Part shown: positions 1-58,968 of the stretch, piece after piece
Position numbering within the stretch: the stretch's first letter is position 1
Layout: each line of letters opens with the position of its first letter
IMG/VR virus record: IMGVR_UViG_3300037071_002299
Location: 1 to 58,968 of that record
From: a virus
Length of the DNA stretch: 58,968 nucleotides
Reading direction: 5' to 3' (one strand)
Made by a program: the position numbers and the translations under genes
The notes under the pieces: model-generated
The model's input: the letters and a program-made list of their open reading frames with translations, nothing else
Databases searched by the model: none
Told to the model about the DNA's origin: nothing

Positions 1-154
1 AGAAAGACGCGCCCGCGGGCGTATTTATGTCGCCCCAGAACGGCCGAAGACCCCGCCGTGACCGCGGTGTGACATGGAGTAAGTGCTTGACAGGCATTGG
101 GAAACATGCTTTTGACCCCTTTGTAACTGGGGTGTAACCCGCGGGGTAGATGGG
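1..154. promoter_or_regulatory. Non-coding leader upstream of the terminase genes
   Basis: No gene is seen here. The stretch holds a GCCCGCGGGC palindrome (about 11-20), a TGACATGG element at 70-77 matching the palindrome family found at the early promoters, and a perfect TTGACA hexamer at 87-92. The -10 match downstream is poor (around 105-115), so a sigma-70 promoter for the late operon is possible but weak. Activator or antiterminator control, as usual for phage late genes, would fit. Confidence 0.35.
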
Positions 155-568
155 ATGGCGTTATCAAGTGGCGTGAGTGCTGGTGGGCGGCCTCGGCAGC
201 CTCGAGAGATCGCGGAACTGAAGGGCGATGCGAAGCACAATCCGAAGCGGTATCGGGACCGGTATGCGAAGTCGAAGCAGCCGCTCGGCAAGCCGCCGAA
301 GCATTTGTCGGAGGCGGGTCAGGGGATCTGGTTTGAGATCGAGAGCTATGCGATCGAGGGGACGATCCGAGCTCCGCAGCGGCTGATCATGGAGGCGACG
401 TGCGAGCTGGTGGCGGAGTTTCGGGACAACCCTCGGGAGTTCCCGGTAGCGAAACACAACACTCTGCGGAGCAACCTGGCCGAGTTGTGCTTGACGACCA
501 ACAGCCAGCAGAAGCTGAAGGTTGAGGAGGCTCCGGAGGATGGCCCGTACTCGGCGTATCTCGACTGA
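155..568 (+). CDS. Terminase small subunit (P27-like)
   Basis: Probable DNA-recognition subunit of the packaging motor. The product has 137 residues, with a basic N-terminus (GRPRQPREIAELKGD) typical of P27-family small terminases followed by a helical body; that family is usually 110-170 residues. The assignment rests on this pattern and on the large terminase directly downstream, which overlaps its 3' end by 29 bases. The ATG at 155 has only a weak purine-rich ribosome site (GGGGTAGATGGG). Confidence 0.75.
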   Translation: MALSSGVSAGGRPRQPREIAELKGDAKHNPKRYRDRYAKSKQPLGKPPKHLSEAGQGIWFEIESYAIEGTIRAPQRLIMEATCELVAEFRDNPREFPVAKHNTLRSNLAELCLTTNSQQKLKVEEAPEDGPYSAYLD

Positions 569-2234
569 CACGCCTGCGGGGCTGGCGATTGGCTACGCGC
601 GCGATGTGGATGCCGGGCGCGTGCCGGCGGGTCCGTACGTCAAGCTCGCCTGCAACCGTTTCCTGCGCGATCTCGGGCGCAAGGACTGGCCGTACACGTT
701 CGACGCGGAGACGGCCAACAACTACGTCAAGTTCATTCAGACGTTACCGCACGTCAAAGGCAAGTGGGCGGCGCACGGTGAGACGCTGCGTCTTGGGGCG
801 TGGCAGTGCTTCATCGAGTGCAACCTCTTTGGCTGGCTGAGTGAGAAGACCGGGCTGCGGCGCTTTCGCCAGTCCTACGAGGAGATCCCGCGGAAGAACG
901 GCAAGTCGACTCGGGTGGGCTCGCGCGGCATTTTCATGCTGACGGGCGATCGGGAAGCCGGGGCTGAGATTTACGCGGGTGCGACCACGGAGAAGCAGGC
1001 GCATGAGGTGTTTCGCCCCGCCTGGCAGATGATCAAGAAGTCAGAGAAGCTGCGCTCGGTGTTTCATCTGGAGATGGCCGGGAATTCCAACAACCCCGGT
1101 CCGATCTACCGGATTCGGGACATGAGTCGCTTTGAGACGATGATTGGCAAGCCCGGTGACGGGGCGAGTCCGCACGCGGCGCTGATCGATGAGTTCCACG
1201 AGCACGACTCCCCGCAGATGCTCGAGACGATGCTGACGGGCATGGGCGCACGCGAGCAGCCGCTGCTGTCGATCATCACGACGGCCGGCAGCAATCTCGG
1301 CGGACCCTGTTACGAGAAGCGCCGCGACGTGATCCGCATCCTCGAGCAGCAGGACGAGGACGAGACGCTCTTTGGCATCATCTACGGGCTTGACCCGGAC
1401 GATCAGTGGGACGATCCCGCGAATCTGGTGAAGGCCAATCCGAACTACGACGTCTCCGTGTTCGGCGAGTTCCTGAATGCGATGCTGGCGCAGGCGCGGC
1501 GCTCATCGACCCGCCAGAATGCGTTTCGCACCAAGCACCTGAACGAGTGGATGGGTGCGAAGACGGCGTGGATGAACATGCTTGCCTGGCAGCGTCAGAA
1601 ACGCACCTTGCAGGTGAGCGATTTCAAGGGCTGTCGTTGCTGGCTCGGCGTGGACCTCGCAAGCAAGATCGACATCACCGCGCTCGTCATGCTGTTTGAG
1701 AAGAACGAGCAGTATTACTGCATTCCGCGGTTCTACGTCCCTGAAAAAGCGGTCGAGGAGAACGAGAAGTACCGCGAGTACGTCACGGGTGGGGAGTTGA
1801 CGGCCACACCCGGCACGATGACCGACTACGAGTTCCTCGAGGAGGAGATCAAGTCGGTCGCCAAGCAGGTGCAACTGCAGGACATCGCTTTCGATCCGAC
1901 GCAGGCGTCCTACGTGATGACGCGGCTCACCCAGTCACGGCTGCCGGTGATCGAGTTCGCCCAGAACGTGCGCAACCTGTCTGAGCCGATGAAGGAGTGC
2001 GAGGCGCTCATACTCGCCGGAAATCTCTTTCACGACGGCAACTTGGCGATGACATGGATGATGGGCAACGTGATGGCGCGGCTCGATGCCAAGGGGCACA
2101 TCTACCCGCGCAAGGAAAACGACTACGACCCGAAGTGTAAGATCGACGGTGTGGTCGCGCTCATCATGGCGATGGGCCGCGCACTGCTGACGAAGCAGGC
2201 GCCGAACTACAAGATATTCTTCATCGGTAAATGA
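540..2234 (+). CDS. Terminase large subunit
   Basis: ATPase and nuclease of the DNA packaging motor, HK97/P27-associated type, 564 residues. Visible motifs are a Walker A-like PRKNGKST, Walker B LIDEFHEH, coupling motif ITTAG, and the nuclease acidic residues in WLGVDLASKIDITA and the late DPKCKIDGVVAL. The ATG at 540 is preferred over an upstream TTG at 522 because GAGGAGG at 524-530 is well spaced from it. Its length matches complete members of the family. Confidence 0.95.
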   Translation: MARTRRISTDTPAGLAIGYARDVDAGRVPAGPYVKLACNRFLRDLGRKDWPYTFDAETANNYVKFIQTLPHVKGKWAAHGETLRLGAWQCFIECNLFGWLSEKTGLRRFRQSYEEIPRKNGKSTRVGSRGIFMLTGDREAGAEIYAGATTEKQAHEVFRPAWQMIKKSEKLRSVFHLEMAGNSNNPGPIYRIRDMSRFETMIGKPGDGASPHAALIDEFHEHDSPQMLETMLTGMGAREQPLLSIITTAGSNLGGPCYEKRRDVIRILEQQDEDETLFGIIYGLDPDDQWDDPANLVKANPNYDVSVFGEFLNAMLAQARRSSTRQNAFRTKHLNEWMGAKTAWMNMLAWQRQKRTLQVSDFKGCRCWLGVDLASKIDITALVMLFEKNEQYYCIPRFYVPEKAVEENEKYREYVTGGELTATPGTMTDYEFLEEEIKSVAKQVQLQDIAFDPTQASYVMTRLTQSRLPVIEFAQNVRNLSEPMKECEALILAGNLFHDGNLAMTWMMGNVMARLDAKGHIYPRKENDYDPKCKIDGVVALIMAMGRALLTKQAPNYKIFFIGK

Positions 2235-2247
2235 GGAGATTGACGCA

Positions 2248-2826
2248 ATGTGGACCTGTTACCCGCTGCCGCCTCCGGGCGGCTTCCTGATCCTGCCCGG
2301 CGCCGGCACACCGCCACCGACCGAGCCGATCGTCATTCCACCCGACACGCAGCCCGTCCCGCCGCCTGACCTCGGTCAGCCGGGTCCGCCTGTGTATCCG
2401 GGTTGGCCCATCGGTGGAGGCGGACCGAGCCTGCCGATCCAGCCGCCGAACATGCCGGGTTGGCCGGTGATGCCCGGTTACCCGGTGCTGACGCCTCCCG
2501 GCTACGCGCCGGTGCCCGGCTGGCCCGCGCTGCCCGGTTACTGGCCCGGTGGTGGTCAGGGTGGTGGTGCACCGCAGCCGCCGCTCGGCTTCTGGGGTCC
2601 GAACGATCCACGACCGACGCTGCCGATCTACATGCCGGGCTTCCCCGGTGGTCGACCGCCCTACGGTCCCGGCGGACCCGGCACAGAGCCGCCTGCGGGC
2701 GTACAGGTCATGCCGGTCGCGATCTGGATGATGGCTGTGCCTGCCGATCAGGTGCCGCCATTCCCCGGTATCGCAAAGCCGCCGGCTGACAGCAAGCCGC
2801 CCGTGCCGGAACCGAAGAAGAAGTAA
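2248..2826 (+). CDS. Proline/glycine-rich low-complexity protein
   Basis: I cannot assign a function. The 192 residues are mostly Pro, Gly, Trp and Tyr, with recurring PGWP and PGY motifs over residues 50-110, and the C-terminus is EPKKK. No signal peptide or membrane segment is seen. It follows the large terminase by 13 bases and ends just before a strong terminator, so it is probably co-transcribed with packaging genes. Portal genes usually occupy this position. It could be a flexible structural or scaffolding-type protein, but that is a guess. Confidence 0.7.
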   Translation: MWTCYPLPPPGGFLILPGAGTPPPTEPIVIPPDTQPVPPPDLGQPGPPVYPGWPIGGGGPSLPIQPPNMPGWPVMPGYPVLTPPGYAPVPGWPALPGYWPGGGQGGGAPQPPLGFWGPNDPRPTLPIYMPGFPGGRPPYGPGGPGTEPPAGVQVMPVAIWMMAVPADQVPPFPGIAKPPADSKPPVPEPKKK

Positions 2827-2848
2827 ACGATTCGGCAATCGATGAGTG

Positions 2849-2879
2849 GAGGCCACCTTCGGGTGGCCTCTTCTTTTTT
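2849..2879 (+). terminator. Rho-independent terminator
   Basis: A perfect 9-bp stem (GAGGCCACC / GGTGGCCTC) with a TTCG tetraloop is followed by a nine-base T-rich run. It separates the terminase and Pro-rich genes from the capsid genes. Confidence 0.92.
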
Positions 2880-2889
2880 GGAGCAAGCA

Positions 2890-4893
2890 ATGACGACGAA
2901 CCGGACAATGCCGATTGCGACCCGCGCCTACAGCGTGCTCGAGATCAAGTCCTTCGACGAGGACACGCGCGCGTTCACGGGTGTCGCAACGACGCCCACG
3001 ACGGATCTCATGGAGGACGTCGTCGAGTCGAAAGGCGGGCAGTTCAAGCTGCCGATCCCGTTCCTGTGGCAGCACGACAAGGAACGCCCCGTCGGCCACA
3101 TCACCCACGCTCAAATCTCCGACAACGAGATCGCGGTGCGCGGACGGTTGGAACGTCCGTTTGAAGGCGCACCTGCCAGTTGGGCCGAGCGACTGAACGT
3201 AGCATGGGCCGACATCAAGACCGGGCTCGTCCGCGGGCTGTCCATCGGGTTCAAGCCGCTGGAATGGGAACCCATCAAGGGCACCTACGGCAATCGTTTC
3301 ACAAAATGGACATGGCTCGAGTTGAGCGCGGTCACGATTCCCGCCAACACCGATGCCTCGATTTTGACCATCAAGTCGATCGCTGCGCGTGAGGAGCAGG
3401 CCGCGTCAGGCCGCAATGCTGCCTCGCGAGTGGTACGACTCGATTCTCCTGCCGGCGTCACGGCAAAGCGCAGATCAATCACGCCCCAGGAGGGCAATGC
3501 GATGAATGTTTCAGACCAAATCAAGTCGTTTGAGGCGAAGCGGATGGCAACCGCTACGCAGCTCGACGTCCTGCTCGAGAAGGCGGCCGAAGAGGGCCGC
3601 ACGCTCGATGAGGCCGAGCAGAAAGAGCACGATGAGCTCGACGCCGACGTCGCGCGCATCGACCAGCACCTCGACAACCTGCACGCCGCCGAGGCGCGGC
3701 AGATGGCGCGGGCGAAGCCGGTGGAGAAGGGTGGTGTGGTGGCGGCATCGCGCTCGCGCGATCCCTACATCACGGCGGGTCGCGAGACGCTGCCACCGGG
3801 CGTGGAATTCGCCCGCTTCGTCAAGTGTGTGGTGGCCTCGCGCGGCATTCCGCTCGCGGCCTTTGAGGTGGCAAAGCACCAGTATCCGGACAATCCTCGC
3901 CTGCAGACGATCCTGAAGGCGGCGGTGGCGGCCGGTACGACCTCGGATGTGGCTTGGGCCTCGCCGCTGGTGGAGTATCAGCAGCTTGCGAGCGAGTTCA
4001 TCGACTTCCTGCGCCCGCAGACCATTCTCGGGAAGTTTGGCACCAACGGCATTCCGGCACTCAATGCGGTACCGTTCAACGTGCGTATTCCGAGGCAGAT
4101 GACGGGTGGACAGGGCTACTGGGTCGGACAGGGCAAGGCGAAGCCGCTGACGAAGTTCGACTTCGACAGTGTGACCTTCGACTTCTACAAGGTGGCGAAC
4201 ATCGCCGTGCTCACCGACGAGCTGGTGCGTTTCAGCAATCCGTCCGCGGATCTGCTGACCCGCAACTCCCTCGCCGCGGCGCTGCGCGCTCGGCTCGACA
4301 TCGACTTCATCGATCCGGGCAAGGCGATCGATGTGGGCGTCTCGCCCGCCTCGATCACCAACGGCATCACCGGTATCACCTCCAGTGGTACGGGTGCCGA
4401 TGGCATCTTCGCGGACCTCGAGGCGGTGATGGGTGCGTTTGCGGCGAGCGGTCTCGCCCCGAACGTGGCGATCATGTCCTCGATGAACGCGCTCGCGCTG
4501 TCGATGCTGCGCTATCCGCTCTCGGGTGCGCCCGTGTTCGGTGGCATGTCGGCACAGGGCGGGACGTTCAACGGACTGCCGGTGATCGTAAGCGAGTACG
4601 TGAGTCAGGTCGGCGAGACGGGATCGAGCCCGATCGTCTTCCTGAACACCAACGAGATCCTGCTCGCCGACGACGGCACGGTGACGATCGACGCATCCAA
4701 CCAGGCGTCTCTGGAAATGTCGGATGCACCGGCCCACAACTCGGGCACGCCCACGGGGGCGAGTCTGGTCAGCATGTGGCAGACGAACTCGGTCGCCCTG
4801 AAGGCCGAGCGGTACATCAACTGGCTGCGTGCCCGTGACGAAGCCGTGGTGTGGATCGATGGGGCGGCCTACACATCGGTGCCGTCGACGTAG
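2890..4893 (+). CDS. Prohead protease - major capsid protein fusion
   Basis: The single 667-residue frame contains two proteins. Residues about 1-190 are an S78-type HK97 prohead protease with the catalytic histidine in LWQHDKERPVGH and the serine in GLSIGF. Residues from about 205 are an HK97-fold major capsid protein: a coiled delta-like scaffold (about 205-290, rich in Glu, Ala and Lys), then the capsid body ending ...YTSVPST. The ATG at 2890 has GGAG at 2880-2883. Methionine 205 (base 3502) is preceded by its own AGGAGG, so a separate capsid polypeptide may also be made. HK97 uses separate genes; fused forms are known in other phages. Confidence 0.93.
   Translation: MTTNRTMPIATRAYSVLEIKSFDEDTRAFTGVATTPTTDLMEDVVESKGGQFKLPIPFLWQHDKERPVGHITHAQISDNEIAVRGRLERPFEGAPASWAERLNVAWADIKTGLVRGLSIGFKPLEWEPIKGTYGNRFTKWTWLELSAVTIPANTDASILTIKSIAAREEQAASGRNAASRVVRLDSPAGVTAKRRSITPQEGNAMNVSDQIKSFEAKRMATATQLDVLLEKAAEEGRTLDEAEQKEHDELDADVARIDQHLDNLHAAEARQMARAKPVEKGGVVAASRSRDPYITAGRETLPPGVEFARFVKCVVASRGIPLAAFEVAKHQYPDNPRLQTILKAAVAAGTTSDVAWASPLVEYQQLASEFIDFLRPQTILGKFGTNGIPALNAVPFNVRIPRQMTGGQGYWVGQGKAKPLTKFDFDSVTFDFYKVANIAVLTDELVRFSNPSADLLTRNSLAAALRARLDIDFIDPGKAIDVGVSPASITNGITGITSSGTGADGIFADLEAVMGAFAASGLAPNVAIMSSMNALALSMLRYPLSGAPVFGGMSAQGGTFNGLPVIVSEYVSQVGETGSSPIVFLNTNEILLADDGTVTIDASNQASLEMSDAPAHNSGTPTGASLVSMWQTNSVALKAERYINWLRARDEAVVWIDGAAYTSVPST
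3488..3504 (+). promoter_or_regulatory. Internal ribosome site and in-frame start for the capsid protein
   Basis: A full AGGAGG at 3488-3493 stands 8 bases before an ATG at 3502, which is in frame with the fused gene (codon 205). It lies exactly at the junction of protease and delta domain. Translation from here would give a 463-residue capsid protein in excess over the fusion. Confidence 0.7.
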
Positions 4894-4948
4894 TAGACTT
4901 CCGGACGTGAACCACACGTACTCCCGTGCATGTGGTCGCAACCGGAGA

Positions 4949-4986
4949 CCCCGGCGGGCGTAACAGCCCGTCGGGGTTTTCTTTTT
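4949..4986 (+). terminator. Rho-independent terminator after the capsid gene
   Basis: An 11-bp stem (CCCCGGCGGGC / GCCCGTCGGGG, one G-T pair) with a six-base loop is followed by TTTTCTTTTT. Partial termination here would raise capsid mRNA over downstream portal mRNA. Confidence 0.9.
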
Positions 4987-4999
4987 GGAGAACACAGCC

Positions 5000-5185
5000 A
5001 TGCACTTGAAAGTCGTCCGCAACATCCGCGGGCTGGTGATGGGTCAGCGCCTGACGATGGACCGCTACTTCGGGCGCGCACTCGTCGCGCACGGCATCGC
5101 CGAGGAAGTGCTCGAGGGTGAGCAGCCGCGCAAGAAGCGCGCCTACAAGCGGCGCGACCTGCAAGCCGAGCAGAGCCGGGAATGA
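5000..5185 (+). CDS. Small basic protein between capsid and portal
   Basis: The product has 61 residues and I do not recognise a family. It starts MHLKVVRNIRG and ends in a run of Lys, Arg and Glu (KKRAYKRRDLQAEQ). The ATG at 5000 has GGAG at 4987-4990 and lies just after the terminator. Its stop overlaps the portal start (ATGA), suggesting translational coupling. Confidence 0.75.
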   Translation: MHLKVVRNIRGLVMGQRLTMDRYFGRALVAHGIAEEVLEGEQPRKKRAYKRRDLQAEQSRE

Positions 5186-6615
5186 AACTCCCAAAGCTGC
5201 TGCAGTTCTTCACCCCGACCCAGCGCGACGCGCCAGTCGCGCAGCGCAAACTCCTGCACCCCATGAATGGGCGCGGTGGCGCCGGCTGGTTTCGTATCTA
5301 CGAGAGCTACAGCGGTGCCTGGCAGCAGAATGTCGTGCTCGACCGCGACACGATCCTCTCGCACTCGGTCGTCTTCGCCTGCATCACGCTCATCTCGCAG
5401 GACATCGGGAAACTGCGCTGCAAGCTGGTCGAGCAGCAGGAGAGCGGCATCTGGAAAGAGGTGCAGAACTCCGCCTATTCGCCCGTGCTGCGCAAACCCA
5501 ATCATTTCCAGACGCGCGTCAAGTTCTTTGAATACTGGATTGCGTCGAAGCTGATTCACGGCAACACCTATGTGCTGAAGCAGCGCGATGATCGCAACGT
5601 CGTCAAGAGGCTCTACATCCTCGATCCGACACGGGTGAGAGTGTTCGTCAGCGACGATGGGGCGGTGTTCTATGAACTGAAGATCGACAATCTCGCCAAC
5701 CTCGATGCGGTTGCCGGGCGGCGCGAGAACAACACGCTGATGGTGCCCGCACGCGAGATCATTCACGACCCGATGTCGCTGCTGTGTCATCCGTTGCTCG
5801 GTGTGTCACCGCTCACCGCCAACGGGCTCGCCGCACTGCAGGGCCTGCGAATCCAGCAGGGTTCGGCGGCGTTCTTTGCCAACGGGTCTACCCCCTCCGG
5901 CGTCATCACTGCACCGGGACATCTCGAGCAGGACGATGCCGATGAGATCAAGTCGGCATGGGACACCAACTACTCCGGTGCCAATGCTGGCAAGGTCGCG
6001 GTGCTCGGTGATGGGCTCAAGTTTGAGCAGATGGCGGTGAACTCGGTCGACGCGCAGCTCATCGAGCAACTCAAGTGGACCGGTGAGAACATCTGCACGG
6101 CATTTCATGTACCACCGTACATGGTGGGCATCGGTCCCATGCCGACCTATAACAACATCGAGGCGCTGAACCAGCAGTACTACAACCAGTGTCTGCAATC
6201 GCTGATCGAGAACCTGGAGCTGTCGCTCGACGAGGGCCTCGAGATGACGAGCCCGACGCTCAGTCTCGGCACGGAGTTCGACCTGAAGGGACTGCTGCGA
6301 ATGGACACCGCGACGCGCTACAAGGCGCACAGCGATGCGATCGGTGGCGGCTGGTTGACGCCCAATGAGGCGCGCATCGATGAGGATCTGCCGCCCGCGC
6401 AGGGCGGGGCGACGCCCTACATGCAGCAGCAGAATTTCTCCCTGCTGGCGCTGAACAAGCGCGATCAGAAGGACGATCCATTTGCGAGCGGTAGCAAGGC
6501 TCCGGCCACCCCGGCGCCACCCGCACCGCCCGAGAAGGACGATGAGGAGAAGAGTCTCACGCTCTTTGCGACCGAGCTGCGCAAGTCACTCTCCCTTGCC
6601 GTCCTGACAGGCTGA
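5182..6615 (+). CDS. Portal protein (HK97 family)
   Basis: Ring protein at the capsid vertex through which DNA enters and leaves, 477 residues. Family features seen are an N-terminal SHSVVFACITLISQDIGKL segment, the central NGLAALQGLRIQQGSAAFFANGSTPSGVI region, and FHVPPYMVGI near residue 310. The C-terminus is Pro/Ala-rich and acidic. It lies downstream of the capsid gene, whereas HK97-like phages usually place the portal before the protease. Confidence 0.93.
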   Translation: MKLPKLLQFFTPTQRDAPVAQRKLLHPMNGRGGAGWFRIYESYSGAWQQNVVLDRDTILSHSVVFACITLISQDIGKLRCKLVEQQESGIWKEVQNSAYSPVLRKPNHFQTRVKFFEYWIASKLIHGNTYVLKQRDDRNVVKRLYILDPTRVRVFVSDDGAVFYELKIDNLANLDAVAGRRENNTLMVPAREIIHDPMSLLCHPLLGVSPLTANGLAALQGLRIQQGSAAFFANGSTPSGVITAPGHLEQDDADEIKSAWDTNYSGANAGKVAVLGDGLKFEQMAVNSVDAQLIEQLKWTGENICTAFHVPPYMVGIGPMPTYNNIEALNQQYYNQCLQSLIENLELSLDEGLEMTSPTLSLGTEFDLKGLLRMDTATRYKAHSDAIGGGWLTPNEARIDEDLPPAQGGATPYMQQQNFSLLALNKRDQKDDPFASGSKAPATPAPPAPPEKDDEEKSLTLFATELRKSLSLAVLTG

Positions 6616-6639
6616 AGTAGTGGTGGTGGTGCTCTCGGC

Positions 6640-7803
6640 ATGGACCGTCATCAATCAACGGAGGCATTGAACAACGTGGATATGCGGAACATGGCTGAGA
6701 TCGTTGCCAGTGCCGTCAAGGAGTACGTGGCGCTCGCCGTTGCGGAGCTCTCCGGGCGCGTCGGGCAGATCGAGAAAGCACCGCCACCGGTCGAAGCCGC
6801 GGTGATCAAGGCGCTGATCGAGGCGGAAGTGCAGGAGACGACCTCGGAGATGCGTGGGCAGTGGGACGCACAATTGAATACCGCAATCGCGGCACTGCCC
6901 CCGCCGACGGATCTCGCGCCGCTCGCTGAAACGGTGGCGCACATCGAGCAAAGACTGAGCGAGGCCACCACGCTGCAGATCGCGGACATACCAGAAGACC
7001 TGAAGGCACGGGTGAAGATCGATTACCTGAATCTGCAGAACCTTCACGAGCGTGTGATGACCATGGAGGCAAAGCCGATGCCGGTCGAGGGACCGCCCGG
7101 CGAGCGCGGACTGCAGGGGGAGCGGGGTGAGAAGGGCGAACCGGGGGATGCTGGTCCGCCCGGCGAAGTCGGTCCTGCGGGCGAGAGCGGGGCTCCCGGC
7201 GAGCGCGGTGAGAAGGGTGCCGACGGTCTGCCGGGTGTGCCGGGTGAGCGGGGTCCGGACGGCCAAGACGGTCGGGATGCGGTCGCCCTTGAGATCCTCG
7301 ACGGGGTCGACGAGACCCGCCGCTATCCACGGGGCACGGTGGTGACCTTCCGCGGCGGGCTGATTCGGGCGTTCCGACGCAGCGATCCGCTCGCCCCCGG
7401 CGTGGAACTCGAGCGGGCCGGCTGGCATGTAATCCTGAACGGCATTGCCGAGATGGCCTCCGAAGTACAGAACGAGCGCGAGTTCGTCCAGCGCACCGTG
7501 TTTACCAACGGCGCGGTGAACGAGGTCCGCACCCGCATGGCGATCCCGCTCTATCGAGGCATCTGGAAAAAGGGCGTGGACTATCACGCTGGCGACAGCG
7601 TCACCTACGGCGGCTCCAGCTTCATTGCGCAGCGCGACACGGTCGATGAGGAACCAGAGGCCAGCGATGCCTGGCGGCTCGCCGTCAAGCGCGGGCGCGA
7701 TGGCAAGAATGGCAAGGACGGCAACAAGGGCGAGCCGGGCGTGCAAGGCGAGCGCGGCCGAGACCTCACACAACGCGACTACACGACAGGACGGCGATTC
7801 TGA
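6640..7803 (+). CDS. Collagen-like repeat protein in the head module
   Basis: The protein has up to 387 residues. An N-terminal alpha-helical part (about 15-140) leads into about 21 uninterrupted Gly-X-Y triplets (bases 7090-7279), then a globular part including a [22 protein letters not shown] segment of the short beta module seen in phage fibres and chitin-binding domains. A second short Gly-X-Y run sits near the C-terminus. Collagen-like phage proteins form trimeric stalks or capsid fibres; here it lies between portal and connector genes, so a head or neck decoration is likely. The start is uncertain: ATG 6640 lacks a ribosome site, while GTG 6676 lies 11 bases after GGAGG. Confidence 0.85.
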
Positions 7804-8147
7804 TGGTCATGCTAGTCAGTCTGGATCAGGCGAAGTTGAGCCTGCGTCTCGATCACGATGCCGACAACGAGCGGGTCGAGGAAGAGATTCACGATGCCTC
7901 TGCGATCGTGCTCACGCACCTGAAGGACCGCGCGTTGCTGCTGGTCGACACCTCCGGTGAAATCCTCTCCGATTCCACCGGCACCATCGAGATTCCGCGC
8001 GACATCCAGCGCGCCACACTCGCGATGGTGAAGATCCTGCATGAGAGCAATGCGGGCGACGGGCAGCGGATGGGCTGGAACGAAGGGTTCCTGCCGGATG
8101 AAGTGCGCGCGTTGCTGTTTCCGCACCGGATGCCAACCGTCGCATGA
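7803..8147 (+). CDS. Head-tail connector (gp6-like adaptor)
   Basis: The 114 residues start LVSLDQAKLSLRLDHDADN, the usual opening of the phage gp6/YqbG-like connector family: a helical protein that docks under the portal. Its ATG overlaps the previous stop, and the next gene overlaps its 3' end, so it is tightly coupled in the morphogenesis operon. Confidence 0.85.
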   Translation: MVMLVSLDQAKLSLRLDHDADNERVEEEIHDASAIVLTHLKDRALLLVDTSGEILSDSTGTIEIPRDIQRATLAMVKILHESNAGDGQRMGWNEGFLPDEVRALLFPHRMPTVA

Positions 8148-8512
8148 ACACCGCCAATATGGGCACGGGCGATCTCAACCGGGTGGTTGACATCGAAGAG
8201 AAGACGCTCGTGCAGAACACGATCACGGGAGCCAAGACTCCCACTTGGAGCGTATTGTGGAGCGACGTCCCGGCCAACATCGATTTTCGCACTGGAAAGG
8301 AGTACATCGCCGCACAGGCAGTCCAGTCCGAAATAACCTGCTTCATCACCATCCGCTACCGGGACGGATTACGGCCCGCACACCGCATCGTGCAAAAGGC
8401 AACGGAGCGGCGCAGCCGAAAAGTGTTCAATATCCGCGGCATCATCCCCGACTCCAAAAGCGGCCTCGAGTGGCTGACGATGCCGTGCTCCGAGGGCGTA
8501 GATCAGGGGTAA
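8144..8512 (+). CDS. Head closure / head-tail adaptor protein
   Basis: The 122 residues match the pattern of the SPP1 gp16 / TIGR01563 adaptor family: GDLNRVVDIEEKT near the start, a central VWSDVPANIDFRTGKEY, and ITIRYRDGLRPAHRIV in the middle, giving a small beta-barrel. It is expected to seal the portal channel after packaging. It overlaps both neighbours, and its last bases are shared with the start of the modification cassette. Confidence 0.82.
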   Translation: MNTANMGTGDLNRVVDIEEKTLVQNTITGAKTPTWSVLWSDVPANIDFRTGKEYIAAQAVQSEITCFITIRYRDGLRPAHRIVQKATERRSRKVFNIRGIIPDSKSGLEWLTMPCSEGVDQG

Positions 8513-9147
8513 GCGCCACCGTCGCGCCGGAGTGGCGTGGCGAGACGGTGGCGATTCTCGCGGCGGGTCCCTCGCTTACCCGCGAGCAGGCAGAGCAGGT
8601 GCGCGGTCGCTGCCGGGTGATCGCGGTCAACAACACCGCGATCGACACGGAGGTAGACGGTGTCCTGCAACTGGCTTTTGCACCGTGGGCAGACGTGCTA
8701 TACGCGGCCGATGCGAAGTGGTGGCACTGCTACAAGGATCGTGCGCTGGCATTCGCAGGGCTCAAGTACACGATCTCGGCGATTCCGTTTCCTGAAGTAC
8801 TTCGGTTGCAGCGTTCGCACCAGAGAGCCTTCGATGAGCGCCCGACGCACCTCTGCGGATCGAACAGCGGCTACCACGCGCTGCACCTGGCGGTGCATTT
8901 CGGGGCGGCGCGCGTTCTGCTGCTCGGCTTCGATATGAAGAATGGCATCAACGGTCGGCGCCACTACTTCGGCAATCACCCAAAGCGATTGAATGCCCGG
9001 CCGGCGTTTCCGACGTGGATCAACCAGTTTGCGAAGCTCGCGCCGGAACTCGCCAAGCGGCGCATCGAGGTTGTGAACTGCAGCCCGAGCACGGCATTGT
9101 TTGCGTTCCGGCGGGCAAGTCTGACGACGGTACTAAATGCCCAATGA
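8485..9147 (+). CDS. MptE-like (DUF115-type) glycan-related protein
   Basis: About 220 residues. The opening WRGETVAILAAGPSLTREQ and the later LCGSNSGYHALHLAVHFGAARVLLLGFDM are hallmarks of the Rossmann-like DUF115/MptE family, which includes proteins of glycan and flagellin modification and is common in phages without a proven role. No ATG fits. GTG 8485 keeps the conserved N-terminus and overlaps the adaptor gene by 28 bases. It is the first of five non-structural genes inserted between head-tail genes. Confidence 0.75.
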   Translation: MLRGRRSGVSATVAPEWRGETVAILAAGPSLTREQAEQVRGRCRVIAVNNTAIDTEVDGVLQLAFAPWADVLYAADAKWWHCYKDRALAFAGLKYTISAIPFPEVLRLQRSHQRAFDERPTHLCGSNSGYHALHLAVHFGAARVLLLGFDMKNGINGRRHYFGNHPKRLNARPAFPTWINQFAKLAPELAKRRIEVVNCSPSTALFAFRRASLTTVLNAQ

Positions 9148-9736
9148 CTTAGGACAGCGCGCCTCGCTCGCCTACCGCAACGCACGGGCTGAGATCGAGG
9201 CAGGGCAAGTGCCAGATAAGTATCGGCGTCTGCTGCCGTACATTCAGGGCCAGCGGGTGCTAGAGATCGGTGCGGCGGAAGGCGTGCTCGGACTGCTGCT
9301 GTCACGCGAGGGCCAAGTCGAGCGAGTGACGGCGCTCGAGCTGCGCGAAGACCGGCACCGGGAGGGTCAGCGCCTGCAGCGGGTCTGGGCGGAGCGCGGC
9401 TTCGATGTAAGCCGCTGCCTGATGGTACAGGGCGACATCCGCGAGCACCTGCACCTGCTCGAGGTCACCGATACGCTGGTGGCGGTGCGCTCGATCTATT
9501 ATCTGCGCGCGGAAGCACAGTCAGTTATGGAGGTGGCTGCGCGTCGGGTGCGTCGCGTGGTGTTGTGCGGCAACGCTGGCCGGCAAGCCCAGTACCGCTC
9601 GCAGCCGAGCAGTGAGCTCGGTCGGTTCAATTACCTGGCCGCCATCGATGGCATGAAATGGCTGTTGACGGGCGCGGGTTATCAGATCGCCGCGGTGATC
9701 AGTAGTGGCGATCCTATCGTGGTGGGCATCCAATGA
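9137..9736 (+). CDS. SAM-dependent methyltransferase, class I
   Basis: 199 residues. Motif I is VLEIGAAEGVLGLLLSREG (about residues 38-56), followed by an acidic motif II (VTALELREDRH). The rest fits a Rossmann-fold methyltransferase, and the product ends DPIVVGIQ. The substrate cannot be read from the sequence. It overlaps both neighbours in the cassette; small-molecule or sugar methylation would fit the glycosyltransferase-like gene downstream. Confidence 0.78.
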   Translation: MPNDLGQRASLAYRNARAEIEAGQVPDKYRRLLPYIQGQRVLEIGAAEGVLGLLLSREGQVERVTALELREDRHREGQRLQRVWAERGFDVSRCLMVQGDIREHLHLLEVTDTLVAVRSIYYLRAEAQSVMEVAARRVRRVVLCGNAGRQAQYRSQPSSELGRFNYLAAIDGMKWLLTGAGYQIAAVISSGDPIVVGIQ

Positions 9737-11097
9737 CGGTCGTCTTGCGAGTCTCGCCGCAGGACGTGACGCACAAGCTCTCGTGCGATCTCTTTGAGAC
9801 CGAGGCGGCGGAGTGGGGCGATAAGACCTACATGCCGATCGAGCAGACGATCAAGCACCGCTCGATCGTCGCTCGTTACGTCGAGGGGCGCGCGTGGGAG
9901 GAGACGGAACTGTTCACCAACATCTACACGCGCCGCTTCGCGGCCGGCGAGCATGTGCGCGGCTGCTCGACGATGGCGGGATTGCTGCAGCAGTACCGCA
10001 CACGGGTCGATCACATGTACGCCGACATGCAGAAGCACGGGTATCGCGACGACGCCGATGACCTGATCCCGGTGGTGATCGCACCCGACGGGACGCTCAC
10101 GCTTGGCAACCAGGGCAACCACCGGCTCGCCATTGCCAAGGTGCTCAACATCCCGAAAATCGCCGTCAGGGTGTGCGGCCGACTCGACTCAATCCGCTGC
10201 CCGGTGGAACCGGCGACGTTCCAACCGGTGCTGCACGACGGAGCACGGGAGATCCCGGCGATGACCACGCCGGCCGAGCGGGTGGCGTACTACGAACTGG
10301 CGAAAGCGCAGGCGGCGCTCGGCGCGGTCGTCGAACTCGGCACTTGGCTCGGGGCGGCGACGGTGTTCATGGCGGCCGGTGTGCGTGATGCGGACACTCG
10401 CCGCCCAATGCACTCCTACGACCGCTTCAAGTGGAAGCCGATCCATGAGTACAAGGCGGGGCATCCGCTGCGCTGCTCGATGATCGAGCAGGTGAAGCGC
10501 AACTTGGGTCCGCTCGCCGCGCTGGTGCAGCTGCACAAGATCGAGATCACCGACGCGAAGTGGCTGGGCGGGCCGATCGGGCTGCTGGTGGCGGACGGAC
10601 CGAAGCACGCGGGAGACGTGGTGCGCACGCTCGGGATCTTCGGACCCGAGCTTGTCGTCGGCAGTTGTACGGCGTGGCAGGATTTTGCGTACTTCCCGGC
10701 TTACGAGCTGCCGGTGTGCTTTGAGCGACTCGAGCAGGCGGGCGTGGTGTCATTTGTGCGCGGCGTGTTTCCCGGCACCACTGCTGTGTTGCGCATTGAG
10801 AAACACATCAGTCGCAAGCTCGCACACTCCATCAAGGTGAGTGACATCAAGACGACCGAGATCCTGCCGATCTGGGAAAAGTGGAGCGCGCGGCTGCCCG
10901 AGGAGATGCGCCCGCGGTTCATGTGTGGAGCGGCGCTCTTTCTGCACGACCGTGGCGAGCAGGCGCAGGCGGCCGCACTCTTCAAGGCGCTGCTCGCGGA
11001 GTACACCGAGGACATCGCATCGAAGTGGGAATACTTCAAGAACAAGAAACCGGAGATGCTGCGGCGCTATCCGGCCATCGCGGCCGAATTGTCATGA
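9733..11097 (+). CDS. ParB-like domain fused to a methyltransferase-like domain
   Basis: 454 residues in two parts. The N-terminal ~175 residues resemble the ParB/sulfiredoxin-like fold, with APDGTLTLGNQGNHRLAIAKVL carrying the conserved G-x-HR. From about residue 190 there is a class I methyltransferase-like domain (VVELGTWLGAATVFMAAG, then HSYDRFKW, then LLVADGPKHAGDVV), close in style to the Methyltransf_24 group. The C-terminus (about 380-454) is helical. The ParB-like part may be a nucleotide-binding or kinase-like module here rather than a partition protein. The role in the cassette is unknown. Confidence 0.7.
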   Translation: MTVVLRVSPQDVTHKLSCDLFETEAAEWGDKTYMPIEQTIKHRSIVARYVEGRAWEETELFTNIYTRRFAAGEHVRGCSTMAGLLQQYRTRVDHMYADMQKHGYRDDADDLIPVVIAPDGTLTLGNQGNHRLAIAKVLNIPKIAVRVCGRLDSIRCPVEPATFQPVLHDGAREIPAMTTPAERVAYYELAKAQAALGAVVELGTWLGAATVFMAAGVRDADTRRPMHSYDRFKWKPIHEYKAGHPLRCSMIEQVKRNLGPLAALVQLHKIEITDAKWLGGPIGLLVADGPKHAGDVVRTLGIFGPELVVGSCTAWQDFAYFPAYELPVCFERLEQAGVVSFVRGVFPGTTAVLRIEKHISRKLAHSIKVSDIKTTEILPIWEKWSARLPEEMRPRFMCGAALFLHDRGEQAQAAALFKALLAEYTEDIASKWEYFKNKKPEMLRRYPAIAAELS

Positions 11098-11834
11098 TGC
11101 TCACCCCGGAGGAACTGGCCGAGCTGCCGCCGAAGGCGAGGCGTGACTTGGAGATCGTCGATCTCTATCTCGAGCACGACTACCTCACCGCGTATGCGCT
11201 GCACACCGCGCAACGGATTGTGCATGAAGGGTACGAGGCCGCGGCAGGGGCGGATGCGAGCCGTGACAACTGGGACAGCCACGGCAACCTGCAGCGGGAT
11301 TTCCTGCTCAACATGGGGCTGCAGCCGCACCACCGGCTGCTCGAGGTCGGCTGTGGGGCGGGACGGCTTGCACGCAAGATCGTGCCGTACCTCGGACGCG
11401 GGCAGTATCACGGCGTCGACCTTTCGGAGGCGGCTGTTGAATCAGCCATTGAATTGTCGGTCAGCGAAGGCTGGAGTCACCACGATCCGCAGTTCTATGT
11501 CGGGCAGGTCGCGGATCTCCGGGCCGGCTCTTTCCAATTCGCTTGGGCGCACTCGGTTACCACGCATTTACCACCGACACTGATCACAAATCTCTTTTCC
11601 CAGGTGGCAGCCGCGATGGTCGGCAATGGGGTCTTCTACTGGACGTACCTGCCCGCGGAGCGTGACGAGCGATACGGGCTGACGCAGTTCCGTACCACGG
11701 TGGCGACGCTGCGCAGGTGCGCCGAGGATGCGGGGCTCACCTTTGACGAGGTGCCCGACTGGGTGCGGCTTGCTGGCTACAAGCCCGGTCGCTGGAGCTA
11801 CGGGCAAAGCATTGCGGTGAGCCGGCGTGCATAA
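11094..11834 (+). CDS. SAM-dependent methyltransferase, class I
   Basis: 246 residues. The core is LLEVGCGAGRLARKIVPYLG (motif I) with YHGVDLSEAAVESAIE (motif II) and FAWAHSVTTHLPP (motif IV region), a typical UbiE/Methyltransf_11-like domain. The N-terminal 80 residues are helical. Two adjacent ATGs at 11094 and 11097 overlap the previous stop. It is the second clear methyltransferase of the cassette and is distinct in sequence from the one at 9137. Confidence 0.85.
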   Translation: MMLTPEELAELPPKARRDLEIVDLYLEHDYLTAYALHTAQRIVHEGYEAAAGADASRDNWDSHGNLQRDFLLNMGLQPHHRLLEVGCGAGRLARKIVPYLGRGQYHGVDLSEAAVESAIELSVSEGWSHHDPQFYVGQVADLRAGSFQFAWAHSVTTHLPPTLITNLFSQVAAAMVGNGVFYWTYLPAERDERYGLTQFRTTVATLRRCAEDAGLTFDEVPDWVRLAGYKPGRWSYGQSIAVSRRA

Positions 11835-12573
11835 GCTGACGGTCGCGTGCTGGAAGTGGCGTTCTGCGCCCGGCTATCGCTCGACCTTCACCGCGCAGCA
11901 TGTCAACACGCTGCGCAGCATGGTGGCGCGGCATTACGCGAAGCCGCACGATTTTGTCTGTATCACGGATGATCCGGCCGGCATCGACGGGGATGTCCGG
12001 ATCGTTCCAATCTGGGACGACCACAAGAATCTCCGCGGGCCGAATGGGGTCAACTGCTATCGTCGTTTGAAGGCGTTCTCGGTGGAAGCAGCGGATCTCA
12101 TCGGCCCACGGTTCGTCTCACTGGATCTGGATGCGGTCGTCACGGACGATCTGACACCACTGTGGGACCGGCCGGAAGAGTTCGTCATCTGGGGCGATAC
12201 CGCGCGCGGCACGCCGTACAACGGCAGCATGTTCCTGCTGACCGCAGGCACGCGCACGCGCGTCTGGGAGACGTTCGATCCGCAGAAGTCGCCGGCCGCC
12301 GCCAAAGCGCGCGGCTACATCGGCAGCGACCAAGCGTGGATCGGCGCGTGTCTCGGTCCGCACGAGCGCAAGTGGTCGATACTCGACGGCGTGTATTCGT
12401 ACCGGGTACACATTGCGCAGGAACTGAGGAACTCACGCTTTGAGCGACCGCCGCCGGGTCGTCCGCACATCCTGCCCGGCAACGCGCGCATTGTCCTCTT
12501 TCATGGCCGGCACGACCCGTGGCATCCGCAAGTCCAGAAATTGAATCCGTGGATTACGGACCATTGGAGATAA
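11827..12573 (+). CDS. Glycosyltransferase-like protein (GT8/GT-A style)
   Basis: 248 residues. FVSLDLDAVVTDDLTPLW holds a D-x-D motif in the position seen in GT-A glycosyltransferases of the glycogenin type, followed by PYNGSMFLLTAGTR and YIGSDQAWIGACLG (an SDQ substrate motif), and a late histidine in VLFHGRHDPWH. Sugar transfer to a virion or host molecule is likely; donor and acceptor are unknown. It closes the five-gene cassette, and the next gene (tail component) begins 6 bases later. Confidence 0.78.
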   Translation: MHKLTVACWKWRSAPGYRSTFTAQHVNTLRSMVARHYAKPHDFVCITDDPAGIDGDVRIVPIWDDHKNLRGPNGVNCYRRLKAFSVEAADLIGPRFVSLDLDAVVTDDLTPLWDRPEEFVIWGDTARGTPYNGSMFLLTAGTRTRVWETFDPQKSPAAAKARGYIGSDQAWIGACLGPHERKWSILDGVYSYRVHIAQELRNSRFERPPPGRPHILPGNARIVLFHGRHDPWHPQVQKLNPWITDHWR

Positions 12574-12579
12574 GCACTA

Positions 12580-13140
12580 ATGGCTAAGGTTTCCTTTGAG
12601 GTCGAGATGAAGCAGAGCGGATTGCCGCAGCTCATCAATACGCTCAAGGACTTCCCCGACCGTTTCCAGCAGAAGATCGTGCGGCGTGCCGCACGCCGAG
12701 GCATGAACATCGTCCGCGACGCGGCCCGAACGAAAGCGAAAGCGATCGACGATCCGGCCACGCCGAAGCGGAAAATCTTCAAGAACATCGTCACCAACGA
12801 ATCGGCGCGGCGCGGTCGCGCCATTGGCGGCATCGTGATGAAGGTCGGTGTGCGCGGTGGCGCACTCGCCTATCCATTGATGACCCACGGGCGCGGTGCG
12901 CCGTTTCAGCCACGCCGCAAGCCGCGGGCGAGCGCGAAACCGCCGTCGCCGCATCCCGGTGGCGACACCCGCTACTGGCGGCACCAGGAATTCGGCTGGC
13001 GGCATGTGGGCGGAAAGCACGTCGTCGGACGCAAGTTCATGCTGCAGGCACTGATTGAGAACTCGCAAAAGGTTGCCGACAAGATCGTCCAAGAGATCAA
13101 CATCGGGCTCGACACGCTTTTCAAGGGAGGCCCGCCATGA
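12580..13140 (+). CDS. HK97 gp10-like tail completion protein
   Basis: 186 residues. The opening KVSFEVEMKQSGLPQLINTLKDFP and the following RRAARRGMNIVRDAARTKA are the usual pattern of the HK97-gp10 family of neck proteins. A basic, Pro-rich insertion lies at residues 105-135. It resumes morphogenesis order after the modification cassette and overlaps the next gene (ATGA). Confidence 0.85.
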   Translation: MAKVSFEVEMKQSGLPQLINTLKDFPDRFQQKIVRRAARRGMNIVRDAARTKAKAIDDPATPKRKIFKNIVTNESARRGRAIGGIVMKVGVRGGALAYPLMTHGRGAPFQPRRKPRASAKPPSPHPGGDTRYWRHQEFGWRHVGGKHVVGRKFMLQALIENSQKVADKIVQEINIGLDTLFKGGPP

Positions 13141-13526
13141 TTGGCGTACCGCCGATCTACGAACTCTGCGATGTCGACACGGGTGTGCAAGCCGTGCTGG
13201 GCGGTCCTGATGGCCTGCGCGTGTATCCATTCGGGCATGTGCCGCAGGACAACCCGCCCGAGCCGCGACCGTATGCTGTGTGGCGACGGACGTATGGGGC
13301 ACCCGAGAACACGCTTGGCTGCCCGCCCGATATGGATTACGTCGGCATCGAGGTAATCTGTGTCGGCGATCCGGACACCTGCCGGGAGGCGCACGATGCG
13401 ATCATTCTGGCGATCGAAAGTCACTGTCATGTGGTCGGCCTTGATGACGAGGGGCGCGATCCGGACACGGATGATTACTGGTGTTCGTTCACGGCCGACT
13501 GGTTTGTATCGCGCAACGGAACATGA
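13137..13526 (+). CDS. Tail terminator / DUF3168-like protein
   Basis: 129 residues. The start IYELCDVDTGVQAVLGG and the central VWRRTYGAPENTLGC followed by VGIEVICVGDPDTCREAHD fit DUF3168/gpU-like proteins, which form the ring ending the tail tube. The position between gp10-like and tail tube genes supports this. The ATG overlaps the upstream stop. Confidence 0.78.
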   Translation: MIGVPPIYELCDVDTGVQAVLGGPDGLRVYPFGHVPQDNPPEPRPYAVWRRTYGAPENTLGCPPDMDYVGIEVICVGDPDTCREAHDAIILAIESHCHVVGLDDEGRDPDTDDYWCSFTADWFVSRNGT

Positions 13527-13699
13527 AACCGTACACCTATCGGTTTCACTTCGCGGTGATACGCGCGCTGCGCGGCGTACTCACGGCATGGGAGAAGTGG
13601 GTGGAAGCGGACCATCTGGCGGGCTTGCCAGAGGGTACGCCTGAAGAGGTGATGAAGCTGCTGACGCCGGAACAGCGTCGACCAGACAAGCCACAATAG
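13523..13699 (+). CDS. Small protein before the tail tube gene
   Basis: The product is 58 residues from an ATG overlapping the previous stop. It is helical with several Trp, Arg and His residues (RALRGVLTAWEKWVEADHL). I do not recognise a family. Translational coupling and position make it a likely real tail-operon gene. Confidence 0.65.
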   Translation: MKPYTYRFHFAVIRALRGVLTAWEKWVEADHLAGLPEGTPEEVMKLLTPEQRRPDKPQ

Positions 13700-13772
13700 T
13701 TTTTAACACTGCCTCGCTCCGTGCCTCGCGCATCTGCGCCGCGCACACATGGCCTCGCAGGAAACAACCTCT

Positions 13773-13803
13773 GACTGCTCGTAGGCGGTCTGTTTTCCTT
13801 TTC
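13773..13803 (+). terminator. Weak terminator before the tail tube gene
   Basis: A short 6-bp stem (GACTGC / GCGGTC, one T-G pair) with a 6-base loop is followed by a T/C-rich run. It may only attenuate transcription. Confidence 0.4.
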
Positions 13804-13817
13804 TGGAGGATTGAGCA

Positions 13818-14285
13818 ATGGCTGTAAAAACCCAAGGCACCGAACTTTATTTCATCGACCCCGATTCAACCGAGGTCGTGAAGATCGGCTGCCCGACGAC
13901 GATCACCGGCATCGGCGCTGCGCGCGACCAGATCGAGACCACCTGTCTCGATTCGGAAGGCCGCACGTACGAAGCCGGCATGCCGACGCCCGGCACGGCG
14001 AACTTCACCATTCAGGCGGACCCGGCTGATCCGAGCCACATCCGTCTGCATGAGTTGTACCGCGAGGGGACGACACTCGACTTTGCGCTCGGCTGGTCGG
14101 ACGGCACTGGCATCGTACCGACGGCGGATTCGTCGGGATTCACCCTGCCGACGACGCGGTCGTGGATCAGTTTCACCGGGTACGTCACGGACTTCCCGTT
14201 CGACTTTGCACTGAACTCGGTCGTGACATCGAATCTGGGAATCCAGGTGTCCGACTTCCCGCATTGGATTCCCAAGTCGACCTAG
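13818..14285 (+). CDS. Major tail tube protein
   Basis: 155 residues. MAVKTQGTELYFIDPDSTEV, the middle TPGTANFTIQADPADPSHIRLHELY and the all-beta profile match lambda-gpV-like tail tube proteins. TGGAGGATT gives a good ribosome site before ATG 13818. It has its own 118-base upstream gap, as is common for a highly expressed tube gene, and the tail chaperones follow. Confidence 0.87.
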   Translation: MAVKTQGTELYFIDPDSTEVVKIGCPTTITGIGAARDQIETTCLDSEGRTYEAGMPTPGTANFTIQADPADPSHIRLHELYREGTTLDFALGWSDGTGIVPTADSSGFTLPTTRSWISFTGYVTDFPFDFALNSVVTSNLGIQVSDFPHWIPKST

Positions 14286-14306
14286 ACAGGTCAAGCGAGG
14301 TAACTG

Positions 14307-14693
14307 ATGGATCTGAAACAACTGCAAGAGTTGGGTGGCTTCGTCCCGAAGCTGCCGATCAAGCGCCCCGTGACGTGGCAGCCGGTCAACGACGACGGCA
14401 CGCCGAAGGGCGACGAGCTCACGTTCGATGTCTTCATCCGGAAGCTGTCGTTCGGTGCGCTCGAGCGATTGTTCGACGACAAGCAGCCGATCGATCGGCA
14501 GCGCATGTCGGCCTACATCGCCGATGCGGTATCGCTCGGGGACGAGGGCAAACAGAGAATCAGTTACCAGCAGGCTATGGAGCTGGAGCCGACGCTCGCC
14601 ACGGCGCTGATGAACGCCGTCGGCGAGGTGAACAGCGTCAAGAAGCAGGAAGTGAAAACCAACGGGGAGGCTGAACCGGAAGCAAAAAACTAA
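14307..14693 (+). CDS. Tail assembly chaperone, short form (gpG-like)
   Basis: 128 residues. It stands between tail tube and tape measure, where gpG-type chaperones sit, and its sequence (MDLKQLQELGGFVPKLPIKRPVTW...) is acidic and helical at the C-terminus. The frame ends exactly on the slippery heptamer at 14684-14690, giving a short product and, by -1 frameshift, a longer G-T product. The chaperone binds the tape measure and recruits tube subunits. Confidence 0.85.
   Translation: MDLKQLQELGGFVPKLPIKRPVTWQPVNDDGTPKGDELTFDVFIRKLSFGALERLFDDKQPIDRQRMSAYIADAVSLGDEGKQRISYQQAMELEPTLATALMNAVGEVNSVKKQEVKTNGEAEPEAKN
14684..14690 (+). promoter_or_regulatory. Programmed -1 frameshift site (A AAA AAC)
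   Basis: The last sense codons are GCA AAA AAC followed by TAA. A AAA AAC is a canonical X XXY YYZ slippery heptamer. A -1 shift reads on as CTA ACA CCC GCC into the frame that ends at 15013. Its position at the junction of the two tail chaperone genes matches lambda G/GT. Confidence 0.92.
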
Positions 14694-15013
14694 CACCCGC
14701 CGAACGCGAGGAGGCATCACGGGATTTCTGGTGCGAAATGGTGATGGCCGGCGTCGGCGGGAAGACGGTCGAAGAGGCGAAGGACCGCCTCACCTTTTGG
14801 GAGGTACAGGAATTCTGGATTCCGTACCAGAGCAGGCACGGGTCGTTCAACAGCACCGAGCGGATGGAGTTGGGTTTCGCCCAACTCTGCCGACTGGTGA
14901 ATCACGCGGCCGGCGGCCATGCGCGGCTGGAGGATTTCCTGCCGCGTAGAGAGGGCGAGCAACACGGGACACCGGAGCAAGTGATGGCAATCCTGATGGG
15001 CAAGAGGACGTAA
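14690..15013 (+). CDS. Tail chaperone frameshift extension (gpT-like)
   Basis: This frame is probably translated only after the -1 shift at 14684-14690, giving a G-T fusion of about 235 residues. The extension reads LTPAEREEASRDFWCEMVMAG, then FWEVQEFWIPYQSRHG and a helical tail ending ILMGKRT. Independent starts (GTG 14735, ATG 14738) have no convincing ribosome site. It ends immediately before the tape measure ATG. Confidence 0.85.
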   Translation, partial: LTPAEREEASRDFWCEMVMAGVGGKTVEEAKDRLTFWEVQEFWIPYQSRHGSFNSTERMELGFAQLCRLVNHAAGGHARLEDFLPRREGEQHGTPEQVMAILMGKRT

Positions 15014-18000
15014 ATGGCAACTCGCGGCTTGGGCACACTCACGCTGGACCTGCTCTTAAAGGTCGGCGGTTTCAAGCAGGGCATGACCGAAGCAGAGCGC
15101 GCGGCTGAGCGTGCGATGCGTGCCATCACAGAGAGCGCGAGACGTGCGTCCAAGGACGTCAATCAATCCTTCAGCGGTGGTGTCAAGGTCGAGGGCCTGC
15201 AGAAGGCGGCACGGATTGTTCAGACGGAACTGAAGAAGACCGAGGATTCGGTCAAGGCGGTCAAGGCGACGTTCGGGGATGTGGGGTTCCGCATCCCCGG
15301 ATTGCGCCAGGCGGAAATCGAGGCGCGGAAGCTCAACGAGGCGATGGCGCTGCTGCGGGAGCGCACGGCGCAACTGCTACAGGCAGGGTTCGGCGAGCGG
15401 GTGGCGGCGCAAGTCGCCACGCCACTCGAGCTCTACCGCAAGCAGGTTGAGTTGCTGAATTTCGCCGCCGCGCAGGGCGTCATCAACCAGCAGACCTTCA
15501 GCCGGGCACTGCACTCAACGACGCAGGCGTTCATTGCTGGCACGCCGGCCATGCAGCGATGGAATCTACTGGTTGAGGAAGGCAAGCGGCTCATGGCGGC
15601 CAACGTCGGGCCGCAGGATGCGTTCCGCAATCGCTTCAAGGAACTGACGCAACTCGCGCTCTCCGGGCAGATCACGCCCGAGGTGCGCACCTCCGAGATC
15701 GCCAAGGAGAAGGCGATCCGCGACAGCTTGACGGGCGTCACGGCCGAGAACAATCGTCTCGATACCGAAGCCAAGCGCATCAAGGAATCGCAGATCCCGC
15801 CGCAGCGTGAATACAACGAAGCGATGGCGCTGACGCAGAAGTTGCTCGACACGCAGCGCATCGATCAAGCGGAATTCAACACCGAGGCACAGCGACTCAA
15901 GGCCATCCTCGATGCCAGTAATCCGGCTCAACAGGAGCAGAACCGGCTGATGGCGGAGGCGGCGAAGCTCGCTGCACGGCTGCAAGATCCGCTGATCCAG
16001 TATCAGCAGCGACTGAAAGAAATCGCTGCGATGAAGATCGCCGCACCGGATCTGGTCAGTGATGAGATCGAAACCGCTGCGATCAAGGAGGCCGAGGACG
16101 CCTACAACAAACTCAATCCGGAGATTCAGGAGAACCTCCGCCTTGAGAAAGAGGCGGCGGCGATCAAGGCGGCGAACACGACTGCGCAGGAACGCTACGA
16201 CGCAGCGATTGCCCACTCCGCTTCGTTGATCGGCAAGGTCGGTTTCACGCAGGCCGATCACAACCGCGAAATCGCACGGCAGAAAGCCATTCTCGATGCG
16301 AGCAATCCGGCGCTGCAGGAGCACGCGCGCCTGATGGCCGAGGGTGCGCGTGCGACGAAGACGCACATGTCGGCGCAGGAGCAGCTCGACGCGGCCATCG
16401 CGCACGCCGATAAACTGCTCGCCACCTACGACGCGACGCTCAAGCGCACGGCGATCGATCAGCAGACGCACACCCGTATGGTGGCTGCGGCGCGTGCCGA
16501 ATTCGATCGCGCGTCACAGAGTACGCAGAAATTGAGCGGGCGCTTCTTGGAGTTTTCCAAGCTCCTGAATCGCGGGTTTGGCCTGCAGTCGTTTGTGGCA
16601 CAGGCCCTGTCGATCTTCGCCATCATCAATCTGGTACGTTCGATCATCCAGATCACCGATGAGTTGAAGCTGCTGGAGAACCGGCTGAGGCTGGTCACGC
16701 ACAGCACCAGCGATCTCGTACGCACACAGAAAGAACTGTTTGAGGTCGCACAGCGCACGCGGCAGGAATATACCGGCGTCACGGATCTCTACATCCGACT
16801 GGCGCAGGCCAGCAGTGAACTCGGTGCCACGCAGCAGGAATTGATCGCCGTCACAGAAGCGACAGGCAACGCGCTTGCTATCGCCGGTACAGGGGCGGAG
16901 CGCGCCAGAGGCGTACTGATCCAGCTCACACAGGGTCTTGGCGGCGGCACGTTCCGCGCTGAGGAATTCAACTCGGTGCTTGAGGGGGCCGCGCCGCTGG
17001 TCCGCATCGTTGCAAAACACATCGATCGTTTTGCCGGCAGTGTGCAGGCCCTGCGCAAAGAGGTGCGCGAAGGCACCGTGACATCAAAGGAGTTCTTCGA
17101 TGCCATCCGCGATGGCTCTGAAGAACTGTCGAAACAGGTGGCGTCGACGCCGGTCACGATCAGTCAGGCGTTTACCCAACTGAAAAATGTTTTCCAGCAG
17201 GCGGTGCTCGGCACCGATATGCAGCCGCTCGTAAAGGGCATTCTCGACCTGAAGGTGCTACTGGAAGATCCGCAGTTCCAGCAAGCGTTGGTGGACTTCG
17301 TCAACTTGCTGCTGACCGCCGGCGGCGCGGTTCTGCGCACGGGCGAACACTTTGCGCAACTCGCGCTGGAGTTGAAGCAGAGCATCGCCTATGCCAAGGG
17401 CGAGCTGAGCGAGATCGAGGTGCTGGAGGCGAAAATTCAGCGGGTTGGGTTCACATTGCGGCAGGCCCAGCGAGGAGGGTTCCTCGAGAGCGGCGACATC
17501 ACGGCCATCGGTCTCAGTGTCGAAGGTCTGACTGCGAAGCTGGAGCGTCTGCGTAAAGAACTTGAGTTGCTGAAAGGCCAGGAACTCAGTGAGATCGTCA
17601 TCACGGCGAAGTCCATTGAGGCGCCCGTCGCGCCGATTGGTGATCCGAAGGCTCTCGAGCAGATCCGCAAGCAAATTGAGGCACTGGAGCAGCAGCGCGT
17701 GCTGCTCGGCAAGAATGCCGCGGCGACGATGGCGTATCGCATCGCGGTCGGTGATCTGAGAGAGACGTTTCAGAAAGCTGCCCCTGACGCGGAGGACTTG
17801 AAGGGCGCCCTGATTGCGGCTGCGGCGGCGCTCGAGCAGGAAACTGCCGTGCAGAGCGTCAAGAACTCGATCGAGGCTCTGCAACGCCAAGCGGCGGTGC
17901 TCAATCTCACGGAAAAGGAGGCGTTTGAATATAACCTGACGCAGGGCGAGCAGGCCGATCAGCTGGAAAGAACCGGTAAGGCGCAGGCGGGGTTGACCGA

Positions 18001-19690
18001 GGAATACCGCAAGGCGTGGGAGCAACTGCAGCAGCAGAAAGACGTCAAGACCATCATCGAAGGGCTGGTCGAGGTCGAGCAATTGCTGCTGGAAGCCTCG
18101 GGTCGTACCGCAGAGGCGCAAGCCCTCGCCACGCAGGAACGCTACAAGAAGCTGCTCGATGCCGTGTCGGCCGAGACCGAGCGCGCCGTGGCCGACATGG
18201 AGGCGCTCAGCGCCCAAGTGGAAGGTGCGGTGATCGATCCGACGGTCGACGCGAGTGGCATCGAGCACATCACCATCGAGGCGAAGAAGGCGAAGTACAG
18301 CCTCGAGGAACTGCAGCAGATCGAGATCAAGATCAAGGCTGCGATGGACATCGAATCGTTCCGTGCGCAGGCCGACGCGCTCGACAGGCGGATCGAGGAC
18401 ATCCGTACGGATTTCGGTCGTCAGGAGCAGACCATTCAGGCGCGGGTCGACACGGGACTGCTGTCGGAGATCGGCGCCCGCAGAGAACTGATCCGCGTGC
18501 ATCAGCGCGAGGCGGCGGCGCTGCAGGACCTCTACAACCAGTACAAGGCGCTCGCCGACATCAGCGGCATGGACGAAGTCCGCCGCAAGATGGAAGAACT
18601 CGGGATCATCATCGAGGATCTGAAGACCTCGGTGGACACGCTCGGCAAGGCGATGGCCGATGCGTTTGAGGAAGGAATCGGGGAGGCGCTCGGCGACGTG
18701 GCGAAGGGCGTCGCCTCGCTCGGTGAGGCGGCCGAGAGTTTCCTCGAGAGCCTCACGGATGCGCTTATCGATTGGGCGTCGGAGCAGGTGGCCGCGCAGA
18801 TGCGCGACGTCATCTTCGGACCCAATGGTCCGCTCGGGGAGATCCTGAAGACGATCGGGGGCGGGGGGCTCTTCGCTGGCGGCGGCGCCGGCCTCTTTGG
18901 CGACGGGCTCGAGGAGATCGCGGTCACGGCGCAGCGGTTGCCCGAGGGCGTGGGCGAGGTGGCGGCGGCGGGGGCGGAGACGGCAGGGATGGCAGCGGCG
19001 ATCACGGCGGCCGGCACCGCGGCGGGGGCGTCGATCACCGGGGCCACGGCGGCGCTCACCACCGCAGGGGCGACCGTCGCCGGAGCAATCACCACCGCTG
19101 GCACTGGGGTCGCCGGGGCGATCTCGGCGGCGGGTAGCGCGGCGGCGGCGGCGATCGGGGCGGCCAGTGCCAGTTCCGCCATCCCGATCCCGATACCGGG
19201 CGCGGCGGGGGGCGGCCTGCTCGCGGACATCGCCGTGGTGGCCGGATTGGGGATGGGGCGGTATGCCGGAGGGGGTCCGCTCGATGTCTTCTCTGGGGGC
19301 TTCCTGCGCGGTCCCGGCACGCCCACCTCGGACTCGCTCCTGCTGCGGGGCTCGCGGGATGAATTCATGGTGCAGGCGCGGGCGGTCGGCCAGCCGGGCG
19401 GGCGGCAGTTCCTCGACGCCTACAACAGCGGGCTGGTGACGGTGCGGGAGATCCGCCACGGGCTGGAGTCGATCGGGCGGGTGCCGCGCTTTGCGGGGGG
19501 TGGATCGCTGTCCTCGGGTGCCAGTCCAGCCGCGGTGAGCAGCCCAGCGGTCTCCCGCCGACAGGGGGACACGATCAACCAGTACCTGACGATCAACGCA
19601 CCGGGGGGCAATGTGAGTCGACAGACCGAACTGCAGATCACCGCCGCTGCCGCGCGTGGCGCACGGACCGCTGACAGGCGCAACAACTGA
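15014..19690 (+). CDS. Tape measure protein
   Basis: 1558 residues. It sets tail length; at roughly 0.15 nm per residue this predicts a tail of about 230 nm (inference). Residues 1-500 are helical and contain diverged internal repeats (AILDASNPAQQEQNRLMAEAAK, then AILDASNPALQEHARLMAEGAR). The conserved tape-measure core is around 550-720 (LKLLENRLRLVTHST through FRAEEFNSVLEGAAPLV). Long coiled regions follow, then an Ala/Gly-rich hydrophobic stretch near 1330-1430 that may enter the host membrane. ATG 15014 follows the chaperone stop directly. Confidence 0.95.
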   Translation: MATRGLGTLTLDLLLKVGGFKQGMTEAERAAERAMRAITESARRASKDVNQSFSGGVKVEGLQKAARIVQTELKKTEDSVKAVKATFGDVGFRIPGLRQAEIEARKLNEAMALLRERTAQLLQAGFGERVAAQVATPLELYRKQVELLNFAAAQGVINQQTFSRALHSTTQAFIAGTPAMQRWNLLVEEGKRLMAANVGPQDAFRNRFKELTQLALSGQITPEVRTSEIAKEKAIRDSLTGVTAENNRLDTEAKRIKESQIPPQREYNEAMALTQKLLDTQRIDQAEFNTEAQRLKAILDASNPAQQEQNRLMAEAAKLAARLQDPLIQYQQRLKEIAAMKIAAPDLVSDEIETAAIKEAEDAYNKLNPEIQENLRLEKEAAAIKAANTTAQERYDAAIAHSASLIGKVGFTQADHNREIARQKAILDASNPALQEHARLMAEGARATKTHMSAQEQLDAAIAHADKLLATYDATLKRTAIDQQTHTRMVAAARAEFDRASQSTQKLSGRFLEFSKLLNRGFGLQSFVAQALSIFAIINLVRSIIQITDELKLLENRLRLVTHSTSDLVRTQKELFEVAQRTRQEYTGVTDLYIRLAQASSELGATQQELIAVTEATGNALAIAGTGAERARGVLIQLTQGLGGGTFRAEEFNSVLEGAAPLVRIVAKHIDRFAGSVQALRKEVREGTVTSKEFFDAIRDGSEELSKQVASTPVTISQAFTQLKNVFQQAVLGTDMQPLVKGILDLKVLLEDPQFQQALVDFVNLLLTAGGAVLRTGEHFAQLALELKQSIAYAKGELSEIEVLEAKIQRVGFTLRQAQRGGFLESGDITAIGLSVEGLTAKLERLRKELELLKGQELSEIVITAKSIEAPVAPIGDPKALEQIRKQIEALEQQRVLLGKNAAATMAYRIAVGDLRETFQKAAPDAEDLKGALIAAAAALEQETAVQSVKNSIEALQRQAAVLNLTEKEAFEYNLTQGEQADQLERTGKAQAGLTEEYRKAWEQLQQQKDVKTIIEGLVEVEQLLLEASGRTAEAQALATQERYKKLLDAVSAETERAVADMEALSAQVEGAVIDPTVDASGIEHITIEAKKAKYSLEELQQIEIKIKAAMDIESFRAQADALDRRIEDIRTDFGRQEQTIQARVDTGLLSEIGARRELIRVHQREAAALQDLYNQYKALADISGMDEVRRKMEELGIIIEDLKTSVDTLGKAMADAFEEGIGEALGDVAKGVASLGEAAESFLESLTDALIDWASEQVAAQMRDVIFGPNGPLGEILKTIGGGGLFAGGGAGLFGDGLEEIAVTAQRLPEGVGEVAAAGAETAGMAAAITAAGTAAGASITGATAALTTAGATVAGAITTAGTGVAGAISAAGSAAAAAIGAASASSAIPIPIPGAAGGGLLADIAVVAGLGMGRYAGGGPLDVFSGGFLRGPGTPTSDSLLLRGSRDEFMVQARAVGQPGGRQFLDAYNSGLVTVREIRHGLESIGRVPRFAGGGSLSSGASPAAVSSPAVSRRQGDTINQYLTINAPGGNVSRQTELQITAAAARGARTADRRNN

Positions 19691-20310
19691 TGAGCGACTT
19701 CATCGAGTCGCCGCGGTTTCCGGCGTGCCCGAGCTTCGGCTACACCTCGGAGCCTGAGTACAAGGTCATCATCCAGCGGCGGGCGAGCGGCGTAGAGAAG
19801 CGCAACCGCGCCTGGTTGCGCCCGCTGATCCGCGGCACGGTCACGGTGGGTCCGCGCCTTGAGGCTGAGATCGAGGAACTGCTGACATGGTGGCATGCAA
19901 CGGGCGGCATGGCGCGCGGTTTCCGGTTCAAGGACCGGGTCGACTGGAAGTCGACGACGCAGATGGCACAGTCTGTGTCGAATACCGACCAGCCGCTCGT
20001 CGAGACGACGACACCGGGAGTCTACCAGCTGACCAAGCGTTATCAGGTCGGTATCGACGAGGATGGTGATCCGGTTTATCAGGACCGCTACATCTACAAA
20101 CCCGTCTCGGGCACGGTGGTGCTCTCGGGTGGCGGGTCGGTTGACTACACGACCGGGCTCGTCACCGGAGGAGGCGCCGGTACTTGGGGCGGGGAGTTCG
20201 ACGTGCCGATGCGATTCGACTCCGGCTTCCCGGTCGAGATCGTGCAGGCACGGATCGAGTCGGTGACCTTTGCGCTGCAGGAACTTCGCATGACCGGAGA
20301 GACCGGGTGA
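19690..20310 (+). CDS. Distal tail protein (DUF2460, GTA ORFG12-like)
   Basis: 206 residues. The start FIESPRFPACPSFGYTSEPEYKVII, the central FRFKDRVDW, and the end ESVTFALQELR are typical of DUF2460 / TIGR02217, the distal tail component first described in gene transfer agents. Its ATG overlaps the tape measure stop. It begins a conserved four-gene tail-tip block. Confidence 0.9.
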   Translation: MSDFIESPRFPACPSFGYTSEPEYKVIIQRRASGVEKRNRAWLRPLIRGTVTVGPRLEAEIEELLTWWHATGGMARGFRFKDRVDWKSTTQMAQSVSNTDQPLVETTTPGVYQLTKRYQVGIDEDGDPVYQDRYIYKPVSGTVVLSGGGSVDYTTGLVTGGGAGTWGGEFDVPMRFDSGFPVEIVQARIESVTFALQELRMTGETG

Positions 20311-21257
20311 GAACCATCCCCGCGGGCTTCCTCGACAGCCACGTCACCCAACTCCACGTCTGCTGGCGCGTCATCCGCCGCGACGGTGAAGTGATCTACG
20401 GCACCGAATGCGACGAGGACATTACGATCACGACCGGCGACTACGTGGGCGTGTACATCGCCCGCGCCGGTATCACGGGCAGCGACATCCGCTCGACCTC
20501 GGACTTGTCGGTCGACAATCTCGAGGTGGTGGGCGCGCTCGCGCCGTCAGCCGTGCCGGGCGATACGGGTGATACGAGTGACACCAGCGACACAGGCACG
20601 CTCACGCTCATCGACGTCAGTGCGGCCGACATCGAGGCGGGACTGCTCGACAACGCCGAAGCCGTCACGTTCATCGTCAACTCCGACGACCCTGATCTCT
20701 ATCAGCGTGTCCTGCGAGCCGGCTGGATCGGCAACGTCACGCGCACGGCCGAGGGTAAATGGACGACTGAGCTGCGTGGTCTGACGCAGGCGCTCTCGCA
20801 GGGCATCGTTCGGACTTACGGCGTCGGCTGCGATGCGGAGTTGTTCGACGCACGCTGCAGGGTCGATCCCGCGGCGTTCTCCCTCTCCAGTTACGTCTAC
20901 GAGCTCGACAGCCGTCGGCGCTTCAAGGTGCATCCGGACTTGGGCGACTTGGGCGCGCAACCGGGTCAGGTGCCGGGCGGCATGATTACATGGACCTCGG
21001 GCGCCAATACCGGCTACTCGATGGAGATAAAGACCTACAGCGATGGAGCGCCCGACACGCTCGACAACCTGTTCTGGGTCGAACTCTTTCTGCCGATGCC
21101 GAGGGACATCGACTTCGGCGACACCTTCGACTTCCGAGCCGGCTGTGACAAGAAGATGGAGACCTGCCTCGGCGTCTATAGCAACCTGCCGAACTTCCGA
21201 GGCCATGGTGTCCTCGTTCCCGGTGATGCAGAAATCCTCAAGGTGGGCAAGAAGTGA
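20307..21257 (+). CDS. Tail hub protein (DUF2163 / BR0599-like, GTA ORFG13-like)
   Basis: 316 residues starting at GTG 20307, which overlaps the previous stop (GTGA). RTIPAGFLDSHVTQLHVCWRV and the C-terminal FRAGCDKKMETCLGVYSNLPNFRGH are hallmarks of the DUF2163 tail hub family; the cysteines there are usual for iron-sulfur-type coordination in GTA homologues. A short Gly/Asp/Thr/Ser repeat (GDTGDTSDTSDTGT) forms a loop near residue 85. ATG-only gene calling would misplace the start far upstream. Confidence 0.88.
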   Translation: MRTIPAGFLDSHVTQLHVCWRVIRRDGEVIYGTECDEDITITTGDYVGVYIARAGITGSDIRSTSDLSVDNLEVVGALAPSAVPGDTGDTSDTSDTGTLTLIDVSAADIEAGLLDNAEAVTFIVNSDDPDLYQRVLRAGWIGNVTRTAEGKWTTELRGLTQALSQGIVRTYGVGCDAELFDARCRVDPAAFSLSSYVYELDSRRRFKVHPDLGDLGAQPGQVPGGMITWTSGANTGYSMEIKTYSDGAPDTLDNLFWVELFLPMPRDIDFGDTFDFRAGCDKKMETCLGVYSNLPNFRGHGVLVPGDAEILKVGKK

Positions 21258-21772
21258 GCCCATGTTCCGGCTGCATTAAAGTGCGCCGTGCCATCATCAA
21301 TAGAGCGCCACCTCGCATCGCCGCCCCTCTCGCCCGCGCTTTTCTGCCGACGGTCACGACCGCGGCTGCCGTCATTGCTGAAGCTCGTACGTGGGTCAAC
21401 GTGCCGTTCCGGCATCAAGGTCGCGACCGCAGCGGGGTCGATTGCGTTGGGATGCCGATCGTCGTGTTGCACGCACTCGGCGCAGTCTCAGGCGACTTTG
21501 AAATTCGCGACTATTCCCGTCGGCCGCACCACGGCAACCTTGAGCAGCGCCTCACCGCGCACTGCACGCCGCTGCCGGAATACGTGCCCGGCTGCCTGGT
21601 CGCAATCCGCTGGGAAAAGACCCTCGCGCACGTCGCGATCTACACCGACACCGACACCCTGATCCATGCACTCGAGCGCCATCAGAAAGTAATCGAGCAC
21701 GGCTTCCGCGGCATGTGGCGTGCGCGCTTCGCACAGGGCGCATGGGCGCTGCCGGGGGTGCGCTATGGCTGA
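21254..21772 (+). CDS. NlpC/P60 cysteine peptidase, tail-associated
   Basis: 172 residues from GTG 21254, overlapping the previous stop. The catalytic cysteine is in RSGVDCVG (about residue 64) and the histidine in KTLAHVAIYTDTD. NlpC/P60 enzymes cut peptidoglycan stem peptides. In this tail-tip position it is expected to open the wall during DNA entry (GTA ORFG14-like) rather than act as the late endolysin. The N-terminal 35 residues are basic and divergent. Confidence 0.88.
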   Translation: MSPCSGCIKVRRAIINRAPPRIAAPLARAFLPTVTTAAAVIAEARTWVNVPFRHQGRDRSGVDCVGMPIVVLHALGAVSGDFEIRDYSRRPHHGNLEQRLTAHCTPLPEYVPGCLVAIRWEKTLAHVAIYTDTDTLIHALERHQKVIEHGFRGMWRARFAQGAWALPGVRYG

Positions 21773-24700
21773 CCAAGTTGGCCGTTTTGCGCTGACTGCT
21801 ATCGGCGGATACTTTTTTGGTCCGTGGGGGGCACTGGCGGGTAGTTTCCTTGCCAATTTTCTCTTTCCGGTCGAAGGCCAGAAAGGACCGCGCCTCAACG
21901 AACTGAACTTACAGCACTCGACCATCGGCGCAGCGATCCCGATCGTCTACGGTACGGGTGTCCTCGCCGGAAACGTGATCTTCAGCGGTGGCCTCACCGA
22001 GACCGAGCATGAGGGTGGCGGCGGCAAGGGTGGGCCGAGCGGACCGGCGACGTACTCGTATGCCGTTGATGTTGCAGTTGGCATCTGTGAAGGTCCGATT
22101 GGGGGTATCAGGCGCATCTGGGCAGACGCGGATCTGATCTATGACGCGAGCGATGACACGACGCTCGCAGAGCGGTTCGGGGATGACTTTGAGAATATCT
22201 CGGAGGCGTTTCTCGCCATCCGCGCGATGTCTGCACAACTGGACTTTGATTTATACCTCGGCGACGAAGATCAGCTGCCTGATCCCACGATTGAAAGCCA
22301 TGTCGGCGTTGGCCTTACGCCAGCGTATCGCGGACTGGCGTACATCGTCCTGCCAAACTTCCAGCTTGAGAAGTTTGGCAATCGCATCCCGAATTTCAGG
22401 TTTGAAGTCTTTACGCTCGGCACTAACACGGAGTGCGCGGTCTACAGCGCCGGGCATCTCGAGCCTTGGCAGTTCTATTACAACGCTGGCACATTAGATC
22501 CGCGCAACCCTAGCAATCAACACCTCTATGGCTACACCGAGCTTGGTGGTTCACCAAATACGACCTACGAGGCTGCACTTGCCGACATCAACGCGGTTAC
22601 TGATCATCCAGAAAACCCATTTCATTTTGAAAAAGCTCCACAGCACGGGCCAACTTATGTTCACGGCTGGGCGATCACGCAGTCGGGCGGTGGTGGACTA
22701 ACAAACCCCTGCGGGATCGAGGAGTCTGACCCCTTCTCAGGCGACCCCGGCACCGATTACATCGGGGTCTTCATGTCGGTTAATTCGCTTGAGACTGTCA
22801 GCGATGAATGTGAGTCGGCGCTTGGTAATCCGTCAGGCTTTACAGAGACATGTGCAGCATGGTGGACGCTTCTGGGTGGCAAGGGTCGAGTCAAATACGT
22901 CATTGATAAAACAGGTGGTTCCTCTGGTTACTGGGTTCTTACTGATCACAATGAAGACCCAGCACCGTGGTTTGAAGGCACTACGAATGCGTCCGGTGAC
23001 GTATATCACGTTATCGGGCAAACAATTCCCTGCGCTGATCTGGGTGGTGGTTCCTTTGATGTTTGGCGCATGGCGTCACACGAGATCGAAGTACGGCGCT
23101 GGTGGGCGCCGACGAGTTCACTGTTTGAATGGACGCGAGTCTCCGGCACCTTCAAGTCGCTGCGCCCGTATGTCGAGAATAGTGGCGTCGTCACGTCCTA
23201 TCCGAAAGACCCGACACTGCGCAGCGATGACGTTAACTATGACAACGAAGACTATTGGACTGCAGCTTACAACGCGGCGGTGGCGGACAATGCTTCGCTA
23301 GGCATTAACGATCGGAACCGCATTCCTGAAGATTGGGTTTACGGCGTCGACTATCCGACGGCGTCGTCCTCGCATATCTCAAACATCCAGAGCGGCATCG
23401 TCTGGGCGGGCAGCTGCACCACCGTCACGACCGAGTGCATCCCGATGGCGGAGATCGTATCCGACATCTGCCGCCGGGATGGGTTGCGCACCGACACCTC
23501 GAGCCAGATCGACGTCTCGGATCTCTCGACCTGCGTGCCTGGTTATATCGTTGGGCAGCAGATGTCGGGGCGTGATGCACTCGGACCGCTGCGCATGTAC
23601 GGGCTCTTCGACGCAGTCGAGAGCGATGCCGTGCTGCGGTTTGTCGAGCGGGGTCATGCGCCGGTCGCGACGCTGACGACCGACGATCTGGGCGCGCATG
23701 AACACGGCTCAGAGCCACCGTCTCTGGTTGAGGTCGCGCGCACGCAGGAGAAGGATCTGCCGCGCCGTGTGCGCCTGCACTTCCCGAATTTCCTGCACGA
23801 CCATGAGGTGAGCGAGCAGTCCGCCTCGCGCATCACGACGGAAGCAATCGATGAACTCGATGTGCAGTTACCGGTGTCGATGGAGCCCGACACCGCGAAG
23901 CAGCTCGTCGAGATCATGCTGTCCGAGGCGTGGGTCGCCCGCAACGGCTACCGTTTCTCGCTCGACAACGACTGGCTCGGCCTCGAGCCCACGGACTGCG
24001 TTGGCCTTCCCGTGGATGGCAACCTTGAGCGGGTCCGCATCGTTGCGATCGACTACAAGATCGGTGGTCTACTGCAAGTCGACGCCATGCGTGACGACGA
24101 CGGCACGTATGTCTCGACCGCCGTGGCGGTTCCGGGTCAGCCTTCGGGCGGCGTACCGGGCAGCTCGGGTGGCGGTCCGATCTGCGATTCCGCGGTGGTG
24201 CTGCTCGACATTCCTTGCCTGACGGGCACACCGCCGAGCGGCGACGAGGCATGGATCTACGCCGCGATTTACGGCACCTGTGCCAATTTCTGGAATAGCG
24301 CGGCGCTCTATCGCAGCGACGACGGCGGCGAGACCTATGCGCAGATCGCGCGCGCGGAGCAGGAAACGACGGTCGGCACGATCCTCGACATGACCGGTCC
24401 TGACACGGACCCGACACTGCCGGGGGACTCCCCGCCGTACGACAGCAGCAACTCAATCACTGTCAACCTTCTTGAAGGCACGCTCGCCAGCGTGAGTGAT
24501 GCGGGGATCGACGCGGGCTTGAATCTCGCGGCGATCGGCCAGCCTGGCCGCTGGGTGATCATCCAGTTCAAGACCGCCGATCTCGACACAAATAACGTCT
24601 GGACGTTGACCGACCTAATCTGGGGCGTCAACGGCACCGAGCACTTGCTCGGCACGACCGGCGAAAATGACACCTTTGTGCTGCTGTCCGACTCGGCACT

Positions 24701-25565
24701 GCTGCGCATTCCTGTGCCGGCGAGTGCGATCGGTGTCCAGAAACATTACAAGGTTGTGAGTGCCGGCCAGTCGATCGACGCCGTCGATGAAATCACGTTC
24801 ACCACCTGGGGCCTGTGCTATCAGCGGTTCTGCCCCTCGACGGTGATCTCGGCCACACTCACCGATCCACCCGCATCGCCTGTCGATGGCGACTCTTACC
24901 TGCTCCCGAATGACACCGGGCTCACGGGATCTTGGGCTGCGCACGGCGGTGAGATTGCGACGTGGAGCAGTGAGACCGGGTCGTGGGTGTTCTGCATGCC
25001 GGTGCCCGGCAGCATCATTCACATCAGCGACGGTGAAGACACGAGCGGCGGCGGCACCGATGTCATCTCCGGTGGCGATGGCAGCTACACCCCCTCGCCG
25101 TGGGCTCAGACCAGTGCGACCTTCGTCACCGTCCACGATGAAAGTGCCACGCTGCCGAATTCCTTCCGACTTGTGGAAGGCACGGTGGTCGACTTTGAGT
25201 TCGACACCAGCGCGAACACGCTCACCATCAACGCGGGCGGCATCCCGCAGAACCTGCAGAACGGCAGCTACACGATTCTTGCGGCTGACAACGGCCGGCA
25301 CCTCTATCACCCCTCGGGTGCGGCAGCGGGCCATACCTACACGCTGAACATCGACGGTGCGGACATCGGCGCCGGCTTTGCGGTCACGATCTTCAACCTG
25401 AGTGCCAACCCGCTCTCGATTGCGGTGACTGGCGGCACGCTGCGCTGGATCGGCAGCGGTGCGGGTGCCACTGGCACGCGCTCGATGGCGCAGTACGGTC
25501 ATTGCACCATCGTGGTCACAGATACGGGCGACGAGGCGCTCGTGGATGGAGCCTTGCTCACATGA
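21765..25565 (+). CDS. Tail tip / baseplate hub (host specificity) protein
   Basis: 1266 residues. ATG 21765 overlaps the NlpC stop. The N-terminus contains a membrane-like glycine segment (GRFALTAIGGYFFGPWG), and LNLQHSTIGAAIPIVYGTGVLAGNVIF followed by YSYAVDVAVGICEGPIGGIRRIWAD is the signature of the GTA ORFG15 / lambda gpJ-like hub. Later segments are beta-rich, with FN3-like and fibre-like parts (from about 800). Local base composition from 22,500 to 23,300 looks lower in G+C than its surroundings, so the insertion of about residues 240-540 may be a swapped receptor-contact module. Confidence 0.9.
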   Translation: MADQVGRFALTAIGGYFFGPWGALAGSFLANFLFPVEGQKGPRLNELNLQHSTIGAAIPIVYGTGVLAGNVIFSGGLTETEHEGGGGKGGPSGPATYSYAVDVAVGICEGPIGGIRRIWADADLIYDASDDTTLAERFGDDFENISEAFLAIRAMSAQLDFDLYLGDEDQLPDPTIESHVGVGLTPAYRGLAYIVLPNFQLEKFGNRIPNFRFEVFTLGTNTECAVYSAGHLEPWQFYYNAGTLDPRNPSNQHLYGYTELGGSPNTTYEAALADINAVTDHPENPFHFEKAPQHGPTYVHGWAITQSGGGGLTNPCGIEESDPFSGDPGTDYIGVFMSVNSLETVSDECESALGNPSGFTETCAAWWTLLGGKGRVKYVIDKTGGSSGYWVLTDHNEDPAPWFEGTTNASGDVYHVIGQTIPCADLGGGSFDVWRMASHEIEVRRWWAPTSSLFEWTRVSGTFKSLRPYVENSGVVTSYPKDPTLRSDDVNYDNEDYWTAAYNAAVADNASLGINDRNRIPEDWVYGVDYPTASSSHISNIQSGIVWAGSCTTVTTECIPMAEIVSDICRRDGLRTDTSSQIDVSDLSTCVPGYIVGQQMSGRDALGPLRMYGLFDAVESDAVLRFVERGHAPVATLTTDDLGAHEHGSEPPSLVEVARTQEKDLPRRVRLHFPNFLHDHEVSEQSASRITTEAIDELDVQLPVSMEPDTAKQLVEIMLSEAWVARNGYRFSLDNDWLGLEPTDCVGLPVDGNLERVRIVAIDYKIGGLLQVDAMRDDDGTYVSTAVAVPGQPSGGVPGSSGGGPICDSAVVLLDIPCLTGTPPSGDEAWIYAAIYGTCANFWNSAALYRSDDGGETYAQIARAEQETTVGTILDMTGPDTDPTLPGDSPPYDSSNSITVNLLEGTLASVSDAGIDAGLNLAAIGQPGRWVIIQFKTADLDTNNVWTLTDLIWGVNGTEHLLGTTGENDTFVLLSDSALLRIPVPASAIGVQKHYKVVSAGQSIDAVDEITFTTWGLCYQRFCPSTVISATLTDPPASPVDGDSYLLPNDTGLTGSWAAHGGEIATWSSETGSWVFCMPVPGSIIHISDGEDTSGGGTDVISGGDGSYTPSPWAQTSATFVTVHDESATLPNSFRLVEGTVVDFEFDTSANTLTINAGGIPQNLQNGSYTILAADNGRHLYHPSGAAAGHTYTLNIDGADIGAGFAVTIFNLSANPLSIAVTGGTLRWIGSGAGATGTRSMAQYGHCTIVVTDTGDEALVDGALLT

Positions 25566-26416
25566 CCGTTCAGCAGTGGTTCTACATGCTGAGCGGCGAG
25601 CCGGTCGTTATCAACATCGGTGAGTACGTCGGCGGCGGACCGTCCTCTTATCCGATTCCTGCTGGCGCGAAATGTCTGCTCGTTCTAGCGACGGCTGGCG
25701 GCGGTGGTGGTGGGTCGGGCGTGGTCGGCGCGGTCAATTCTGCGCGGCGTGGCGGCGGCGGCGGTGGCGGCGGCGGCATGACGTTTCATGTGTTGCCTGC
25801 TGACTTCTATGGGTCACCCTATTCAAACGTGAGCGTTGACGGCAGCGCGGGTGGCGCGGGTGGCGCGGGGCGGTCAAGCAACGGTAACGGCACGGCTGGC
25901 ACGGGTGCGGTGCCCGCGCACGCCAGCGTGGTGCGCGCTGGCGGCGGGTTCGCGGGTCCGCAAGCCACAACGACGACTGGCGGTACGGGAGGGGCCACTG
26001 GCCTCGGCTCACAAGGCTCTGGAGGCACGGGCGGCGCGGGCGGTCTAGCACCGGCGGCGGCTCAGGTTCGCACCAATAGCGTCGTCACAACGGGCGGCGG
26101 TGGTGGCGGCGGTGCGGTACAGACCACCAACGTCGAAAGCGCGGGCGGCGCGGGCGGCAGCAACAGCACGCTCAGTATCACAGCTGCTGCTGGCGGCGCG
26201 ACTGGAAGCGATCCCGGGGCGGATGCCGCTGAGGCATATCAAGGCGGCGGCGGCGCGGGCGGTGAGGCAAGTTCAGCAACAGCAAATCAACTCTCCGGTA
26301 CGAGTCACATCTATGGCGCAGGCGGTGCGGGCGGCGCGGCGGCCACGGCCAACGGGCCTTCACAGGCTGGGCGCAATGGTGCGGATGGCGTGCTGCTCGT
26401 TGCGGCGGCACTCTGA
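25562..26416 (+). CDS. Glycine-rich tail/adhesin-type protein
   Basis: 284 residues, more than 40% Gly and Ala. After a short N-terminus comes YPIPAGAKCLLVLATAGGGGGG, the usual opening of the phage glycine-rich fibre domain, then long GGAGG, GTGG and GGGGG runs. Such runs can form a polyglycine-II sandwich, as in T-even gp38 adhesins. ATG overlaps the hub stop. Role inferred: receptor-binding or fibre-tip protein. Confidence 0.75.
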   Translation: MTVQQWFYMLSGEPVVINIGEYVGGGPSSYPIPAGAKCLLVLATAGGGGGGSGVVGAVNSARRGGGGGGGGGMTFHVLPADFYGSPYSNVSVDGSAGGAGGAGRSSNGNGTAGTGAVPAHASVVRAGGGFAGPQATTTTGGTGGATGLGSQGSGGTGGAGGLAPAAAQVRTNSVVTTGGGGGGGAVQTTNVESAGGAGGSNSTLSITAAAGGATGSDPGADAAEAYQGGGGAGGEASSATANQLSGTSHIYGAGGAGGAAATANGPSQAGRNGADGVLLVAAAL

Positions 26417-28086
26417 TGGCTAATTGTCAGTACCTGGACGCCGATGGCAGCTTCACCGTAGACCCGGCGACCAAACTTGCCATGTTCGTTGCTGCGGGCG
26501 GGGGTGGCGGGGGTGGTTCCGGGCGCAAGGGCGCGACCAGCACCAACCGCGCCGGTGGCGGCGGGGGCGGCGGGGGTGGCCTTGGATTCTTGGCGCTCGC
26601 GTCCAAGGCGTTGCCGTCTAGCATCGCCGTCACCATCGGACAGGGCGGCGGCGGCGCGGCGGCGCAGACCACGGCTGATACCAACGGCAATGCTGGCACG
26701 GCGGGAACATCGACTACCATCGAGAAGGTGATGATCGTCGGCGGCGGCGGCGCAGGTCCGGGTGGCGCGACCAGCGCTGTCGGTGGACCGGCCGGCGGCA
26801 CGGTGGACACGCAGTTTGGCGTGGGTGCCAACGGCGGCGACGCACGCACGACCGGTGACAAGAACGGACTTAGCCCCGGCGCAACCGCCTACGGCTGCCT
26901 CGTGAAGCCGGGCGGTGGCGGTGGTGGCGGGTACATGACGAATGCCAACTCCCCTACGGCGGGCGGTATTGGATCGCAGTGGACGTTTCTTCCCGGCCAC
27001 GTGGGTGCCGCCGCTGGAACGTCGGGCGCGTCACCGACGCACGGCGTTGATGCGGCGCTGCCCGACAACCCCTACGGCGGCGGCGGTGGTGGTGGCAGCT
27101 CGGTCACAACGAATGCTGCTCGTGGTGGTCACGGACTTGCGTCGCGTGGTGGGGGCGGTGGGGGTGGCGGTGCCGTGCTCAATACCGCCGGCAATTCAGG
27201 TCCGGGCGGCGACGGGGCCGACGGTTACGCAGTGATGATCCCGGTGGAGTCCTTAGTTGATACGCAGAGCTTCGCCGCGAACGGGACATGGACGAAACCG
27301 GGCGGATTGACCGCGCATTCGCAGGTCATGGTGATCCTGTGGGGTGGCGGCGGTGCGGGCGCTGCGGGTAAGAAGAACGTCGTCGGCGGCAGCTTTCGCG
27401 GCGGCGGGGCGGGTGGTGGCGGCGGCATGAGCCTTGGTATTTTTCCCGCTGCCGACTTGCCCAGCACGGTCTCGGTGACTGTCGGCGTCGCGCAGGCCGG
27501 CGGCACGTCATTCACGGCGGACACGACCAGCGGGCCAAACTTGGGCAAGCAATCGGGCAACGACTCATTCTTCGGCAACTTCATCGCAGCGGAGGGCGGC
27601 ACGGGCGGCAACGGCACAACGAATGCGACCGTGGCTGCCGGTAACGGCAGCTTCTTATCGGGGATCACCGGCACCGCTCCGCAATTGACAGGCATCAACG
27701 CCATAGACGGTGAGGATTTTAGAGTGATGTCCGGTTCTGGCGGCAACGGCTGCGGGATCAACTCCGGCGTCGCTGGCAGCGGCGGCGGTGCATCGCGTTA
27801 TGCAACCATCGAGAACATGGGCTTCTGGGCGCGGTCCCCGCCGCCCTCAGGAAGCTCAGTTGGTGACGCGAGCGATGCCGCGCAGGGCGGACCATGGTGG
27901 TCAGGCGGAAGCGGTGGCGGTGCGTCGTCGTTTGTCGGCGGTCGCGGTGGTGACGGTGCAGCAGGTCTCGGTCCCGGCGCACCCGGCGGCGGCGGTGGCA
28001 ATACTGTCAACGATGGCGGCACGAGTCGGTGCGGTGCGGGCGGTGCGGGCGCGCGCGGGCACGTCTACGTGCTGACGTTCAAATAA
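26416..28086 (+). CDS. Second glycine-rich tail/adhesin protein, two repeated domains
   Basis: 556 residues in two related halves. Each starts with a strand leading into a polyglycine turn: KLAMFVAAGGGGGGGSG (about 20-36) and TWTKPGGLTAHSQVMVILWGGGG (about 290-312). Both have runs of up to nine glycines. It overlaps the previous gene (TGATG) and looks like a tandem paralogue of it. Likely a fibre or adhesin; no enzymatic motif is seen. Confidence 0.75.
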   Translation: MANCQYLDADGSFTVDPATKLAMFVAAGGGGGGGSGRKGATSTNRAGGGGGGGGGLGFLALASKALPSSIAVTIGQGGGGAAAQTTADTNGNAGTAGTSTTIEKVMIVGGGGAGPGGATSAVGGPAGGTVDTQFGVGANGGDARTTGDKNGLSPGATAYGCLVKPGGGGGGGYMTNANSPTAGGIGSQWTFLPGHVGAAAGTSGASPTHGVDAALPDNPYGGGGGGGSSVTTNAARGGHGLASRGGGGGGGGAVLNTAGNSGPGGDGADGYAVMIPVESLVDTQSFAANGTWTKPGGLTAHSQVMVILWGGGGAGAAGKKNVVGGSFRGGGAGGGGGMSLGIFPAADLPSTVSVTVGVAQAGGTSFTADTTSGPNLGKQSGNDSFFGNFIAAEGGTGGNGTTNATVAAGNGSFLSGITGTAPQLTGINAIDGEDFRVMSGSGGNGCGINSGVAGSGGGASRYATIENMGFWARSPPPSGSSVGDASDAAQGGPWWSGGSGGGASSFVGGRGGDGAAGLGPGAPGGGGGNTVNDGGTSRCGAGGAGARGHVYVLTFK

Positions 28087-28098
28087 TAGGAGCACGAC

Positions 28099-28485
28099 AT
28101 GAACGCGCGGCGCGCGCTGCTGGTCGCGGTGAGTGGGCTGCTCGCCGGCTGCGGCCAGCTGCTCTACCGAACGACGCACCTGCGCTCCTTCGATCAGCGC
28201 CTGGCGCACGCCTACGGTGTGCATGAGGTGATCATCCAGACCGTGCCGCAGGCGGTGACGATCGGGCACATCACAGAGGCGAATGGCGCGCTGGTGATCA
28301 AGTTGGCGGATCAGGCACGCGAGGTGCTGGAACTCGCGCGCACGCTCGACCTCGACGGCCACGGCGTTGCGGCGGATCAATCGATGCAGCTCGGCTGGAT
28401 GACGCTGCACGCGCTCGATGAGTTTCTGAAGGGGGAGCGGCCGCTCACCTTTCTCAAGGTCTATTCTGAGGCAAAGCCAGACTAG
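28099..28485 (+). CDS. Small lipoprotein
   Basis: 128 residues. Basic n-region (MNARRA), hydrophobic stretch LLVAVSG and lipobox LLAGC give a probable lipidated Cys at about residue 19, so the product should sit on the periplasmic side of a membrane. The rest is helical (LADQAREVLELARTLDLDG). TAGGAGCACGAC gives a clear ribosome site. It is the last gene of the rightward late operon. Outer spanin or superinfection exclusion are possible roles; neither is shown. Confidence 0.75.
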   Translation: MNARRALLVAVSGLLAGCGQLLYRTTHLRSFDQRLAHAYGVHEVIIQTVPQAVTIGHITEANGALVIKLADQAREVLELARTLDLDGHGVAADQSMQLGWMTLHALDEFLKGERPLTFLKVYSEAKPD

Positions 28486-28688
28486 CGATCGGACTCCCGA
28501 ACAGTTGCTCCAGTCATGGCGGGATTCGGCCCACCGATGCCAGTTGGTCTGTGCCACTTCTCGCCCTCGCGGCCTCGCTTCCAGGCTCCGCACTGATAGC
28601 ACCAGAGCAGAGCAACCGAATCGCGCACGGTCGTAATGACCCATAGCGACTGGCGGTGATCGTGTCTAGGCTTGCGCATCGGACGCAC
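28482..28688 (-). CDS. Small protein with a CxxC knuckle
   Basis: 68 residues (or 65 from the second ATG). LLWCYQCGAWKRG holds one CxxC pair, and the rest is basic. Family unknown. It is the last reading frame of the leftward early operon and meets the rightward lipoprotein gene tail to tail with a 4-base overlap. The ribosome site is poor. Confidence 0.5.
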   Translation of the reverse strand: MRPMRKPRHDHRQSLWVITTVRDSVALLWCYQCGAWKRGREGEKWHRPTGIGGPNPAMTGATVRESDR

Positions 28689-28703
28689 TATCCGCTAGTG
28701 CCC

Positions 28704-28835
28704 TCATGGTATCGCGTGATACTGATCCACAAAGTCACCCGCCGCTGCCAGGTTGTTGAACCACCCTACCCGCCCTTATAGCCCTCCTCTTCCAGCGCAG
28801 TCAGCCACCCTCGCTGCGCGTCTGAGAGGACCGCT
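28704..28835 (-). pseudogene. Broken second copy of the VRR-NUC gene 3' end
   Basis: Read leftward, one frame gives LSDAQRGWLTALEEEGYKGG then a stop, and the adjacent frame continues WFNNLAAAGDFVDQYHAIP then a stop. Joined, they align without gaps to the C-terminus of the intact VRR-NUC protein at 29343 (WLEGLESQGW ... VFHDVDACRDFIDQYHALP). At DNA level GCGTGATACTGATC is identical in both copies (28713-28726 and 29365-29378). The remnant starts inside the 3' end of the HNH gene in another frame. Confidence 0.8.
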
Positions 28836-29346
28836 TCCAAAATTCCCAGCGCAATTCTCTAGGCACAATTGGCATCGATTCCGCTTGCTCTTGCGACCAT
28901 CCAGCACGGATACGCTGTTTGAAAACACTGCAGGCTCTGCATATTCTCGCTCCAGCCGGTCGCGCCTTTGTTGGTGGTTTCATGTAGGTGTTCTCGGGCG
29001 TGTACTCATGCCCGCGTGGACAATGTGTGCGTTGTTGTGAATGGTGTCGGCCCTTACGTATGCAGTCCTGCATATTTTGTTTTTGTGTGCCGAGCCAGAG
29101 ATGTTCAGGATTGACACAACGCCTATTGTCACAGCTATGACATACATCCATGCCATCGATGATCGGACCTTTGAACAGATGATAAGAAAGTCTGTGCGCG
29201 CTCCAGCCGCGATTCTGATAAGCGATGGTCACATAGCCAGTCGGTTTGACGTGGCGCCGCCGAAATTCCCAGCATCCTGAATCGACGACATCTACCAGCA
29301 ATCTAAGACGTTTGCGGTACCAGTCATCAGTGCGAGAGCGAATCAT
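28801..29346 (-). CDS. HNH homing-type endonuclease
   Basis: 181 residues. The HNH signature is GMDVCHSCDNRRCVNPEHLWLGTQKQN, preceded by a DNA-binding-type N-terminus (GCWEFRRR...GYVTIAYQNRGWSAHRLSYHLFKG) and followed by a second CPRGH...CRACS zinc knuckle. ATG at 29346 overlaps the VRR-NUC stop by 4 bases. It is a paralogue of the HNH gene at 31384. The remnant of a second VRR-NUC end just downstream suggests arrival by homing. Confidence 0.9.
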   Translation of the reverse strand: MIRSRTDDWYRKRLRLLVDVVDSGCWEFRRRHVKPTGYVTIAYQNRGWSAHRLSYHLFKGPIIDGMDVCHSCDNRRCVNPEHLWLGTQKQNMQDCIRKGRHHSQQRTHCPRGHEYTPENTYMKPPTKARPAGARICRACSVFKQRIRAGWSQEQAESMPIVPRELRWEFWKRSSQTRSEGG

Positions 29347-29741
29347 CGTCGCCACTCCGGTAGAGCGTGATACTGATCGATAAAGTCGCGGCAGGCGTCG
29401 ACGTCGTGAAAAACGCCGACGCACCAGCCCTGCGACTCTAGGCCCTCAAGCCATAGCTGTTGATCGATCGACAGCTTTTGTTTCGCGTCGCGTTTCAACT
29501 CAATCGCGAGGCCCGCGTAATCACCGCGCCGTGCTCTGCACTCCAAATCCGGTATGCCCCGCTTCCAGCCGAGGCCCTTAAAGATCGCTGCGCGCTTCGG
29601 GTCAATCGCCACTCCGCTCGGGCAATGATTCGTCAACTGCCAAGTCTTCGGGTACTGCAAAGACCACCACTTCGCCACCGCGCGCTGCAGATCGCTCTCG
29701 GGGTGCTGCCGTGGGGCGCGTAGCGAGAGCCGCCGTGTCAT
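29343..29741 (-). CDS. VRR-NUC domain nuclease
   Basis: 132 residues. The PD-(D/E)XK-type VRR-NUC core shows as RGIPDLECRARRGDYAGLAIELKRDAKQKLS: G-x-PD, then ExK in IELKR. Members act as structure-specific nucleases, in phages probably as junction resolvases or replication-repair nucleases. ATG 29741 overlaps the upstream gene stop. The 3' end is duplicated and broken at 28704-28835. Confidence 0.88.
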   Translation of the reverse strand: MTRRLSLRAPRQHPESDLQRAVAKWWSLQYPKTWQLTNHCPSGVAIDPKRAAIFKGLGWKRGIPDLECRARRGDYAGLAIELKRDAKQKLSIDQQLWLEGLESQGWCVGVFHDVDACRDFIDQYHALPEWRR

Positions 29742-29953
29742 CCGCGTTCCTTCTTTTCCAGATAGGCCGCCAGCACCACCGGCCACACGTCGCGAAAGAA
29801 CACCGACTTCAACGGAAACCCCGCCTGCCGCTTGGCGCGGGGAATCATTCCGATGATCTGTGCGTGGCGCCGGTTGAGCGATTGCAAGCGTGCGAGTGCG
29901 GCGCGCAGCAGCTCGTTCTCTTCCTTGAGTTGCGCCTTGGTCTGCCTGGTCAT
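29738..29953 (-). CDS. Small coiled-coil protein
   Basis: 71 residues. TRQTKAQLKEENELLRAALARLQSLNRRH is a leucine-zipper-like coiled coil, followed by a more hydrophobic C-terminus (VFFRDVWPVVLAAYLEKKERG). Family not recognised. It overlaps the tiny membrane protein gene upstream and VRR-NUC downstream by 4 bases each. Confidence 0.65.
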   Translation of the reverse strand: MTRQTKAQLKEENELLRAALARLQSLNRRHAQIIGMIPRAKRQAGFPLKSVFFRDVWPVVLAAYLEKKERG

Positions 29954-30048
29954 CTGCGTCCAATCAGCGCGGCGACCGTGCCGAGAATGTAGCCGAGCGC
30001 AAAGATCAGCAGCACGCCCCACACCGAACTCACCGCGCACATCGTCAT
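29950..30048 (-). CDS. Tiny single-span membrane protein
   Basis: 32 residues, nearly all one transmembrane helix (SVWGVLLIFALGYILGTVAALIG) ending in two arginines. ATG at 30048 overlaps the previous stop, and the product's own TGA overlaps the next ATG, giving a tight four-base coupling chain. Function unknown. A small early membrane protein could alter host membrane functions, but nothing proves this. Confidence 0.6.
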   Translation of the reverse strand: MTMCAVSSVWGVLLIFALGYILGTVAALIGRR

Positions 30049-30296
30049 TCTCCGTCGCCGAACATCCCGCCGATCAAAAACCCAAACAGCCCCGCCACAC
30101 CCAGCCCAAGCGTGTTGTCGGGAGTGATGCGTTGACCACTACGGATGGCTGCCCTCAGATCAAATGCCTGCCGGTCCTTTGCGCAGTCACGTTCGCAGAA
30201 CGGAGCCTCACATCGCTCTCCGTTGAACGGACAGAATCCGTCCTGCTTGGGAACACTGGGCCGGGGCAAGGGCAGGCCGGGAGGGCTACTTGCCAT
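30045..30296 (-). CDS. Small Cys-containing membrane-tail protein
   Basis: 83 residues from ATG 30296. A Cys motif (FCPFNGERCEAPFCERDC) is followed by a hydrophobic glycine-rich C-terminal segment (LGLGVAGLFGFLIGGMFG) likely to span or touch the membrane. It overlaps both neighbours. I do not recognise a family. Confidence 0.65.
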   Translation of the reverse strand: MASSPPGLPLPRPSVPKQDGFCPFNGERCEAPFCERDCAKDRQAFDLRAAIRSGQRITPDNTLGLGVAGLFGFLIGGMFGDGE

Positions 30297-30534
30297 ACCC
30301 TTCTCCGTTTTTCTCCGGCTTGGGCAGATCCACCGCTGCAATCGTGACGCGAGCGGTGCCCTCAACTTCTTCAAGAACCACGTTCAGCGTCAGGGTGAGG
30401 TGGTAGACCGCGCCCATGGCTGCCTCAAAGGTGGCGCCGGTCACACCGTCCATCTTTCGACCGTCGAGGTAGACCTCTGTCCCCCGCGTAGAACCGTTGT
30501 CGGTGTGCGGGTTGACGATGCGGACCCTGTGCAT
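30286..30534 (-). CDS. Small hypothetical early protein
   Basis: 82 residues. MHRVRIVNPHTDNGSTRGTEVYLDGRKMDGVTG suggests a compact beta fold, followed by strand-rich AVYHLTLTLNVVLEEVEG. Similar small proteins occur in phages without known function. It overlaps the next gene by 11 bases. Confidence 0.7.
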   Translation of the reverse strand: MHRVRIVNPHTDNGSTRGTEVYLDGRKMDGVTGATFEAAMGAVYHLTLTLNVVLEEVEGTARVTIAAVDLPKPEKNGEGYGK

Positions 30535-30554
30535 GGCAGTTCACCTCACTTCAT

Positions 30555-30770
30555 TCAGTTCAACTTTGTGCATGGCTCGATGCAGCGGATGCGTTGCCCC
30601 TGCAGGTGTGACAAGCCCTTGCGCTTCGCGGCATCGAACTGGGCGATCACATCCTCGCGGCTCTTGGCCTCGATGAAATACTCACTCACCAACATTGCGC
30701 CGTCGGGCAACGAGATGGGTGCCTCGTCCGATGGCTCAACCGGGCGCTCCAGTTCGACGCGGAATCTCAT
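30555..30770 (-). CDS. Small hypothetical early protein
   Basis: 71 residues from ATG 30770, chosen because AAAGGAAGCAGCG precedes it; an upstream ATG at 30794 lacks a ribosome site. The text FRVELERPVEPSDEAPISLPDGAM then YFIEAKSREDVIAQFDAAK suggests a mixed alpha/beta fold. Function unknown. Confidence 0.65.
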   Translation of the reverse strand: MRFRVELERPVEPSDEAPISLPDGAMLVSEYFIEAKSREDVIAQFDAAKRKGLSHLQGQRIRCIEPCTKLN

Positions 30771-30793
30771 CGCTGCTTCCTTTATCGTCTGCA

Positions 30794-31387
30794 CTATCCG
30801 CTGCTTGCTAACAACAATAGTGAGAGCTGTTCCGCCTCACGCGCACCCCACTGCGCCGCCATCGCTTTCGCGAGCCCACTATAGGTGCGACTGCGCTCCC
30901 TCCAACGATCCTCACTCGGCGCCATGCGATGCACGCGCGCCTCTCTCCCATCGACAATCTCGGTCGGCCACAGCCGCGGTAATCCCTTCAGCCACAGACA
31001 CGTCGCCTTTGTCTCTCCGTGCCCGAATTGCCACGGTTGCAATATCTGATCCGGCGGTCGCCAGAAACTACTCAAAATGCTGATCGGATTCTCGATTGCG
31101 ATGCGCTCAATCGGCGCGGCTGCCAGTTGCAGGACGAAGCCGAGACTGTGCGCCTGCTCATCGCGTTTGTCCTTGAACCACCGAGCCCCCGAGACCGACA
31201 GGTGTGTGCAGGGCGGGTGGGCAATGAGCAAGTCCCACCCGGCATCTAGGAAGTCCCGAATGTCGCCCTGGTAGTGCTGGCCGTTCGTCTCCGACGGCAA
31301 CACGTCGCAGGACCAGGCGTCATGCCCGAGGACCGTGAAGGCGTCCCGCACGACCCCGGAGAACTCGCAGGCGACAAGGACTCTCAT
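30794..31387 (-). CDS. Dcm-like cytosine methyltransferase-related protein
   Basis: 197 residues. MRVLVACEFSGVVRDAF resembles the SAM-binding start of C5-cytosine methyltransferases, and LLIAHPPCTHLSVSGARWF has the PPC motif IV with catalytic Cys. The usual ENV motif VI is replaced by AIENPIS. At half the length of classical Dcm it lacks an obvious target recognition domain, as is usual for this phage family. It may methylate or otherwise modify phage DNA. It overlaps the HNH gene by 4 bases. Confidence 0.75.
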   Translation of the reverse strand: MRVLVACEFSGVVRDAFTVLGHDAWSCDVLPSETNGQHYQGDIRDFLDAGWDLLIAHPPCTHLSVSGARWFKDKRDEQAHSLGFVLQLAAAPIERIAIENPISILSSFWRPPDQILQPWQFGHGETKATCLWLKGLPRLWPTEIVDGREARVHRMAPSEDRWRERSRTYSGLAKAMAAQWGAREAEQLSLLLLASSG

Positions 31388-31983
31388 GGGGTCACTGAGG
31401 AATCAGGAGAAGCTCTCCGGCGAGCGGATTCGACAACCCGCACTCGATGGCACGCCCGGCACTGTTTCTGTCCGTTTGGCGCAACGTAGAGGTTATCGCC
31501 GGATAGCGGGTGTCCGTGCTTGCAATGCGTCACGATCCTTCTGCCCCGATTCCTCGCCTTGCCCCGCTGGCGTATCCGGTGACACTCGCGGCAGTTCCTG
31601 TGCCCCGTAGTTGGGTGCAGATAGCTATGCTCCGCGTAGGCGTGTCCGTGCGGGCAGTGCGTCTTGGCTAGCGCGTAGTGCTGTCCCTTGCTAACCACGT
31701 CCAGGCTATTCGCTCGCTGATCCCCGAGCCATAAGTGATCCGGGTTGCAGCAGGGTTTGTTGTCGCAACTGTGGCAGACATCCATCCCGGCCGGGATCTC
31801 TCCCTTGTGGAGCCGATAGGACGCCCGGTGCGCGCTCCACTTCTTGCCGTGCAAGTAGATTTGGCCGTACCCGCTCGGGTGACGAAAGCCCTGCCATTCC
31901 CAGCAACCAGACGGGACGACTTTGCAGCGGGCCTGCAATCGCGCCCGGTAGTAGTCGTCTGTCCGTGGCGGGTGGCAGCTCAT
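31384..31983 (-). CDS. HNH endonuclease (second copy)
   Basis: 199 residues. GMDVCHSCDNKPCCNPDHLWLGDQRAN is nearly the same HNH core as in the gene at 28801, with the same N-terminal layout (GCWEWQGFRHPSGYGQIY...WSAHRASYRLHKG). It has two extra C-terminal zinc knuckles (HCPHGHAY...CRECH and HCKHGHPL...CRACH). It is neatly inserted between two genes with 4-base overlaps on both sides, as expected of a free-standing homing endonuclease. Confidence 0.88.
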   Translation of the reverse strand: MSCHPPRTDDYYRARLQARCKVVPSGCWEWQGFRHPSGYGQIYLHGKKWSAHRASYRLHKGEIPAGMDVCHSCDNKPCCNPDHLWLGDQRANSLDVVSKGQHYALAKTHCPHGHAYAEHSYLHPTTGHRNCRECHRIRQRGKARNRGRRIVTHCKHGHPLSGDNLYVAPNGQKQCRACHRVRVVESARRRASPDSSVTP

Positions 31984-32708
31984 TCGACACCCCTCGATTT
32001 ATCCGAAGCTCTCAGTGGCAACTGCGCCGGGTTGAACGCCTTACGCGCTATCGCCCACTCGGCGAGTCGGTCATCCACGCCAACGTCTACGCCGTCATCA
32101 TCGGTCAATTGCTCGATAAGGTAGTCAGCGCGTTCTACTAGGTCGGTCGCCTGTTCCAGCAGACCAGCTATTTCGACCGCATCCCGGCTTTCATCGCGCA
32201 GGAGCTTCCGCGTAAACTCAATCGCTGGCGTCTCGTCAGCGGCTCCATCAAGCAAGCAAATTGCCTTATGCGCCGCTTGGGCGTCGTGGAGCGTTTCAAA
32301 CTCCAGGATGACCCGATAGCACCCGGTTGGCCCGGCCTCGCAGATCGCATAGATGCGCTTGATAAGCGCGGAGCGCAGGGGATTTGAGGCGGGCTGCGGC
32401 GTCTCGTCCGCTGTTCCAAACGCGCGACGGCGCAACTCAGTCCGCCAGTAGAATCGGCGTTTATATTTCCCTGCCAGCAGTTCGGGCTCCTCTGGGAACT
32501 CGTCTCGCTCACCGAGCGCCCAATAGACCACCTCCCGCAGCCGCTCGATCTCGTCGGCGGCGTGCTGAGCCCACGCAAAGGACAGGGTGCGGAGCGCGTA
32601 GACAACGTCCGGCGGATTTGAGGGGAGTGGCGCTTTGTCTGTCATCGGGTAGTACCCATCGGTCATCCACTTGAGCTGATCGGCCCACTTGTCGACACGC
32701 CAGCCCAT
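31980..32708 (-). CDS. Hypothetical early protein, helical
   Basis: 242 residues from ATG 32708, which overlaps the previous stop. It is largely helical, with WADQLKWMTDGYYPM at the start and a coiled acidic region near the end (EIAGLLEQATDLVERADYLIEQLTDDD). I recognise no family. Confidence 0.65.
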   Translation of the reverse strand: MGWRVDKWADQLKWMTDGYYPMTDKAPLPSNPPDVVYALRTLSFAWAQHAADEIERLREVVYWALGERDEFPEEPELLAGKYKRRFYWRTELRRRAFGTADETPQPASNPLRSALIKRIYAICEAGPTGCYRVILEFETLHDAQAAHKAICLLDGAADETPAIEFTRKLLRDESRDAVEIAGLLEQATDLVERADYLIEQLTDDDGVDVGVDDRLAEWAIARKAFNPAQLPLRASDKSRGVE

Positions 32709-32908
32709 CAAGGGCTCGCCGTCGGCTGATCCGTTGTTGCGTTCTCGATTGCATCATGGAGTGCCGCGATCCCGGTAAAAACTGGAGTAGGGTCGTCCGT
32801 GTGGATTCGCTCATTCAGTCCCGCAAGCACCAGCCTTGCAGCCGATAACAATTGATCCCGTTGCTGTTTCAAGATCGCCACGTCGGCCATTAGCTCAAGT
32901 GTGGGCAT
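32708..32908 (-). CDS. Small helical protein
   Basis: 66 residues from ATG 32908 (MPTLELMADVAILKQQRDQLLSAARLVLAGL). Probably a coiled coil followed by a short acidic tail; function unknown. It overlaps genes on both sides, which supports translation in the operon. Confidence 0.65.
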   Translation of the reverse strand: MPTLELMADVAILKQQRDQLLSAARLVLAGLNERIHTDDPTPVFTGIAALHDAIENATTDQPTASP

Positions 32909-33299
32909 CGTTGTCTCCGTCCGGTGTTGCCGATGCGTGAACAGTGGCTCTCTTGCAGCCCGGCTTGTGGGATAGCTGACCGAGCATCGTGTAAGTGCGG
33001 GACTTGCATTCCCCGCAGTGGCCGACACCCCGCAGCCGGCGCCGAGGTGTTTTTTCTACGCCCTCGACGCCCTTGATCGGGAACTCAAATACCAGCCAGT
33101 CCTCGTCTCGCATTTTGTTGAAGTCGCCCTGCTCGGCCACTACGTTCTTCCATTCCCTCACGTAGAAGCCGTCGAGCGCCCATGAGCAGCGTTTGTCCTT
33201 GCGCGGGCAGTCCGCCATTGCCGCCTCGAGCGTGGCATACACGCCATGCAGCGTGCAGTTGTCGTGGTAGGGGCTGCACACAAGAATGTAGACCTTCAT
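32895..33299 (-). CDS. Hypothetical early protein with C-terminal zinc knuckle
   Basis: 134 residues from ATG 33299, with an AAGGA about ten bases upstream. MKVYILVCSPYHDNCTLHGVYATLEAAMADC looks like a small alpha/beta domain; near the end GHCGECKSR and KPGCKR may bind zinc. No family is recognised. Confidence 0.65.
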   Translation of the reverse strand: MKVYILVCSPYHDNCTLHGVYATLEAAMADCPRKDKRCSWALDGFYVREWKNVVAEQGDFNKMRDEDWLVFEFPIKGVEGVEKTPRRRLRGVGHCGECKSRTYTMLGQLSHKPGCKRATVHASATPDGDNDAHT

Positions 33300-33321
33300 G
33301 GCTCCGTTCCTTTGTCCGATG

Positions 33322-33858
33322 TCATCGACCGTTTGCAGGCGGGCTGGCGCGTTCATCGGCGATCGGCAGTTCCTCGGCATGATCTTCCAGCATCACAAAG
33401 CGGATGAATTCCATCGGGCAGAAGTAACATTCCTGCGCGACGTTCACATAGCGCCGATCGCGCGTGGTGGCGACCGTCCATGCCTTGTGATCTTCGACCA
33501 TCGCAATCGCGGCGCACTTGAGATCGTTGCTGACGACGATGTAGGCAAATGGCTTCGGCGTGGCCCGATCGAATGAGTGTCGGGCGCATACGATGAAATC
33601 CGAGTAGGGCCAGCTTGCCCGGCCAGTGAAGCAGAAGCCGCGTTTCTTAACCTCGATGCGCTGATTGATGTAGAGATCACCCTGATCCGCAAAGTCTTCC
33701 CAGGCTTTGCGGTTCGGGGCCTGTCCACTGCGCGGCACGGACACGCTGTAGCCGCGCGTGTGCAGCCACCTCGCCACGCGCCATACGGTCTGGTCACTCG
33801 CGGCGAGGTGGTTGAGGAACCGACGATGGTCCTCGTCCTTCTCCAGTTCACTCGCCAT
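33322..33858 (-). CDS. Possible PD-(D/E)XK-type nuclease-like protein
   Basis: 178 residues from ATG 33858, overlapping the annealing protein gene. The central GDLYINQRIEVKKRGFCFTGRASWPYSDFIVCARHSF has a D...E-V-K arrangement like the catalytic core of restriction-type nucleases. This is only a pattern match. Position between recombination genes and DNA-modification genes fits a DNA-processing role. Confidence 0.55.
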   Translation of the reverse strand: MASELEKDEDHRRFLNHLAASDQTVWRVARWLHTRGYSVSVPRSGQAPNRKAWEDFADQGDLYINQRIEVKKRGFCFTGRASWPYSDFIVCARHSFDRATPKPFAYIVVSNDLKCAAIAMVEDHKAWTVATTRDRRYVNVAQECYFCPMEFIRFVMLEDHAEELPIADERASPPANGR

Positions 33859-34789
33859 GCGAGGGATCAGCCTGCTCGGGCGGCTGCGCGTTCTCGTCGG
33901 CGATCGACAGTGCGGGCTGATCGGCCTCGTCTTTCTTGCCGCGCTTGCGAAGCGCCGCCTTGGCGCCCTCGACACCGACGCCCACCGGCTCGTCGGCGCC
34001 TTTCGTTTCCTCGATCTCAAACCACTCGCTCGCCGTCGACATGCCATCCTTGAGCGAGTTGTAGACCTTGCTGAGATTGACCATCAGCGCAGGCGTGATG
34101 GTCTCGACGCGACGCTGGATGCGCTTCTCGATCATGGCGCGGGTCACACCGAGCTTCTCAAACGTCTTCACCAGCGACTCGATGCGGGCCGGGGTGATCT
34201 GCACCTTGGTGGTCAAGGTCTGCTTGCACTGCTCGATGGCGGCATCGGAGACATCCGCCGGGATCACGGCCAGCAGGCAAGCACGCTTGCGACGTGCGCC
34301 TTGGTTGGCGATCACTTCGTAGATGTCACGCTCGTCGGTGACGACGTAGCCGCCGCCATGCTTGCGGTCGCGCCAGTGCTTGACCTGAAACCGCTTCTCG
34401 TCGCGGAAGTTCGTCTCCAGATCCCACGCAAAGGCGAGGCACTCGGAGTAGCTGCCGCGGCGCTCGATCTCGGTCACGCCGCAGAGGATGTTGCCCCAGT
34501 TGCGGGCGATCTCCTCGACCAGGCGGATCGAAGCACCCTCGATGTCGGTGCCGCCGCGGGCGTACTGGTACATCGCCTCCTGTGCCAGCGTCTCGCGGGT
34601 GCAGGCGGCGAGGATGCGGTCCATCGCACGCACCGGGTCGCGCGGGAAGCGTTGTGCGACCACCATCGCGGCCTGCACCTCGGCCACCTCGCGCTGCACA
34701 AGGGCGGTGGTGGCGGCGGTCGCCGGCACCGCCGGCGTCACGACGAAGGGATTGGCGATCGGCTCTGGAACATTGGTCACTGCGTTCAT
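33848..34789 (-). CDS. Phage recombination-associated protein (annealing type)
   Basis: 313 residues. DPVRAMDRILAACTRETLAQEAMYQYARGG, then FAWDLETNFRDEKRFQVKHWRD and VANQGARRKRACLLAVIPADV, form a pattern widespread next to YqaJ exonucleases in phages, where RecT/Red-beta-like annealing proteins normally sit. The C-terminus is acidic and Lys-rich. I infer single-strand annealing from the neighbour. The start is preceded by the ACACGGGAGA motif (34798-34807 on the other strand). Confidence 0.65.
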   Translation of the reverse strand: MNAVTNVPEPIANPFVVTPAVPATAATTALVQREVAEVQAAMVVAQRFPRDPVRAMDRILAACTRETLAQEAMYQYARGGTDIEGASIRLVEEIARNWGNILCGVTEIERRGSYSECLAFAWDLETNFRDEKRFQVKHWRDRKHGGGYVVTDERDIYEVIANQGARRKRACLLAVIPADVSDAAIEQCKQTLTTKVQITPARIESLVKTFEKLGVTRAMIEKRIQRRVETITPALMVNLSKVYNSLKDGMSTASEWFEIEETKGADEPVGVGVEGAKAALRKRGKKDEADQPALSIADENAQPPEQADPSHGE

Positions 34790-34822
34790 GTCTTAGCTCT
34801 CCCGTGTTGGGTGTTTATCGAT

Positions 34823-35713
34823 TCAACTCTTGGTCTGTATCCATCGGGCGTCGATGAAGGTCGTCTCGGGCACGCTGTACGCCTTACGGGTCTGCAGCTT
34901 ACGCCGCAGCGCCTTGCCGTCGAGAAAGCGCAACTCCGCCGCCTCGCCCATCGCCCACATGAGATGCGCTTTGGCCGTGTCGGCGGCGCCGTGATACACC
35001 TGCGCTCGCTCGCTCGCATCTTCGTACACGACGCGCCAGTGGTCGAGCATCGCATCGGCGGTGAGGATCTCGCCGTTGGTGCCGGGGTTCAACTTGCGGA
35101 CGATCTCCAGTGCGCGCGGGTGCGTGAGGTCGACCTCGGGCGGGGTGCGTGAGAGCACCGCATCCCAGAACGCGCGCTCACCCTCGATGAGCATCTCCTG
35201 CAGTTCGCGGTCGGCCGGGATCTCGTACTGTCGATACTCCTGACCGCCGATCAGCACCGCGACATCCGCGACGGGCAGTGAGGTGATGCAGAGATAATGC
35301 TGCACCTGCAGCAGATAGTTCTGCGGAATCTGATCGGTGTCGGGCTCGCCCCAACCCTGCGCCGAGCGGGCCGTCTTCACCTCCAGCAGCCGCTCGTCGC
35401 TGGTAATGCCATCGACGTTGGCAACCATGAACGAATGCTCCGGATGCACCAGCGTGGCGGGTGGCACATGCACCGAGCGCCCGGTGCGGCTCGCGTACTC
35501 TTGGCGGATCACGGGCTCAAGCAGAATGCCCCAGCGCATCGGTTCGTTCGGCGTCGTCTCAATTTCGATCGTGACGTCATCGCCAAGGGCCGCGCACTTT
35601 TGATGGTAGAGCTCGATCGGTGCTTTCCACGGACTCAAGCCCAGTGCCGCGGCACAGTCGGAGCCGCCAATGCCGCTCGCGCGGGCCTGTTGCTGTTCTG
35701 CTGTCAATGCCAT
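34823..35713 (-). CDS. YqaJ-type viral recombinase exonuclease
   Basis: 296 residues. Motifs are GIGGSDCAAALGLSPWKAPIELYHQK (DNA-binding and active-site region), RWGILLEPVIRQEY, VANVDGI (catalytic Asp), LEVKTA (E-x-K) and YLLQVQHYLCIT. This is the lambda-exonuclease-like fold that digests 5' strands for recombination with an annealing partner, here the gene just downstream. The ACACGGGAGA motif lies 6 bases before its ATG. Confidence 0.93.
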   Translation of the reverse strand: MALTAEQQQARASGIGGSDCAAALGLSPWKAPIELYHQKCAALGDDVTIEIETTPNEPMRWGILLEPVIRQEYASRTGRSVHVPPATLVHPEHSFMVANVDGITSDERLLEVKTARSAQGWGEPDTDQIPQNYLLQVQHYLCITSLPVADVAVLIGGQEYRQYEIPADRELQEMLIEGERAFWDAVLSRTPPEVDLTHPRALEIVRKLNPGTNGEILTADAMLDHWRVVYEDASERAQVYHGAADTAKAHLMWAMGEAAELRFLDGKALRRKLQTRKAYSVPETTFIDARWIQTKS

Positions 35714-35745
35714 CGTCTATCTCCCGTGTTGCCTGAACAAGGTGC

Positions 35746-35910
35746 TCATAATCCGCAGTCTCCGCGTTCGCAGCAGCGGCACAGTCGGTGCAGGATGCAA
35801 TCGCTCGGCGCCTGGTCGGGTGGCATGTACCAGTGGGTCCACAACTGGCCGCAGGCGGTGCAGATCACGTCGACTTCGACGCGGTCGATCATGGCGCGGG
35901 ATGAATTCAT
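35746..35910 (-). CDS. Zinc-ribbon small protein
   Basis: 54 residues. VDVICTACGQLWTHWYM followed by RLCRCCERGDCGL gives two Cys pairs consistent with a zinc ribbon. The ATG at 35910 overlaps the upstream TGA by 3 bases. Function unknown. Confidence 0.65.
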   Translation of the reverse strand: MNSSRAMIDRVEVDVICTACGQLWTHWYMPPDQAPSDCILHRLCRCCERGDCGL

Positions 35911-36113
35911 TTCTGCTCCTGTCCGAACCGACCGTCGAATACCCTGCGCTGATCCTCAAGACCTTGTCGGTAACCGCGCAGATACGCGAGGCGCAGAGCG
36001 CGCTCGAGGGTGGCTCGGTCCGTCGGCTGGGTGTCGCACCAATGCAAGATCCGCAGGACTTCCGCGGTATCCGGTGGCAACTTCAGCACGTATGCGGTTT
36101 CGACCGTGATCAA
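35907..36113 (-). CDS. First gene of the leftward recombination operon
   Basis: 68 residues from TTG 36113, which has CACGGGAGAT six bases upstream. MITVETAYVLKLPPDTAEVLRIL... is helical and ends basic. No family is recognised. It is directly downstream of the leftward promoter in the divergent region. Confidence 0.65.
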   Translation of the reverse strand: MITVETAYVLKLPPDTAEVLRILHWCDTQPTDRATLERALRLAYLRGYRQGLEDQRRVFDGRFGQEQK

Positions 36114-36228
36114 GTGATCTCCCGTGAGCAGTCGTCGGAGATTACGGCCGCGAATGATGTGCTGTCAATACTCGCTGTAATCGAACGCTTGACAGCCGGC
36201 GAATATGGCAGGTACTTTGCGCTCCACT
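36114..36228. promoter_or_regulatory. Divergent promoter/operator region
   Basis: A perfect 8-bp inverted repeat, GCTGTCAA (36161-36168) and TTGACAGC (36189-36196), places a consensus TTGACA -35 on each strand. Rightward, TTGACA 36189-36194 is followed after 18 bases by TACTTT. Leftward, TTGACA (complement of 36163-36168) is followed after 18 bases by TAATCT. The 20 bp between the arms would bring both -35 boxes under one regulator, most simply the Cro-like protein at 36229. Confidence 0.7.
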
Positions 36229-36438
36229 ATGAGAGCCATCAATCGAGCGATCGAGATTTTCGGCAGCCAACGGGAGTTCGCCGAACGCATCGGCGTCACG
36301 CAGGGACTGGTGTCGCGCTGGGCGCGCGGCGGCAGCGTCCACCAGCGTCACTTCCGCGCCATCCAGAAGGCCACCCGCGGCAAGGTAAAGCCCATTCATC
36401 TGCTGGACGATGAGCTGCGCAGGCCGAACGGCGGGTGA
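36229..36438 (+). CDS. Cro/YdaS-like helix-turn-helix regulator
   Basis: 69 residues. IEIFGSQREFAERIGVTQGLVSRWARGG is a clear helix-turn-helix of the YdaS/Cro type, and KVKPIHLLDDELRR follows. It starts MRAINRAIE at ATG 36229 with almost no leader after the predicted rightward start site, so the mRNA may be leaderless. It is likely to control the divergent promoters beside it. No CI-type repressor with a protease domain is seen nearby. Confidence 0.82.
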   Translation: MRAINRAIEIFGSQREFAERIGVTQGLVSRWARGGSVHQRHFRAIQKATRGKVKPIHLLDDELRRPNGG

Positions 36439-36441
36439 GAA

Positions 36442-36480
36442 AGCCCTGTCAAGACCTTGCGTCGGTGCTGTGACAGGGCT
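36442..36480. terminator. Inverted repeat after the Cro-like gene
   Basis: A perfect 10-bp inverted repeat (AGCCCTGTCA / TGACAGGGCT) with a 19-base loop is followed by AGGGTTTTC. It could be a terminator or an operator; the long loop and short T run leave this open. Confidence 0.5.
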
Positions 36481-36534
36481 AGGGTTTTCAACCCCCGTGG
36501 GGTCGGTTGCGCTTCGATTCGTCCTGATGTGAAA

Positions 36535-36566
36535 GAGGCCCCGTTCGCGGAAACGAACGGAGCCTC
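36535..36566. other. Hairpin in the leader of the replication genes
   Basis: GAGGC-C-CCGTTCG / CGAACGG-A-GCCTC forms a 12-bp stem interrupted by one mismatch, with a CGGAAA loop. There is no T run. It lies 39 bases before a small translated leader and may affect mRNA stability or antitermination. Confidence 0.5.
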
Positions 36567-36605
36567 GGTGTCGACTGATTCCCGGTCTAAAGGAGAGATC
36601 AATCT

Positions 36606-36662
36606 ATGAACACAATACCGAACCGCGCCGACGGTCACAAGACGACCGGGCGGTCGCCATGA
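36606..36662 (+). CDS. Leader peptide coupled to the replication gene
   Basis: An 18-residue frame (MNTIPNRADGHKTTGRSP) has an excellent ribosome site (AAAGGAGAGATCAATCT) and ends in ATGA, overlapping the next start. The next gene has no site of its own, so this leader probably delivers ribosomes to it. Confidence 0.6.
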   Translation: MNTIPNRADGHKTTGRSP

Positions 36663-37459
36663 GGGCGCGTAACGTCAAACCCGGACTGTTCAAAAATGAA
36701 CAACTCGGCGGCGCCGATCCGCTCTACACCCTGATCTTTGAAGGGCTCTGGATGCTGGCGGATCGTGAAGGCCGGCTTGAAGATCGGCCGCTACGCATCC
36801 ACGCCGAGATCAACCCGTACCGGGCCGCGGACGGAACAATCGCGGCGGTCGATTGGCTCGTCGAGAATCGTTTCGTCATCCGCTACAAAGTGGACGGCGT
36901 GTCCTATCTTCAGATTCTGATGTTCCACAAGCATCAGAACCCTCACCAGCGGGAGTCGCCCAGCGAGATCCCGCCGCCGCCTGGTGGTGTGGACCGTTAT
37001 CTGCACGATCCGGTTACGGCCGAGCAACGAACCAGGATTCTGACTAGAGACGGCACTTGCCGACGGTGCGGGAGTGCGGAGAATCTTGAAGTCGATCATA
37101 TAGTTCCGCTGGCCCGGAGGGGTACATCCGAGGATGAAAACCTGCAGGCGTTGTGCGGTCCTTGTAACCGTCAGAAAGGAGCCAAGCATAGCCTAGGCAA
37201 TGGCAAAGCACAGCCTAGGCACGACCAAGGCACAGCCAAGGCTATGCCGAGCCCGGCTGATTCCGGATTCTCTGATTCCCCCTTCCTGATTCCGGATTCC
37301 TCTCTTCTCCGTTCTTCCTCTTCTGGTGATTTATCACCATCTCCATCTGGGGGGTTGTCAGGGGGGAGAGCGATTAAAAATCGCAACGAGAAGAAGCGGG
37401 CGGTCGACGCTGCCGTCCGTGGCATCGCCCAACAGAAAGCTTTCGGAGGCAAGCCATGA
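36659..37459 (+). CDS. Replication-type winged-helix protein carrying an HNH domain
   Basis: 266 residues. Residues 1-105 (ARNVKPGLFKNEQLGGADPLYTLIFEGLWMLADREGRLEDRP ... ILMFHKHQNPH) match the N-terminal domain of phage replication organiser proteins. Residues 120-177 form an HNH module: CRRC (134/137), VDH (145-147), CGPCN (166-170). The C-terminus (190-240) is Ser/Pro-rich and low-complexity. The usual DnaD-like C-terminal half is missing; the HNH replaces it. Whether it initiates replication or nicks DNA is open. No helicase or helicase loader is recognised nearby. Confidence 0.8.
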   Translation: MRARNVKPGLFKNEQLGGADPLYTLIFEGLWMLADREGRLEDRPLRIHAEINPYRAADGTIAAVDWLVENRFVIRYKVDGVSYLQILMFHKHQNPHQRESPSEIPPPPGGVDRYLHDPVTAEQRTRILTRDGTCRRCGSAENLEVDHIVPLARRGTSEDENLQALCGPCNRQKGAKHSLGNGKAQPRHDQGTAKAMPSPADSGFSDSPFLIPDSSLLRSSSSGDLSPSPSGGLSGGRAIKNRNEKKRAVDAAVRGIAQQKAFGGKP

Positions 37460-37734
37460 CGCACTACTCGATGCCCATGACGTCCGAGCAGGAGGCCGCG
37501 CTCGCCGCGATGCCGAAGCTCGAGGGCGCAGTCGTGAATCTGTTCTTCGTTCCGCCGCGCCTGCGGCCCGGGCTGGAGGATCAATGGCGGGAGTGGTGTC
37601 GAGCGCATCCCCGATCGTTGTGGCCCGAGTGGCTGGTCGCATGGGGCGAGTACCGCAAGAGCGGGCAGGCGCCGGGCTACGTCGGGCGGTTTGAAGAGCG
37701 CGCCGAAGGAGGCACATCAGCCGCAGCCCGGTGA
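37456..37734 (+). CDS. Hypothetical protein after the replication gene
   Basis: 92 residues, ATG overlapping the previous stop. LEDQWREWCRAHPRSLWPEWLVAWGEYRKSGQAPGYVGRF is Trp- and Arg-rich and probably helical; the family is not recognised. Translational coupling suggests it works with the replication-type protein. Confidence 0.7.
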   Translation: MTHYSMPMTSEQEAALAAMPKLEGAVVNLFFVPPRLRPGLEDQWREWCRAHPRSLWPEWLVAWGEYRKSGQAPGYVGRFEERAEGGTSAAAR

Positions 37735-37772
37735 CACGTCACCATTGATGTGACATGGCACTGTGCTATACT
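37730..37772 (+). promoter_or_regulatory. Rightward early promoter with palindromic operator
   Basis: TTGATG (37745-37750), 16 bases, TATACT (37767-37772). A perfect 14-bp palindrome GGTGACACGTCACC (37730-37743) abuts the -35, and TGACATGGCA fills the spacer start. The same layout recurs at 38312-38357. Confidence 0.75.
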
Positions 37773-37800
37773 GGCCTCCATCAACCACGGGAGGCAAGCA

Positions 37801-38331
37801 ATGAACGGCGATCCACGTTACACGCCAGTCGTGCAGGCGCTGCCGGCGACGTTGCCGCCACTCACCCGAGCGGAAGCGCAACGCGCGGCGCGGCGGCTCT
37901 ACCGCCAGTTCCTGACCGCGGAGGACTGTGGCGAGGGCGGGCGCGTTGTGAAGTTCATGGGCAGCGCACGCCGCTGCTGGGTGAGTCCGCGCCCGACCAG
38001 CGGTCACCGCAAGGGCTGGGGCCGTCTGGTTCACGACGTCTCGCACGGGATCTTCCGCTGGCGCTACCCGAAGCTGCGCCCGCACCACGGGCTGCACGCC
38101 AAGCTGGAGGCGGAGATTGCGGCCTACGTGGCCGGCAGCGGCTGGCTCGATGGGGCGCTCAAGCCGAAGGCCAAGGCGAAGTTCTCCATCGACGAGCGCC
38201 GGGCCATGAAGCTCGCCCGCATCGAGCAGCGCCTGGAACGCTGGCAGGCGAAAGAGCGTCGGGCGCAGACCGCGATCAAGAAACTGAAGCGCCAGCAGGC
38301 CGCACTACGACGGGTGACAAGTCACCCTTGA
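37801..38331 (+). CDS. Hypothetical protein with an HDVSH...H motif
   Basis: 176 residues, with CCACGGGAGG (37785-37794) as ribosome site. The middle reads GRLVHDVSHGIFRWRYPKLRPHHGLHAKLEAEIAAYVAGSGWLDG: an HDxxH pair plus later His and Glu, similar in layout to HExxH zinc sites but with Asp. The C-terminus is a basic coiled helix (IEQRLERWQAKERRAQTAIKKLKRQQ). Function unknown; a metal-dependent enzyme is possible. A competing frame at 37755-38336 is rejected because its start lacks the motif and its composition is poor. Confidence 0.7.
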   Translation: MNGDPRYTPVVQALPATLPPLTRAEAQRAARRLYRQFLTAEDCGEGGRVVKFMGSARRCWVSPRPTSGHRKGWGRLVHDVSHGIFRWRYPKLRPHHGLHAKLEAEIAAYVAGSGWLDGALKPKAKAKFSIDERRAMKLARIEQRLERWQAKERRAQTAIKKLKRQQAALRRVTSHP

Positions 38332-38357
38332 CGTGACATGGCACCCGGCCTTATAGT
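38312..38357 (+). promoter_or_regulatory. Second rightward early promoter, same operator layout
   Basis: TTGACG (38328-38333), 18 bases, TATAGT (38352-38357). A 16-base near-palindrome GGGTGACAAGTCACCC (38312-38327) precedes the -35 and TGACATGGCAC follows it. The operator also encodes the last residues of the upstream protein, and the -35 overlaps its stop codon. Confidence 0.75.
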
Positions 38358-38392
38358 CGGCCATCGGGATTGACAACACACGGGAGATCGAC

Positions 38393-38695
38393 GTGCGAAT
38401 CGAACTGAAGCATCTGAAGTACAACCCGCGCAAGAGCGCCTCCTACCGCGCCTACCAGGCGACGGTACTGATCGACGGCGCCTATGCCGGGGTGGTCACC
38501 AGTGTGGGTGATGGCAGCATCAACGACTACGAGCCGTTCACGCTGCGCCAGCGGCTGAACGAGTACGCCAACACCCTGCCGCGCATCGCGACGGAGTTCA
38601 CGCGCGACGGCACGCCGCTCACCTTCCAGCCCAACTGCGACTACGTGATCGAACTGCTGGTCGAGGCGCGGCTCGCGCAGTGGGCGGCAGCATGA
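38393..38695 (+). CDS. Hypothetical early protein
   Basis: 100 residues from GTG 38393, with ACACGGGAGA (38378-38387) upstream. RIELKHLKYNPRKSASYRAYQATVLIDGAYAGVVTSVGDGS suggests a beta-rich N-terminal half and a helical C-terminus. Found first behind promoter 38312. Family unknown. Confidence 0.75.
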   Translation: MRIELKHLKYNPRKSASYRAYQATVLIDGAYAGVVTSVGDGSINDYEPFTLRQRLNEYANTLPRIATEFTRDGTPLTFQPNCDYVIELLVEARLAQWAAA

Positions 38696-38850
38696 CGCCG
38701 CTCACCGTCGCCGAGCGCAAGCGGGCCGAGCGCGATCGGATGCGCAAGCGCGGCTACGTGTTGCGCCAGTTCTGGATTCATCCGAAGGACTGGCTGCGGG
38801 TACAGACGTACCTGCGGCGGGTCAACCGACGCCGCGGTGAGACGTCGTGA
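38692..38850 (+). CDS. Small ribbon-helix-helix-like protein
   Basis: 52 residues. RMRKRGYVLRQFWIHPKDWLRVQTYLRRVNRRR has the strand-helix-helix layout and basic charge of phage MetJ/Arc-type regulators. It overlaps neighbours by ATGA and GTGA. DNA binding is inferred from pattern only. Confidence 0.6.
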   Translation: MTPLTVAERKRAERDRMRKRGYVLRQFWIHPKDWLRVQTYLRRVNRRRGETS

Positions 38851-39071
38851 GCCACCGCTGGCACTACGAGAGCGATGGGGATCGGGGGGCGCGCACGCAC
38901 TATGCCGTGCGCTTCACTGATCAGAATTGCGAGACCTGTGGCCGGTTCCACGGGTTTGAGCGGCGCGACTTTCCGAGCGCGGCCGCGGCACTGAAATTCA
39001 TCGTGCACGAGAACAAGCGCAGCACGCAGATCAATCACGGGAGATCACATGACCACACGCACCAAACGTAA
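38847..39071 (+). CDS. Small CxxC protein
   Basis: 74 residues from GTG 38847 overlapping the previous stop. DQNCETCGRFHGFERRDFPSAAAALKFI contains one CxxC, and the tail is His-rich. It overlaps the next gene by 23 bases. Function unknown. Confidence 0.6.
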   Translation: MSHRWHYESDGDRGARTHYAVRFTDQNCETCGRFHGFERRDFPSAAAALKFIVHENKRSTQINHGRSHDHTHQT

Positions 39072-39276
39072 GTGCGGCATCGTCACCTGCGAGAACATCC
39101 TCTCGGCGCGCAGCCGTCTCGATGAATGCCCGCAGTGCCGGGCGAATTTCCGCTACTGGTTAAAGCGCCCGGCACACGTCCGCGTCACGCGCCGTCGCAA
39201 ACTCGCCAAGTACAGCGAGCGGATGGACGTGGTGATCGGCAACGGGGTGACCATCATCCGGAGGAAAGCGTCATGA
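39049..39276 (+). CDS. Zinc-finger-like small protein
   Basis: 75 residues. KCGIVTCENILSARSRLDECPQCRANFRYWLKRP has four cysteines in a C-x5-C...C-x2-C arrangement typical of phage zinc-ribbon regulators, followed by a basic segment. TCACGGGAGA at 39035-39044 is the ribosome site for ATG 39049. Confidence 0.7.
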   Translation: MTTRTKRKCGIVTCENILSARSRLDECPQCRANFRYWLKRPAHVRVTRRRKLAKYSERMDVVIGNGVTIIRRKAS

Positions 39277-39539
39277 CCGTCTCCGGCAAGGTGAACCCCA
39301 AGACGAAGTGGACCCCGACGCGGCGTGCGAAGTTCATCGCCACCATGAAGGCGAAGTCCACCGCGAAGCGCAATGGCAAGGGCGCGCCACAAGCGCACGA
39401 GCGCGTCCACGACGCGATTGTGTGGTTGCGGCACGCGGAGACCAGCGCCACGCGGCGGCTGCGCGCAGGCCAGTTGAAGCGGTTCGATGAATCGCACATC
39501 TACGCGACGCTCGCGCTGCGGGCACTGGAGGGCGAGTGA
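39273..39539 (+). CDS. Basic hypothetical protein
   Basis: 88 residues from ATG 39273 with GGAGG at 39260-39264. The N-terminal 35 residues are rich in Lys and Arg (KTKWTPTRRAKFIATMKAK), the rest helical (AIVWLRHAETSATRRLRAGQLKRF). Nucleic-acid binding is plausible. It overlaps both neighbours. Confidence 0.65.
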   Translation: MTVSGKVNPKTKWTPTRRAKFIATMKAKSTAKRNGKGAPQAHERVHDAIVWLRHAETSATRRLRAGQLKRFDESHIYATLALRALEGE

Positions 39540-39751
39540 ACATGGCGCGCCATACGGCGATGACGGAGCAGAGTTTCTGTTATTTCCAGATCGGCTTTGC
39601 ACGCGCGCTGCGTCTTCAGCGCATGCTCAATGCACGCGCGGAACTGGACCTTGAGTTACGTGCCGAACTCGTCAAGCAGGCACAGTATTGGCACTCGATG
39701 ATGATGCGCTACCTGAGCGACTTGGAGAGTCCTTCATCGGGTGCCGGGTAG
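39536..39751 (+). CDS. Small helical protein
   Basis: 71 residues from GTG 39536 (69 from ATG 39542). FARALRLQRMLNARAELDLELRAELVKQAQYWHSMMMRYL is a long amphipathic helix. No family is recognised. Confidence 0.6.
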   Translation: MNMARHTAMTEQSFCYFQIGFARALRLQRMLNARAELDLELRAELVKQAQYWHSMMMRYLSDLESPSSGAG

Positions 39752-39805
39752 CCGGCATCCGCGTGAAGCACTTTCGCTTCTGATTCGATACACGGGAGAT
39801 TCCAA

Positions 39806-40342
39806 ATGTTGAGAGCAACGATAGCGACCGCGCTCCTCGCGGTCAGTGGTATGGCGGCTGCGGCGGACGACAGCAAGGGGCTGATGCTTGGCATCGCGGC
39901 CGGGCAGATCGATTACGACTCAGTTCTCGATATCGATGACACGTCAACTGCCTGGAAAGCCTACGCTGGCTACCGCTTCTCGCCGAACTTCACCACCGAA
40001 CTCGCTTACGTCGACGGCGGGGAGTACGGCGGGGAACTGGCGAGCGGTGTGCATGTCAGTGCTGACGTCACGGTCATCCAGCTTTCCGCGACAGGTGGCT
40101 GGTGGTTCAACGACGTGTTCGGTGCCTACGTGCGGGCGGCGTGGAACAACTACGACGCCAAGGTGCGTGCGAGCGCGTTCGGAATGACCGTCAGCGACGA
40201 CGTGAACGAGGATGAACTCGGCTATGGGGTCGGGCTGCAGGTGCTCTATGATCGATCACTGGTGCGCCTTGAGTACGAGACCGCGGACATCGAGGATAGC
40301 GACGTCAGCGTCGTATTCCTGAACGTCGGCTGGCAGTTCTAG
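39806..40342 (+). CDS. Outer-membrane beta-barrel protein (Lom/OmpA-like)
   Basis: 178 residues. A Sec signal peptide (MLRATIATALLAVSGMAAAA, cleavage near 20) is followed by alternating amphipathic strands (AWKAYAGYRFSPNFTTELAYVDGG ... GYGVGLQVLYDRSLVRLEYE) and a C-terminal VGWQF with the terminal Phe recognised by outer-membrane assembly machinery. About eight strands fit an OmpA/Ail/Lom-type barrel. It has the ACACGGGAGA start motif (39790-39799), so it belongs to the early set. Likely alters the host surface, for example receptor masking or exclusion of other phages. Confidence 0.85.
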   Translation: MLRATIATALLAVSGMAAAADDSKGLMLGIAAGQIDYDSVLDIDDTSTAWKAYAGYRFSPNFTTELAYVDGGEYGGELASGVHVSADVTVIQLSATGGWWFNDVFGAYVRAAWNNYDAKVRASAFGMTVSDDVNEDELGYGVGLQVLYDRSLVRLEYETADIEDSDVSVVFLNVGWQF

Positions 40343-40368
40343 TCATCGGGGGGGTGAGTGGGGGAGGT

Positions 40369-40398
40369 GGGGCGGCGCCCGGTCAGGGGCGCCGCCCC
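40369..40398 (+). terminator. Strong GC hairpin after the barrel gene
   Basis: A perfect 11-bp stem (GGGGCGGCGCC / GGCGCCGCCCC) with an eight-base loop. There is no T run, so termination may need Rho or act as an antitermination target. Confidence 0.55.
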
Positions 40399-40483
40399 GG
40401 TTGCGCCGCGCCAACACCTTGCGGTACAAGACGGCTCGATAGCCCACCGTTGGGGGAGAGCCGATGGATCAGTTGCCAATTCG

Positions 40484-40508
40484 CTACGCCGCCGTCATGG
40501 CGGCGTAG
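40484..40508. other. Perfect hairpin upstream of the late regulator
   Basis: CTACGCCGCC / GGCGGCGTAG with a GTCAT loop, 15 bases before the small frame at 40523. It may be part of the control of the late regulator. Confidence 0.45.
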
Positions 40509-40522
40509 TCGCATTTGCGCCT

Positions 40523-40591
40523 ATGAACAGCAACCCCCGCGCCGGTTTCACGGAGAAGCAGGCACTCGATCTGCACAAGCAACTCCCATGA
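40523..40591 (+). CDS. Possible leader peptide of the late regulator
   Basis: A 22-residue frame (MNSNPRAGFTEKQALDLHKQ...) ends in ATGA overlapping the next start. No good ribosome site is seen before its ATG, so this is tentative. Confidence 0.35.
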   Translation: MNSNPRAGFTEKQALDLHKQLP

Positions 40592-40965
40592 CCGTGTCTG
40601 CGGTCGATGACGTGCCCGATGAAATCGAAGGCCGCTTGGAACGGTGGGGCCATCTGGCTCGAGGCCGCTACGAGGATCTCGGCATCACCGATCGCAGTGT
40701 GCTCGCGCGAATCATCGAGGAAGGCGCGGGTGCCTGCCAAATATCCGATTGGGCAAGCCAGCACCTGCCCGATGACGTCGTAGAAGTAGACCAGGCCATC
40801 GCGCGCCTGCCCAACCGCTATCGACGCGCAATCAAGTTGCACTACATGACCGAACTCGATACGCAAACAAAGGCGAAAGAGATGGACACCTCACGCACCA
40901 ATTTTTTCTTGCTCGTCAACGCCGGGAAGGTCGGCGTCTACATGCGACTGGTCGCACACGTCTGA
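40588..40965 (+). CDS. Late-gene regulator, Q/ArpU/sigma-region-4-like
   Basis: 125 residues. AIARLPNRYRRAIKLHYMTELDTQTKAKEMDTSRTNFFLLVNAGKVGVYMRL has the helix-turn-helix of sigma-70 region 4 and of phage late activators such as antitermination protein Q and ArpU/RinA. It stands just before the second late block, as Q-type genes do. DNA binding is likely; the site is not identified. Confidence 0.78.
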   Translation: MTVSAVDDVPDEIEGRLERWGHLARGRYEDLGITDRSVLARIIEEGAGACQISDWASQHLPDDVVEVDQAIARLPNRYRRAIKLHYMTELDTQTKAKEMDTSRTNFFLLVNAGKVGVYMRLVAHV

Positions 40966-40986
40966 GCGCGACGCGAGAACTCTGAC

Positions 40987-42303
40987 ATGACATGGCTCGC
41001 CACCGAGGATTTTGAGTCCTACACCGCCACCGCGAACCTGAGCGGTGGCGCGGGTGGTGCGAATTGGTCCGGCAACTGGACCACCGTGACAGGCACGTTC
41101 ACCGTAGAGAACAGTCCGTCGGGCGGCGGTAAGGTCGCGCACAGCAACACGACCAACAGCTCTTACCGCAGGAGTGTCAGCACCGTCAGTTACGGCGGGC
41201 GCATCCGCTTCCGTATGCGTGTGGGTGCGACGCCGAATGATGAAGCGGGTGTATGGCTTGGTGAGTCAGGCACCCCAATTCTGGTCGTGGCGTTTCAGCC
41301 GTCTGGGAAAATTCAGACCTTCGATCATGATACAACGGCGTGGGTCGATCTGGCGTCGTACTCCGTCAACACTTGGTACACGGTCGACATTGAGTGGATT
41401 GGCATTGGCAACACGTATCGCGTCCGCATCGATGATGGCGCGTGGTCGGCCAATTTTGAAGTGTCGGGCTCCACGGTGTCGCCCACCGACGTCGGGCTCT
41501 ACAACTTCGCGACCAACAGCGCCAGCCTGTACGTCGATGACATTCAACCGACGCCGTCGGAGCGCGGCGCATTCAAGGTCGGGCTGTCGCCTGCGTCGCG
41601 CATCCGCCTGCCGGTGGCGTCGCTCGGCATGGCGGTTGATCCAGATACGACCGGCGTGACGGTGACGGGCTGGCTCAAGCGCACGGCGGGTGCCGGCGGC
41701 GCATACAAGCCGGCGATCTGGGGCTCGTTGGTGTCGAGCGGGTATTGGTTCCTCGGCTGGGATTCGGCGGCCTACCCGAGCGAGGACTTCTACATCGAAG
41801 GCTCGGTGCGCGTCGGCGGTCACGAGTCGTTCTCCTCACAGCCCGTGCTCAACGAGTGGGTGTTCTGCGCCTACACGCTGGATATTTTTTCAGCGTTCTT
41901 GGAACACGTCTATTGGTACGACGACGACTACACGCAGCAGGGACATAAGAGTGCTTCTTCCGGCGGCTCGGTCGCGATCGATTACATCGAGATCGGTACG
42001 CAGGACACGTTCAGTGGCGGCATCACGGGCTACGTCGCGCAGGGCCGCGTGTTCGACCGCGTGCTCACGCAGGCTGAGATCGAAGCGGAGATGCAGAGCA
42101 GCTCCCCGGTCCTCACTGCAAATTGCCTGAGCGCGTTTGAGAACGATCCGGGCATCGATGTGACCGGCCACGGCAATGCTTGGGAGGCGCGCATCTATCA
42201 GATCGATCCCGCTGAGTACCCGCCGAACTACGACGAGGAGCCGCCACCGGAACCGGGCGTGCCGAATTGTTACGTCGTGATGAGCAACATACGGATGAAC
42301 TGA
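40987..42303 (+). CDS. LamG-like fibre or decoration protein
   Basis: 438 residues. Two lectin-like jelly-roll segments: residues about 1-185 (EDFESYTATANLSGG ... LYVDDIQP) and about 195-360 (VTGWLKRTAGAGGAYKPAIWGSL ... GYVAQGRVFDRVLTQAEIEAEM), the latter ending in the signature of concanavalin-like LamG domains. The C-terminal tail is Pro/Glu-rich. Probably a virion surface or tail-fibre protein that binds carbohydrate. Confidence 0.75.
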   Translation: MTWLATEDFESYTATANLSGGAGGANWSGNWTTVTGTFTVENSPSGGGKVAHSNTTNSSYRRSVSTVSYGGRIRFRMRVGATPNDEAGVWLGESGTPILVVAFQPSGKIQTFDHDTTAWVDLASYSVNTWYTVDIEWIGIGNTYRVRIDDGAWSANFEVSGSTVSPTDVGLYNFATNSASLYVDDIQPTPSERGAFKVGLSPASRIRLPVASLGMAVDPDTTGVTVTGWLKRTAGAGGAYKPAIWGSLVSSGYWFLGWDSAAYPSEDFYIEGSVRVGGHESFSSQPVLNEWVFCAYTLDIFSAFLEHVYWYDDDYTQQGHKSASSGGSVAIDYIEIGTQDTFSGGITGYVAQGRVFDRVLTQAEIEAEMQSSSPVLTANCLSAFENDPGIDVTGHGNAWEARIYQIDPAEYPPNYDEEPPPEPGVPNCYVVMSNIRMN

Positions 42304-42315
42304 GGAGGATTGACG

Positions 42316-42753
42316 ATGGCTCGACATTCAGTAGCAGGCCGATCCACGATCGCTGGCACAACCGTGCGCGGACAATTTTCATTGTTCGCTGCGGCTGCGT
42401 GTCGGTTGGTCGTGCGTGAAGTCGGAATTTCCAATACCACGGCGACGGCGTTCTGCGCCGCGCTCGCACGCTTCACCAACACCACCGGTCAGGGCACCGG
42501 GCTCACGGAGGCAAAGCAGAATCCAAACGCCAACACCATCCAAGGCACGGCATTCGCCGGACACACGGCAGACCCTGCGATTAGCGATGTGTTTCGTCAA
42601 GCGTCGATTGCAGCGGCCATCGGCGCAGGTTACGTGTGGACCTTCGGCGATGAGGGGTTGATCATCCCGCTCGGTACATCGAACGGACTCGGCATCATCA
42701 TCCCGGTTGGTACTGGGCAGATCACTGACTTCTATATCGATTGGGACGAGTAA
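42316..42753 (+). CDS. Structural-type small protein
   Basis: 145 residues from ATG 42316 with GGAGG upstream. MARHSVAGRSTIAGTTVRGQFSLFAAAACRLVVREVGISNTT and the beta-rich rest resemble phage virion-associated proteins. No catalytic motif is seen. Neighbours on both sides are fibre-like. Confidence 0.65.
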   Translation: MARHSVAGRSTIAGTTVRGQFSLFAAAACRLVVREVGISNTTATAFCAALARFTNTTGQGTGLTEAKQNPNANTIQGTAFAGHTADPAISDVFRQASIAAAIGAGYVWTFGDEGLIIPLGTSNGLGIIIPVGTGQITDFYIDWDE

Positions 42754-42759
42754 TCGTCC

Positions 42760-43497
42760 GTGGCTGATCTTACTTTACCGACGTTTGTTGCGGCTGGCAC
42801 GGTTGATGCGGGTGCGGCGAGCTGCGCGCCCGGCATTCCCGCCGGCTCGCAGCTCAACGACATCATGTATCTGCTTGTCACTACGAAGCGGCACTCGACA
42901 TGGGAGGCCACGGTCCCCGCTGACTGGACAGCAATTGGAACTCCGCAAGCGATTGGCACGGTCGATGGTTCGGCGTCAGTCCAGTTTCAGTCGTATTGGA
43001 AGAGGCACACAGGAAGCGAGTCGGCACCGTCCTGCACCGTCACCACGTCTGATTACATCCTCGCGCGCATCATTTCGATTCGCGGTGCGCCCAACAATGG
43101 AGTGCCGCACGAGGACGTGATTCAGACGACGGGCACAGCGACAACAAGCGTGGATTTTAATACGAATTTCCTCACGGGGCCGAAGCGCCTCATGCTTGGG
43201 TTCATTGCGGGCACGCGCGACGCAACCGCGACGAACACCTATTCGGCTTGGAGTTATGGATCGAACGGCGCGACCGAATGCATCGACAATTCAACGGCGA
43301 CGGGGGATGGAGGCAGCATCGGAGCAGCCTATTCCAGCGACGTGGACTTCGCGATGGCTGCCACTAGCTGGTTTAATGTGACGCAGTTATCGACTGCTTG
43401 GACGGCGACGTCCTTTGGCGTGATGCCGCGCGTCGATAACCTGCTGCCGCCCGTGATCGTGCCGCCGATGCGCGCACCCGGATACAGCAACAGATGA
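42760..43497 (+). CDS. Fibre-associated beta-rich protein
   Basis: 245 residues from GTG 42760. LPTFVAAGTVDAGAASCAPGIPAGSQLNDIMYLLVTTKRH and later ARIISIRGAPNNG match a beta-sandwich type common in phage tail-fibre clusters. The C-terminus is Pro-rich. It overlaps the HxH-repeat gene by 4 bases, so the two are translated together. Confidence 0.7.
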   Translation: MADLTLPTFVAAGTVDAGAASCAPGIPAGSQLNDIMYLLVTTKRHSTWEATVPADWTAIGTPQAIGTVDGSASVQFQSYWKRHTGSESAPSCTVTTSDYILARIISIRGAPNNGVPHEDVIQTTGTATTSVDFNTNFLTGPKRLMLGFIAGTRDATATNTYSAWSYGSNGATECIDNSTATGDGGSIGAAYSSDVDFAMAATSWFNVTQLSTAWTATSFGVMPRVDNLLPPVIVPPMRAPGYSNR

Positions 43498-44495
43498 GCT
43501 ACACCCGCTGGCCGTACAGTGTGCGCACGCGCCCGCTGACGAAGCGGGTACCGCTGATCATTTACGGCCTGTCGATCTCGAGCGGCGACGGCGAGGTCTT
43601 CGACGTTGCACCGGACAACGCGACGCACGGCCATACGGTCAGCTCGCCGACGGTTGTCACCAGTTCGGTCGTCGTTCCTGCCAGTTGCACGCACAGTCAC
43701 ACCGTCACCGCGCCGACGGTGACGGCCAAGTTCGCCGTCGCCGCGGCGAGCTGTACTCACGGTCATACGGTGACCTCGCCAGGTATCGTCACCACGTCGA
43801 ACGTGGTGCCGGCGAGTTGCACACACGGGCACACGGTCACTGCCCCGACGGTCGTGACGAGTGCCGTCGTGGTGCCGGCCAACTGTACGCACGGTCATAC
43901 CGTCACCTCACCGAGCATTGTCACGACGACGTCCGTCGTCCCTGCGAGCTGCACGCACGGTCATACCGTCACCTCACCCGCGGTGGGGATGGGCACTGCG
44001 GTCCTGCCCGCGGGCTGCACGCACGGTCATACGGCGAGTTCACCGACCATCACGGTCGAGTACGGCATCACCCCGGCCAACTGCACGCACGGTCACACCG
44101 TCACTTCGCCCAACATCGCGACCGGCAGCGTCGTGCTGCCCGACGATGCGACGCACGGTCATTTCGTTTCGCAGTCAGCGGTGTGGCTGATCGCGCACGT
44201 CCTGCCCGCGAACTGCATACACGGCCACACCGCCTCGGCCTCGGCGATCGGCACCGGTATGCTCGTGATACCGGCGAGCTGCGTGCATGGTCACACCGCC
44301 ACCAGCCCGATCATTCGCGCCGCCGATGCACGACCGACGGAGTTCTGCGAGGTGGAACCGGAAGCGTGGATGGTTGCCGCCACTGCGGATGACCGGTGGG
44401 CCAGCACTCACAGCGAGATCGTTTTCTATCCGGTGGAGCCGGCGCCGCACTCCGTTGAAGTACTCAACGATGTGGCTTGTCGCGTAAGCCCTTGA
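43494..44495 (+). CDS. HxH-repeat fibre-like protein
   Basis: 333 residues. Residues about 43-277 consist of eleven HGH (one HSH) motifs spaced exactly 22 residues apart; a typical unit is CTHGHTVTSPTVVTTSVVPAS. In trimeric phage fibre and spike tips, HxH pairs from three chains can bind an iron ion, so a metal-stapled rod is a reasonable model. Most repeats also have one Cys. The N-terminal 30 and C-terminal 55 residues are non-repetitive. It is followed by two terminators. Confidence 0.8.
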   Translation: MSYTRWPYSVRTRPLTKRVPLIIYGLSISSGDGEVFDVAPDNATHGHTVSSPTVVTSSVVVPASCTHSHTVTAPTVTAKFAVAAASCTHGHTVTSPGIVTTSNVVPASCTHGHTVTAPTVVTSAVVVPANCTHGHTVTSPSIVTTTSVVPASCTHGHTVTSPAVGMGTAVLPAGCTHGHTASSPTITVEYGITPANCTHGHTVTSPNIATGSVVLPDDATHGHFVSQSAVWLIAHVLPANCIHGHTASASAIGTGMLVIPASCVHGHTATSPIIRAADARPTEFCEVEPEAWMVAATADDRWASTHSEIVFYPVEPAPHSVEVLNDVACRVSP

Positions 44496-44549
44496 AAAGT
44501 CCGGACTGAAAGTCTATGTTCTATGCCAGCGTCAGATGCTGTCAGTAAG

Positions 44550-44571
44550 GCCCGCACATGCGGGCTTTTTT
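44550..44571 (+). terminator. Rho-independent terminator
   Basis: GCCCGC / GCGGGC stem with an ACAT loop and six T residues, 55 bases after the HxH-repeat gene. Confidence 0.9.
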
Positions 44572-44640
44572 ATGCCTGTTTGCGTTGTGGTCCTCTGCCG
44601 GGCTGTCCTCGGCCCCGATCGGATTCGCCTGGCCTATCGC

Positions 44641-44670
44641 AACCGCCCTTTCGGGGGCGGTTCTTTTTTT
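44641..44670 (+). terminator. Second Rho-independent terminator
   Basis: AACCGCCC / GGGCGGTT 8-bp stem followed by TCTTTTTTT. With the terminator at 44550 it isolates the fibre block from the exported-protein block. Confidence 0.9.
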
Positions 44671-44694
44671 CCCCTCTCCAATCAGGAGCTTGAG

Positions 44695-44817
44695 ATGGAA
44701 ATGAAAGAACGATGGGAGGCATTCAAGACCGCCGCGAAACCGTACGGGCCGATAGCGATACTGGTCGTACTGGTCTTCGTCGTGATCGCGCTCACCCTCG
44801 GCATCCAGAGGCTCTGA
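44695..44817 (+). CDS. Small membrane protein
   Basis: 40 residues. KERWEAFKTAAKPYG then IAILVVLVFVVIALTLGI, one transmembrane helix. AGGAGCTTGAG precedes ATG 44695. Size and layout fit a small holin-like or membrane-anchor protein; there is no further support. Confidence 0.65.
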   Translation: MEMKERWEAFKTAAKPYGPIAILVVLVFVVIALTLGIQRL

Positions 44818-44819
44818 TT

Positions 44820-46655
44820 GTGAAAGGTCTGCGGATTTTCTTCCTGACGCTGCTCGCGGGCTGTGTACTGCCGGCCCCGCAGCAGGAGCCCGTGCCTCAG
44901 CCGGCGCCTGGCAACCCGAAGGCGCCACTCTTCACGCTGGAGGGCGGCTCAATTGTCGACAGCGGGCGCTTTGAGTTCGGCAAGATTCCGGAGTTGCTGC
45001 TGATCCGTGGCCTGCCGCAGGTGGTGCAACTCGGCTTCTACCAGATCGATCCGGCCAATCCGTGGACGCCCGGCGATCTCGATCGCTCCTTGGGCTGGCT
45101 CTCCAATCGCTTCACCCGACTGGTCGACGCGGCGAGCGGCCAACCGGTCACCATGTTCGGCTACGACGAGCGCACCGGGGAGTTGTCGTACTCGGGCGCT
45201 TGGTCGGGCGACGTCACAGTGCGACTGATGCAGCTGGGCGGTACGGTGCAGTCGCTGCCGTTTCGCATCCGCGTGATCTCACCGACGGTTGTGTACGGCG
45301 ACAACGCGGTGGCGATCAATGCAGAGCACGGCTGGGCGGCCGTGACGTGCCCGGCCGACCTGATCAAATTCGGCGCCTGCAAGAAGAAGTTCAAGGGTGG
45401 TGCGACGGACGTCGCCCCGCTCGTGATCTACATCACGCCGGGCAGCTATGCGGGTCAGGACTGGCACCTGGCGGATCGACCGTACACCTACGTGATCGGC
45501 GATCCGGGTAATCGCCCGACGCTGGCGAACGATGATCTGGCCGGCGGCAAGAAGGCGATGTTCTACATCGCCAACTTGAACCTGATCAACGTCAACATCA
45601 CGCTCACGCACGCGCTGCCGGGGCGCACCAACGACACGGTGCTGCGCAATCTGCGCCAGTGTTGCGAGACGGCGCAGAACAACGGCTACAGCAACCCGAA
45701 CAAGCCGACCTATGCCGACCAGTGGAACGTCTACTGGCATCAATCGGAATCGCGGGGCATGGGTGGCACCGGCAACACGACGCATGCGGCGTACGTGGAG
45801 GGACGGCCGAACTCGCTGTTCGACGTGAACAACATCCGCGTGCTCGGCACTCGAGGCTCCTCGGCGGTCAAGACAACGGTCGCCGAGCTGAACGTGCGCC
45901 ACTCGTTGTTCACGGTTGCAGAGTCGGCCGACGATCTTGCCAACGGCACCTGTGCCACGACCGGCTACTCAAGCGGCTGCCTGATGCACACACCGATCGA
46001 CGTGCCGGGTTACTCCAGCGTCGTGATCTACGGTAATCGCTTTGAGGTGTGGCGCGGCTCGACCGTCGGTGCGACGGTCGGGCGCTCCGGTGTGCTCGCC
46101 GGCACGATCTTCTTCCGGCTGCGGCTGCCGACGCTCGGCTCCGACGTGCCGAACTACCCGAATATATCGTGGAATCCGCCCGTCTCCTCGCAGCGCACGG
46201 ATCTCTCACCGTGCCTGCAGTGGGCCTCCGGCCCGGCGACCTTCACAGACGACAAGTTCTGGCGTGACGTGCGTGCGGTGCCGCTCGCGGACCCGCTCAA
46301 TCCATGCACGTTCAAGCACTACGTGTCGTTCAACACGTTTGTTCAGCTGCCGGGCTCACTGCCGCTGCGCATCCTGCGCGATGACGGCACGTATCCGGCC
46401 AAGGTGACGTCGCAGTTCTCGCCCTTTCAGGACATCCTGCGCAACCACCCGCTGTGGGCGGAGCGATCCACCAGCCTGCTGTACGGCAACACCAACATCG
46501 GTTTCTTGGAAGACCAAGAAATCTACCAGCTCGATGACAAGCCGAACGTCCGCAACGTCGATCCGCTCGCGTTCTGGCCTCGTAGTGAGCCCGAGGATTT
46601 CCCTCGCGTCTTGGACGATCTCGGGAAGGAGTTGCCGCCATGGTTCAAGCTCTGA
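44820..46655 (+). CDS. Exported lipoprotein with a beta-helix-like body
   Basis: 611 residues from GTG 44820. KGLRIFFLTLLAGC is a lipoprotein signal with a lipobox Cys at about residue 15, then a Pro/Gln-rich linker (PAPQQEPVPQPAPGN). The body, with an Ig-like domain (about 40-150) and right-handed parallel beta-helix-type repeats (VVYGDNAVAINAEHG, NLNLINVNITLTHAL), contains several Cys. Tailspike-like folds are normally virion parts, but the lipobox predicts export of this one. It overlaps the next exported gene by 16 bases. Confidence 0.75.
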   Translation: MKGLRIFFLTLLAGCVLPAPQQEPVPQPAPGNPKAPLFTLEGGSIVDSGRFEFGKIPELLLIRGLPQVVQLGFYQIDPANPWTPGDLDRSLGWLSNRFTRLVDAASGQPVTMFGYDERTGELSYSGAWSGDVTVRLMQLGGTVQSLPFRIRVISPTVVYGDNAVAINAEHGWAAVTCPADLIKFGACKKKFKGGATDVAPLVIYITPGSYAGQDWHLADRPYTYVIGDPGNRPTLANDDLAGGKKAMFYIANLNLINVNITLTHALPGRTNDTVLRNLRQCCETAQNNGYSNPNKPTYADQWNVYWHQSESRGMGGTGNTTHAAYVEGRPNSLFDVNNIRVLGTRGSSAVKTTVAELNVRHSLFTVAESADDLANGTCATTGYSSGCLMHTPIDVPGYSSVVIYGNRFEVWRGSTVGATVGRSGVLAGTIFFRLRLPTLGSDVPNYPNISWNPPVSSQRTDLSPCLQWASGPATFTDDKFWRDVRAVPLADPLNPCTFKHYVSFNTFVQLPGSLPLRILRDDGTYPAKVTSQFSPFQDILRNHPLWAERSTSLLYGNTNIGFLEDQEIYQLDDKPNVRNVDPLAFWPRSEPEDFPRVLDDLGKELPPWFKL

Positions 46656-47281
46656 GGTTGTTCTTGCTGCTGACGCTCGCCTGCGCGAGTCTCGCCCAGG
46701 CACAGGCGGTACCCACCTGCACGGTCACGGCACTGCCGGAGACCGGTGTCGGCAACACGGTGGTCACCGTTACGTGGAAGGCCACGGACGCGGCCGTGTG
46801 TGTGGCGAGCGGCGGCTGGTCCGGTCCGAAGGACTGTGCGGGCGGCAGCCAGCAACTCACCGTGTCGGCGAGTCGCACCTTCACGATGGTCGCGCGTGGC
46901 CCCACCGGCAAGGTGGTCGCGAAGTGGACCAAGCCCACGCAGAACACCGACGGCACCCCTGCGACGGTGACGGGCTTCAAGCTCTACATCGCCGATGCGC
47001 CGACGGGCCTGCCAGCCGCAACGCCAATTGATCTGCCGGTGTCGCCGCTCGAGTACGTCTTCTGGCGCCAGCCAGGCGATGTCAGTGCCGGCGTGAAAGC
47101 GATCCGCAGCGACGGTGTCGAGAGCGTGCTGTCGAACGTCTCATCGAAGAACGTCAACGCGGCCTCGGCCACCTGTGCGGACTCCGTGACGATCACCCCG
47201 CGCGTGAAAGCCCCGGTGCTCACGCTCTCATGGCTCAAGGAACTCTTCACGTTCGATCGCAACAAGGGTGACCAGACATGA
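46640..47281 (+). CDS. Exported Ig/FN3-like protein
   Basis: 213 residues. Signal peptide ALRLFLLLTLACASLAQAQA (cleavage near 22), then an Ig-like domain (TCTVTALPETGVGNTVVTVTWKA...) and an FN3-like segment (KWTKPTQNTDGTPATVTGFKLYIA). It is a paralogue of the next gene, with the same WT-x-PTQNTDGT motif. Probably a periplasmic or surface protein made from the prophage or during infection; function unknown. Confidence 0.75.
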   Translation: MVQALRLFLLLTLACASLAQAQAVPTCTVTALPETGVGNTVVTVTWKATDAAVCVASGGWSGPKDCAGGSQQLTVSASRTFTMVARGPTGKVVAKWTKPTQNTDGTPATVTGFKLYIADAPTGLPAATPIDLPVSPLEYVFWRQPGDVSAGVKAIRSDGVESVLSNVSSKNVNAASATCADSVTITPRVKAPVLTLSWLKELFTFDRNKGDQT

Positions 47282-48153
47282 TTCGATTCGCCATCGCGGC
47301 AGCTTTGCTGCTGAGTTTTTTTACCGCCACGGCGCAAGACCAGCAGGCCGCCGCGCCCGCACCGACCATCAGCGCCGATCCGAAGGCGGTTGCCGTCACA
47401 GTCGCACTGACCGCCTCGCCGCTCACCGGCACCTGTCCGTTCAACATGAACCTGAGTTGGACGGCGTCGAATGCGTCGGTGTGTAACAAGACCGGCGCAT
47501 GGAGCGGCAACGCGGGCGCCTCGGGCTCGGAGTCCGTGCAGGTCAACGCGGCCTCATCCACCTACACGCTCACCTGCTCCTCGAGCACCGACAGCCGCAC
47601 AGTGTCGTGGACGAACCCGACGCAGAACACTGACGGCACGGCGGCGAGCCTCTCGGGCAACAAGGTCTTTCACTCGGCGAACTCGAGCACCATCGAGTCG
47701 CAGAATCCGGCCATCGTCCTGACACCCGCGAAGACCACCTACGTGCTGGCCGGGCTGCCGGCGGGTCCGCGGGTGGTGGGTGTGAAGGCAACCGGGCCTG
47801 CACCAAGCCTGCTTGACTCACAGATGAGTTCACTCGCGAGCTTCACCGTCGTGCTGCCGACCGGTGCCGATACGGTGCAGGCCGGTTGCACCACGCCGCC
47901 AGAGCCGAAGCCACCGACCGCCGTGACAATTTCCTCGACGGTCTGGGAAGTGATCCATAACTTCTACGGCAACTATGTCGGGCGCGACGTGGGCACGGTG
48001 GCACTGAATCAACGCTGCCTCGGGCCGGATGCCTACATCACGCAGGGTGAGGGCATCGAGTACTGGGGCGTGCCTCGAGCGAAGGTGAAGATTTATCGCA
48101 AGCCGAAATCCGATCTGCTGGTCGGTCGGTGTGAACTCCAAGCAGCTACGTGA
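47278..48153 (+). CDS. Exported Ig/FN3-like protein, paralogue
   Basis: 291 residues. Signal peptide MIRFAIAAALLLSFFTATAQ, then SPLTGTCPFNMNLSWTASNASVCNK (Ig-like) and SWTNPTQNTDGTAASLSGNKVF (FN3-like), matching the upstream protein. A C-terminal extension (GREVIHNFYGNYVG-like region and KVKIYRKPKSDLLVGRCELQ) is unique to it. ATGA overlap with the previous gene shows coupled translation. Confidence 0.75.
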   Translation: MIRFAIAAALLLSFFTATAQDQQAAAPAPTISADPKAVAVTVALTASPLTGTCPFNMNLSWTASNASVCNKTGAWSGNAGASGSESVQVNAASSTYTLTCSSSTDSRTVSWTNPTQNTDGTAASLSGNKVFHSANSSTIESQNPAIVLTPAKTTYVLAGLPAGPRVVGVKATGPAPSLLDSQMSSLASFTVVLPTGADTVQAGCTTPPEPKPPTAVTISSTVWEVIHNFYGNYVGRDVGTVALNQRCLGPDAYITQGEGIEYWGVPRAKVKIYRKPKSDLLVGRCELQAAT

Positions 48154-48173
48154 TCACGCAGGAGCAATGAGTC

Positions 48174-48545
48174 ATGGCGAAATTCACACCCGATGCGGTC
48201 CTCGACAAGATGGCCGACTACATCATCGCGAACGCGACCACGGAGTATCTGTGCTCCGGACAGCCGACGAACTTCGCCGGTATCGCGGCAGTTGCGCTCG
48301 CGGACGTCGCGATTGACAGCGGCGACTTCACCAAGGGCGACGGCACACCCGACGGGCGCGATGTCGACGTGGCCGGTCAGGCGGATGTGGTGATCGATAC
48401 CAGTGGCACGGCCAATCACGTCGCGCTCGCGAGCGGCAGCGAGCTCTTGTACGTCACGACCTGTCCGGACAAGGTGCTCACCTCGGGCGGTGGCAACGTC
48501 GCGGCCATCGCCGGGTTCACGATCACGCTCCGCGATCCGACCTGA
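48174..48545 (+). CDS. Virion-type structural protein
   Basis: 123 residues. KFTPDAVLDKMADYIIANATTEYLCSGQPTNFAGIA and GGNVAAIAGFTITLRDPT are typical of a small phage beta protein often found next to the kind of gene that follows. No enzymatic motif. GGAGCAATGAGTC contains the ribosome site. Confidence 0.7.
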   Translation: MAKFTPDAVLDKMADYIIANATTEYLCSGQPTNFAGIAAVALADVAIDSGDFTKGDGTPDGRDVDVAGQADVVIDTSGTANHVALASGSELLYVTTCPDKVLTSGGGNVAAIAGFTITLRDPT

Positions 48546-48561
48546 CCGGTGAGGCAGCGCC

Positions 48562-49059
48562 ATGTCCTGTCGCATCGACCAGACGCTGTGCAAAACGCCC
48601 GAAGAGGAGAAGCTACGCGGCTTCGACTACACCAAGTTCCTGGCGAACGTCTGGACCGCCTCCAGCGTCTACTTGGCAGGCGAGGTCGTGCGCCCACCGA
48701 AAGCCACCGGCTTCCAGTACCGGGCATTGAACGATGGACAGACCCGCGCCTCCGCGCCGACGTTCCCGACCACCGACGGTGCCACCAAGACGGATGGCAC
48801 GGTGGTGTGGCAGGCGGAGCCCATCGACAACGACAGCCTCCGCAGCACCATCGCCGCCTCCGTCTGGAACGCCGACGACAGCAGCATCACGTTTGCCGAT
48901 CAGGCGATCGACAACACCGCCGGCCGGCAACGCACCAGTGTCATCATCGGCGGCGGCGTCCCCGGTGCTACCCATACCGTGATCAACACGACTACGATGT
49001 CTGACGGGAGCACCGAGGAGATGGGCATCGCAGTGGAGATCAGCGCACTTGATGTGTAG
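48562..49059 (+). CDS. Virion-type protein with a carbohydrate-binding-like segment
   Basis: 165 residues. ASSVYLAGEVVRPPKATGFQYRAL...TFPTTDGATKTDGTVVWQAEP is the W/Y-G-x-V short module found in phage tail fibres and chitin-binding domains; a similar one is in the collagen-like protein at 6640. The C-terminus is beta-rich. Likely virion-associated. Confidence 0.7.
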   Translation: MSCRIDQTLCKTPEEEKLRGFDYTKFLANVWTASSVYLAGEVVRPPKATGFQYRALNDGQTRASAPTFPTTDGATKTDGTVVWQAEPIDNDSLRSTIAASVWNADDSSITFADQAIDNTAGRQRTSVIIGGGVPGATHTVINTTTMSDGSTEEMGIAVEISALDV

Positions 49060-49146
49060 TTACTGCGGCCACCGCCGGGAGGTTAGCCATGTGCGGAATG
49101 TGCGCTCGAGCCCGAGCGTGGGCGAAGAAGTGGGGCGGGATCGCCC

Positions 49147-49398
49147 GTGAGCGCGCCCTCGCCCTCCGCCGTCGAGGCAGTGATCCGCGAGTTGGCGATC
49201 GCGCTGACGCAGCTCGCCGTGGCGCTGAATCGTCAGACGCAGGCGATGCTGGAACTAGCCGAGCAGACTCGTCAATTGGTGCAAAGCGTGTCCGAAAGCG
49301 CAGCCGCAGCGGAAACGGGCGCCTCGGGCAGCAATAGCGAGGACCAGGATCACCTGCCGACCCACGGCTTGGATGGACAACCGATCATCTACCGCTAG
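49147..49398 (+). CDS. Small coiled-coil protein
   Basis: 83 residues from GTG 49147. AVEAVIRELAIALTQLAVALNRQTQAMLELAEQTRQLVQSV is a heptad coiled coil, followed by an acidic Ser-rich tail. GC-rich third codon positions support this frame over the overlapping frame from ATG 49089, although the latter has the better ribosome site (GGGAGG). Confidence 0.65.
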   Translation: MSAPSPSAVEAVIRELAIALTQLAVALNRQTQAMLELAEQTRQLVQSVSESAAAAETGASGSNSEDQDHLPTHGLDGQPIIYR

Positions 49399-49408
49399 GA
49401 GACCTCCG

Positions 49409-49480
49409 ATGGAAAACCCCAATCCCGTGCCGGATGAGACGCCCCCGGAGGACGACCCGGAGGATGGGGACGAGGACTGA
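49409..49480 (+). CDS. Tiny acidic Pro-rich protein
   Basis: A 23-residue frame (MENPNPVPDETPPEDDPEDG...) with AGGAGACCTCCG before the ATG. Strongly acidic. It may be a small peptide such as an inhibitor or decoy; it may also be chance. Confidence 0.5.
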   Translation: MENPNPVPDETPPEDDPEDGDED

Positions 49481-49529
49481 CGCCTGTCGCCCAGAATCGA
49501 CGATCGGCTGAACCCCCTCCCCTCCCACC

Positions 49530-50300
49530 ATGCCCGACCGTCCGCCTCAGCACGCGCCACGGGGGAGCCCCAGACGGCATTCGGTGGCGACCAACGACTG
49601 GGGCAAGTCGCGGGGCCGGAAGATGTCGAGCCGCCCATGGGAGCGGCTGCGGCAGCAGGTACTGGCACGGGACCGCTACCTCTGTCAGCGATGCCTTGCC
49701 TTTGGCCGGGTGACCCGTGCCACCGAGGTCGACCACGTCATCCCCCTCGAGCAGGGTGGTCGGGAGGACGATTCCCGCAACTGCCAGTCCCTGTGTCACG
49801 ACTGCCACCTCATCAAGACCGCCACAGAGCGCCGTGGGGCGGCGGCGCGGCCGGAGTGGCTACCGACCCCCCGCTGCCCCGTGACGCTGCTCACCGGGCC
49901 TCCGGGGGCCGGCAAGACGACGTATGCGCGGGCTCACCGGGCACCGGGCGACGTAGTGGTCGACTTGGACGACTGTTTCTTCGACATCTGCGGGGTCCAC
50001 GGGCACACCGCCGACCGCGCCCATCTGGGCGCCGCCCTGCGGTTGCGCAACGCCCGCTTGGCGGACTTGGCCCGCAAGTCGATCACCGGGCGGGCATGGG
50101 TCATCGTCGGTGCGCCAACGAGGGAGGAGGAGCAATGGTGGGTTACCAAGCTCGGCGACGCGCAGCACTTGAGGCTCGATCCCGGCGTCGAAGTCTTGCG
50201 GCTGCGTATCAGTCCGGCCCGTTTTCAGTTGGCGGAGCAGTGGTACGCCGAGCGCAATATCAGCCCGGTGGAGATCCAGTTGGCGGACCCGGTCTCCTGA
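49530..50300 (+). CDS. HNH nuclease fused to a P-loop kinase-like domain
   Basis: 256 residues. HNH: YLCQRC (52/55), EVDHVIPL (67-73), LCHDCH (89/92). P-loop: LLTGPPGAGKTTYA (Walker A 123-130), then VVVDLDDCFFD (Walker B-like) as in phage ATPases and polynucleotide kinases. HNH proteins of this sort normally sit beside the terminase and take part in packaging cleavage; here it is 9 kb of the map away from the right end. The C-terminal part contains two copies of the 22-bp element, in frame (50208 and 50259), so the protein ends with repeated ISPxxxQLA. Confidence 0.85.
   Translation: MPDRPPQHAPRGSPRRHSVATNDWGKSRGRKMSSRPWERLRQQVLARDRYLCQRCLAFGRVTRATEVDHVIPLEQGGREDDSRNCQSLCHDCHLIKTATERRGAAARPEWLPTPRCPVTLLTGPPGAGKTTYARAHRAPGDVVVDLDDCFFDICGVHGHTADRAHLGAALRLRNARLADLARKSITGRAWVIVGAPTREEEQWWVTKLGDAQHLRLDPGVEVLRLRISPARFQLAEQWYAERNISPVEIQLADPVS
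50208..50229 (+). repeat. 22-bp element, copy in coding sequence
   Basis: ATCAGTCCG then GCCCG then TTTTCAGT, encoding ISPARFQ in the HNH/P-loop protein. Confidence 0.75.
50259..50280 (+). repeat. 22-bp element, copy in coding sequence
   Basis: ATCAGCCCG...ATCCAGT, diverged on the right side, encoding ISPVEIQ in the same protein, 51 bases after the previous copy. Confidence 0.6.
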
Positions 50301-50321
50301 TCAGCCCGGTCATTTTTCAGT
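50300..50321 (+). repeat. 22-bp element at the HNH/P-loop stop codon
   Basis: ATCAGCCCG...TTTTCAGT; its first base is the last base of the TGA stop. It marks the far end of the leftward gene block. Confidence 0.8.
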
Positions 50322-50515
50322 GCGGCTGGAACTCGAGCCAGTGGCTGCGGCAGGTGCTGGCGCCACGGGAATGCGTCGACGCCTGCCTGCCCTCGCCGGT
50401 CGAGGAGGCATGGCTCGCCGACCTCGCGACCTGGTGGCCGGAGGTCAGCCCCGCGAATGCCGCGAGCCGTGCGGCATCAGCCCCGACGATATTCGGATTC
50501 CGCCGAACTCGCTGA

Positions 50516-50746
50516 TCAGTATCGCCACTCGCTGCCGACGGCCAGCTTGTAGGCGGTGACCGCCGCGCGGAACGCCTCGTACCACGCCAGAACCGCGTCG
50601 TCGGCTTTCGCCAGTTTCTTGAGCGCCGCGGGCGGTATGCGGTTGCCCTTGTAGTACGGGTTCCACCCGAAGTGCTCGCCACGGTCGGCGAGGGCGCGCG
50701 CGGTCTCGCTGAGTGCGCCTATGGACAGCTGCGTGGTTCGTTTCAC
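50516..50746 (-). CDS. Small hypothetical early protein
   Basis: 76 residues. QLSIGALSETARALADRGEHFGWNPYYKGNRIPPAALKKL, then a helix with two Trp/Tyr (LAWYEAFRAAVTAYK). Last gene of the leftward operon; its start overlaps the upstream stop. No family recognised. Confidence 0.7.
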   Translation of the reverse strand: MKRTTQLSIGALSETARALADRGEHFGWNPYYKGNRIPPAALKKLAKADDAVLAWYEAFRAAVTAYKLAVGSEWRY

Positions 50747-51072
50747 TGGCCCAACTCCACCCGGCCATCGACATAGACCGTGACGGCGCGCGCGCCCTTG
50801 CGGTACGTCTGGACGAGATCATCGCGATCCGGGTCCGTGCCCTCGTTGGAGATCATGACGGTCGCGCGGCGCTCGGAGGCGACGTCTTGGGCGAGCGCGA
50901 TGGCGACGACGAGGTCGGTGCAATCGCCTGCGTACTTGCCCTCGCACCAAAGGTAATAGCTGATCGGGAGCCGTTCCGCGATCGCGATCAGCCGCTCGCC
51001 GCTCGGCAGCAATTTGCCGTCGATCATGTAGTCGTTCAGCGCCAGTGAGTGTAGCCATTGGCGGTCGTTCAT
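50743..51072 (-). CDS. Hypothetical early protein
   Basis: 109 residues. MNDRQWLHSLALNDYMIDGKLLPSGERLIAIAERLPISYYLWCEGKYAGDC then a beta-rich end. The ACACGGGAG motif lies at 51078-51087 (other strand). No family recognised. Confidence 0.7.
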   Translation of the reverse strand: MNDRQWLHSLALNDYMIDGKLLPSGERLIAIAERLPISYYLWCEGKYAGDCTDLVVAIALAQDVASERRATVMISNEGTDPDRDDLVQTYRKGARAVTVYVDGRVELGQ

Positions 51073-51099
51073 GTGTTGCTCCCGTGTGAAAGTTAGAAA

Positions 51100-51121
51100 A
51101 TCAGCCTGTCAGGATTTCAGT
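51100..51121 (-). repeat. 22-bp element with the stop codon of the 51117 gene
   Basis: ATCAGCCTG...ATTTCAGT on the plus strand; the TGA of the leftward gene lies inside it. Confidence 0.85.
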
Positions 51122-51437
51122 TCTCCGGCTGCGTGCGCAGTGAGCGCGCCGGGCGGATGTCCCGCAGCGTCACGTCGATCCGCATCAGCAGTTCCGGTGA
51201 CATATCATCGGCATCGAGCAGTGCGGCACGCGCGCGCGTGAGCACTTCCAGCAGTTCGCACCGCTCGGTCTGAGCCTTGAGCATGGCCGTGCAGATGCGC
51301 TCCGCGACCGAGCGCGGGTTGTCGCTGCCGTTGCCGCTGCCAACGTCGGCATCCAGATAGTGCAGCGCGGCGGTGCGTACCTGCGAGAAGAAGTCGAACC
51401 AGGACGTGCTGCCGAGCGTTGACGTGTTGTCTTTCAT
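51117..51437 (-). CDS. Hypothetical early protein
   Basis: 106 residues from ATG 51437 (MKDNTSTLGSTSWFDFF). Helical (SVAERICTAMLKAQTERCELLEVLTRARAALLDADDM). A degenerate start motif (ACTTGGAGAA) lies upstream. Stop codon inside the 22-bp element. Confidence 0.7.
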   Translation of the reverse strand: MKDNTSTLGSTSWFDFFSQVRTAALHYLDADVGSGNGSDNPRSVAERICTAMLKAQTERCELLEVLTRARAALLDADDMSPELLMRIDVTLRDIRPARSLRTQPEN

Positions 51438-51464
51438 TGTGGTTTCTCCAAGTGGATGTGCGGG

Positions 51465-51486
51465 ATCAGCCCGTCGAATTTTCAGT
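51465..51486 (-). repeat. 22-bp element, consensus copy
   Basis: ATCAGCCCG-TCGAA-TTTTCAGT, identical to copies at 55279 and 55369. The stop codon of the gene at 51482 is its TGA. Confidence 0.9.
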
Positions 51487-51688
51487 CGATTGGCCGGATC
51501 AGTTTCGCCCCTTCCCACGGCATGTAGCCGCCGTAGTCGTCGCGGGCGCGCATGATGATGACAGCATCCATCGCCGCAGGCCGCGACGTGAAGGGGCCGT
51601 CGGCATCGCGCCAGAGGCCAAAGCGGCGGCGCTGGACGTAGAATGTCCATCGCTGGCGCTCGATTCGTTGCACGATTCGTCGTTTCAT
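51482..51688 (-). CDS. Small basic hypothetical protein
   Basis: 68 residues from ATG 51688 with ACACGGGAGA upstream (51694-51703). MKRRIVQRIERQRWTFYVQRRRFGLWRDADGPFTSRPAAMDAVI suggests a compact basic fold, maybe RNA- or DNA-binding. Stop codon lies in the 22-bp element. Confidence 0.7.
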   Translation of the reverse strand: MKRRIVQRIERQRWTFYVQRRRFGLWRDADGPFTSRPAAMDAVIIMRARDDYGGYMPWEGAKLIRPID

Positions 51689-51715
51689 CGTCGTCTCCCG
51701 TGTGAAGGGGCTGCG

Positions 51716-51737
51716 ATCAGCCCCGTGAATTTTCAGT
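51716..51737 (-). repeat. 22-bp element with the stop of the 51717 gene
   Basis: ATCAGCCCC...TTTTCAGT on plus; here the gene ends at the other TGA, at the left edge of the element. Confidence 0.85.
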
Positions 51738-51977
51738 CGTTGTCGGCGCAGGCCGCAAGGGTGCTGGATTGCGCACGCAGAGCCGGTGTCCGTACTTCTC
51801 CATGAACAGGCCGCCCGGTGCGATGCGCTCGATGGCCTCGCGGATTTCCTCGGCAGCGAAGCCAGGTTCATCGTAGTCGGTCGCCCGCGTGCCCAGTTCC
51901 TTCGCGCAGAGCATCGTCATGTCTGCGAAGAAATCGTATAGGTCGGCGTAGCAAGGACTCTCTCGTTTGGTCGTCAT
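51717..51977 (-). CDS. Small hypothetical early protein
   Basis: 86 residues from ATG 51977, ACACGGGAGA upstream (51983-51992). SPCYADLYDFFADMTMLCAKELGTRATDYDEPGFAAEEIREAIERI suggests helices. It reads through the 22-bp element as TENSRG before stopping. No family is recognised. Confidence 0.7.
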   Translation of the reverse strand: MTTKRESPCYADLYDFFADMTMLCAKELGTRATDYDEPGFAAEEIREAIERIAPGGLFMEKYGHRLCVRNPAPLRPAPTTTENSRG

Positions 51978-52003
51978 GTGTTTCTCCCGTGTGTGTGTGT
52001 CAG

Positions 52004-52030
52004 AAAAGGGGCGGGCTCGCAACCCGCCCC
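52004..52030 (-). terminator. Terminator after the DUF932 gene
   Basis: Leftward, an 8-bp stem GGGGCGGG / CCCGCCCC with a 7-base loop is followed by TTTT. It lies just after the DUF932 stop, where a 22-bp element is absent. Confidence 0.75.
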
Positions 52031-52037
52031 AGTTCAC

Positions 52038-53114
52038 TCATGCCGCCTGTCGGAGTTCCGCCCCGGCGACCCGCTGCCAGTCGGAGCGGGGCAAGGTGAT
52101 GATGTTGCCGCCGATCTTCTCCAACTCGGTCGCCCGGTCGTAGCTCTCGGCATCGTTCGCCAGATTGGTCACGGCATTCGCCATGCCGTAGAGCGTGTAG
52201 TCGCGGCCCTGTATGAGTCGTTCCAGCACGCTCTCCTGCTCGCCTTGCAGCAGCCCGACCGTCTTGGCGAGCAACTGCACGGCAGCCTGCGGGCTCTTGA
52301 CGGGCTCGGTATCCGCCGCATCGCGTAGCTTGGCGACGATCTTATCCAGCATCACTTCGCTGGTGGCCGCGCGGATCATGTCGCGCATCTTGAGCAGGAT
52401 TGCGGAGTCCTCGGCGCGCATGGTGTCCTCGGCCAGCACGACCCCCTCGGGCAGTTCCAGGCGCGAGCCGACGTGTGCGCGCCGCCACTTGTACTCGGCC
52501 ACGACCATGCCGTTTGTGCAGCGCAGCCGCTCGATCCACGGATCGACGTAGAGCGAGCCGTCGCCAATCTCGGAGTTGCCGATGATGACGCCAGCACGCA
52601 CCGGGTCGCCCACCTTGACGTCGCGCAGCAGGCTCGTCACCACCGCCTTGATGTAGAGCCGCCGCTCGGTGACTTCGCAACTCACCACCTGCACGTCGGA
52701 GCGTTCCAGCAGGGCCGGCAGCGTCGTCTCCGCGACGTGTTCATGGTCGATGCGCTGGTAGCGGTCAGAGAGCAGCGCACGGGCCGAGCCGTCGAGCGTG
52801 CGGACCATGTGCCGCGCGTCGGACTTACGGAACCAGTGATTGACGTTGCGCTCCCACAGGTCGGAGTCCGACTCGCCCAGCAGGCGGTCGTAGTACGCCT
52901 TGGCAATGCCAGTCTTCTCGGCAATCTGCCCGTGCGTGTGCTGGTTGACGTTGAACAACTCATCGCCCGCACCGTTGACGAACAGGGTGGGCGCACGATC
53001 GAGGCCCATGCGCGTTGCGCTGATGTGCTGTGCGGGCACGATGTAGTCGTGCTTCGCACCTGATTGCCGCATGATTTCAGCGGCGAGTTCCTGCAAGTTT
53101 CTGCCTGTTTTCAT
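52038..53114 (-). CDS. DUF932 phage/plasmid-like protein
   Basis: 358 residues. LQELAAEIMRQSGAKHDYIVPAQHISATR, the middle RTLDGSARALLSDRYQRIDHEHVAE, and YVDPWIERLRCTNGMVVAEYKWRRAHVG match the DUF932 family (TIGR03299-like) found in phages and plasmids; role unknown, often near replication or early genes. ACACGGGAGA (53124-53133) lies before its ATG. Confidence 0.85.
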   Translation of the reverse strand: MKTGRNLQELAAEIMRQSGAKHDYIVPAQHISATRMGLDRAPTLFVNGAGDELFNVNQHTHGQIAEKTGIAKAYYDRLLGESDSDLWERNVNHWFRKSDARHMVRTLDGSARALLSDRYQRIDHEHVAETTLPALLERSDVQVVSCEVTERRLYIKAVVTSLLRDVKVGDPVRAGVIIGNSEIGDGSLYVDPWIERLRCTNGMVVAEYKWRRAHVGSRLELPEGVVLAEDTMRAEDSAILLKMRDMIRAATSEVMLDKIVAKLRDAADTEPVKSPQAAVQLLAKTVGLLQGEQESVLERLIQGRDYTLYGMANAVTNLANDAESYDRATELEKIGGNIITLPRSDWQRVAGAELRQAA

Positions 53115-53147
53115 GGTCGAAAGTCTCCCGTGTGGTTGATGGAAAAA

Positions 53148-53169
53148 ATCAGCCCGTGGCGTTCTGAGT
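53148..53169 (-). repeat. 22-bp element with the stop of the 53149 gene
   Basis: ATCAGCCCG...TTCTGAGT; right half diverged. The leftward gene ends at the TGA of its left edge. Confidence 0.75.
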
Positions 53170-53520
53170 CAGGCGGGCAAAGAGCGTGTGCGGGAACAGA
53201 AACCGCTTGCCGTCATCGCGCGCCGCAATGATCTTGCTGCCTCGGTTCGCACCGACGACCGTGAAGGTGCGTACACCCTGCTTGAAGGTTGTGCCGAGCG
53301 CGGGCAGCTTATCGTCGTACTTGCGGCGCATCTCGTACTCTGCGGCCTGCCTGTCGAGCCCGCCCTCGACGACGCCCTCGACCGAAAAGGTGAAGGAGTC
53401 GTCGCGGTACTTGCACCCGTCTGCCGTCAGCGACTTGAGCCCGTGACGCTTCGCGACCTCGACCAGTGCGGCGTCGATGTCGGCGCGCAGAACGCGCAGG
53501 AAGTCTCTTGAAATGGTCAT
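53149..53520 (-). CDS. Hypothetical early phage protein
   Basis: 123 residues. TISRDFLRVLRADIDAALVEVAKRHGLKSLTADGCKYRDDSFTFSVE is a pattern I have seen in many small phage proteins without function. The end is beta-rich (TFTVVGANRGSKIIAARDDGKRFLFPHTLF). ACACGGGAGA is at 53527-53536. Confidence 0.75.
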   Translation of the reverse strand: MTISRDFLRVLRADIDAALVEVAKRHGLKSLTADGCKYRDDSFTFSVEGVVEGGLDRQAAEYEMRRKYDDKLPALGTTFKQGVRTFTVVGANRGSKIIAARDDGKRFLFPHTLFARLTQNATG

Positions 53521-53550
53521 TGATGGTCTCCCGTGTTGAGTGGAGGCGGG

Positions 53551-53572
53551 ATCAGCCCGCCGAAGTTTCAGT
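53551..53572 (-). repeat. 22-bp element with the stop of the 53568 gene
   Basis: ATCAGCCCG...AGTTTCAGT; the leftward TGA is in its right half. Confidence 0.85.
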
Positions 53573-53768
53573 TGAGAGTATGCGCCCGTGACCTGTCACT
53601 GGTCAATGCCTCGTACTCTTGGTCAAGGTAGTCAAGCAGATACTTGACGTAACCCGTGGCGAGCCGGTATCCGTCGAAGTCGAACTCCTGGTCGAATCGC
53701 TCGCACGCCTCGCAAAAAGCGTTGCGCAGCCGCTCGACCCGCGCGGGTGTGAATGTGATGGTCTGCAT
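53568..53768 (-). CDS. Small hypothetical early protein
   Basis: 66 residues. ITFTPARVERLRNAFCEACERFDQEFDFDGYRLATGYVKYLLDYLDQEY: a helical acidic protein. CACGGGAGA at 53776-53785. Stop codon in the 22-bp element. Confidence 0.7.
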   Translation of the reverse strand: MQTITFTPARVERLRNAFCEACERFDQEFDFDGYRLATGYVKYLLDYLDQEYEALTSDRSRAHTLN

Positions 53769-53798
53769 GGTCGTGTCTCCCGTGATGGTGGATGGAAA

Positions 53799-53820
53799 AT
53801 CAGCCCGTCAGGATTTCAAG
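53799..53820 (-). repeat. 22-bp element with the stop of the 53816 gene
   Basis: ATCAGCCCG...GATTTCAAG; contains the TGA of the leftward gene. Confidence 0.75.
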
Positions 53821-54127
53821 TCAAATCGGCAGCATCGTCGTCAAATTCGTTAATGTCGCGAATCACGCGACCTGTCTCACGCACCGCTTGCGCGATCACT
53901 TCTAGGCTGTCCGAGCCCCATTCGGTGCCGTCGAGTACTTGGTGAATACACTCAACTGCCTCGGTGTCTGTAATCGTCGTTCGCTCGTCCCGCTCGCGCG
54001 CGACGTTGGCGCGGCGCTTGGCCTCACTGGCGATGCGGTCCATGAGCGCGATGTACTCGGGCAGTTCCGGCCCGCCGAGTTCCTCGGCTTGCTGTAGCGC
54101 GTCGAGAATGTCTGTTTCGATGGTCAT
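53816..54127 (-). CDS. Hypothetical early protein, acidic
   Basis: 103 residues. TIETDILDALQQAEELGGPELPEYIALMDRIASEAKRRANVARERDER, then acidic end (DINEFDDDAADLT). ACACGGGAGA at 54133-54142. No family recognised. Confidence 0.7.
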   Translation of the reverse strand: MTIETDILDALQQAEELGGPELPEYIALMDRIASEAKRRANVARERDERTTITDTEAVECIHQVLDGTEWGSDSLEVIAQAVRETGRVIRDINEFDDDAADLT

Positions 54128-54153
54128 GTCAGTCTCCCGTGTTGAGTGGAAAA

Positions 54154-54175
54154 ATCAGCCCGTGCGGTTTTCAGT
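54154..54175 (-). repeat. 22-bp element with the stop of the 54171 gene
   Basis: ATCAGCCCG...TTTTCAGT; contains the leftward TGA. Confidence 0.85.
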
Positions 54176-54740
54176 GCGGGCAGGGTCCGGTGTAGTGCGG
54201 GCCGTTGCTGCGCTCGCACTCATCGCACCCGTTCGGACTGCCGAAGCCGTGCGCCTCGGCCAGCCGGTCGATGATGCGAGTGGCGACCGCGCGATCGAAT
54301 CCCAGGCGCGCCTGGAAGTCGTCGAGCATGTCGAGCATCTCGTCATAGCGCGATGGACTGTCGAGGCACTCGACCTGTTCCAGAAAGAGCCCGCCGAGGC
54401 CGAGCCGGTGCATCTCGCGCCCCGCGTCCGCGATGGCGTCGGGAATGAGTCCGGTATCAGCCCGCCGGTATCCGAGTTCAGGGTGCGCAAGCGCAGTCCA
54501 TGCCGCGCCGCCCGTCAGGCGGGACACGTCGCCCGCGTTCGGCGGCGCATCGCGCTCGTCCAGTACGGCGATGCACGCCCAATCGAAGCGAGCCTCATGC
54601 ACGGCAGTCACTTGGCAGAGCAGGCGTCCAGCGTGCCAGCCCGTCAGCCCCTTGCCCGACCACGGGCGGCGGAATTCGGAAACGAATATCGCCCCCGGCT
54701 GAATGTCGTCCCGCGTGAGGCGGTTCACGGCTGCACCCAT
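54171..54740 (-). CDS. Hypothetical early protein
   Basis: 189 residues. RLTRDDIQPGAIFVSEFRRPWSGKGLTGWHAGRLLCQVTAVH is beta-rich (SH3-like); the end has GCDECERSNGPHYTGPCPH, a possible zinc knuckle. Inside it (54456-54477) a diverged 22-bp element encodes LGYRRAD. Its ATG overlaps the previous gene. No family recognised. Confidence 0.7.
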   Translation of the reverse strand: MGAAVNRLTRDDIQPGAIFVSEFRRPWSGKGLTGWHAGRLLCQVTAVHEARFDWACIAVLDERDAPPNAGDVSRLTGGAAWTALAHPELGYRRADTGLIPDAIADAGREMHRLGLGGLFLEQVECLDSPSRYDEMLDMLDDFQARLGFDRAVATRIIDRLAEAHGFGSPNGCDECERSNGPHYTGPCPH

Positions 54741-54928
54741 CGCGGCAGGTCGGACGGATACTCAGTCCCGTCGAGCGCGTCCAAGCAGACGGCGCGGTCC
54801 GGTCCCCTGACGGAGAAGATGGTCGCCACACTTTCCGGGTCGCGATGGATGCCTAATGCCTGTTCCGCAGCATCCAGTTCTGACTCGGCCTCGACTTCGA
54901 TGTACCAGACAACCTGATAGGCGGTCAT
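54725..54928 (-). CDS. Small hypothetical early protein
   Basis: 67 residues. YQVVWYIEVEAESELDAAEQALGIHRDPESVATIFSVRG: ferredoxin-like alpha/beta, a shape common in small phage proteins. It overlaps genes on both sides and lacks the start motif, so it is translationally coupled. Confidence 0.7.
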   Translation of the reverse strand: MTAYQVVWYIEVEAESELDAAEQALGIHRDPESVATIFSVRGPDRAVCLDALDGTEYPSDLPRWVQP

Positions 54929-55254
54929 GGCTGCACCTTGGCGAGTGCGGCGTGGGCTGCTGTCAGTACGTTGTGTTCTCGCACGCTTTCAAGAATGCCG
55001 CGCGATGTGGTATTGGATCGTGACGCTATTGCGTCACGCGACGCCCACTCTGCGTAAGTCTCGACTCGCTCGATCAGCGACGACAGCGCCGCGTACAGGT
55101 CGGGCGCAGCGGCGATAAGTGATTCGTTGCGCGCCGCGTCGTCGTTATGGTCGCTGAATACAACGCAGACTTCGGCACCGTTTGCGCCGAAAATGCGGCC
55201 ATTGGATCGGTCCACGGTCCACGGTCCCGGTGTGAAATTGGTGTGCTTGGTCAT
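54925..55254 (-). CDS. First gene of the 55-kb leftward operon
   Basis: 109 residues from ATG 55254 with ACACGGGAGA (55259-55268). TKHTNFTPGPWTVDRSNGRIFGANGAEVCVVFSDHNDDAARNESLIAAAPDLYAALSSLIE is a known phage-wide small-protein pattern with unknown function. It sits directly behind the promoter at 55307-55335. Confidence 0.75.
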   Translation of the reverse strand: MTKHTNFTPGPWTVDRSNGRIFGANGAEVCVVFSDHNDDAARNESLIAAAPDLYAALSSLIERVETYAEWASRDAIASRSNTTSRGILESVREHNVLTAAHAALAKVQP

Positions 55255-55278
55255 GTTGTCTCCCGTGTCAGTTGGTGA

Positions 55279-55539
55279 ATCAGCCCGTCGAATTTTCAGT
55301 TCGGCTTTTATACTCCGTGACATGTCCACAGTCAAGGAGTCGTATCAGCCCGGTCAATTTTCAGTCCTATCAGCCCGTCGAATTTTCAGTTGATGGACTC
55401 GACCTGGCGTTCCAGGCGAGCTCTATCAGCCCGCGTAAAATTCAGTCGAGCCGCTATCAGCCCGCCCGATTTTCAGTTCGGCATCAGCCCGACCAAGTTT
55501 CAGTTTCCTGGCCAGGCATCAGCCCAAGCGATTTTCAGT
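55279..55539 (-). repeat. Cluster of seven 22-bp elements
   Basis: Copies begin at 55279, 55344, 55369, 55425, 55456, 55483 and 55518, all in the same orientation and each 22 bases long. The left nine (ATCAGCCCG) and right seven (TTTCAGT) are conserved and the central five to six vary; copies 1 and 3 are identical. Gaps are 43, 3, 34, 9, 5 and 13 bases. No gene lies inside. The promoter at 55307-55335 lies between copies 1 and 2. Confidence 0.92.
55307..55335 (-). promoter_or_regulatory. Leftward early promoter
   Basis: Reading leftward, TTGACT, 17 bases, TATAAA. The spacer contains TGACATGTCC (55318-55327 on plus), one of the TGACATGTCA-family sites. It should drive the operon from 55254 to 50516. 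Confidence 0.82.
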
Positions 55540-55708
55540 TCGCAGCCGTGACAGGCGCAGCCCGCCAGCAAGGCGCAGCCGCACCGCTCGATAGCACGGC
55601 TTTCGGGCGCGCGGCAGCCGCAACAGTTATGTTGCTTTTTGGGCGCAGCCGCGCAGCCGCAAGGCAGCAACAGTCGCAGTCGCGGTAAGGCAACAGCCAC
55701 CGTCGAGG

Positions 55709-55837
55709 CAGCAGCCGTCAGGGCAGCAGCCGTCAGGCAGCAGCCGTCAGGCAGCAGCCGTCAGGGCAGCAGCCGTCAGGCAGCAGCCGTCAGGCAGCAG
55801 CCGTCAGGCAGCCACCGTCAGGGCAGCAGCCGTCAGG
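55709..55837. repeat. Minisatellite of 14-15 bp units
   Basis: Nine units of CAGCAGCCGTCAGG, some with an extra G, in direct tandem. The unit is not a multiple of three. It lies between the leftward glutamine amidotransferase gene and the 22-bp cluster. Confidence 0.9.
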
Positions 55838-55911
55838 GCAGCAGCAGCGATGTAGGAACGCGCAAGGGTGTGCCGGTAGTGTGCCTCCCGTGACGTGACA
55901 AGTAGTCTGGA

Positions 55912-55941
55912 AAGGGCCGCTAGCGCGTGCTAGCGGCCCTT
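55912..55941. terminator. Perfect 13-bp hairpin after the amidotransferase gene
   Basis: AAGGGCCGCTAGC / GCTAGCGGCCCTT with a GCGT loop, 7 bases after the leftward stop. Little T run, but the stem is strong and could stop transcription in both directions. Confidence 0.7.
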
Positions 55942-55948
55942 GTCCACA

Positions 55949-56770
55949 CTACTCGCGACCGCGCGAGAATAGACCGCGACACATTTCGGAAATGTAGTCG
56001 CGCGAGTCGTCGCGCGCGTCTTGCTCTCGCGCCGAGTCGTCGATTGTGTCCACGTCACCGTCAAACTGATTTAGCGGCGCATATGGCGATGATTGGTACT
56101 CGCCCCATGTCTCTGTGTTGTGCCAGTCAAAATCGCTGCTAGGTGCTCTCACGGTCGCAGGAAGCACGCGCGTGGCCTTTGCCGTTGTCTTGCGCGTGTA
56201 CGCGCGCCAATGAATTGCAGCCGTGTCTGGTGCTACCAGCGAATAGGTATTGCTGTACCAGATGCCGCGACACCAGTCGCCCCATGTCTCGTGAACGATT
56301 GAAAAGTCGCGGCCATCGTCGGACATGAAAAGCAAGCGTGAGCCGTAGGTGTCTTGCTCGACTTCGGACAGCCATGCATCGCGGTCTGTACGACGCGACG
56401 AGTAGTACGGCAGATATTCGCGACAGAAAAGTGAAGTGTCCGATTCGCTGTCAGTCGCGAAACGCGCCGTTTGCGATAGCACGCCATTGTGCATCACAAA
56501 ATCGCCAGTTTCGGGAACGCGGAAAGGATGCGTCAGCGCGCGTCCTACGCGACCGTGAGTCGCGTATCGGAAGTGCACTGCATAGGGTATGCCCGCATGC
56601 GACAGGTACTGTGCATACCGCCACGCGCGGCGCGTGCTGCGCTTGCCGTTGAATTTCTCGACACCATCCGCAGACATGATGCCAATACCGTCCGCGTTAT
56701 CGGCCGCAGCAGACTGAAAGTCGAGTCGTGCGGGTAAATCCGCGTGCTTTGCAAACATGATTAGACACAT
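55949..56770 (-). CDS. Class II glutamine amidotransferase-like protein
   Basis: 273 residues. It begins Met-Cys, so Cys2 would be the N-terminal nucleophile after methionine removal. NADGIG (25-30), HFRYATHG (66-73), HNG (94-96) and SDT (110-112) match the glutaminase core, which releases ammonia from glutamine for transfer to a partner enzyme. No second domain is present. The amidoligase gene lies just upstream on the same mRNA (27-base gap), so they are likely partners. ACACGGGAGA at 56778-56787. Confidence 0.85.
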   Translation of the reverse strand: MCLIMFAKHADLPARLDFQSAAADNADGIGIMSADGVEKFNGKRSTRRAWRYAQYLSHAGIPYAVHFRYATHGRVGRALTHPFRVPETGDFVMHNGVLSQTARFATDSESDTSLFCREYLPYYSSRRTDRDAWLSEVEQDTYGSRLLFMSDDGRDFSIVHETWGDWCRGIWYSNTYSLVAPDTAAIHWRAYTRKTTAKATRVLPATVRAPSSDFDWHNTETWGEYQSSPYAPLNQFDGDVDTIDDSAREQDARDDSRDYISEMCRGLFSRGRE

Positions 56771-56797
56771 AGAAAAGTCTCCCGTGTGAGTGAACGA

Positions 56798-58003
56798 TTA
56801 AAGATCGGAAACGGCCGCAGCCGCCGCGAACTGTGCTGGTGCTGGCGCGCGTGCTGGCATGAAACCGGCAGCGCGCAAAAAGCACGTCAGATGCGCATAC
56901 GTCTTGCTACGTGCGGCGAGCCAATCAAGAAACGGCTGCGGCTGTTCGACATCGCGCATGCTGGCAGTCGCGCAATACGTGAGAATGGCGTGGCAAAATT
57001 CCAGGTTTTTAAGCACGCGCTCCGGTCGCAGATTGCCGCGAAACAATCGAAATTCGATGGTCTGACGGCCGCTGATATTCAGCAGGTCGTAGCGGCTCGC
57101 GCCTAGCATGCCGCCGTCTTTGATGCGCTTGCGAGTGTCGCGGACGCAGTAGTTACTGCCACCGGATTCTCCTTCCGTCAGCAACGGTCGCTGTGCAATG
57201 GCGCGAACCAGCGCGTGGTTACCATTGCAATTCAAAAATACCAGTGTCTTGCCAATCTGTAGCGGCGACAGTGCGCGGCGATTCGCATGGATGTGGATTC
57301 CGCAGCGATTCGTTCCTGCACCGGAACGCGCGCGACGCGCTAACGGCTGGAGCAATGCCGGCCAGTTGAAGGATTGCGCATGCTGATCCAGCGTATACGG
57401 CAGTGTCACTAACTCAATGCCGCTGTCGTAATTCAGCGAGCCGTCAGATTTGAGAATGTACCGGCCATCGCCATGCTTGCCGCCAAGCATGCGCACGACT
57501 GTTTCGCGGTCTGTCGTGGTTTCCATCTCAAGCTCAACACCGAAGCACAGCGCATGCCGCGATGTTTCGCGCGGCCATCCGTGTACTTCCAATACATCCG
57601 TGCTGTAGTCGGCTAGCGTGTCTTGATCATCTTCTTCTGCACTGTCGTGCCACGCGTCGTCGGATTCCCAGTAGTACAAATGGTCGCAAGCGTAGGCATA
57701 GGTCGAGTGTTCGCCAGTGTCTCCGCAATACACGGTTTCGCCATTGTTGAAGCACGGCATACACCACGCTTCGCGCCGACGCAGAGCGGTGCGCAGTTCC
57801 TGCATGCTGTCGCAGTCAGTCAATTCCTCGCATGAGCCGCAAGGCGTCGCATGATCGGCTGCGCATGCATCGCACCATGTTTGCTCGATTCCGCGCCGAC
57901 CGACTTGCACGGTAAGCGCGCTGTCGGTGTCGGTCGCTGCGTCGCAGTGCGCGCAGACTATCGAATCCTCGGCAGCCGTTTCGTTTTGAGTGTCAGTTGT
58001 CAT
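56798..58003 (-). CDS. Putative amidoligase (Amidoligase_2, GS-like) with zinc ribbons
   Basis: 401 residues. Residues 1-110 hold several CxxC pairs (17/20, 44/47, 55/58, 81/84) likely to bind zinc. Residues 150-345 match the carboxylate-amine ligase family: FGVELEME (154-161), KSDGSLN and GIELVT (185-200), RCGIHIHAN (233-241), NISGRQTIEFRLFRGNL (309-325). These families ligate an amine or peptide amino group to a carboxylate using ATP. Substrate unknown. The start motif is at 58009-58018. Preceded by a 67-residue gene and followed by the amidotransferase. Confidence 0.85.
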   Translation of the reverse strand: MTTDTQNETAAEDSIVCAHCDAATDTDSALTVQVGRRGIEQTWCDACAADHATPCGSCEELTDCDSMQELRTALRRREAWCMPCFNNGETVYCGDTGEHSTYAYACDHLYYWESDDAWHDSAEEDDQDTLADYSTDVLEVHGWPRETSRHALCFGVELEMETTTDRETVVRMLGGKHGDGRYILKSDGSLNYDSGIELVTLPYTLDQHAQSFNWPALLQPLARRARSGAGTNRCGIHIHANRRALSPLQIGKTLVFLNCNGNHALVRAIAQRPLLTEGESGGSNYCVRDTRKRIKDGGMLGASRYDLLNISGRQTIEFRLFRGNLRPERVLKNLEFCHAILTYCATASMRDVEQPQPFLDWLAARSKTYAHLTCFLRAAGFMPARAPAPAQFAAAAAVSDL

Positions 58004-58028
58004 AGGGATCTCCCGTGTGAGTGAAAAG

Positions 58029-58232
58029 TTAGTCGTCGGTCGCGAGAATTGCGCGCGCGCGCTCGATTAGCGCATACGCATCGCGCGCCTTGCTGTACCC
58101 GAGAATGGCAACAGCATCGGCAAGCGCACCGTCCAGTGCGATCGGCTCTTGCTCGCGCAGTGCGCGCGCGACATTGACCAGCACAGTTACTGTGTGTAGC
58201 GACTTCGGCAGGGCATGGGGTCGAGTAGGCAT
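58029..58232 (-). CDS. Small helical protein heading the amidoligase operon
   Basis: 67 residues from ATG 58232, ACACGGGAGA at 58238-58247. Almost all helical (LHTVTVLVNVARALREQEPIALDGALADAVAILGYSKARDAYALIERARAIL). No family recognised. Its place at the head of the amidoligase/amidotransferase operon allows a role as partner or modified substrate, but nothing shows that. Confidence 0.65.
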   Translation of the reverse strand: MPTRPHALPKSLHTVTVLVNVARALREQEPIALDGALADAVAILGYSKARDAYALIERARAILATDD

Positions 58233-58270
58233 GTCATTCTCCCGTGTGAGATAGAAAGTTAACGCGCGCG

Positions 58271-58297
58271 AGTATACCAGCGGACATGTCACGTCAA
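58271..58297 (-). promoter_or_regulatory. Leftward promoter of the amidoligase operon
   Basis: Reading leftward, TTGACG, 15 bases, TGGTATACT (extended -10). GACATGTCAC of the palindrome family lies in the spacer. It is expected to drive genes 58232 to 55949. Confidence 0.75.
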
Positions 58298-58414
58298 CGG
58301 GCATCGGTCGCAATTCTTATAGCGCGTGCTTATCACACTGCGCGACCTTATAACCTAATGACATGTCACCGGAACGGGCATCGTCCCGCGTTTCAGGTTA
58401 TTAAGACATGTCAC
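58283..58414. promoter_or_regulatory. Three TGACATGTCA-type operator sites
   Basis: GACATGTCAC at 58283-58292, TGACATGTCA at 58359-58368 (perfect 10-bp palindrome) and GACATGTCAC at 58405-58414; a fourth, TGACATGTCG, is at 58649-58658. They lie upstream of the amidoligase operon. Confidence 0.75.
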
Positions 58415-58508
58415 GTTAGAAGCAAACGGTATGAGCTTGGCAAGGGCGCGCGGATGCCATAGGACAGCATAAGAGCCGCTGAGAGCCGACTTGAGCCGAC
58501 CCGCTACC

Positions 58509-58598
58509 TAATCCACGGCTGCCAGTTATCAACAGGGTTATGCACAAGATATACAGTCAGGAAAATCCGTGACTTGCAGGCTGTGCATATGTGCATAA
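58509..58598. other. Candidate replication origin with DnaA-box-like sites
   Basis: Within 90 bases: TAATCCACG (58509), TTATCAACA (58526), TTATGCACA (58538-58546, fits TTATNCACA) and its inverse TGTGCATAA (58590-58598), plus TGTGCATAT (58582). The stretch is richer in A+T than its surroundings and contains no gene. Origin function is inferred. Confidence 0.55.
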
Positions 58599-58968
58599 CT
58601 TTCTAAATCGGTCCGGCACAGGCTAAACAAAGCAAGAGCCGTGCCATGTGACATGTCGAATAGCGGGGCGCGCGACCCTATCAGACTGCACGGCAATGCA
58701 CGCGCAGCGCACAGGGCAGCGCACAGGGCAGCGCCTGCGGCGACACTGTGCATGTCGCGCTCGACGCGCTCGACGCTAGCGGGTATCGACGCGCGGCCAT
58801 GCACGCGAACGCGCCCGACAGGGCAGCACAGGGCAGCGCGTCCGGACCTTGCGGGGTCGTTCCGCGCGGCAAACGAGCAACAACGGCTGCAAGTACCAAA
58901 AACGCGACTGCCGGGCGGGTCCTACGAAATTCTTGGCGCCTCGCCGGGGACCGCGCCCGCGTCTCTTC
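58599..58968. other. Non-coding right end
   Basis: I see no gene. It holds one TGACATGTCG site (58649) and short repeats of ACAGGGCAGCGC near 58711-58735 and 58817-58837. Open frames on the minus strand here are low-complexity and lack ribosome sites. Confidence 0.55.

Follow-up and report, generated by a model that had tools for sequence, protein, structure and literature searches.

We suggest that a 22-base element, repeated along one leftward gene block of a phage genome, is an asymmetric DNA site for a single putative sequence-specific regulator and would serve both as operator and as elongation block, in the manner of a stoperator. We hold this reading tentatively, at somewhat less than an even chance. 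It is drawn from the cluster of copies upstream of the predicted operon promoter, the copies at predicted transcript starts, the presence of one copy per junction and the single orientation of all of them. On the + strand of the window (the whole stretch of DNA analysed, 58,968 bases) the element reads ATCAGCCCG-N5-TTTTCAGT; read leftward it is ACTGAAAA-N5-CGGGCTGAT, which holds TGA at position 3 and again at position 19.

With up to three mismatches allowed, the whole window holds 18 matches, all on the + strand and all within 50208-55539, against 0.33 expected from dinucleotide shuffles of the window. The 18th copy is weak (three mismatches) and may be due to chance. At two mismatches or fewer there are 17 forward and 0 reverse copies, and a control with the reversed pattern gives 0. 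The first-pass annotation had described about 17 copies, 22 bases long and always in one orientation; all its copy coordinates are correct, and the excess over shuffled sequence bears it out. The element is confined to one 5.3 kb gene block and to one strand. The profile of the 17 copies shows no variation at positions 1-5, 7 and 20, and near randomness at positions 10-12 (0.1-0.3 bit). This pattern points to purifying selection on both ends, which look maintained because they are almost invariant around a random centre; the copies do not look like recent duplicates, since recent duplication would have preserved the centre too. The element is not an inverted repeat and has no match in Rfam. 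No conserved fold or stable hairpin is common to the copies, and the energies of the junction leaders are mostly ordinary compared with shuffles, which rules out a hairpin or terminator built into the element.

The terminase large subunit of this genome (540-2234) is 64% identical to its counterpart in Pseudomonas phage D3, and the head, portal and tail genes run rightward. A viral contig (L058) shares 99.97% identity with the window across 12,231 bases and starts on the same base, the first few letters excepted. The shared start points to a physical genome end, and hence the window is probably the whole linear genome. The 34-38 kb region carries a YqaJ-type recombinase, a YdaS/Cro-like regulator and a replication initiator-like gene (36659-37459). 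No phage RNA polymerase gene was recognised, and a promoter specific for such a polymerase was therefore ruled out as the identity of the element. Among the proteins scanned (some small ones lay outside the scan) no integrase and no CI-like or L5-like repressor was recognised, and thus none of them is a candidate binder. The features are listed in the table below, where gene starts are predictions of a simple script and promoters are predictions from consensus.

Positions of the element copies and associated features in the window. For element copies, strand (-) is the direction of the leftward operon.
Feature	Positions	Strand	Remarks
HNH/P-loop gene	49530..50300	+	last 30 codons hold two element copies
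Element copy within 3' end of convergent HNH gene	50208..50229	-
Element copy within 3' end of HNH gene	50259..50280	-	2 mismatches
Element copy at end of HNH gene	50300..50321	-	first base is last base of HNH stop codon
Leftward gene block g77-g66, punctuated by elements	50516..55254	-	12 small genes
Junction element	51100..51121	-	g68 stop at position 3; 27 bp before g67 start
Junction element	51465..51486	-	g69 stop at position 3; 27 bp before g68 start
Junction element	51716..51737	-	g70 stop at position 19; 27 bp before g69 start
Intrinsic terminator at g71|g70 junction	52008..52030	-	consensus scan and fold
DUF932 gene, part of g77-g66 block	52038-53114	-
Junction element	53148..53169	-	g72 stop at position 19; 33 bp before g71 start
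Junction element	53551..53572	-	g73 stop at position 3; 30 bp before g72 start; 4 bp past p53.6 -10
Predicted promoter p53.6	53577..53606	-	TTGACC-N18-CATACT; perfect GTGACAGGTCAC in spacer
Junction element	53799..53820	-	g74 stop at position 3; 30 bp before g73 start
Junction element	54154..54175	-	g75 stop at position 3; 26 bp before g74 start
Weak element-like match in g75	54456..54477	-	3 mismatches; chance possible
Element at predicted operon transcript start	55279..55300	-	24 bp before g77 start; 6 bp past p55.3 -10
Predicted sigma70-like promoter p55.3	55307..55335	-	TTGACT-N17-TATAAA; GTGGACATGTCAC in spacer
Six element copies upstream of p55.3	55344..55539	-	at 55344, 55369, 55425, 55456, 55483, 55518

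Seven leftward genes end within an element, as the first-pass annotation had counted: the stops of five (g68, g69, g73, g74, g75) lie at position 3 and those of the other two (g70, g72) start at position 19 in the leftward reading. However, TGA fills two of the three frames of the element, so that the coincidence of all seven has a chance of (2/3)^7 = 0.06 and is by itself weak evidence of a stop-related function. Tight packing, together with TGA in two frames, probably explains why a stop lies inside the element; the stop itself is probably not the function. The distance to the following gene is more telling than the stop overlap: at every junction copy, 24-33 bp separate the element from the next start, a regularity newly seen here, and 12-16 nt separate it from the ribosome-binding sequence where that sequence is intact. 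Each gene boundary had been described as a module of stop plus element, short spacer, ACACGGGAGA and start codon. This description fits the seven gapped junctions that carry the element, but not the overlapping pairs (g75/g76/g77 and g66/g67), which lack it, nor g71|g70, the sole gapped junction without an element, where an intrinsic terminator stands instead. At an eighth site (55279) the element follows a promoter and not a gene, and the ribosome-binding sequence has diverged in one leader of the eight (51465 to 51437). ACACGGGAGA recurs across the early genes and is the genome-wide ribosome-binding sequence, not one specific to the module.

Several junction leaders are related outside the element as well, through shared TTTTTCCACTCAAC-like spacers, and part of this similarity could come from duplication. 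Partly duplicated leaders would be expected if the elements were cassette boundaries, that is, short repeats left at 3' ends when genes were added or swapped. The small genes of the block, mostly without relatives, agree with this, as does its place between the HNH gene and the right end: beyond the HNH gene (50300) lie 8.7 kb of mostly leftward genes, whereas in the D3-like phage PMG1 the matching HNH gene stops about 200 bp short of the right end. Yet neither a site-specific recombinase, nor an inverted repeat, nor a relative with a swapped cassette was found, and the diverged centres with kept ends speak against recent duplication. We thus regard cassette exchange, for which homology had been one of the roles first proposed, as decidedly unlikely.

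Both promoters, p55.3 and p53.6, share a perfect or near-perfect GTGACNNGTCAC operator, a palindrome that promoters located at 37.7 and 38.3 kb and near 58.3 kb also carry. A general scan lists p53.6 but not p55.3, and promoter-like sites are no commoner in it than in shuffles; the case for the two therefore rests on the shared operator and not on the hexamers alone. The element begins 6 bp (p55.3) and 4 bp (p53.6) past the -10 box, at about the expected transcript start. The six upstream copies sit between p55.3 and a highly stable hairpin after g78 (-43.5 kcal/mol) with a short T tail, at which termination is plausible, not certain. Transcripts that start at or near the element would make all leaders alike, and together with the fixed distances to the ribosome-binding sequence and to the start codon this would suit an RNA element, in which each copy opens the 5' leader of its cistron as a processing site or a translational-regulator site and the upstream copies form a decoy (sponge) transcript. 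Nevertheless, we consider an RNA role rather unlikely. The copies share no fold, and three of them lie inside the 3' end of the convergent, rightward HNH gene or directly beyond it. DNA is favoured over RNA because p55.3 would not transcribe the six copies upstream of it. RNA processing, another of the roles first proposed, is weakened by these copies and by the missing fold.

In the regulator-site reading, a phage- or host-encoded protein would contact two blocks, ATCAGCCCG and TTTTCAGT, leaving about 5 bp between them unread. Its operators would be the six copies above p55.3 together with the copies that start shortly past the -10 box of either promoter. The single junction copies, all in the same orientation to transcription, may act on the elongating RNA polymerase through block, pause or partial termination, and the three far-end copies would shield the convergent HNH gene. 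Protein binding, the action on transcription and the sign of the effect are what we infer from this arrangement. In favour of a regulator site, the element-free gapped junction has an intrinsic terminator, and the convergent end with its three copies has none by consensus scan. The same terminator, upstream of g70, is followed by neither element nor promoter and is left unaccounted for by this reading. It also counts against a regulator site that an elongation block at every junction would leave the distal genes poorly expressed. Of the three roles first proposed, regulator binding is the best: the layout agrees with it, although no candidate binder was recognised among the proteins scanned.

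The seven copies at 55279-55539 lie in a non-coding region of about 690 bp and adjoin a 10-copy tandem repeat of 14-bp units. This neighbourhood could suggest DNA maintenance (replication or partition), in which the cluster would be an array of iteron or centromere type and the copies elsewhere would be secondary. We find this highly improbable: the spacing is irregular (25-65 bp, no helical phase), the replication initiator-like gene is elsewhere, no ParA/ParM-like gene was recognised, and the precise placement before start codons would be left unexplained. Type I restriction sites, MuA/TnsB-like ends, cosB and homing-endonuclease targets were set aside on layout only, because the half-sites are too long, the orientation is single and no copy lies near the genome ends.

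One genome carries the element: in the collections searched, no other sequence has it. A viral contig collection gave 34 single matches, the majority being repeated instances of a single unrelated sequence and the others consistent with chance, and a genome contig collection gave 19 single matches. Comparison of the region with phages and plasmids by blastn returned nothing, and the viral contigs hold no relatives of the DUF932 protein or of g78. The 23 related records found via the terminase have neither clustered copies nor a DUF932 relative; in 8 of them, a de novo search for one-strand bipartite repeats returned coding tandem repeats and palindrome-like or low-count pairs only.

Among known systems, integron attC sites resemble the element in following a gene's stop codon in one orientation; unlike attC sites, which are longer inverted-repeat structures, it has no inverted repeat or conserved fold, and no integrase was recognised. 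The L5-type 13-bp stoperator consensus is GGTGGMTGTCAAG and the cluster K SAS consensus is GGGATAGGAGCCC. Searched for in these forms, the former is not enriched in the window (3 matches at two mismatches, 2.9 expected) and the latter has 0 matches. The stoperators of mycobacteriophage L5 and cluster A are, like the element, asymmetric, in one orientation to transcription and situated in promoters and short intergenic gaps, where L5-type repressors bind as monomers and, at operators and stoperators, act on initiation and on elongation (PMC9283540). The protein bound to stoperators is a phage immunity repressor, which stops elongation. They are 13 bp long in L5 against 22 bp here, and no repressor homologue was recognised among the proteins scanned. 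With neither an enriched L5 consensus nor a recognised repressor, we say that the element works like a stoperator, not that it is one. Cluster K SAS/ESAS also stand just before the starts of small genes in a block, but ESAS are 17-bp inverted repeats (PMC3203893). The TAACTGA direct repeats of Beggiatoaceae likewise lie upstream of starts, sometimes over the upstream stop codon (PMC4679880); they are tandem heptamers of bacterial genomes, without a bipartite 22-bp unit.

The comparison with mycobacteriophages, made in the first-pass annotation, is a fair one, but it missed a nearer parallel in layout. T1-like phages carry 16-20 copies of an oriented intergenic repeat of 21-22 bp (PMC11447400, PMC4319613), whose function was posed as an open question in a recent paper (PMC11447400). 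Its consensus in the Drexlerviridae T1, TLS and Stevie is ATAGCACNNNTTGYTAAAA. We counted stops by hand from the deposited gene calls of two genomes: among copies with a nearby upstream gene, 11/15 in T1 and 10/15 in TLS hold its stop, and 2/15 and 4/15, respectively, directly follow it. A TATAAT-like hexamer (at least 4/6) stands exactly 19 bp downstream of 17/21 copies in T1 and 15/19 in TLS, against at most 6 copies at other offsets and about 5% of random positions. The T1 and TLS repeats also match the E. coli MarA/SoxS/Rob marbox, AYnGCACnnWnnRYYAAAY (PMC3709825), with 0-1 mismatches in most copies, where shuffled genomes give about 1-2 matches, and they do so in the forward orientation, as class II sites do (PMC6900184). 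No paper linking these repeats to the marbox was found in the open-licence literature. In T1-like phages the repeat seems to coincide with the MarA/SoxS/Rob site of the host, and we put forward as a testable proposal that T1-like repeats are class II MarA/SoxS/Rob-dependent promoters.

The T1-like repeats and the element are alike in having about 20 asymmetric, bipartite copies with a variable centre, oriented with transcription and placed at gene junctions with the upstream stop inside and a fixed distance to the next start. Their sequences are unrelated: the ATAGCACNNNTTGNTAAAA consensus has 0 matches in the window at up to three mismatches, and the marbox has no exact match there and one with a single mismatch, which is not the element. 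T1 copies are spread across several gene blocks and both strands, while the element keeps to one block and one strand. Given the T1 and TLS architecture, and the copy at 55344 lying 8 bp upstream of the -35 box of p55.3, each junction might have its own activator-dependent promoter with the element as upstream activator site. We judge this quite unlikely. No sigma70 core keeps a constant distance to the element: beyond the start-codon context, neither TATAAT nor TTGACA appears at any fixed offset; the gap to the start codon is merely the 24-33 bp given above and contains the ribosome-binding sequence, and both clear promoters are found on its opposite flank, not between the element and the start codon. 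As it lacks the fixed promoter box of T1 and TLS, the element would represent a different mechanism or a variant.

It is possible, though doubtful, that a stop-bearing junction module, built on an asymmetric putative regulator site of about 20 bp, arose independently in siphophages that are unrelated to each other. In T1-like phages the site would be the host MarA/SoxS/Rob site, and here a second, unrelated site placed differently relative to the promoter. If this is true, such a module would give gene-by-gene control of an otherwise polycistronic block. Oriented junction repeats are known in few groups of phages, and the element described here adds an unrelated case, in which the stop-bearing layout recurs but the relation to the promoter differs.

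The 21-22 bp intergenic repeat of T1-like phages, followed through the whole records of phages T1 and TLS, matches the marbox of E. coli and contains the stop codon of the upstream gene, and in most copies a TATAAT-like box lies exactly 19 bp downstream of it. The repeats are candidate class II MarA/SoxS/Rob promoters. Downstream of several T1 copies an inverted repeat spans the -10 box, as in ggggtatcttgctatagttacccc after the copy at 1450.

In the window, the palindrome GTGACNNGTCAC recurs in or adjoining promoter-like sequences and is likely an operator for a regulator of the phage or the host. The right end (58250-58968, about 700 bp) has no called genes and is possibly an origin or promoter region; DnaA-box-like TTATCAACA/TTATGCACA and several ACATGTCAC palindromes are found in it. 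Nine imperfect repeat copies with a 66-nt period lie within a rightward gene (43611-44299).

Features of the window
Feature	Position	Remark
Replication initiator-like N-terminus fused to HNH domain	36659-37459	one protein
Palindrome GTGACNNGTCAC	37731-37772, 38314-38357, 53588-53599, 55317-55328, 58281-58659	
14-bp unit CCGTCAGGCAGCAG, ten tandem copies	55700-55845	non-coding region next to the cluster of 22-bp elements
Amidoligase-like gene	56798-58003	leftward right arm
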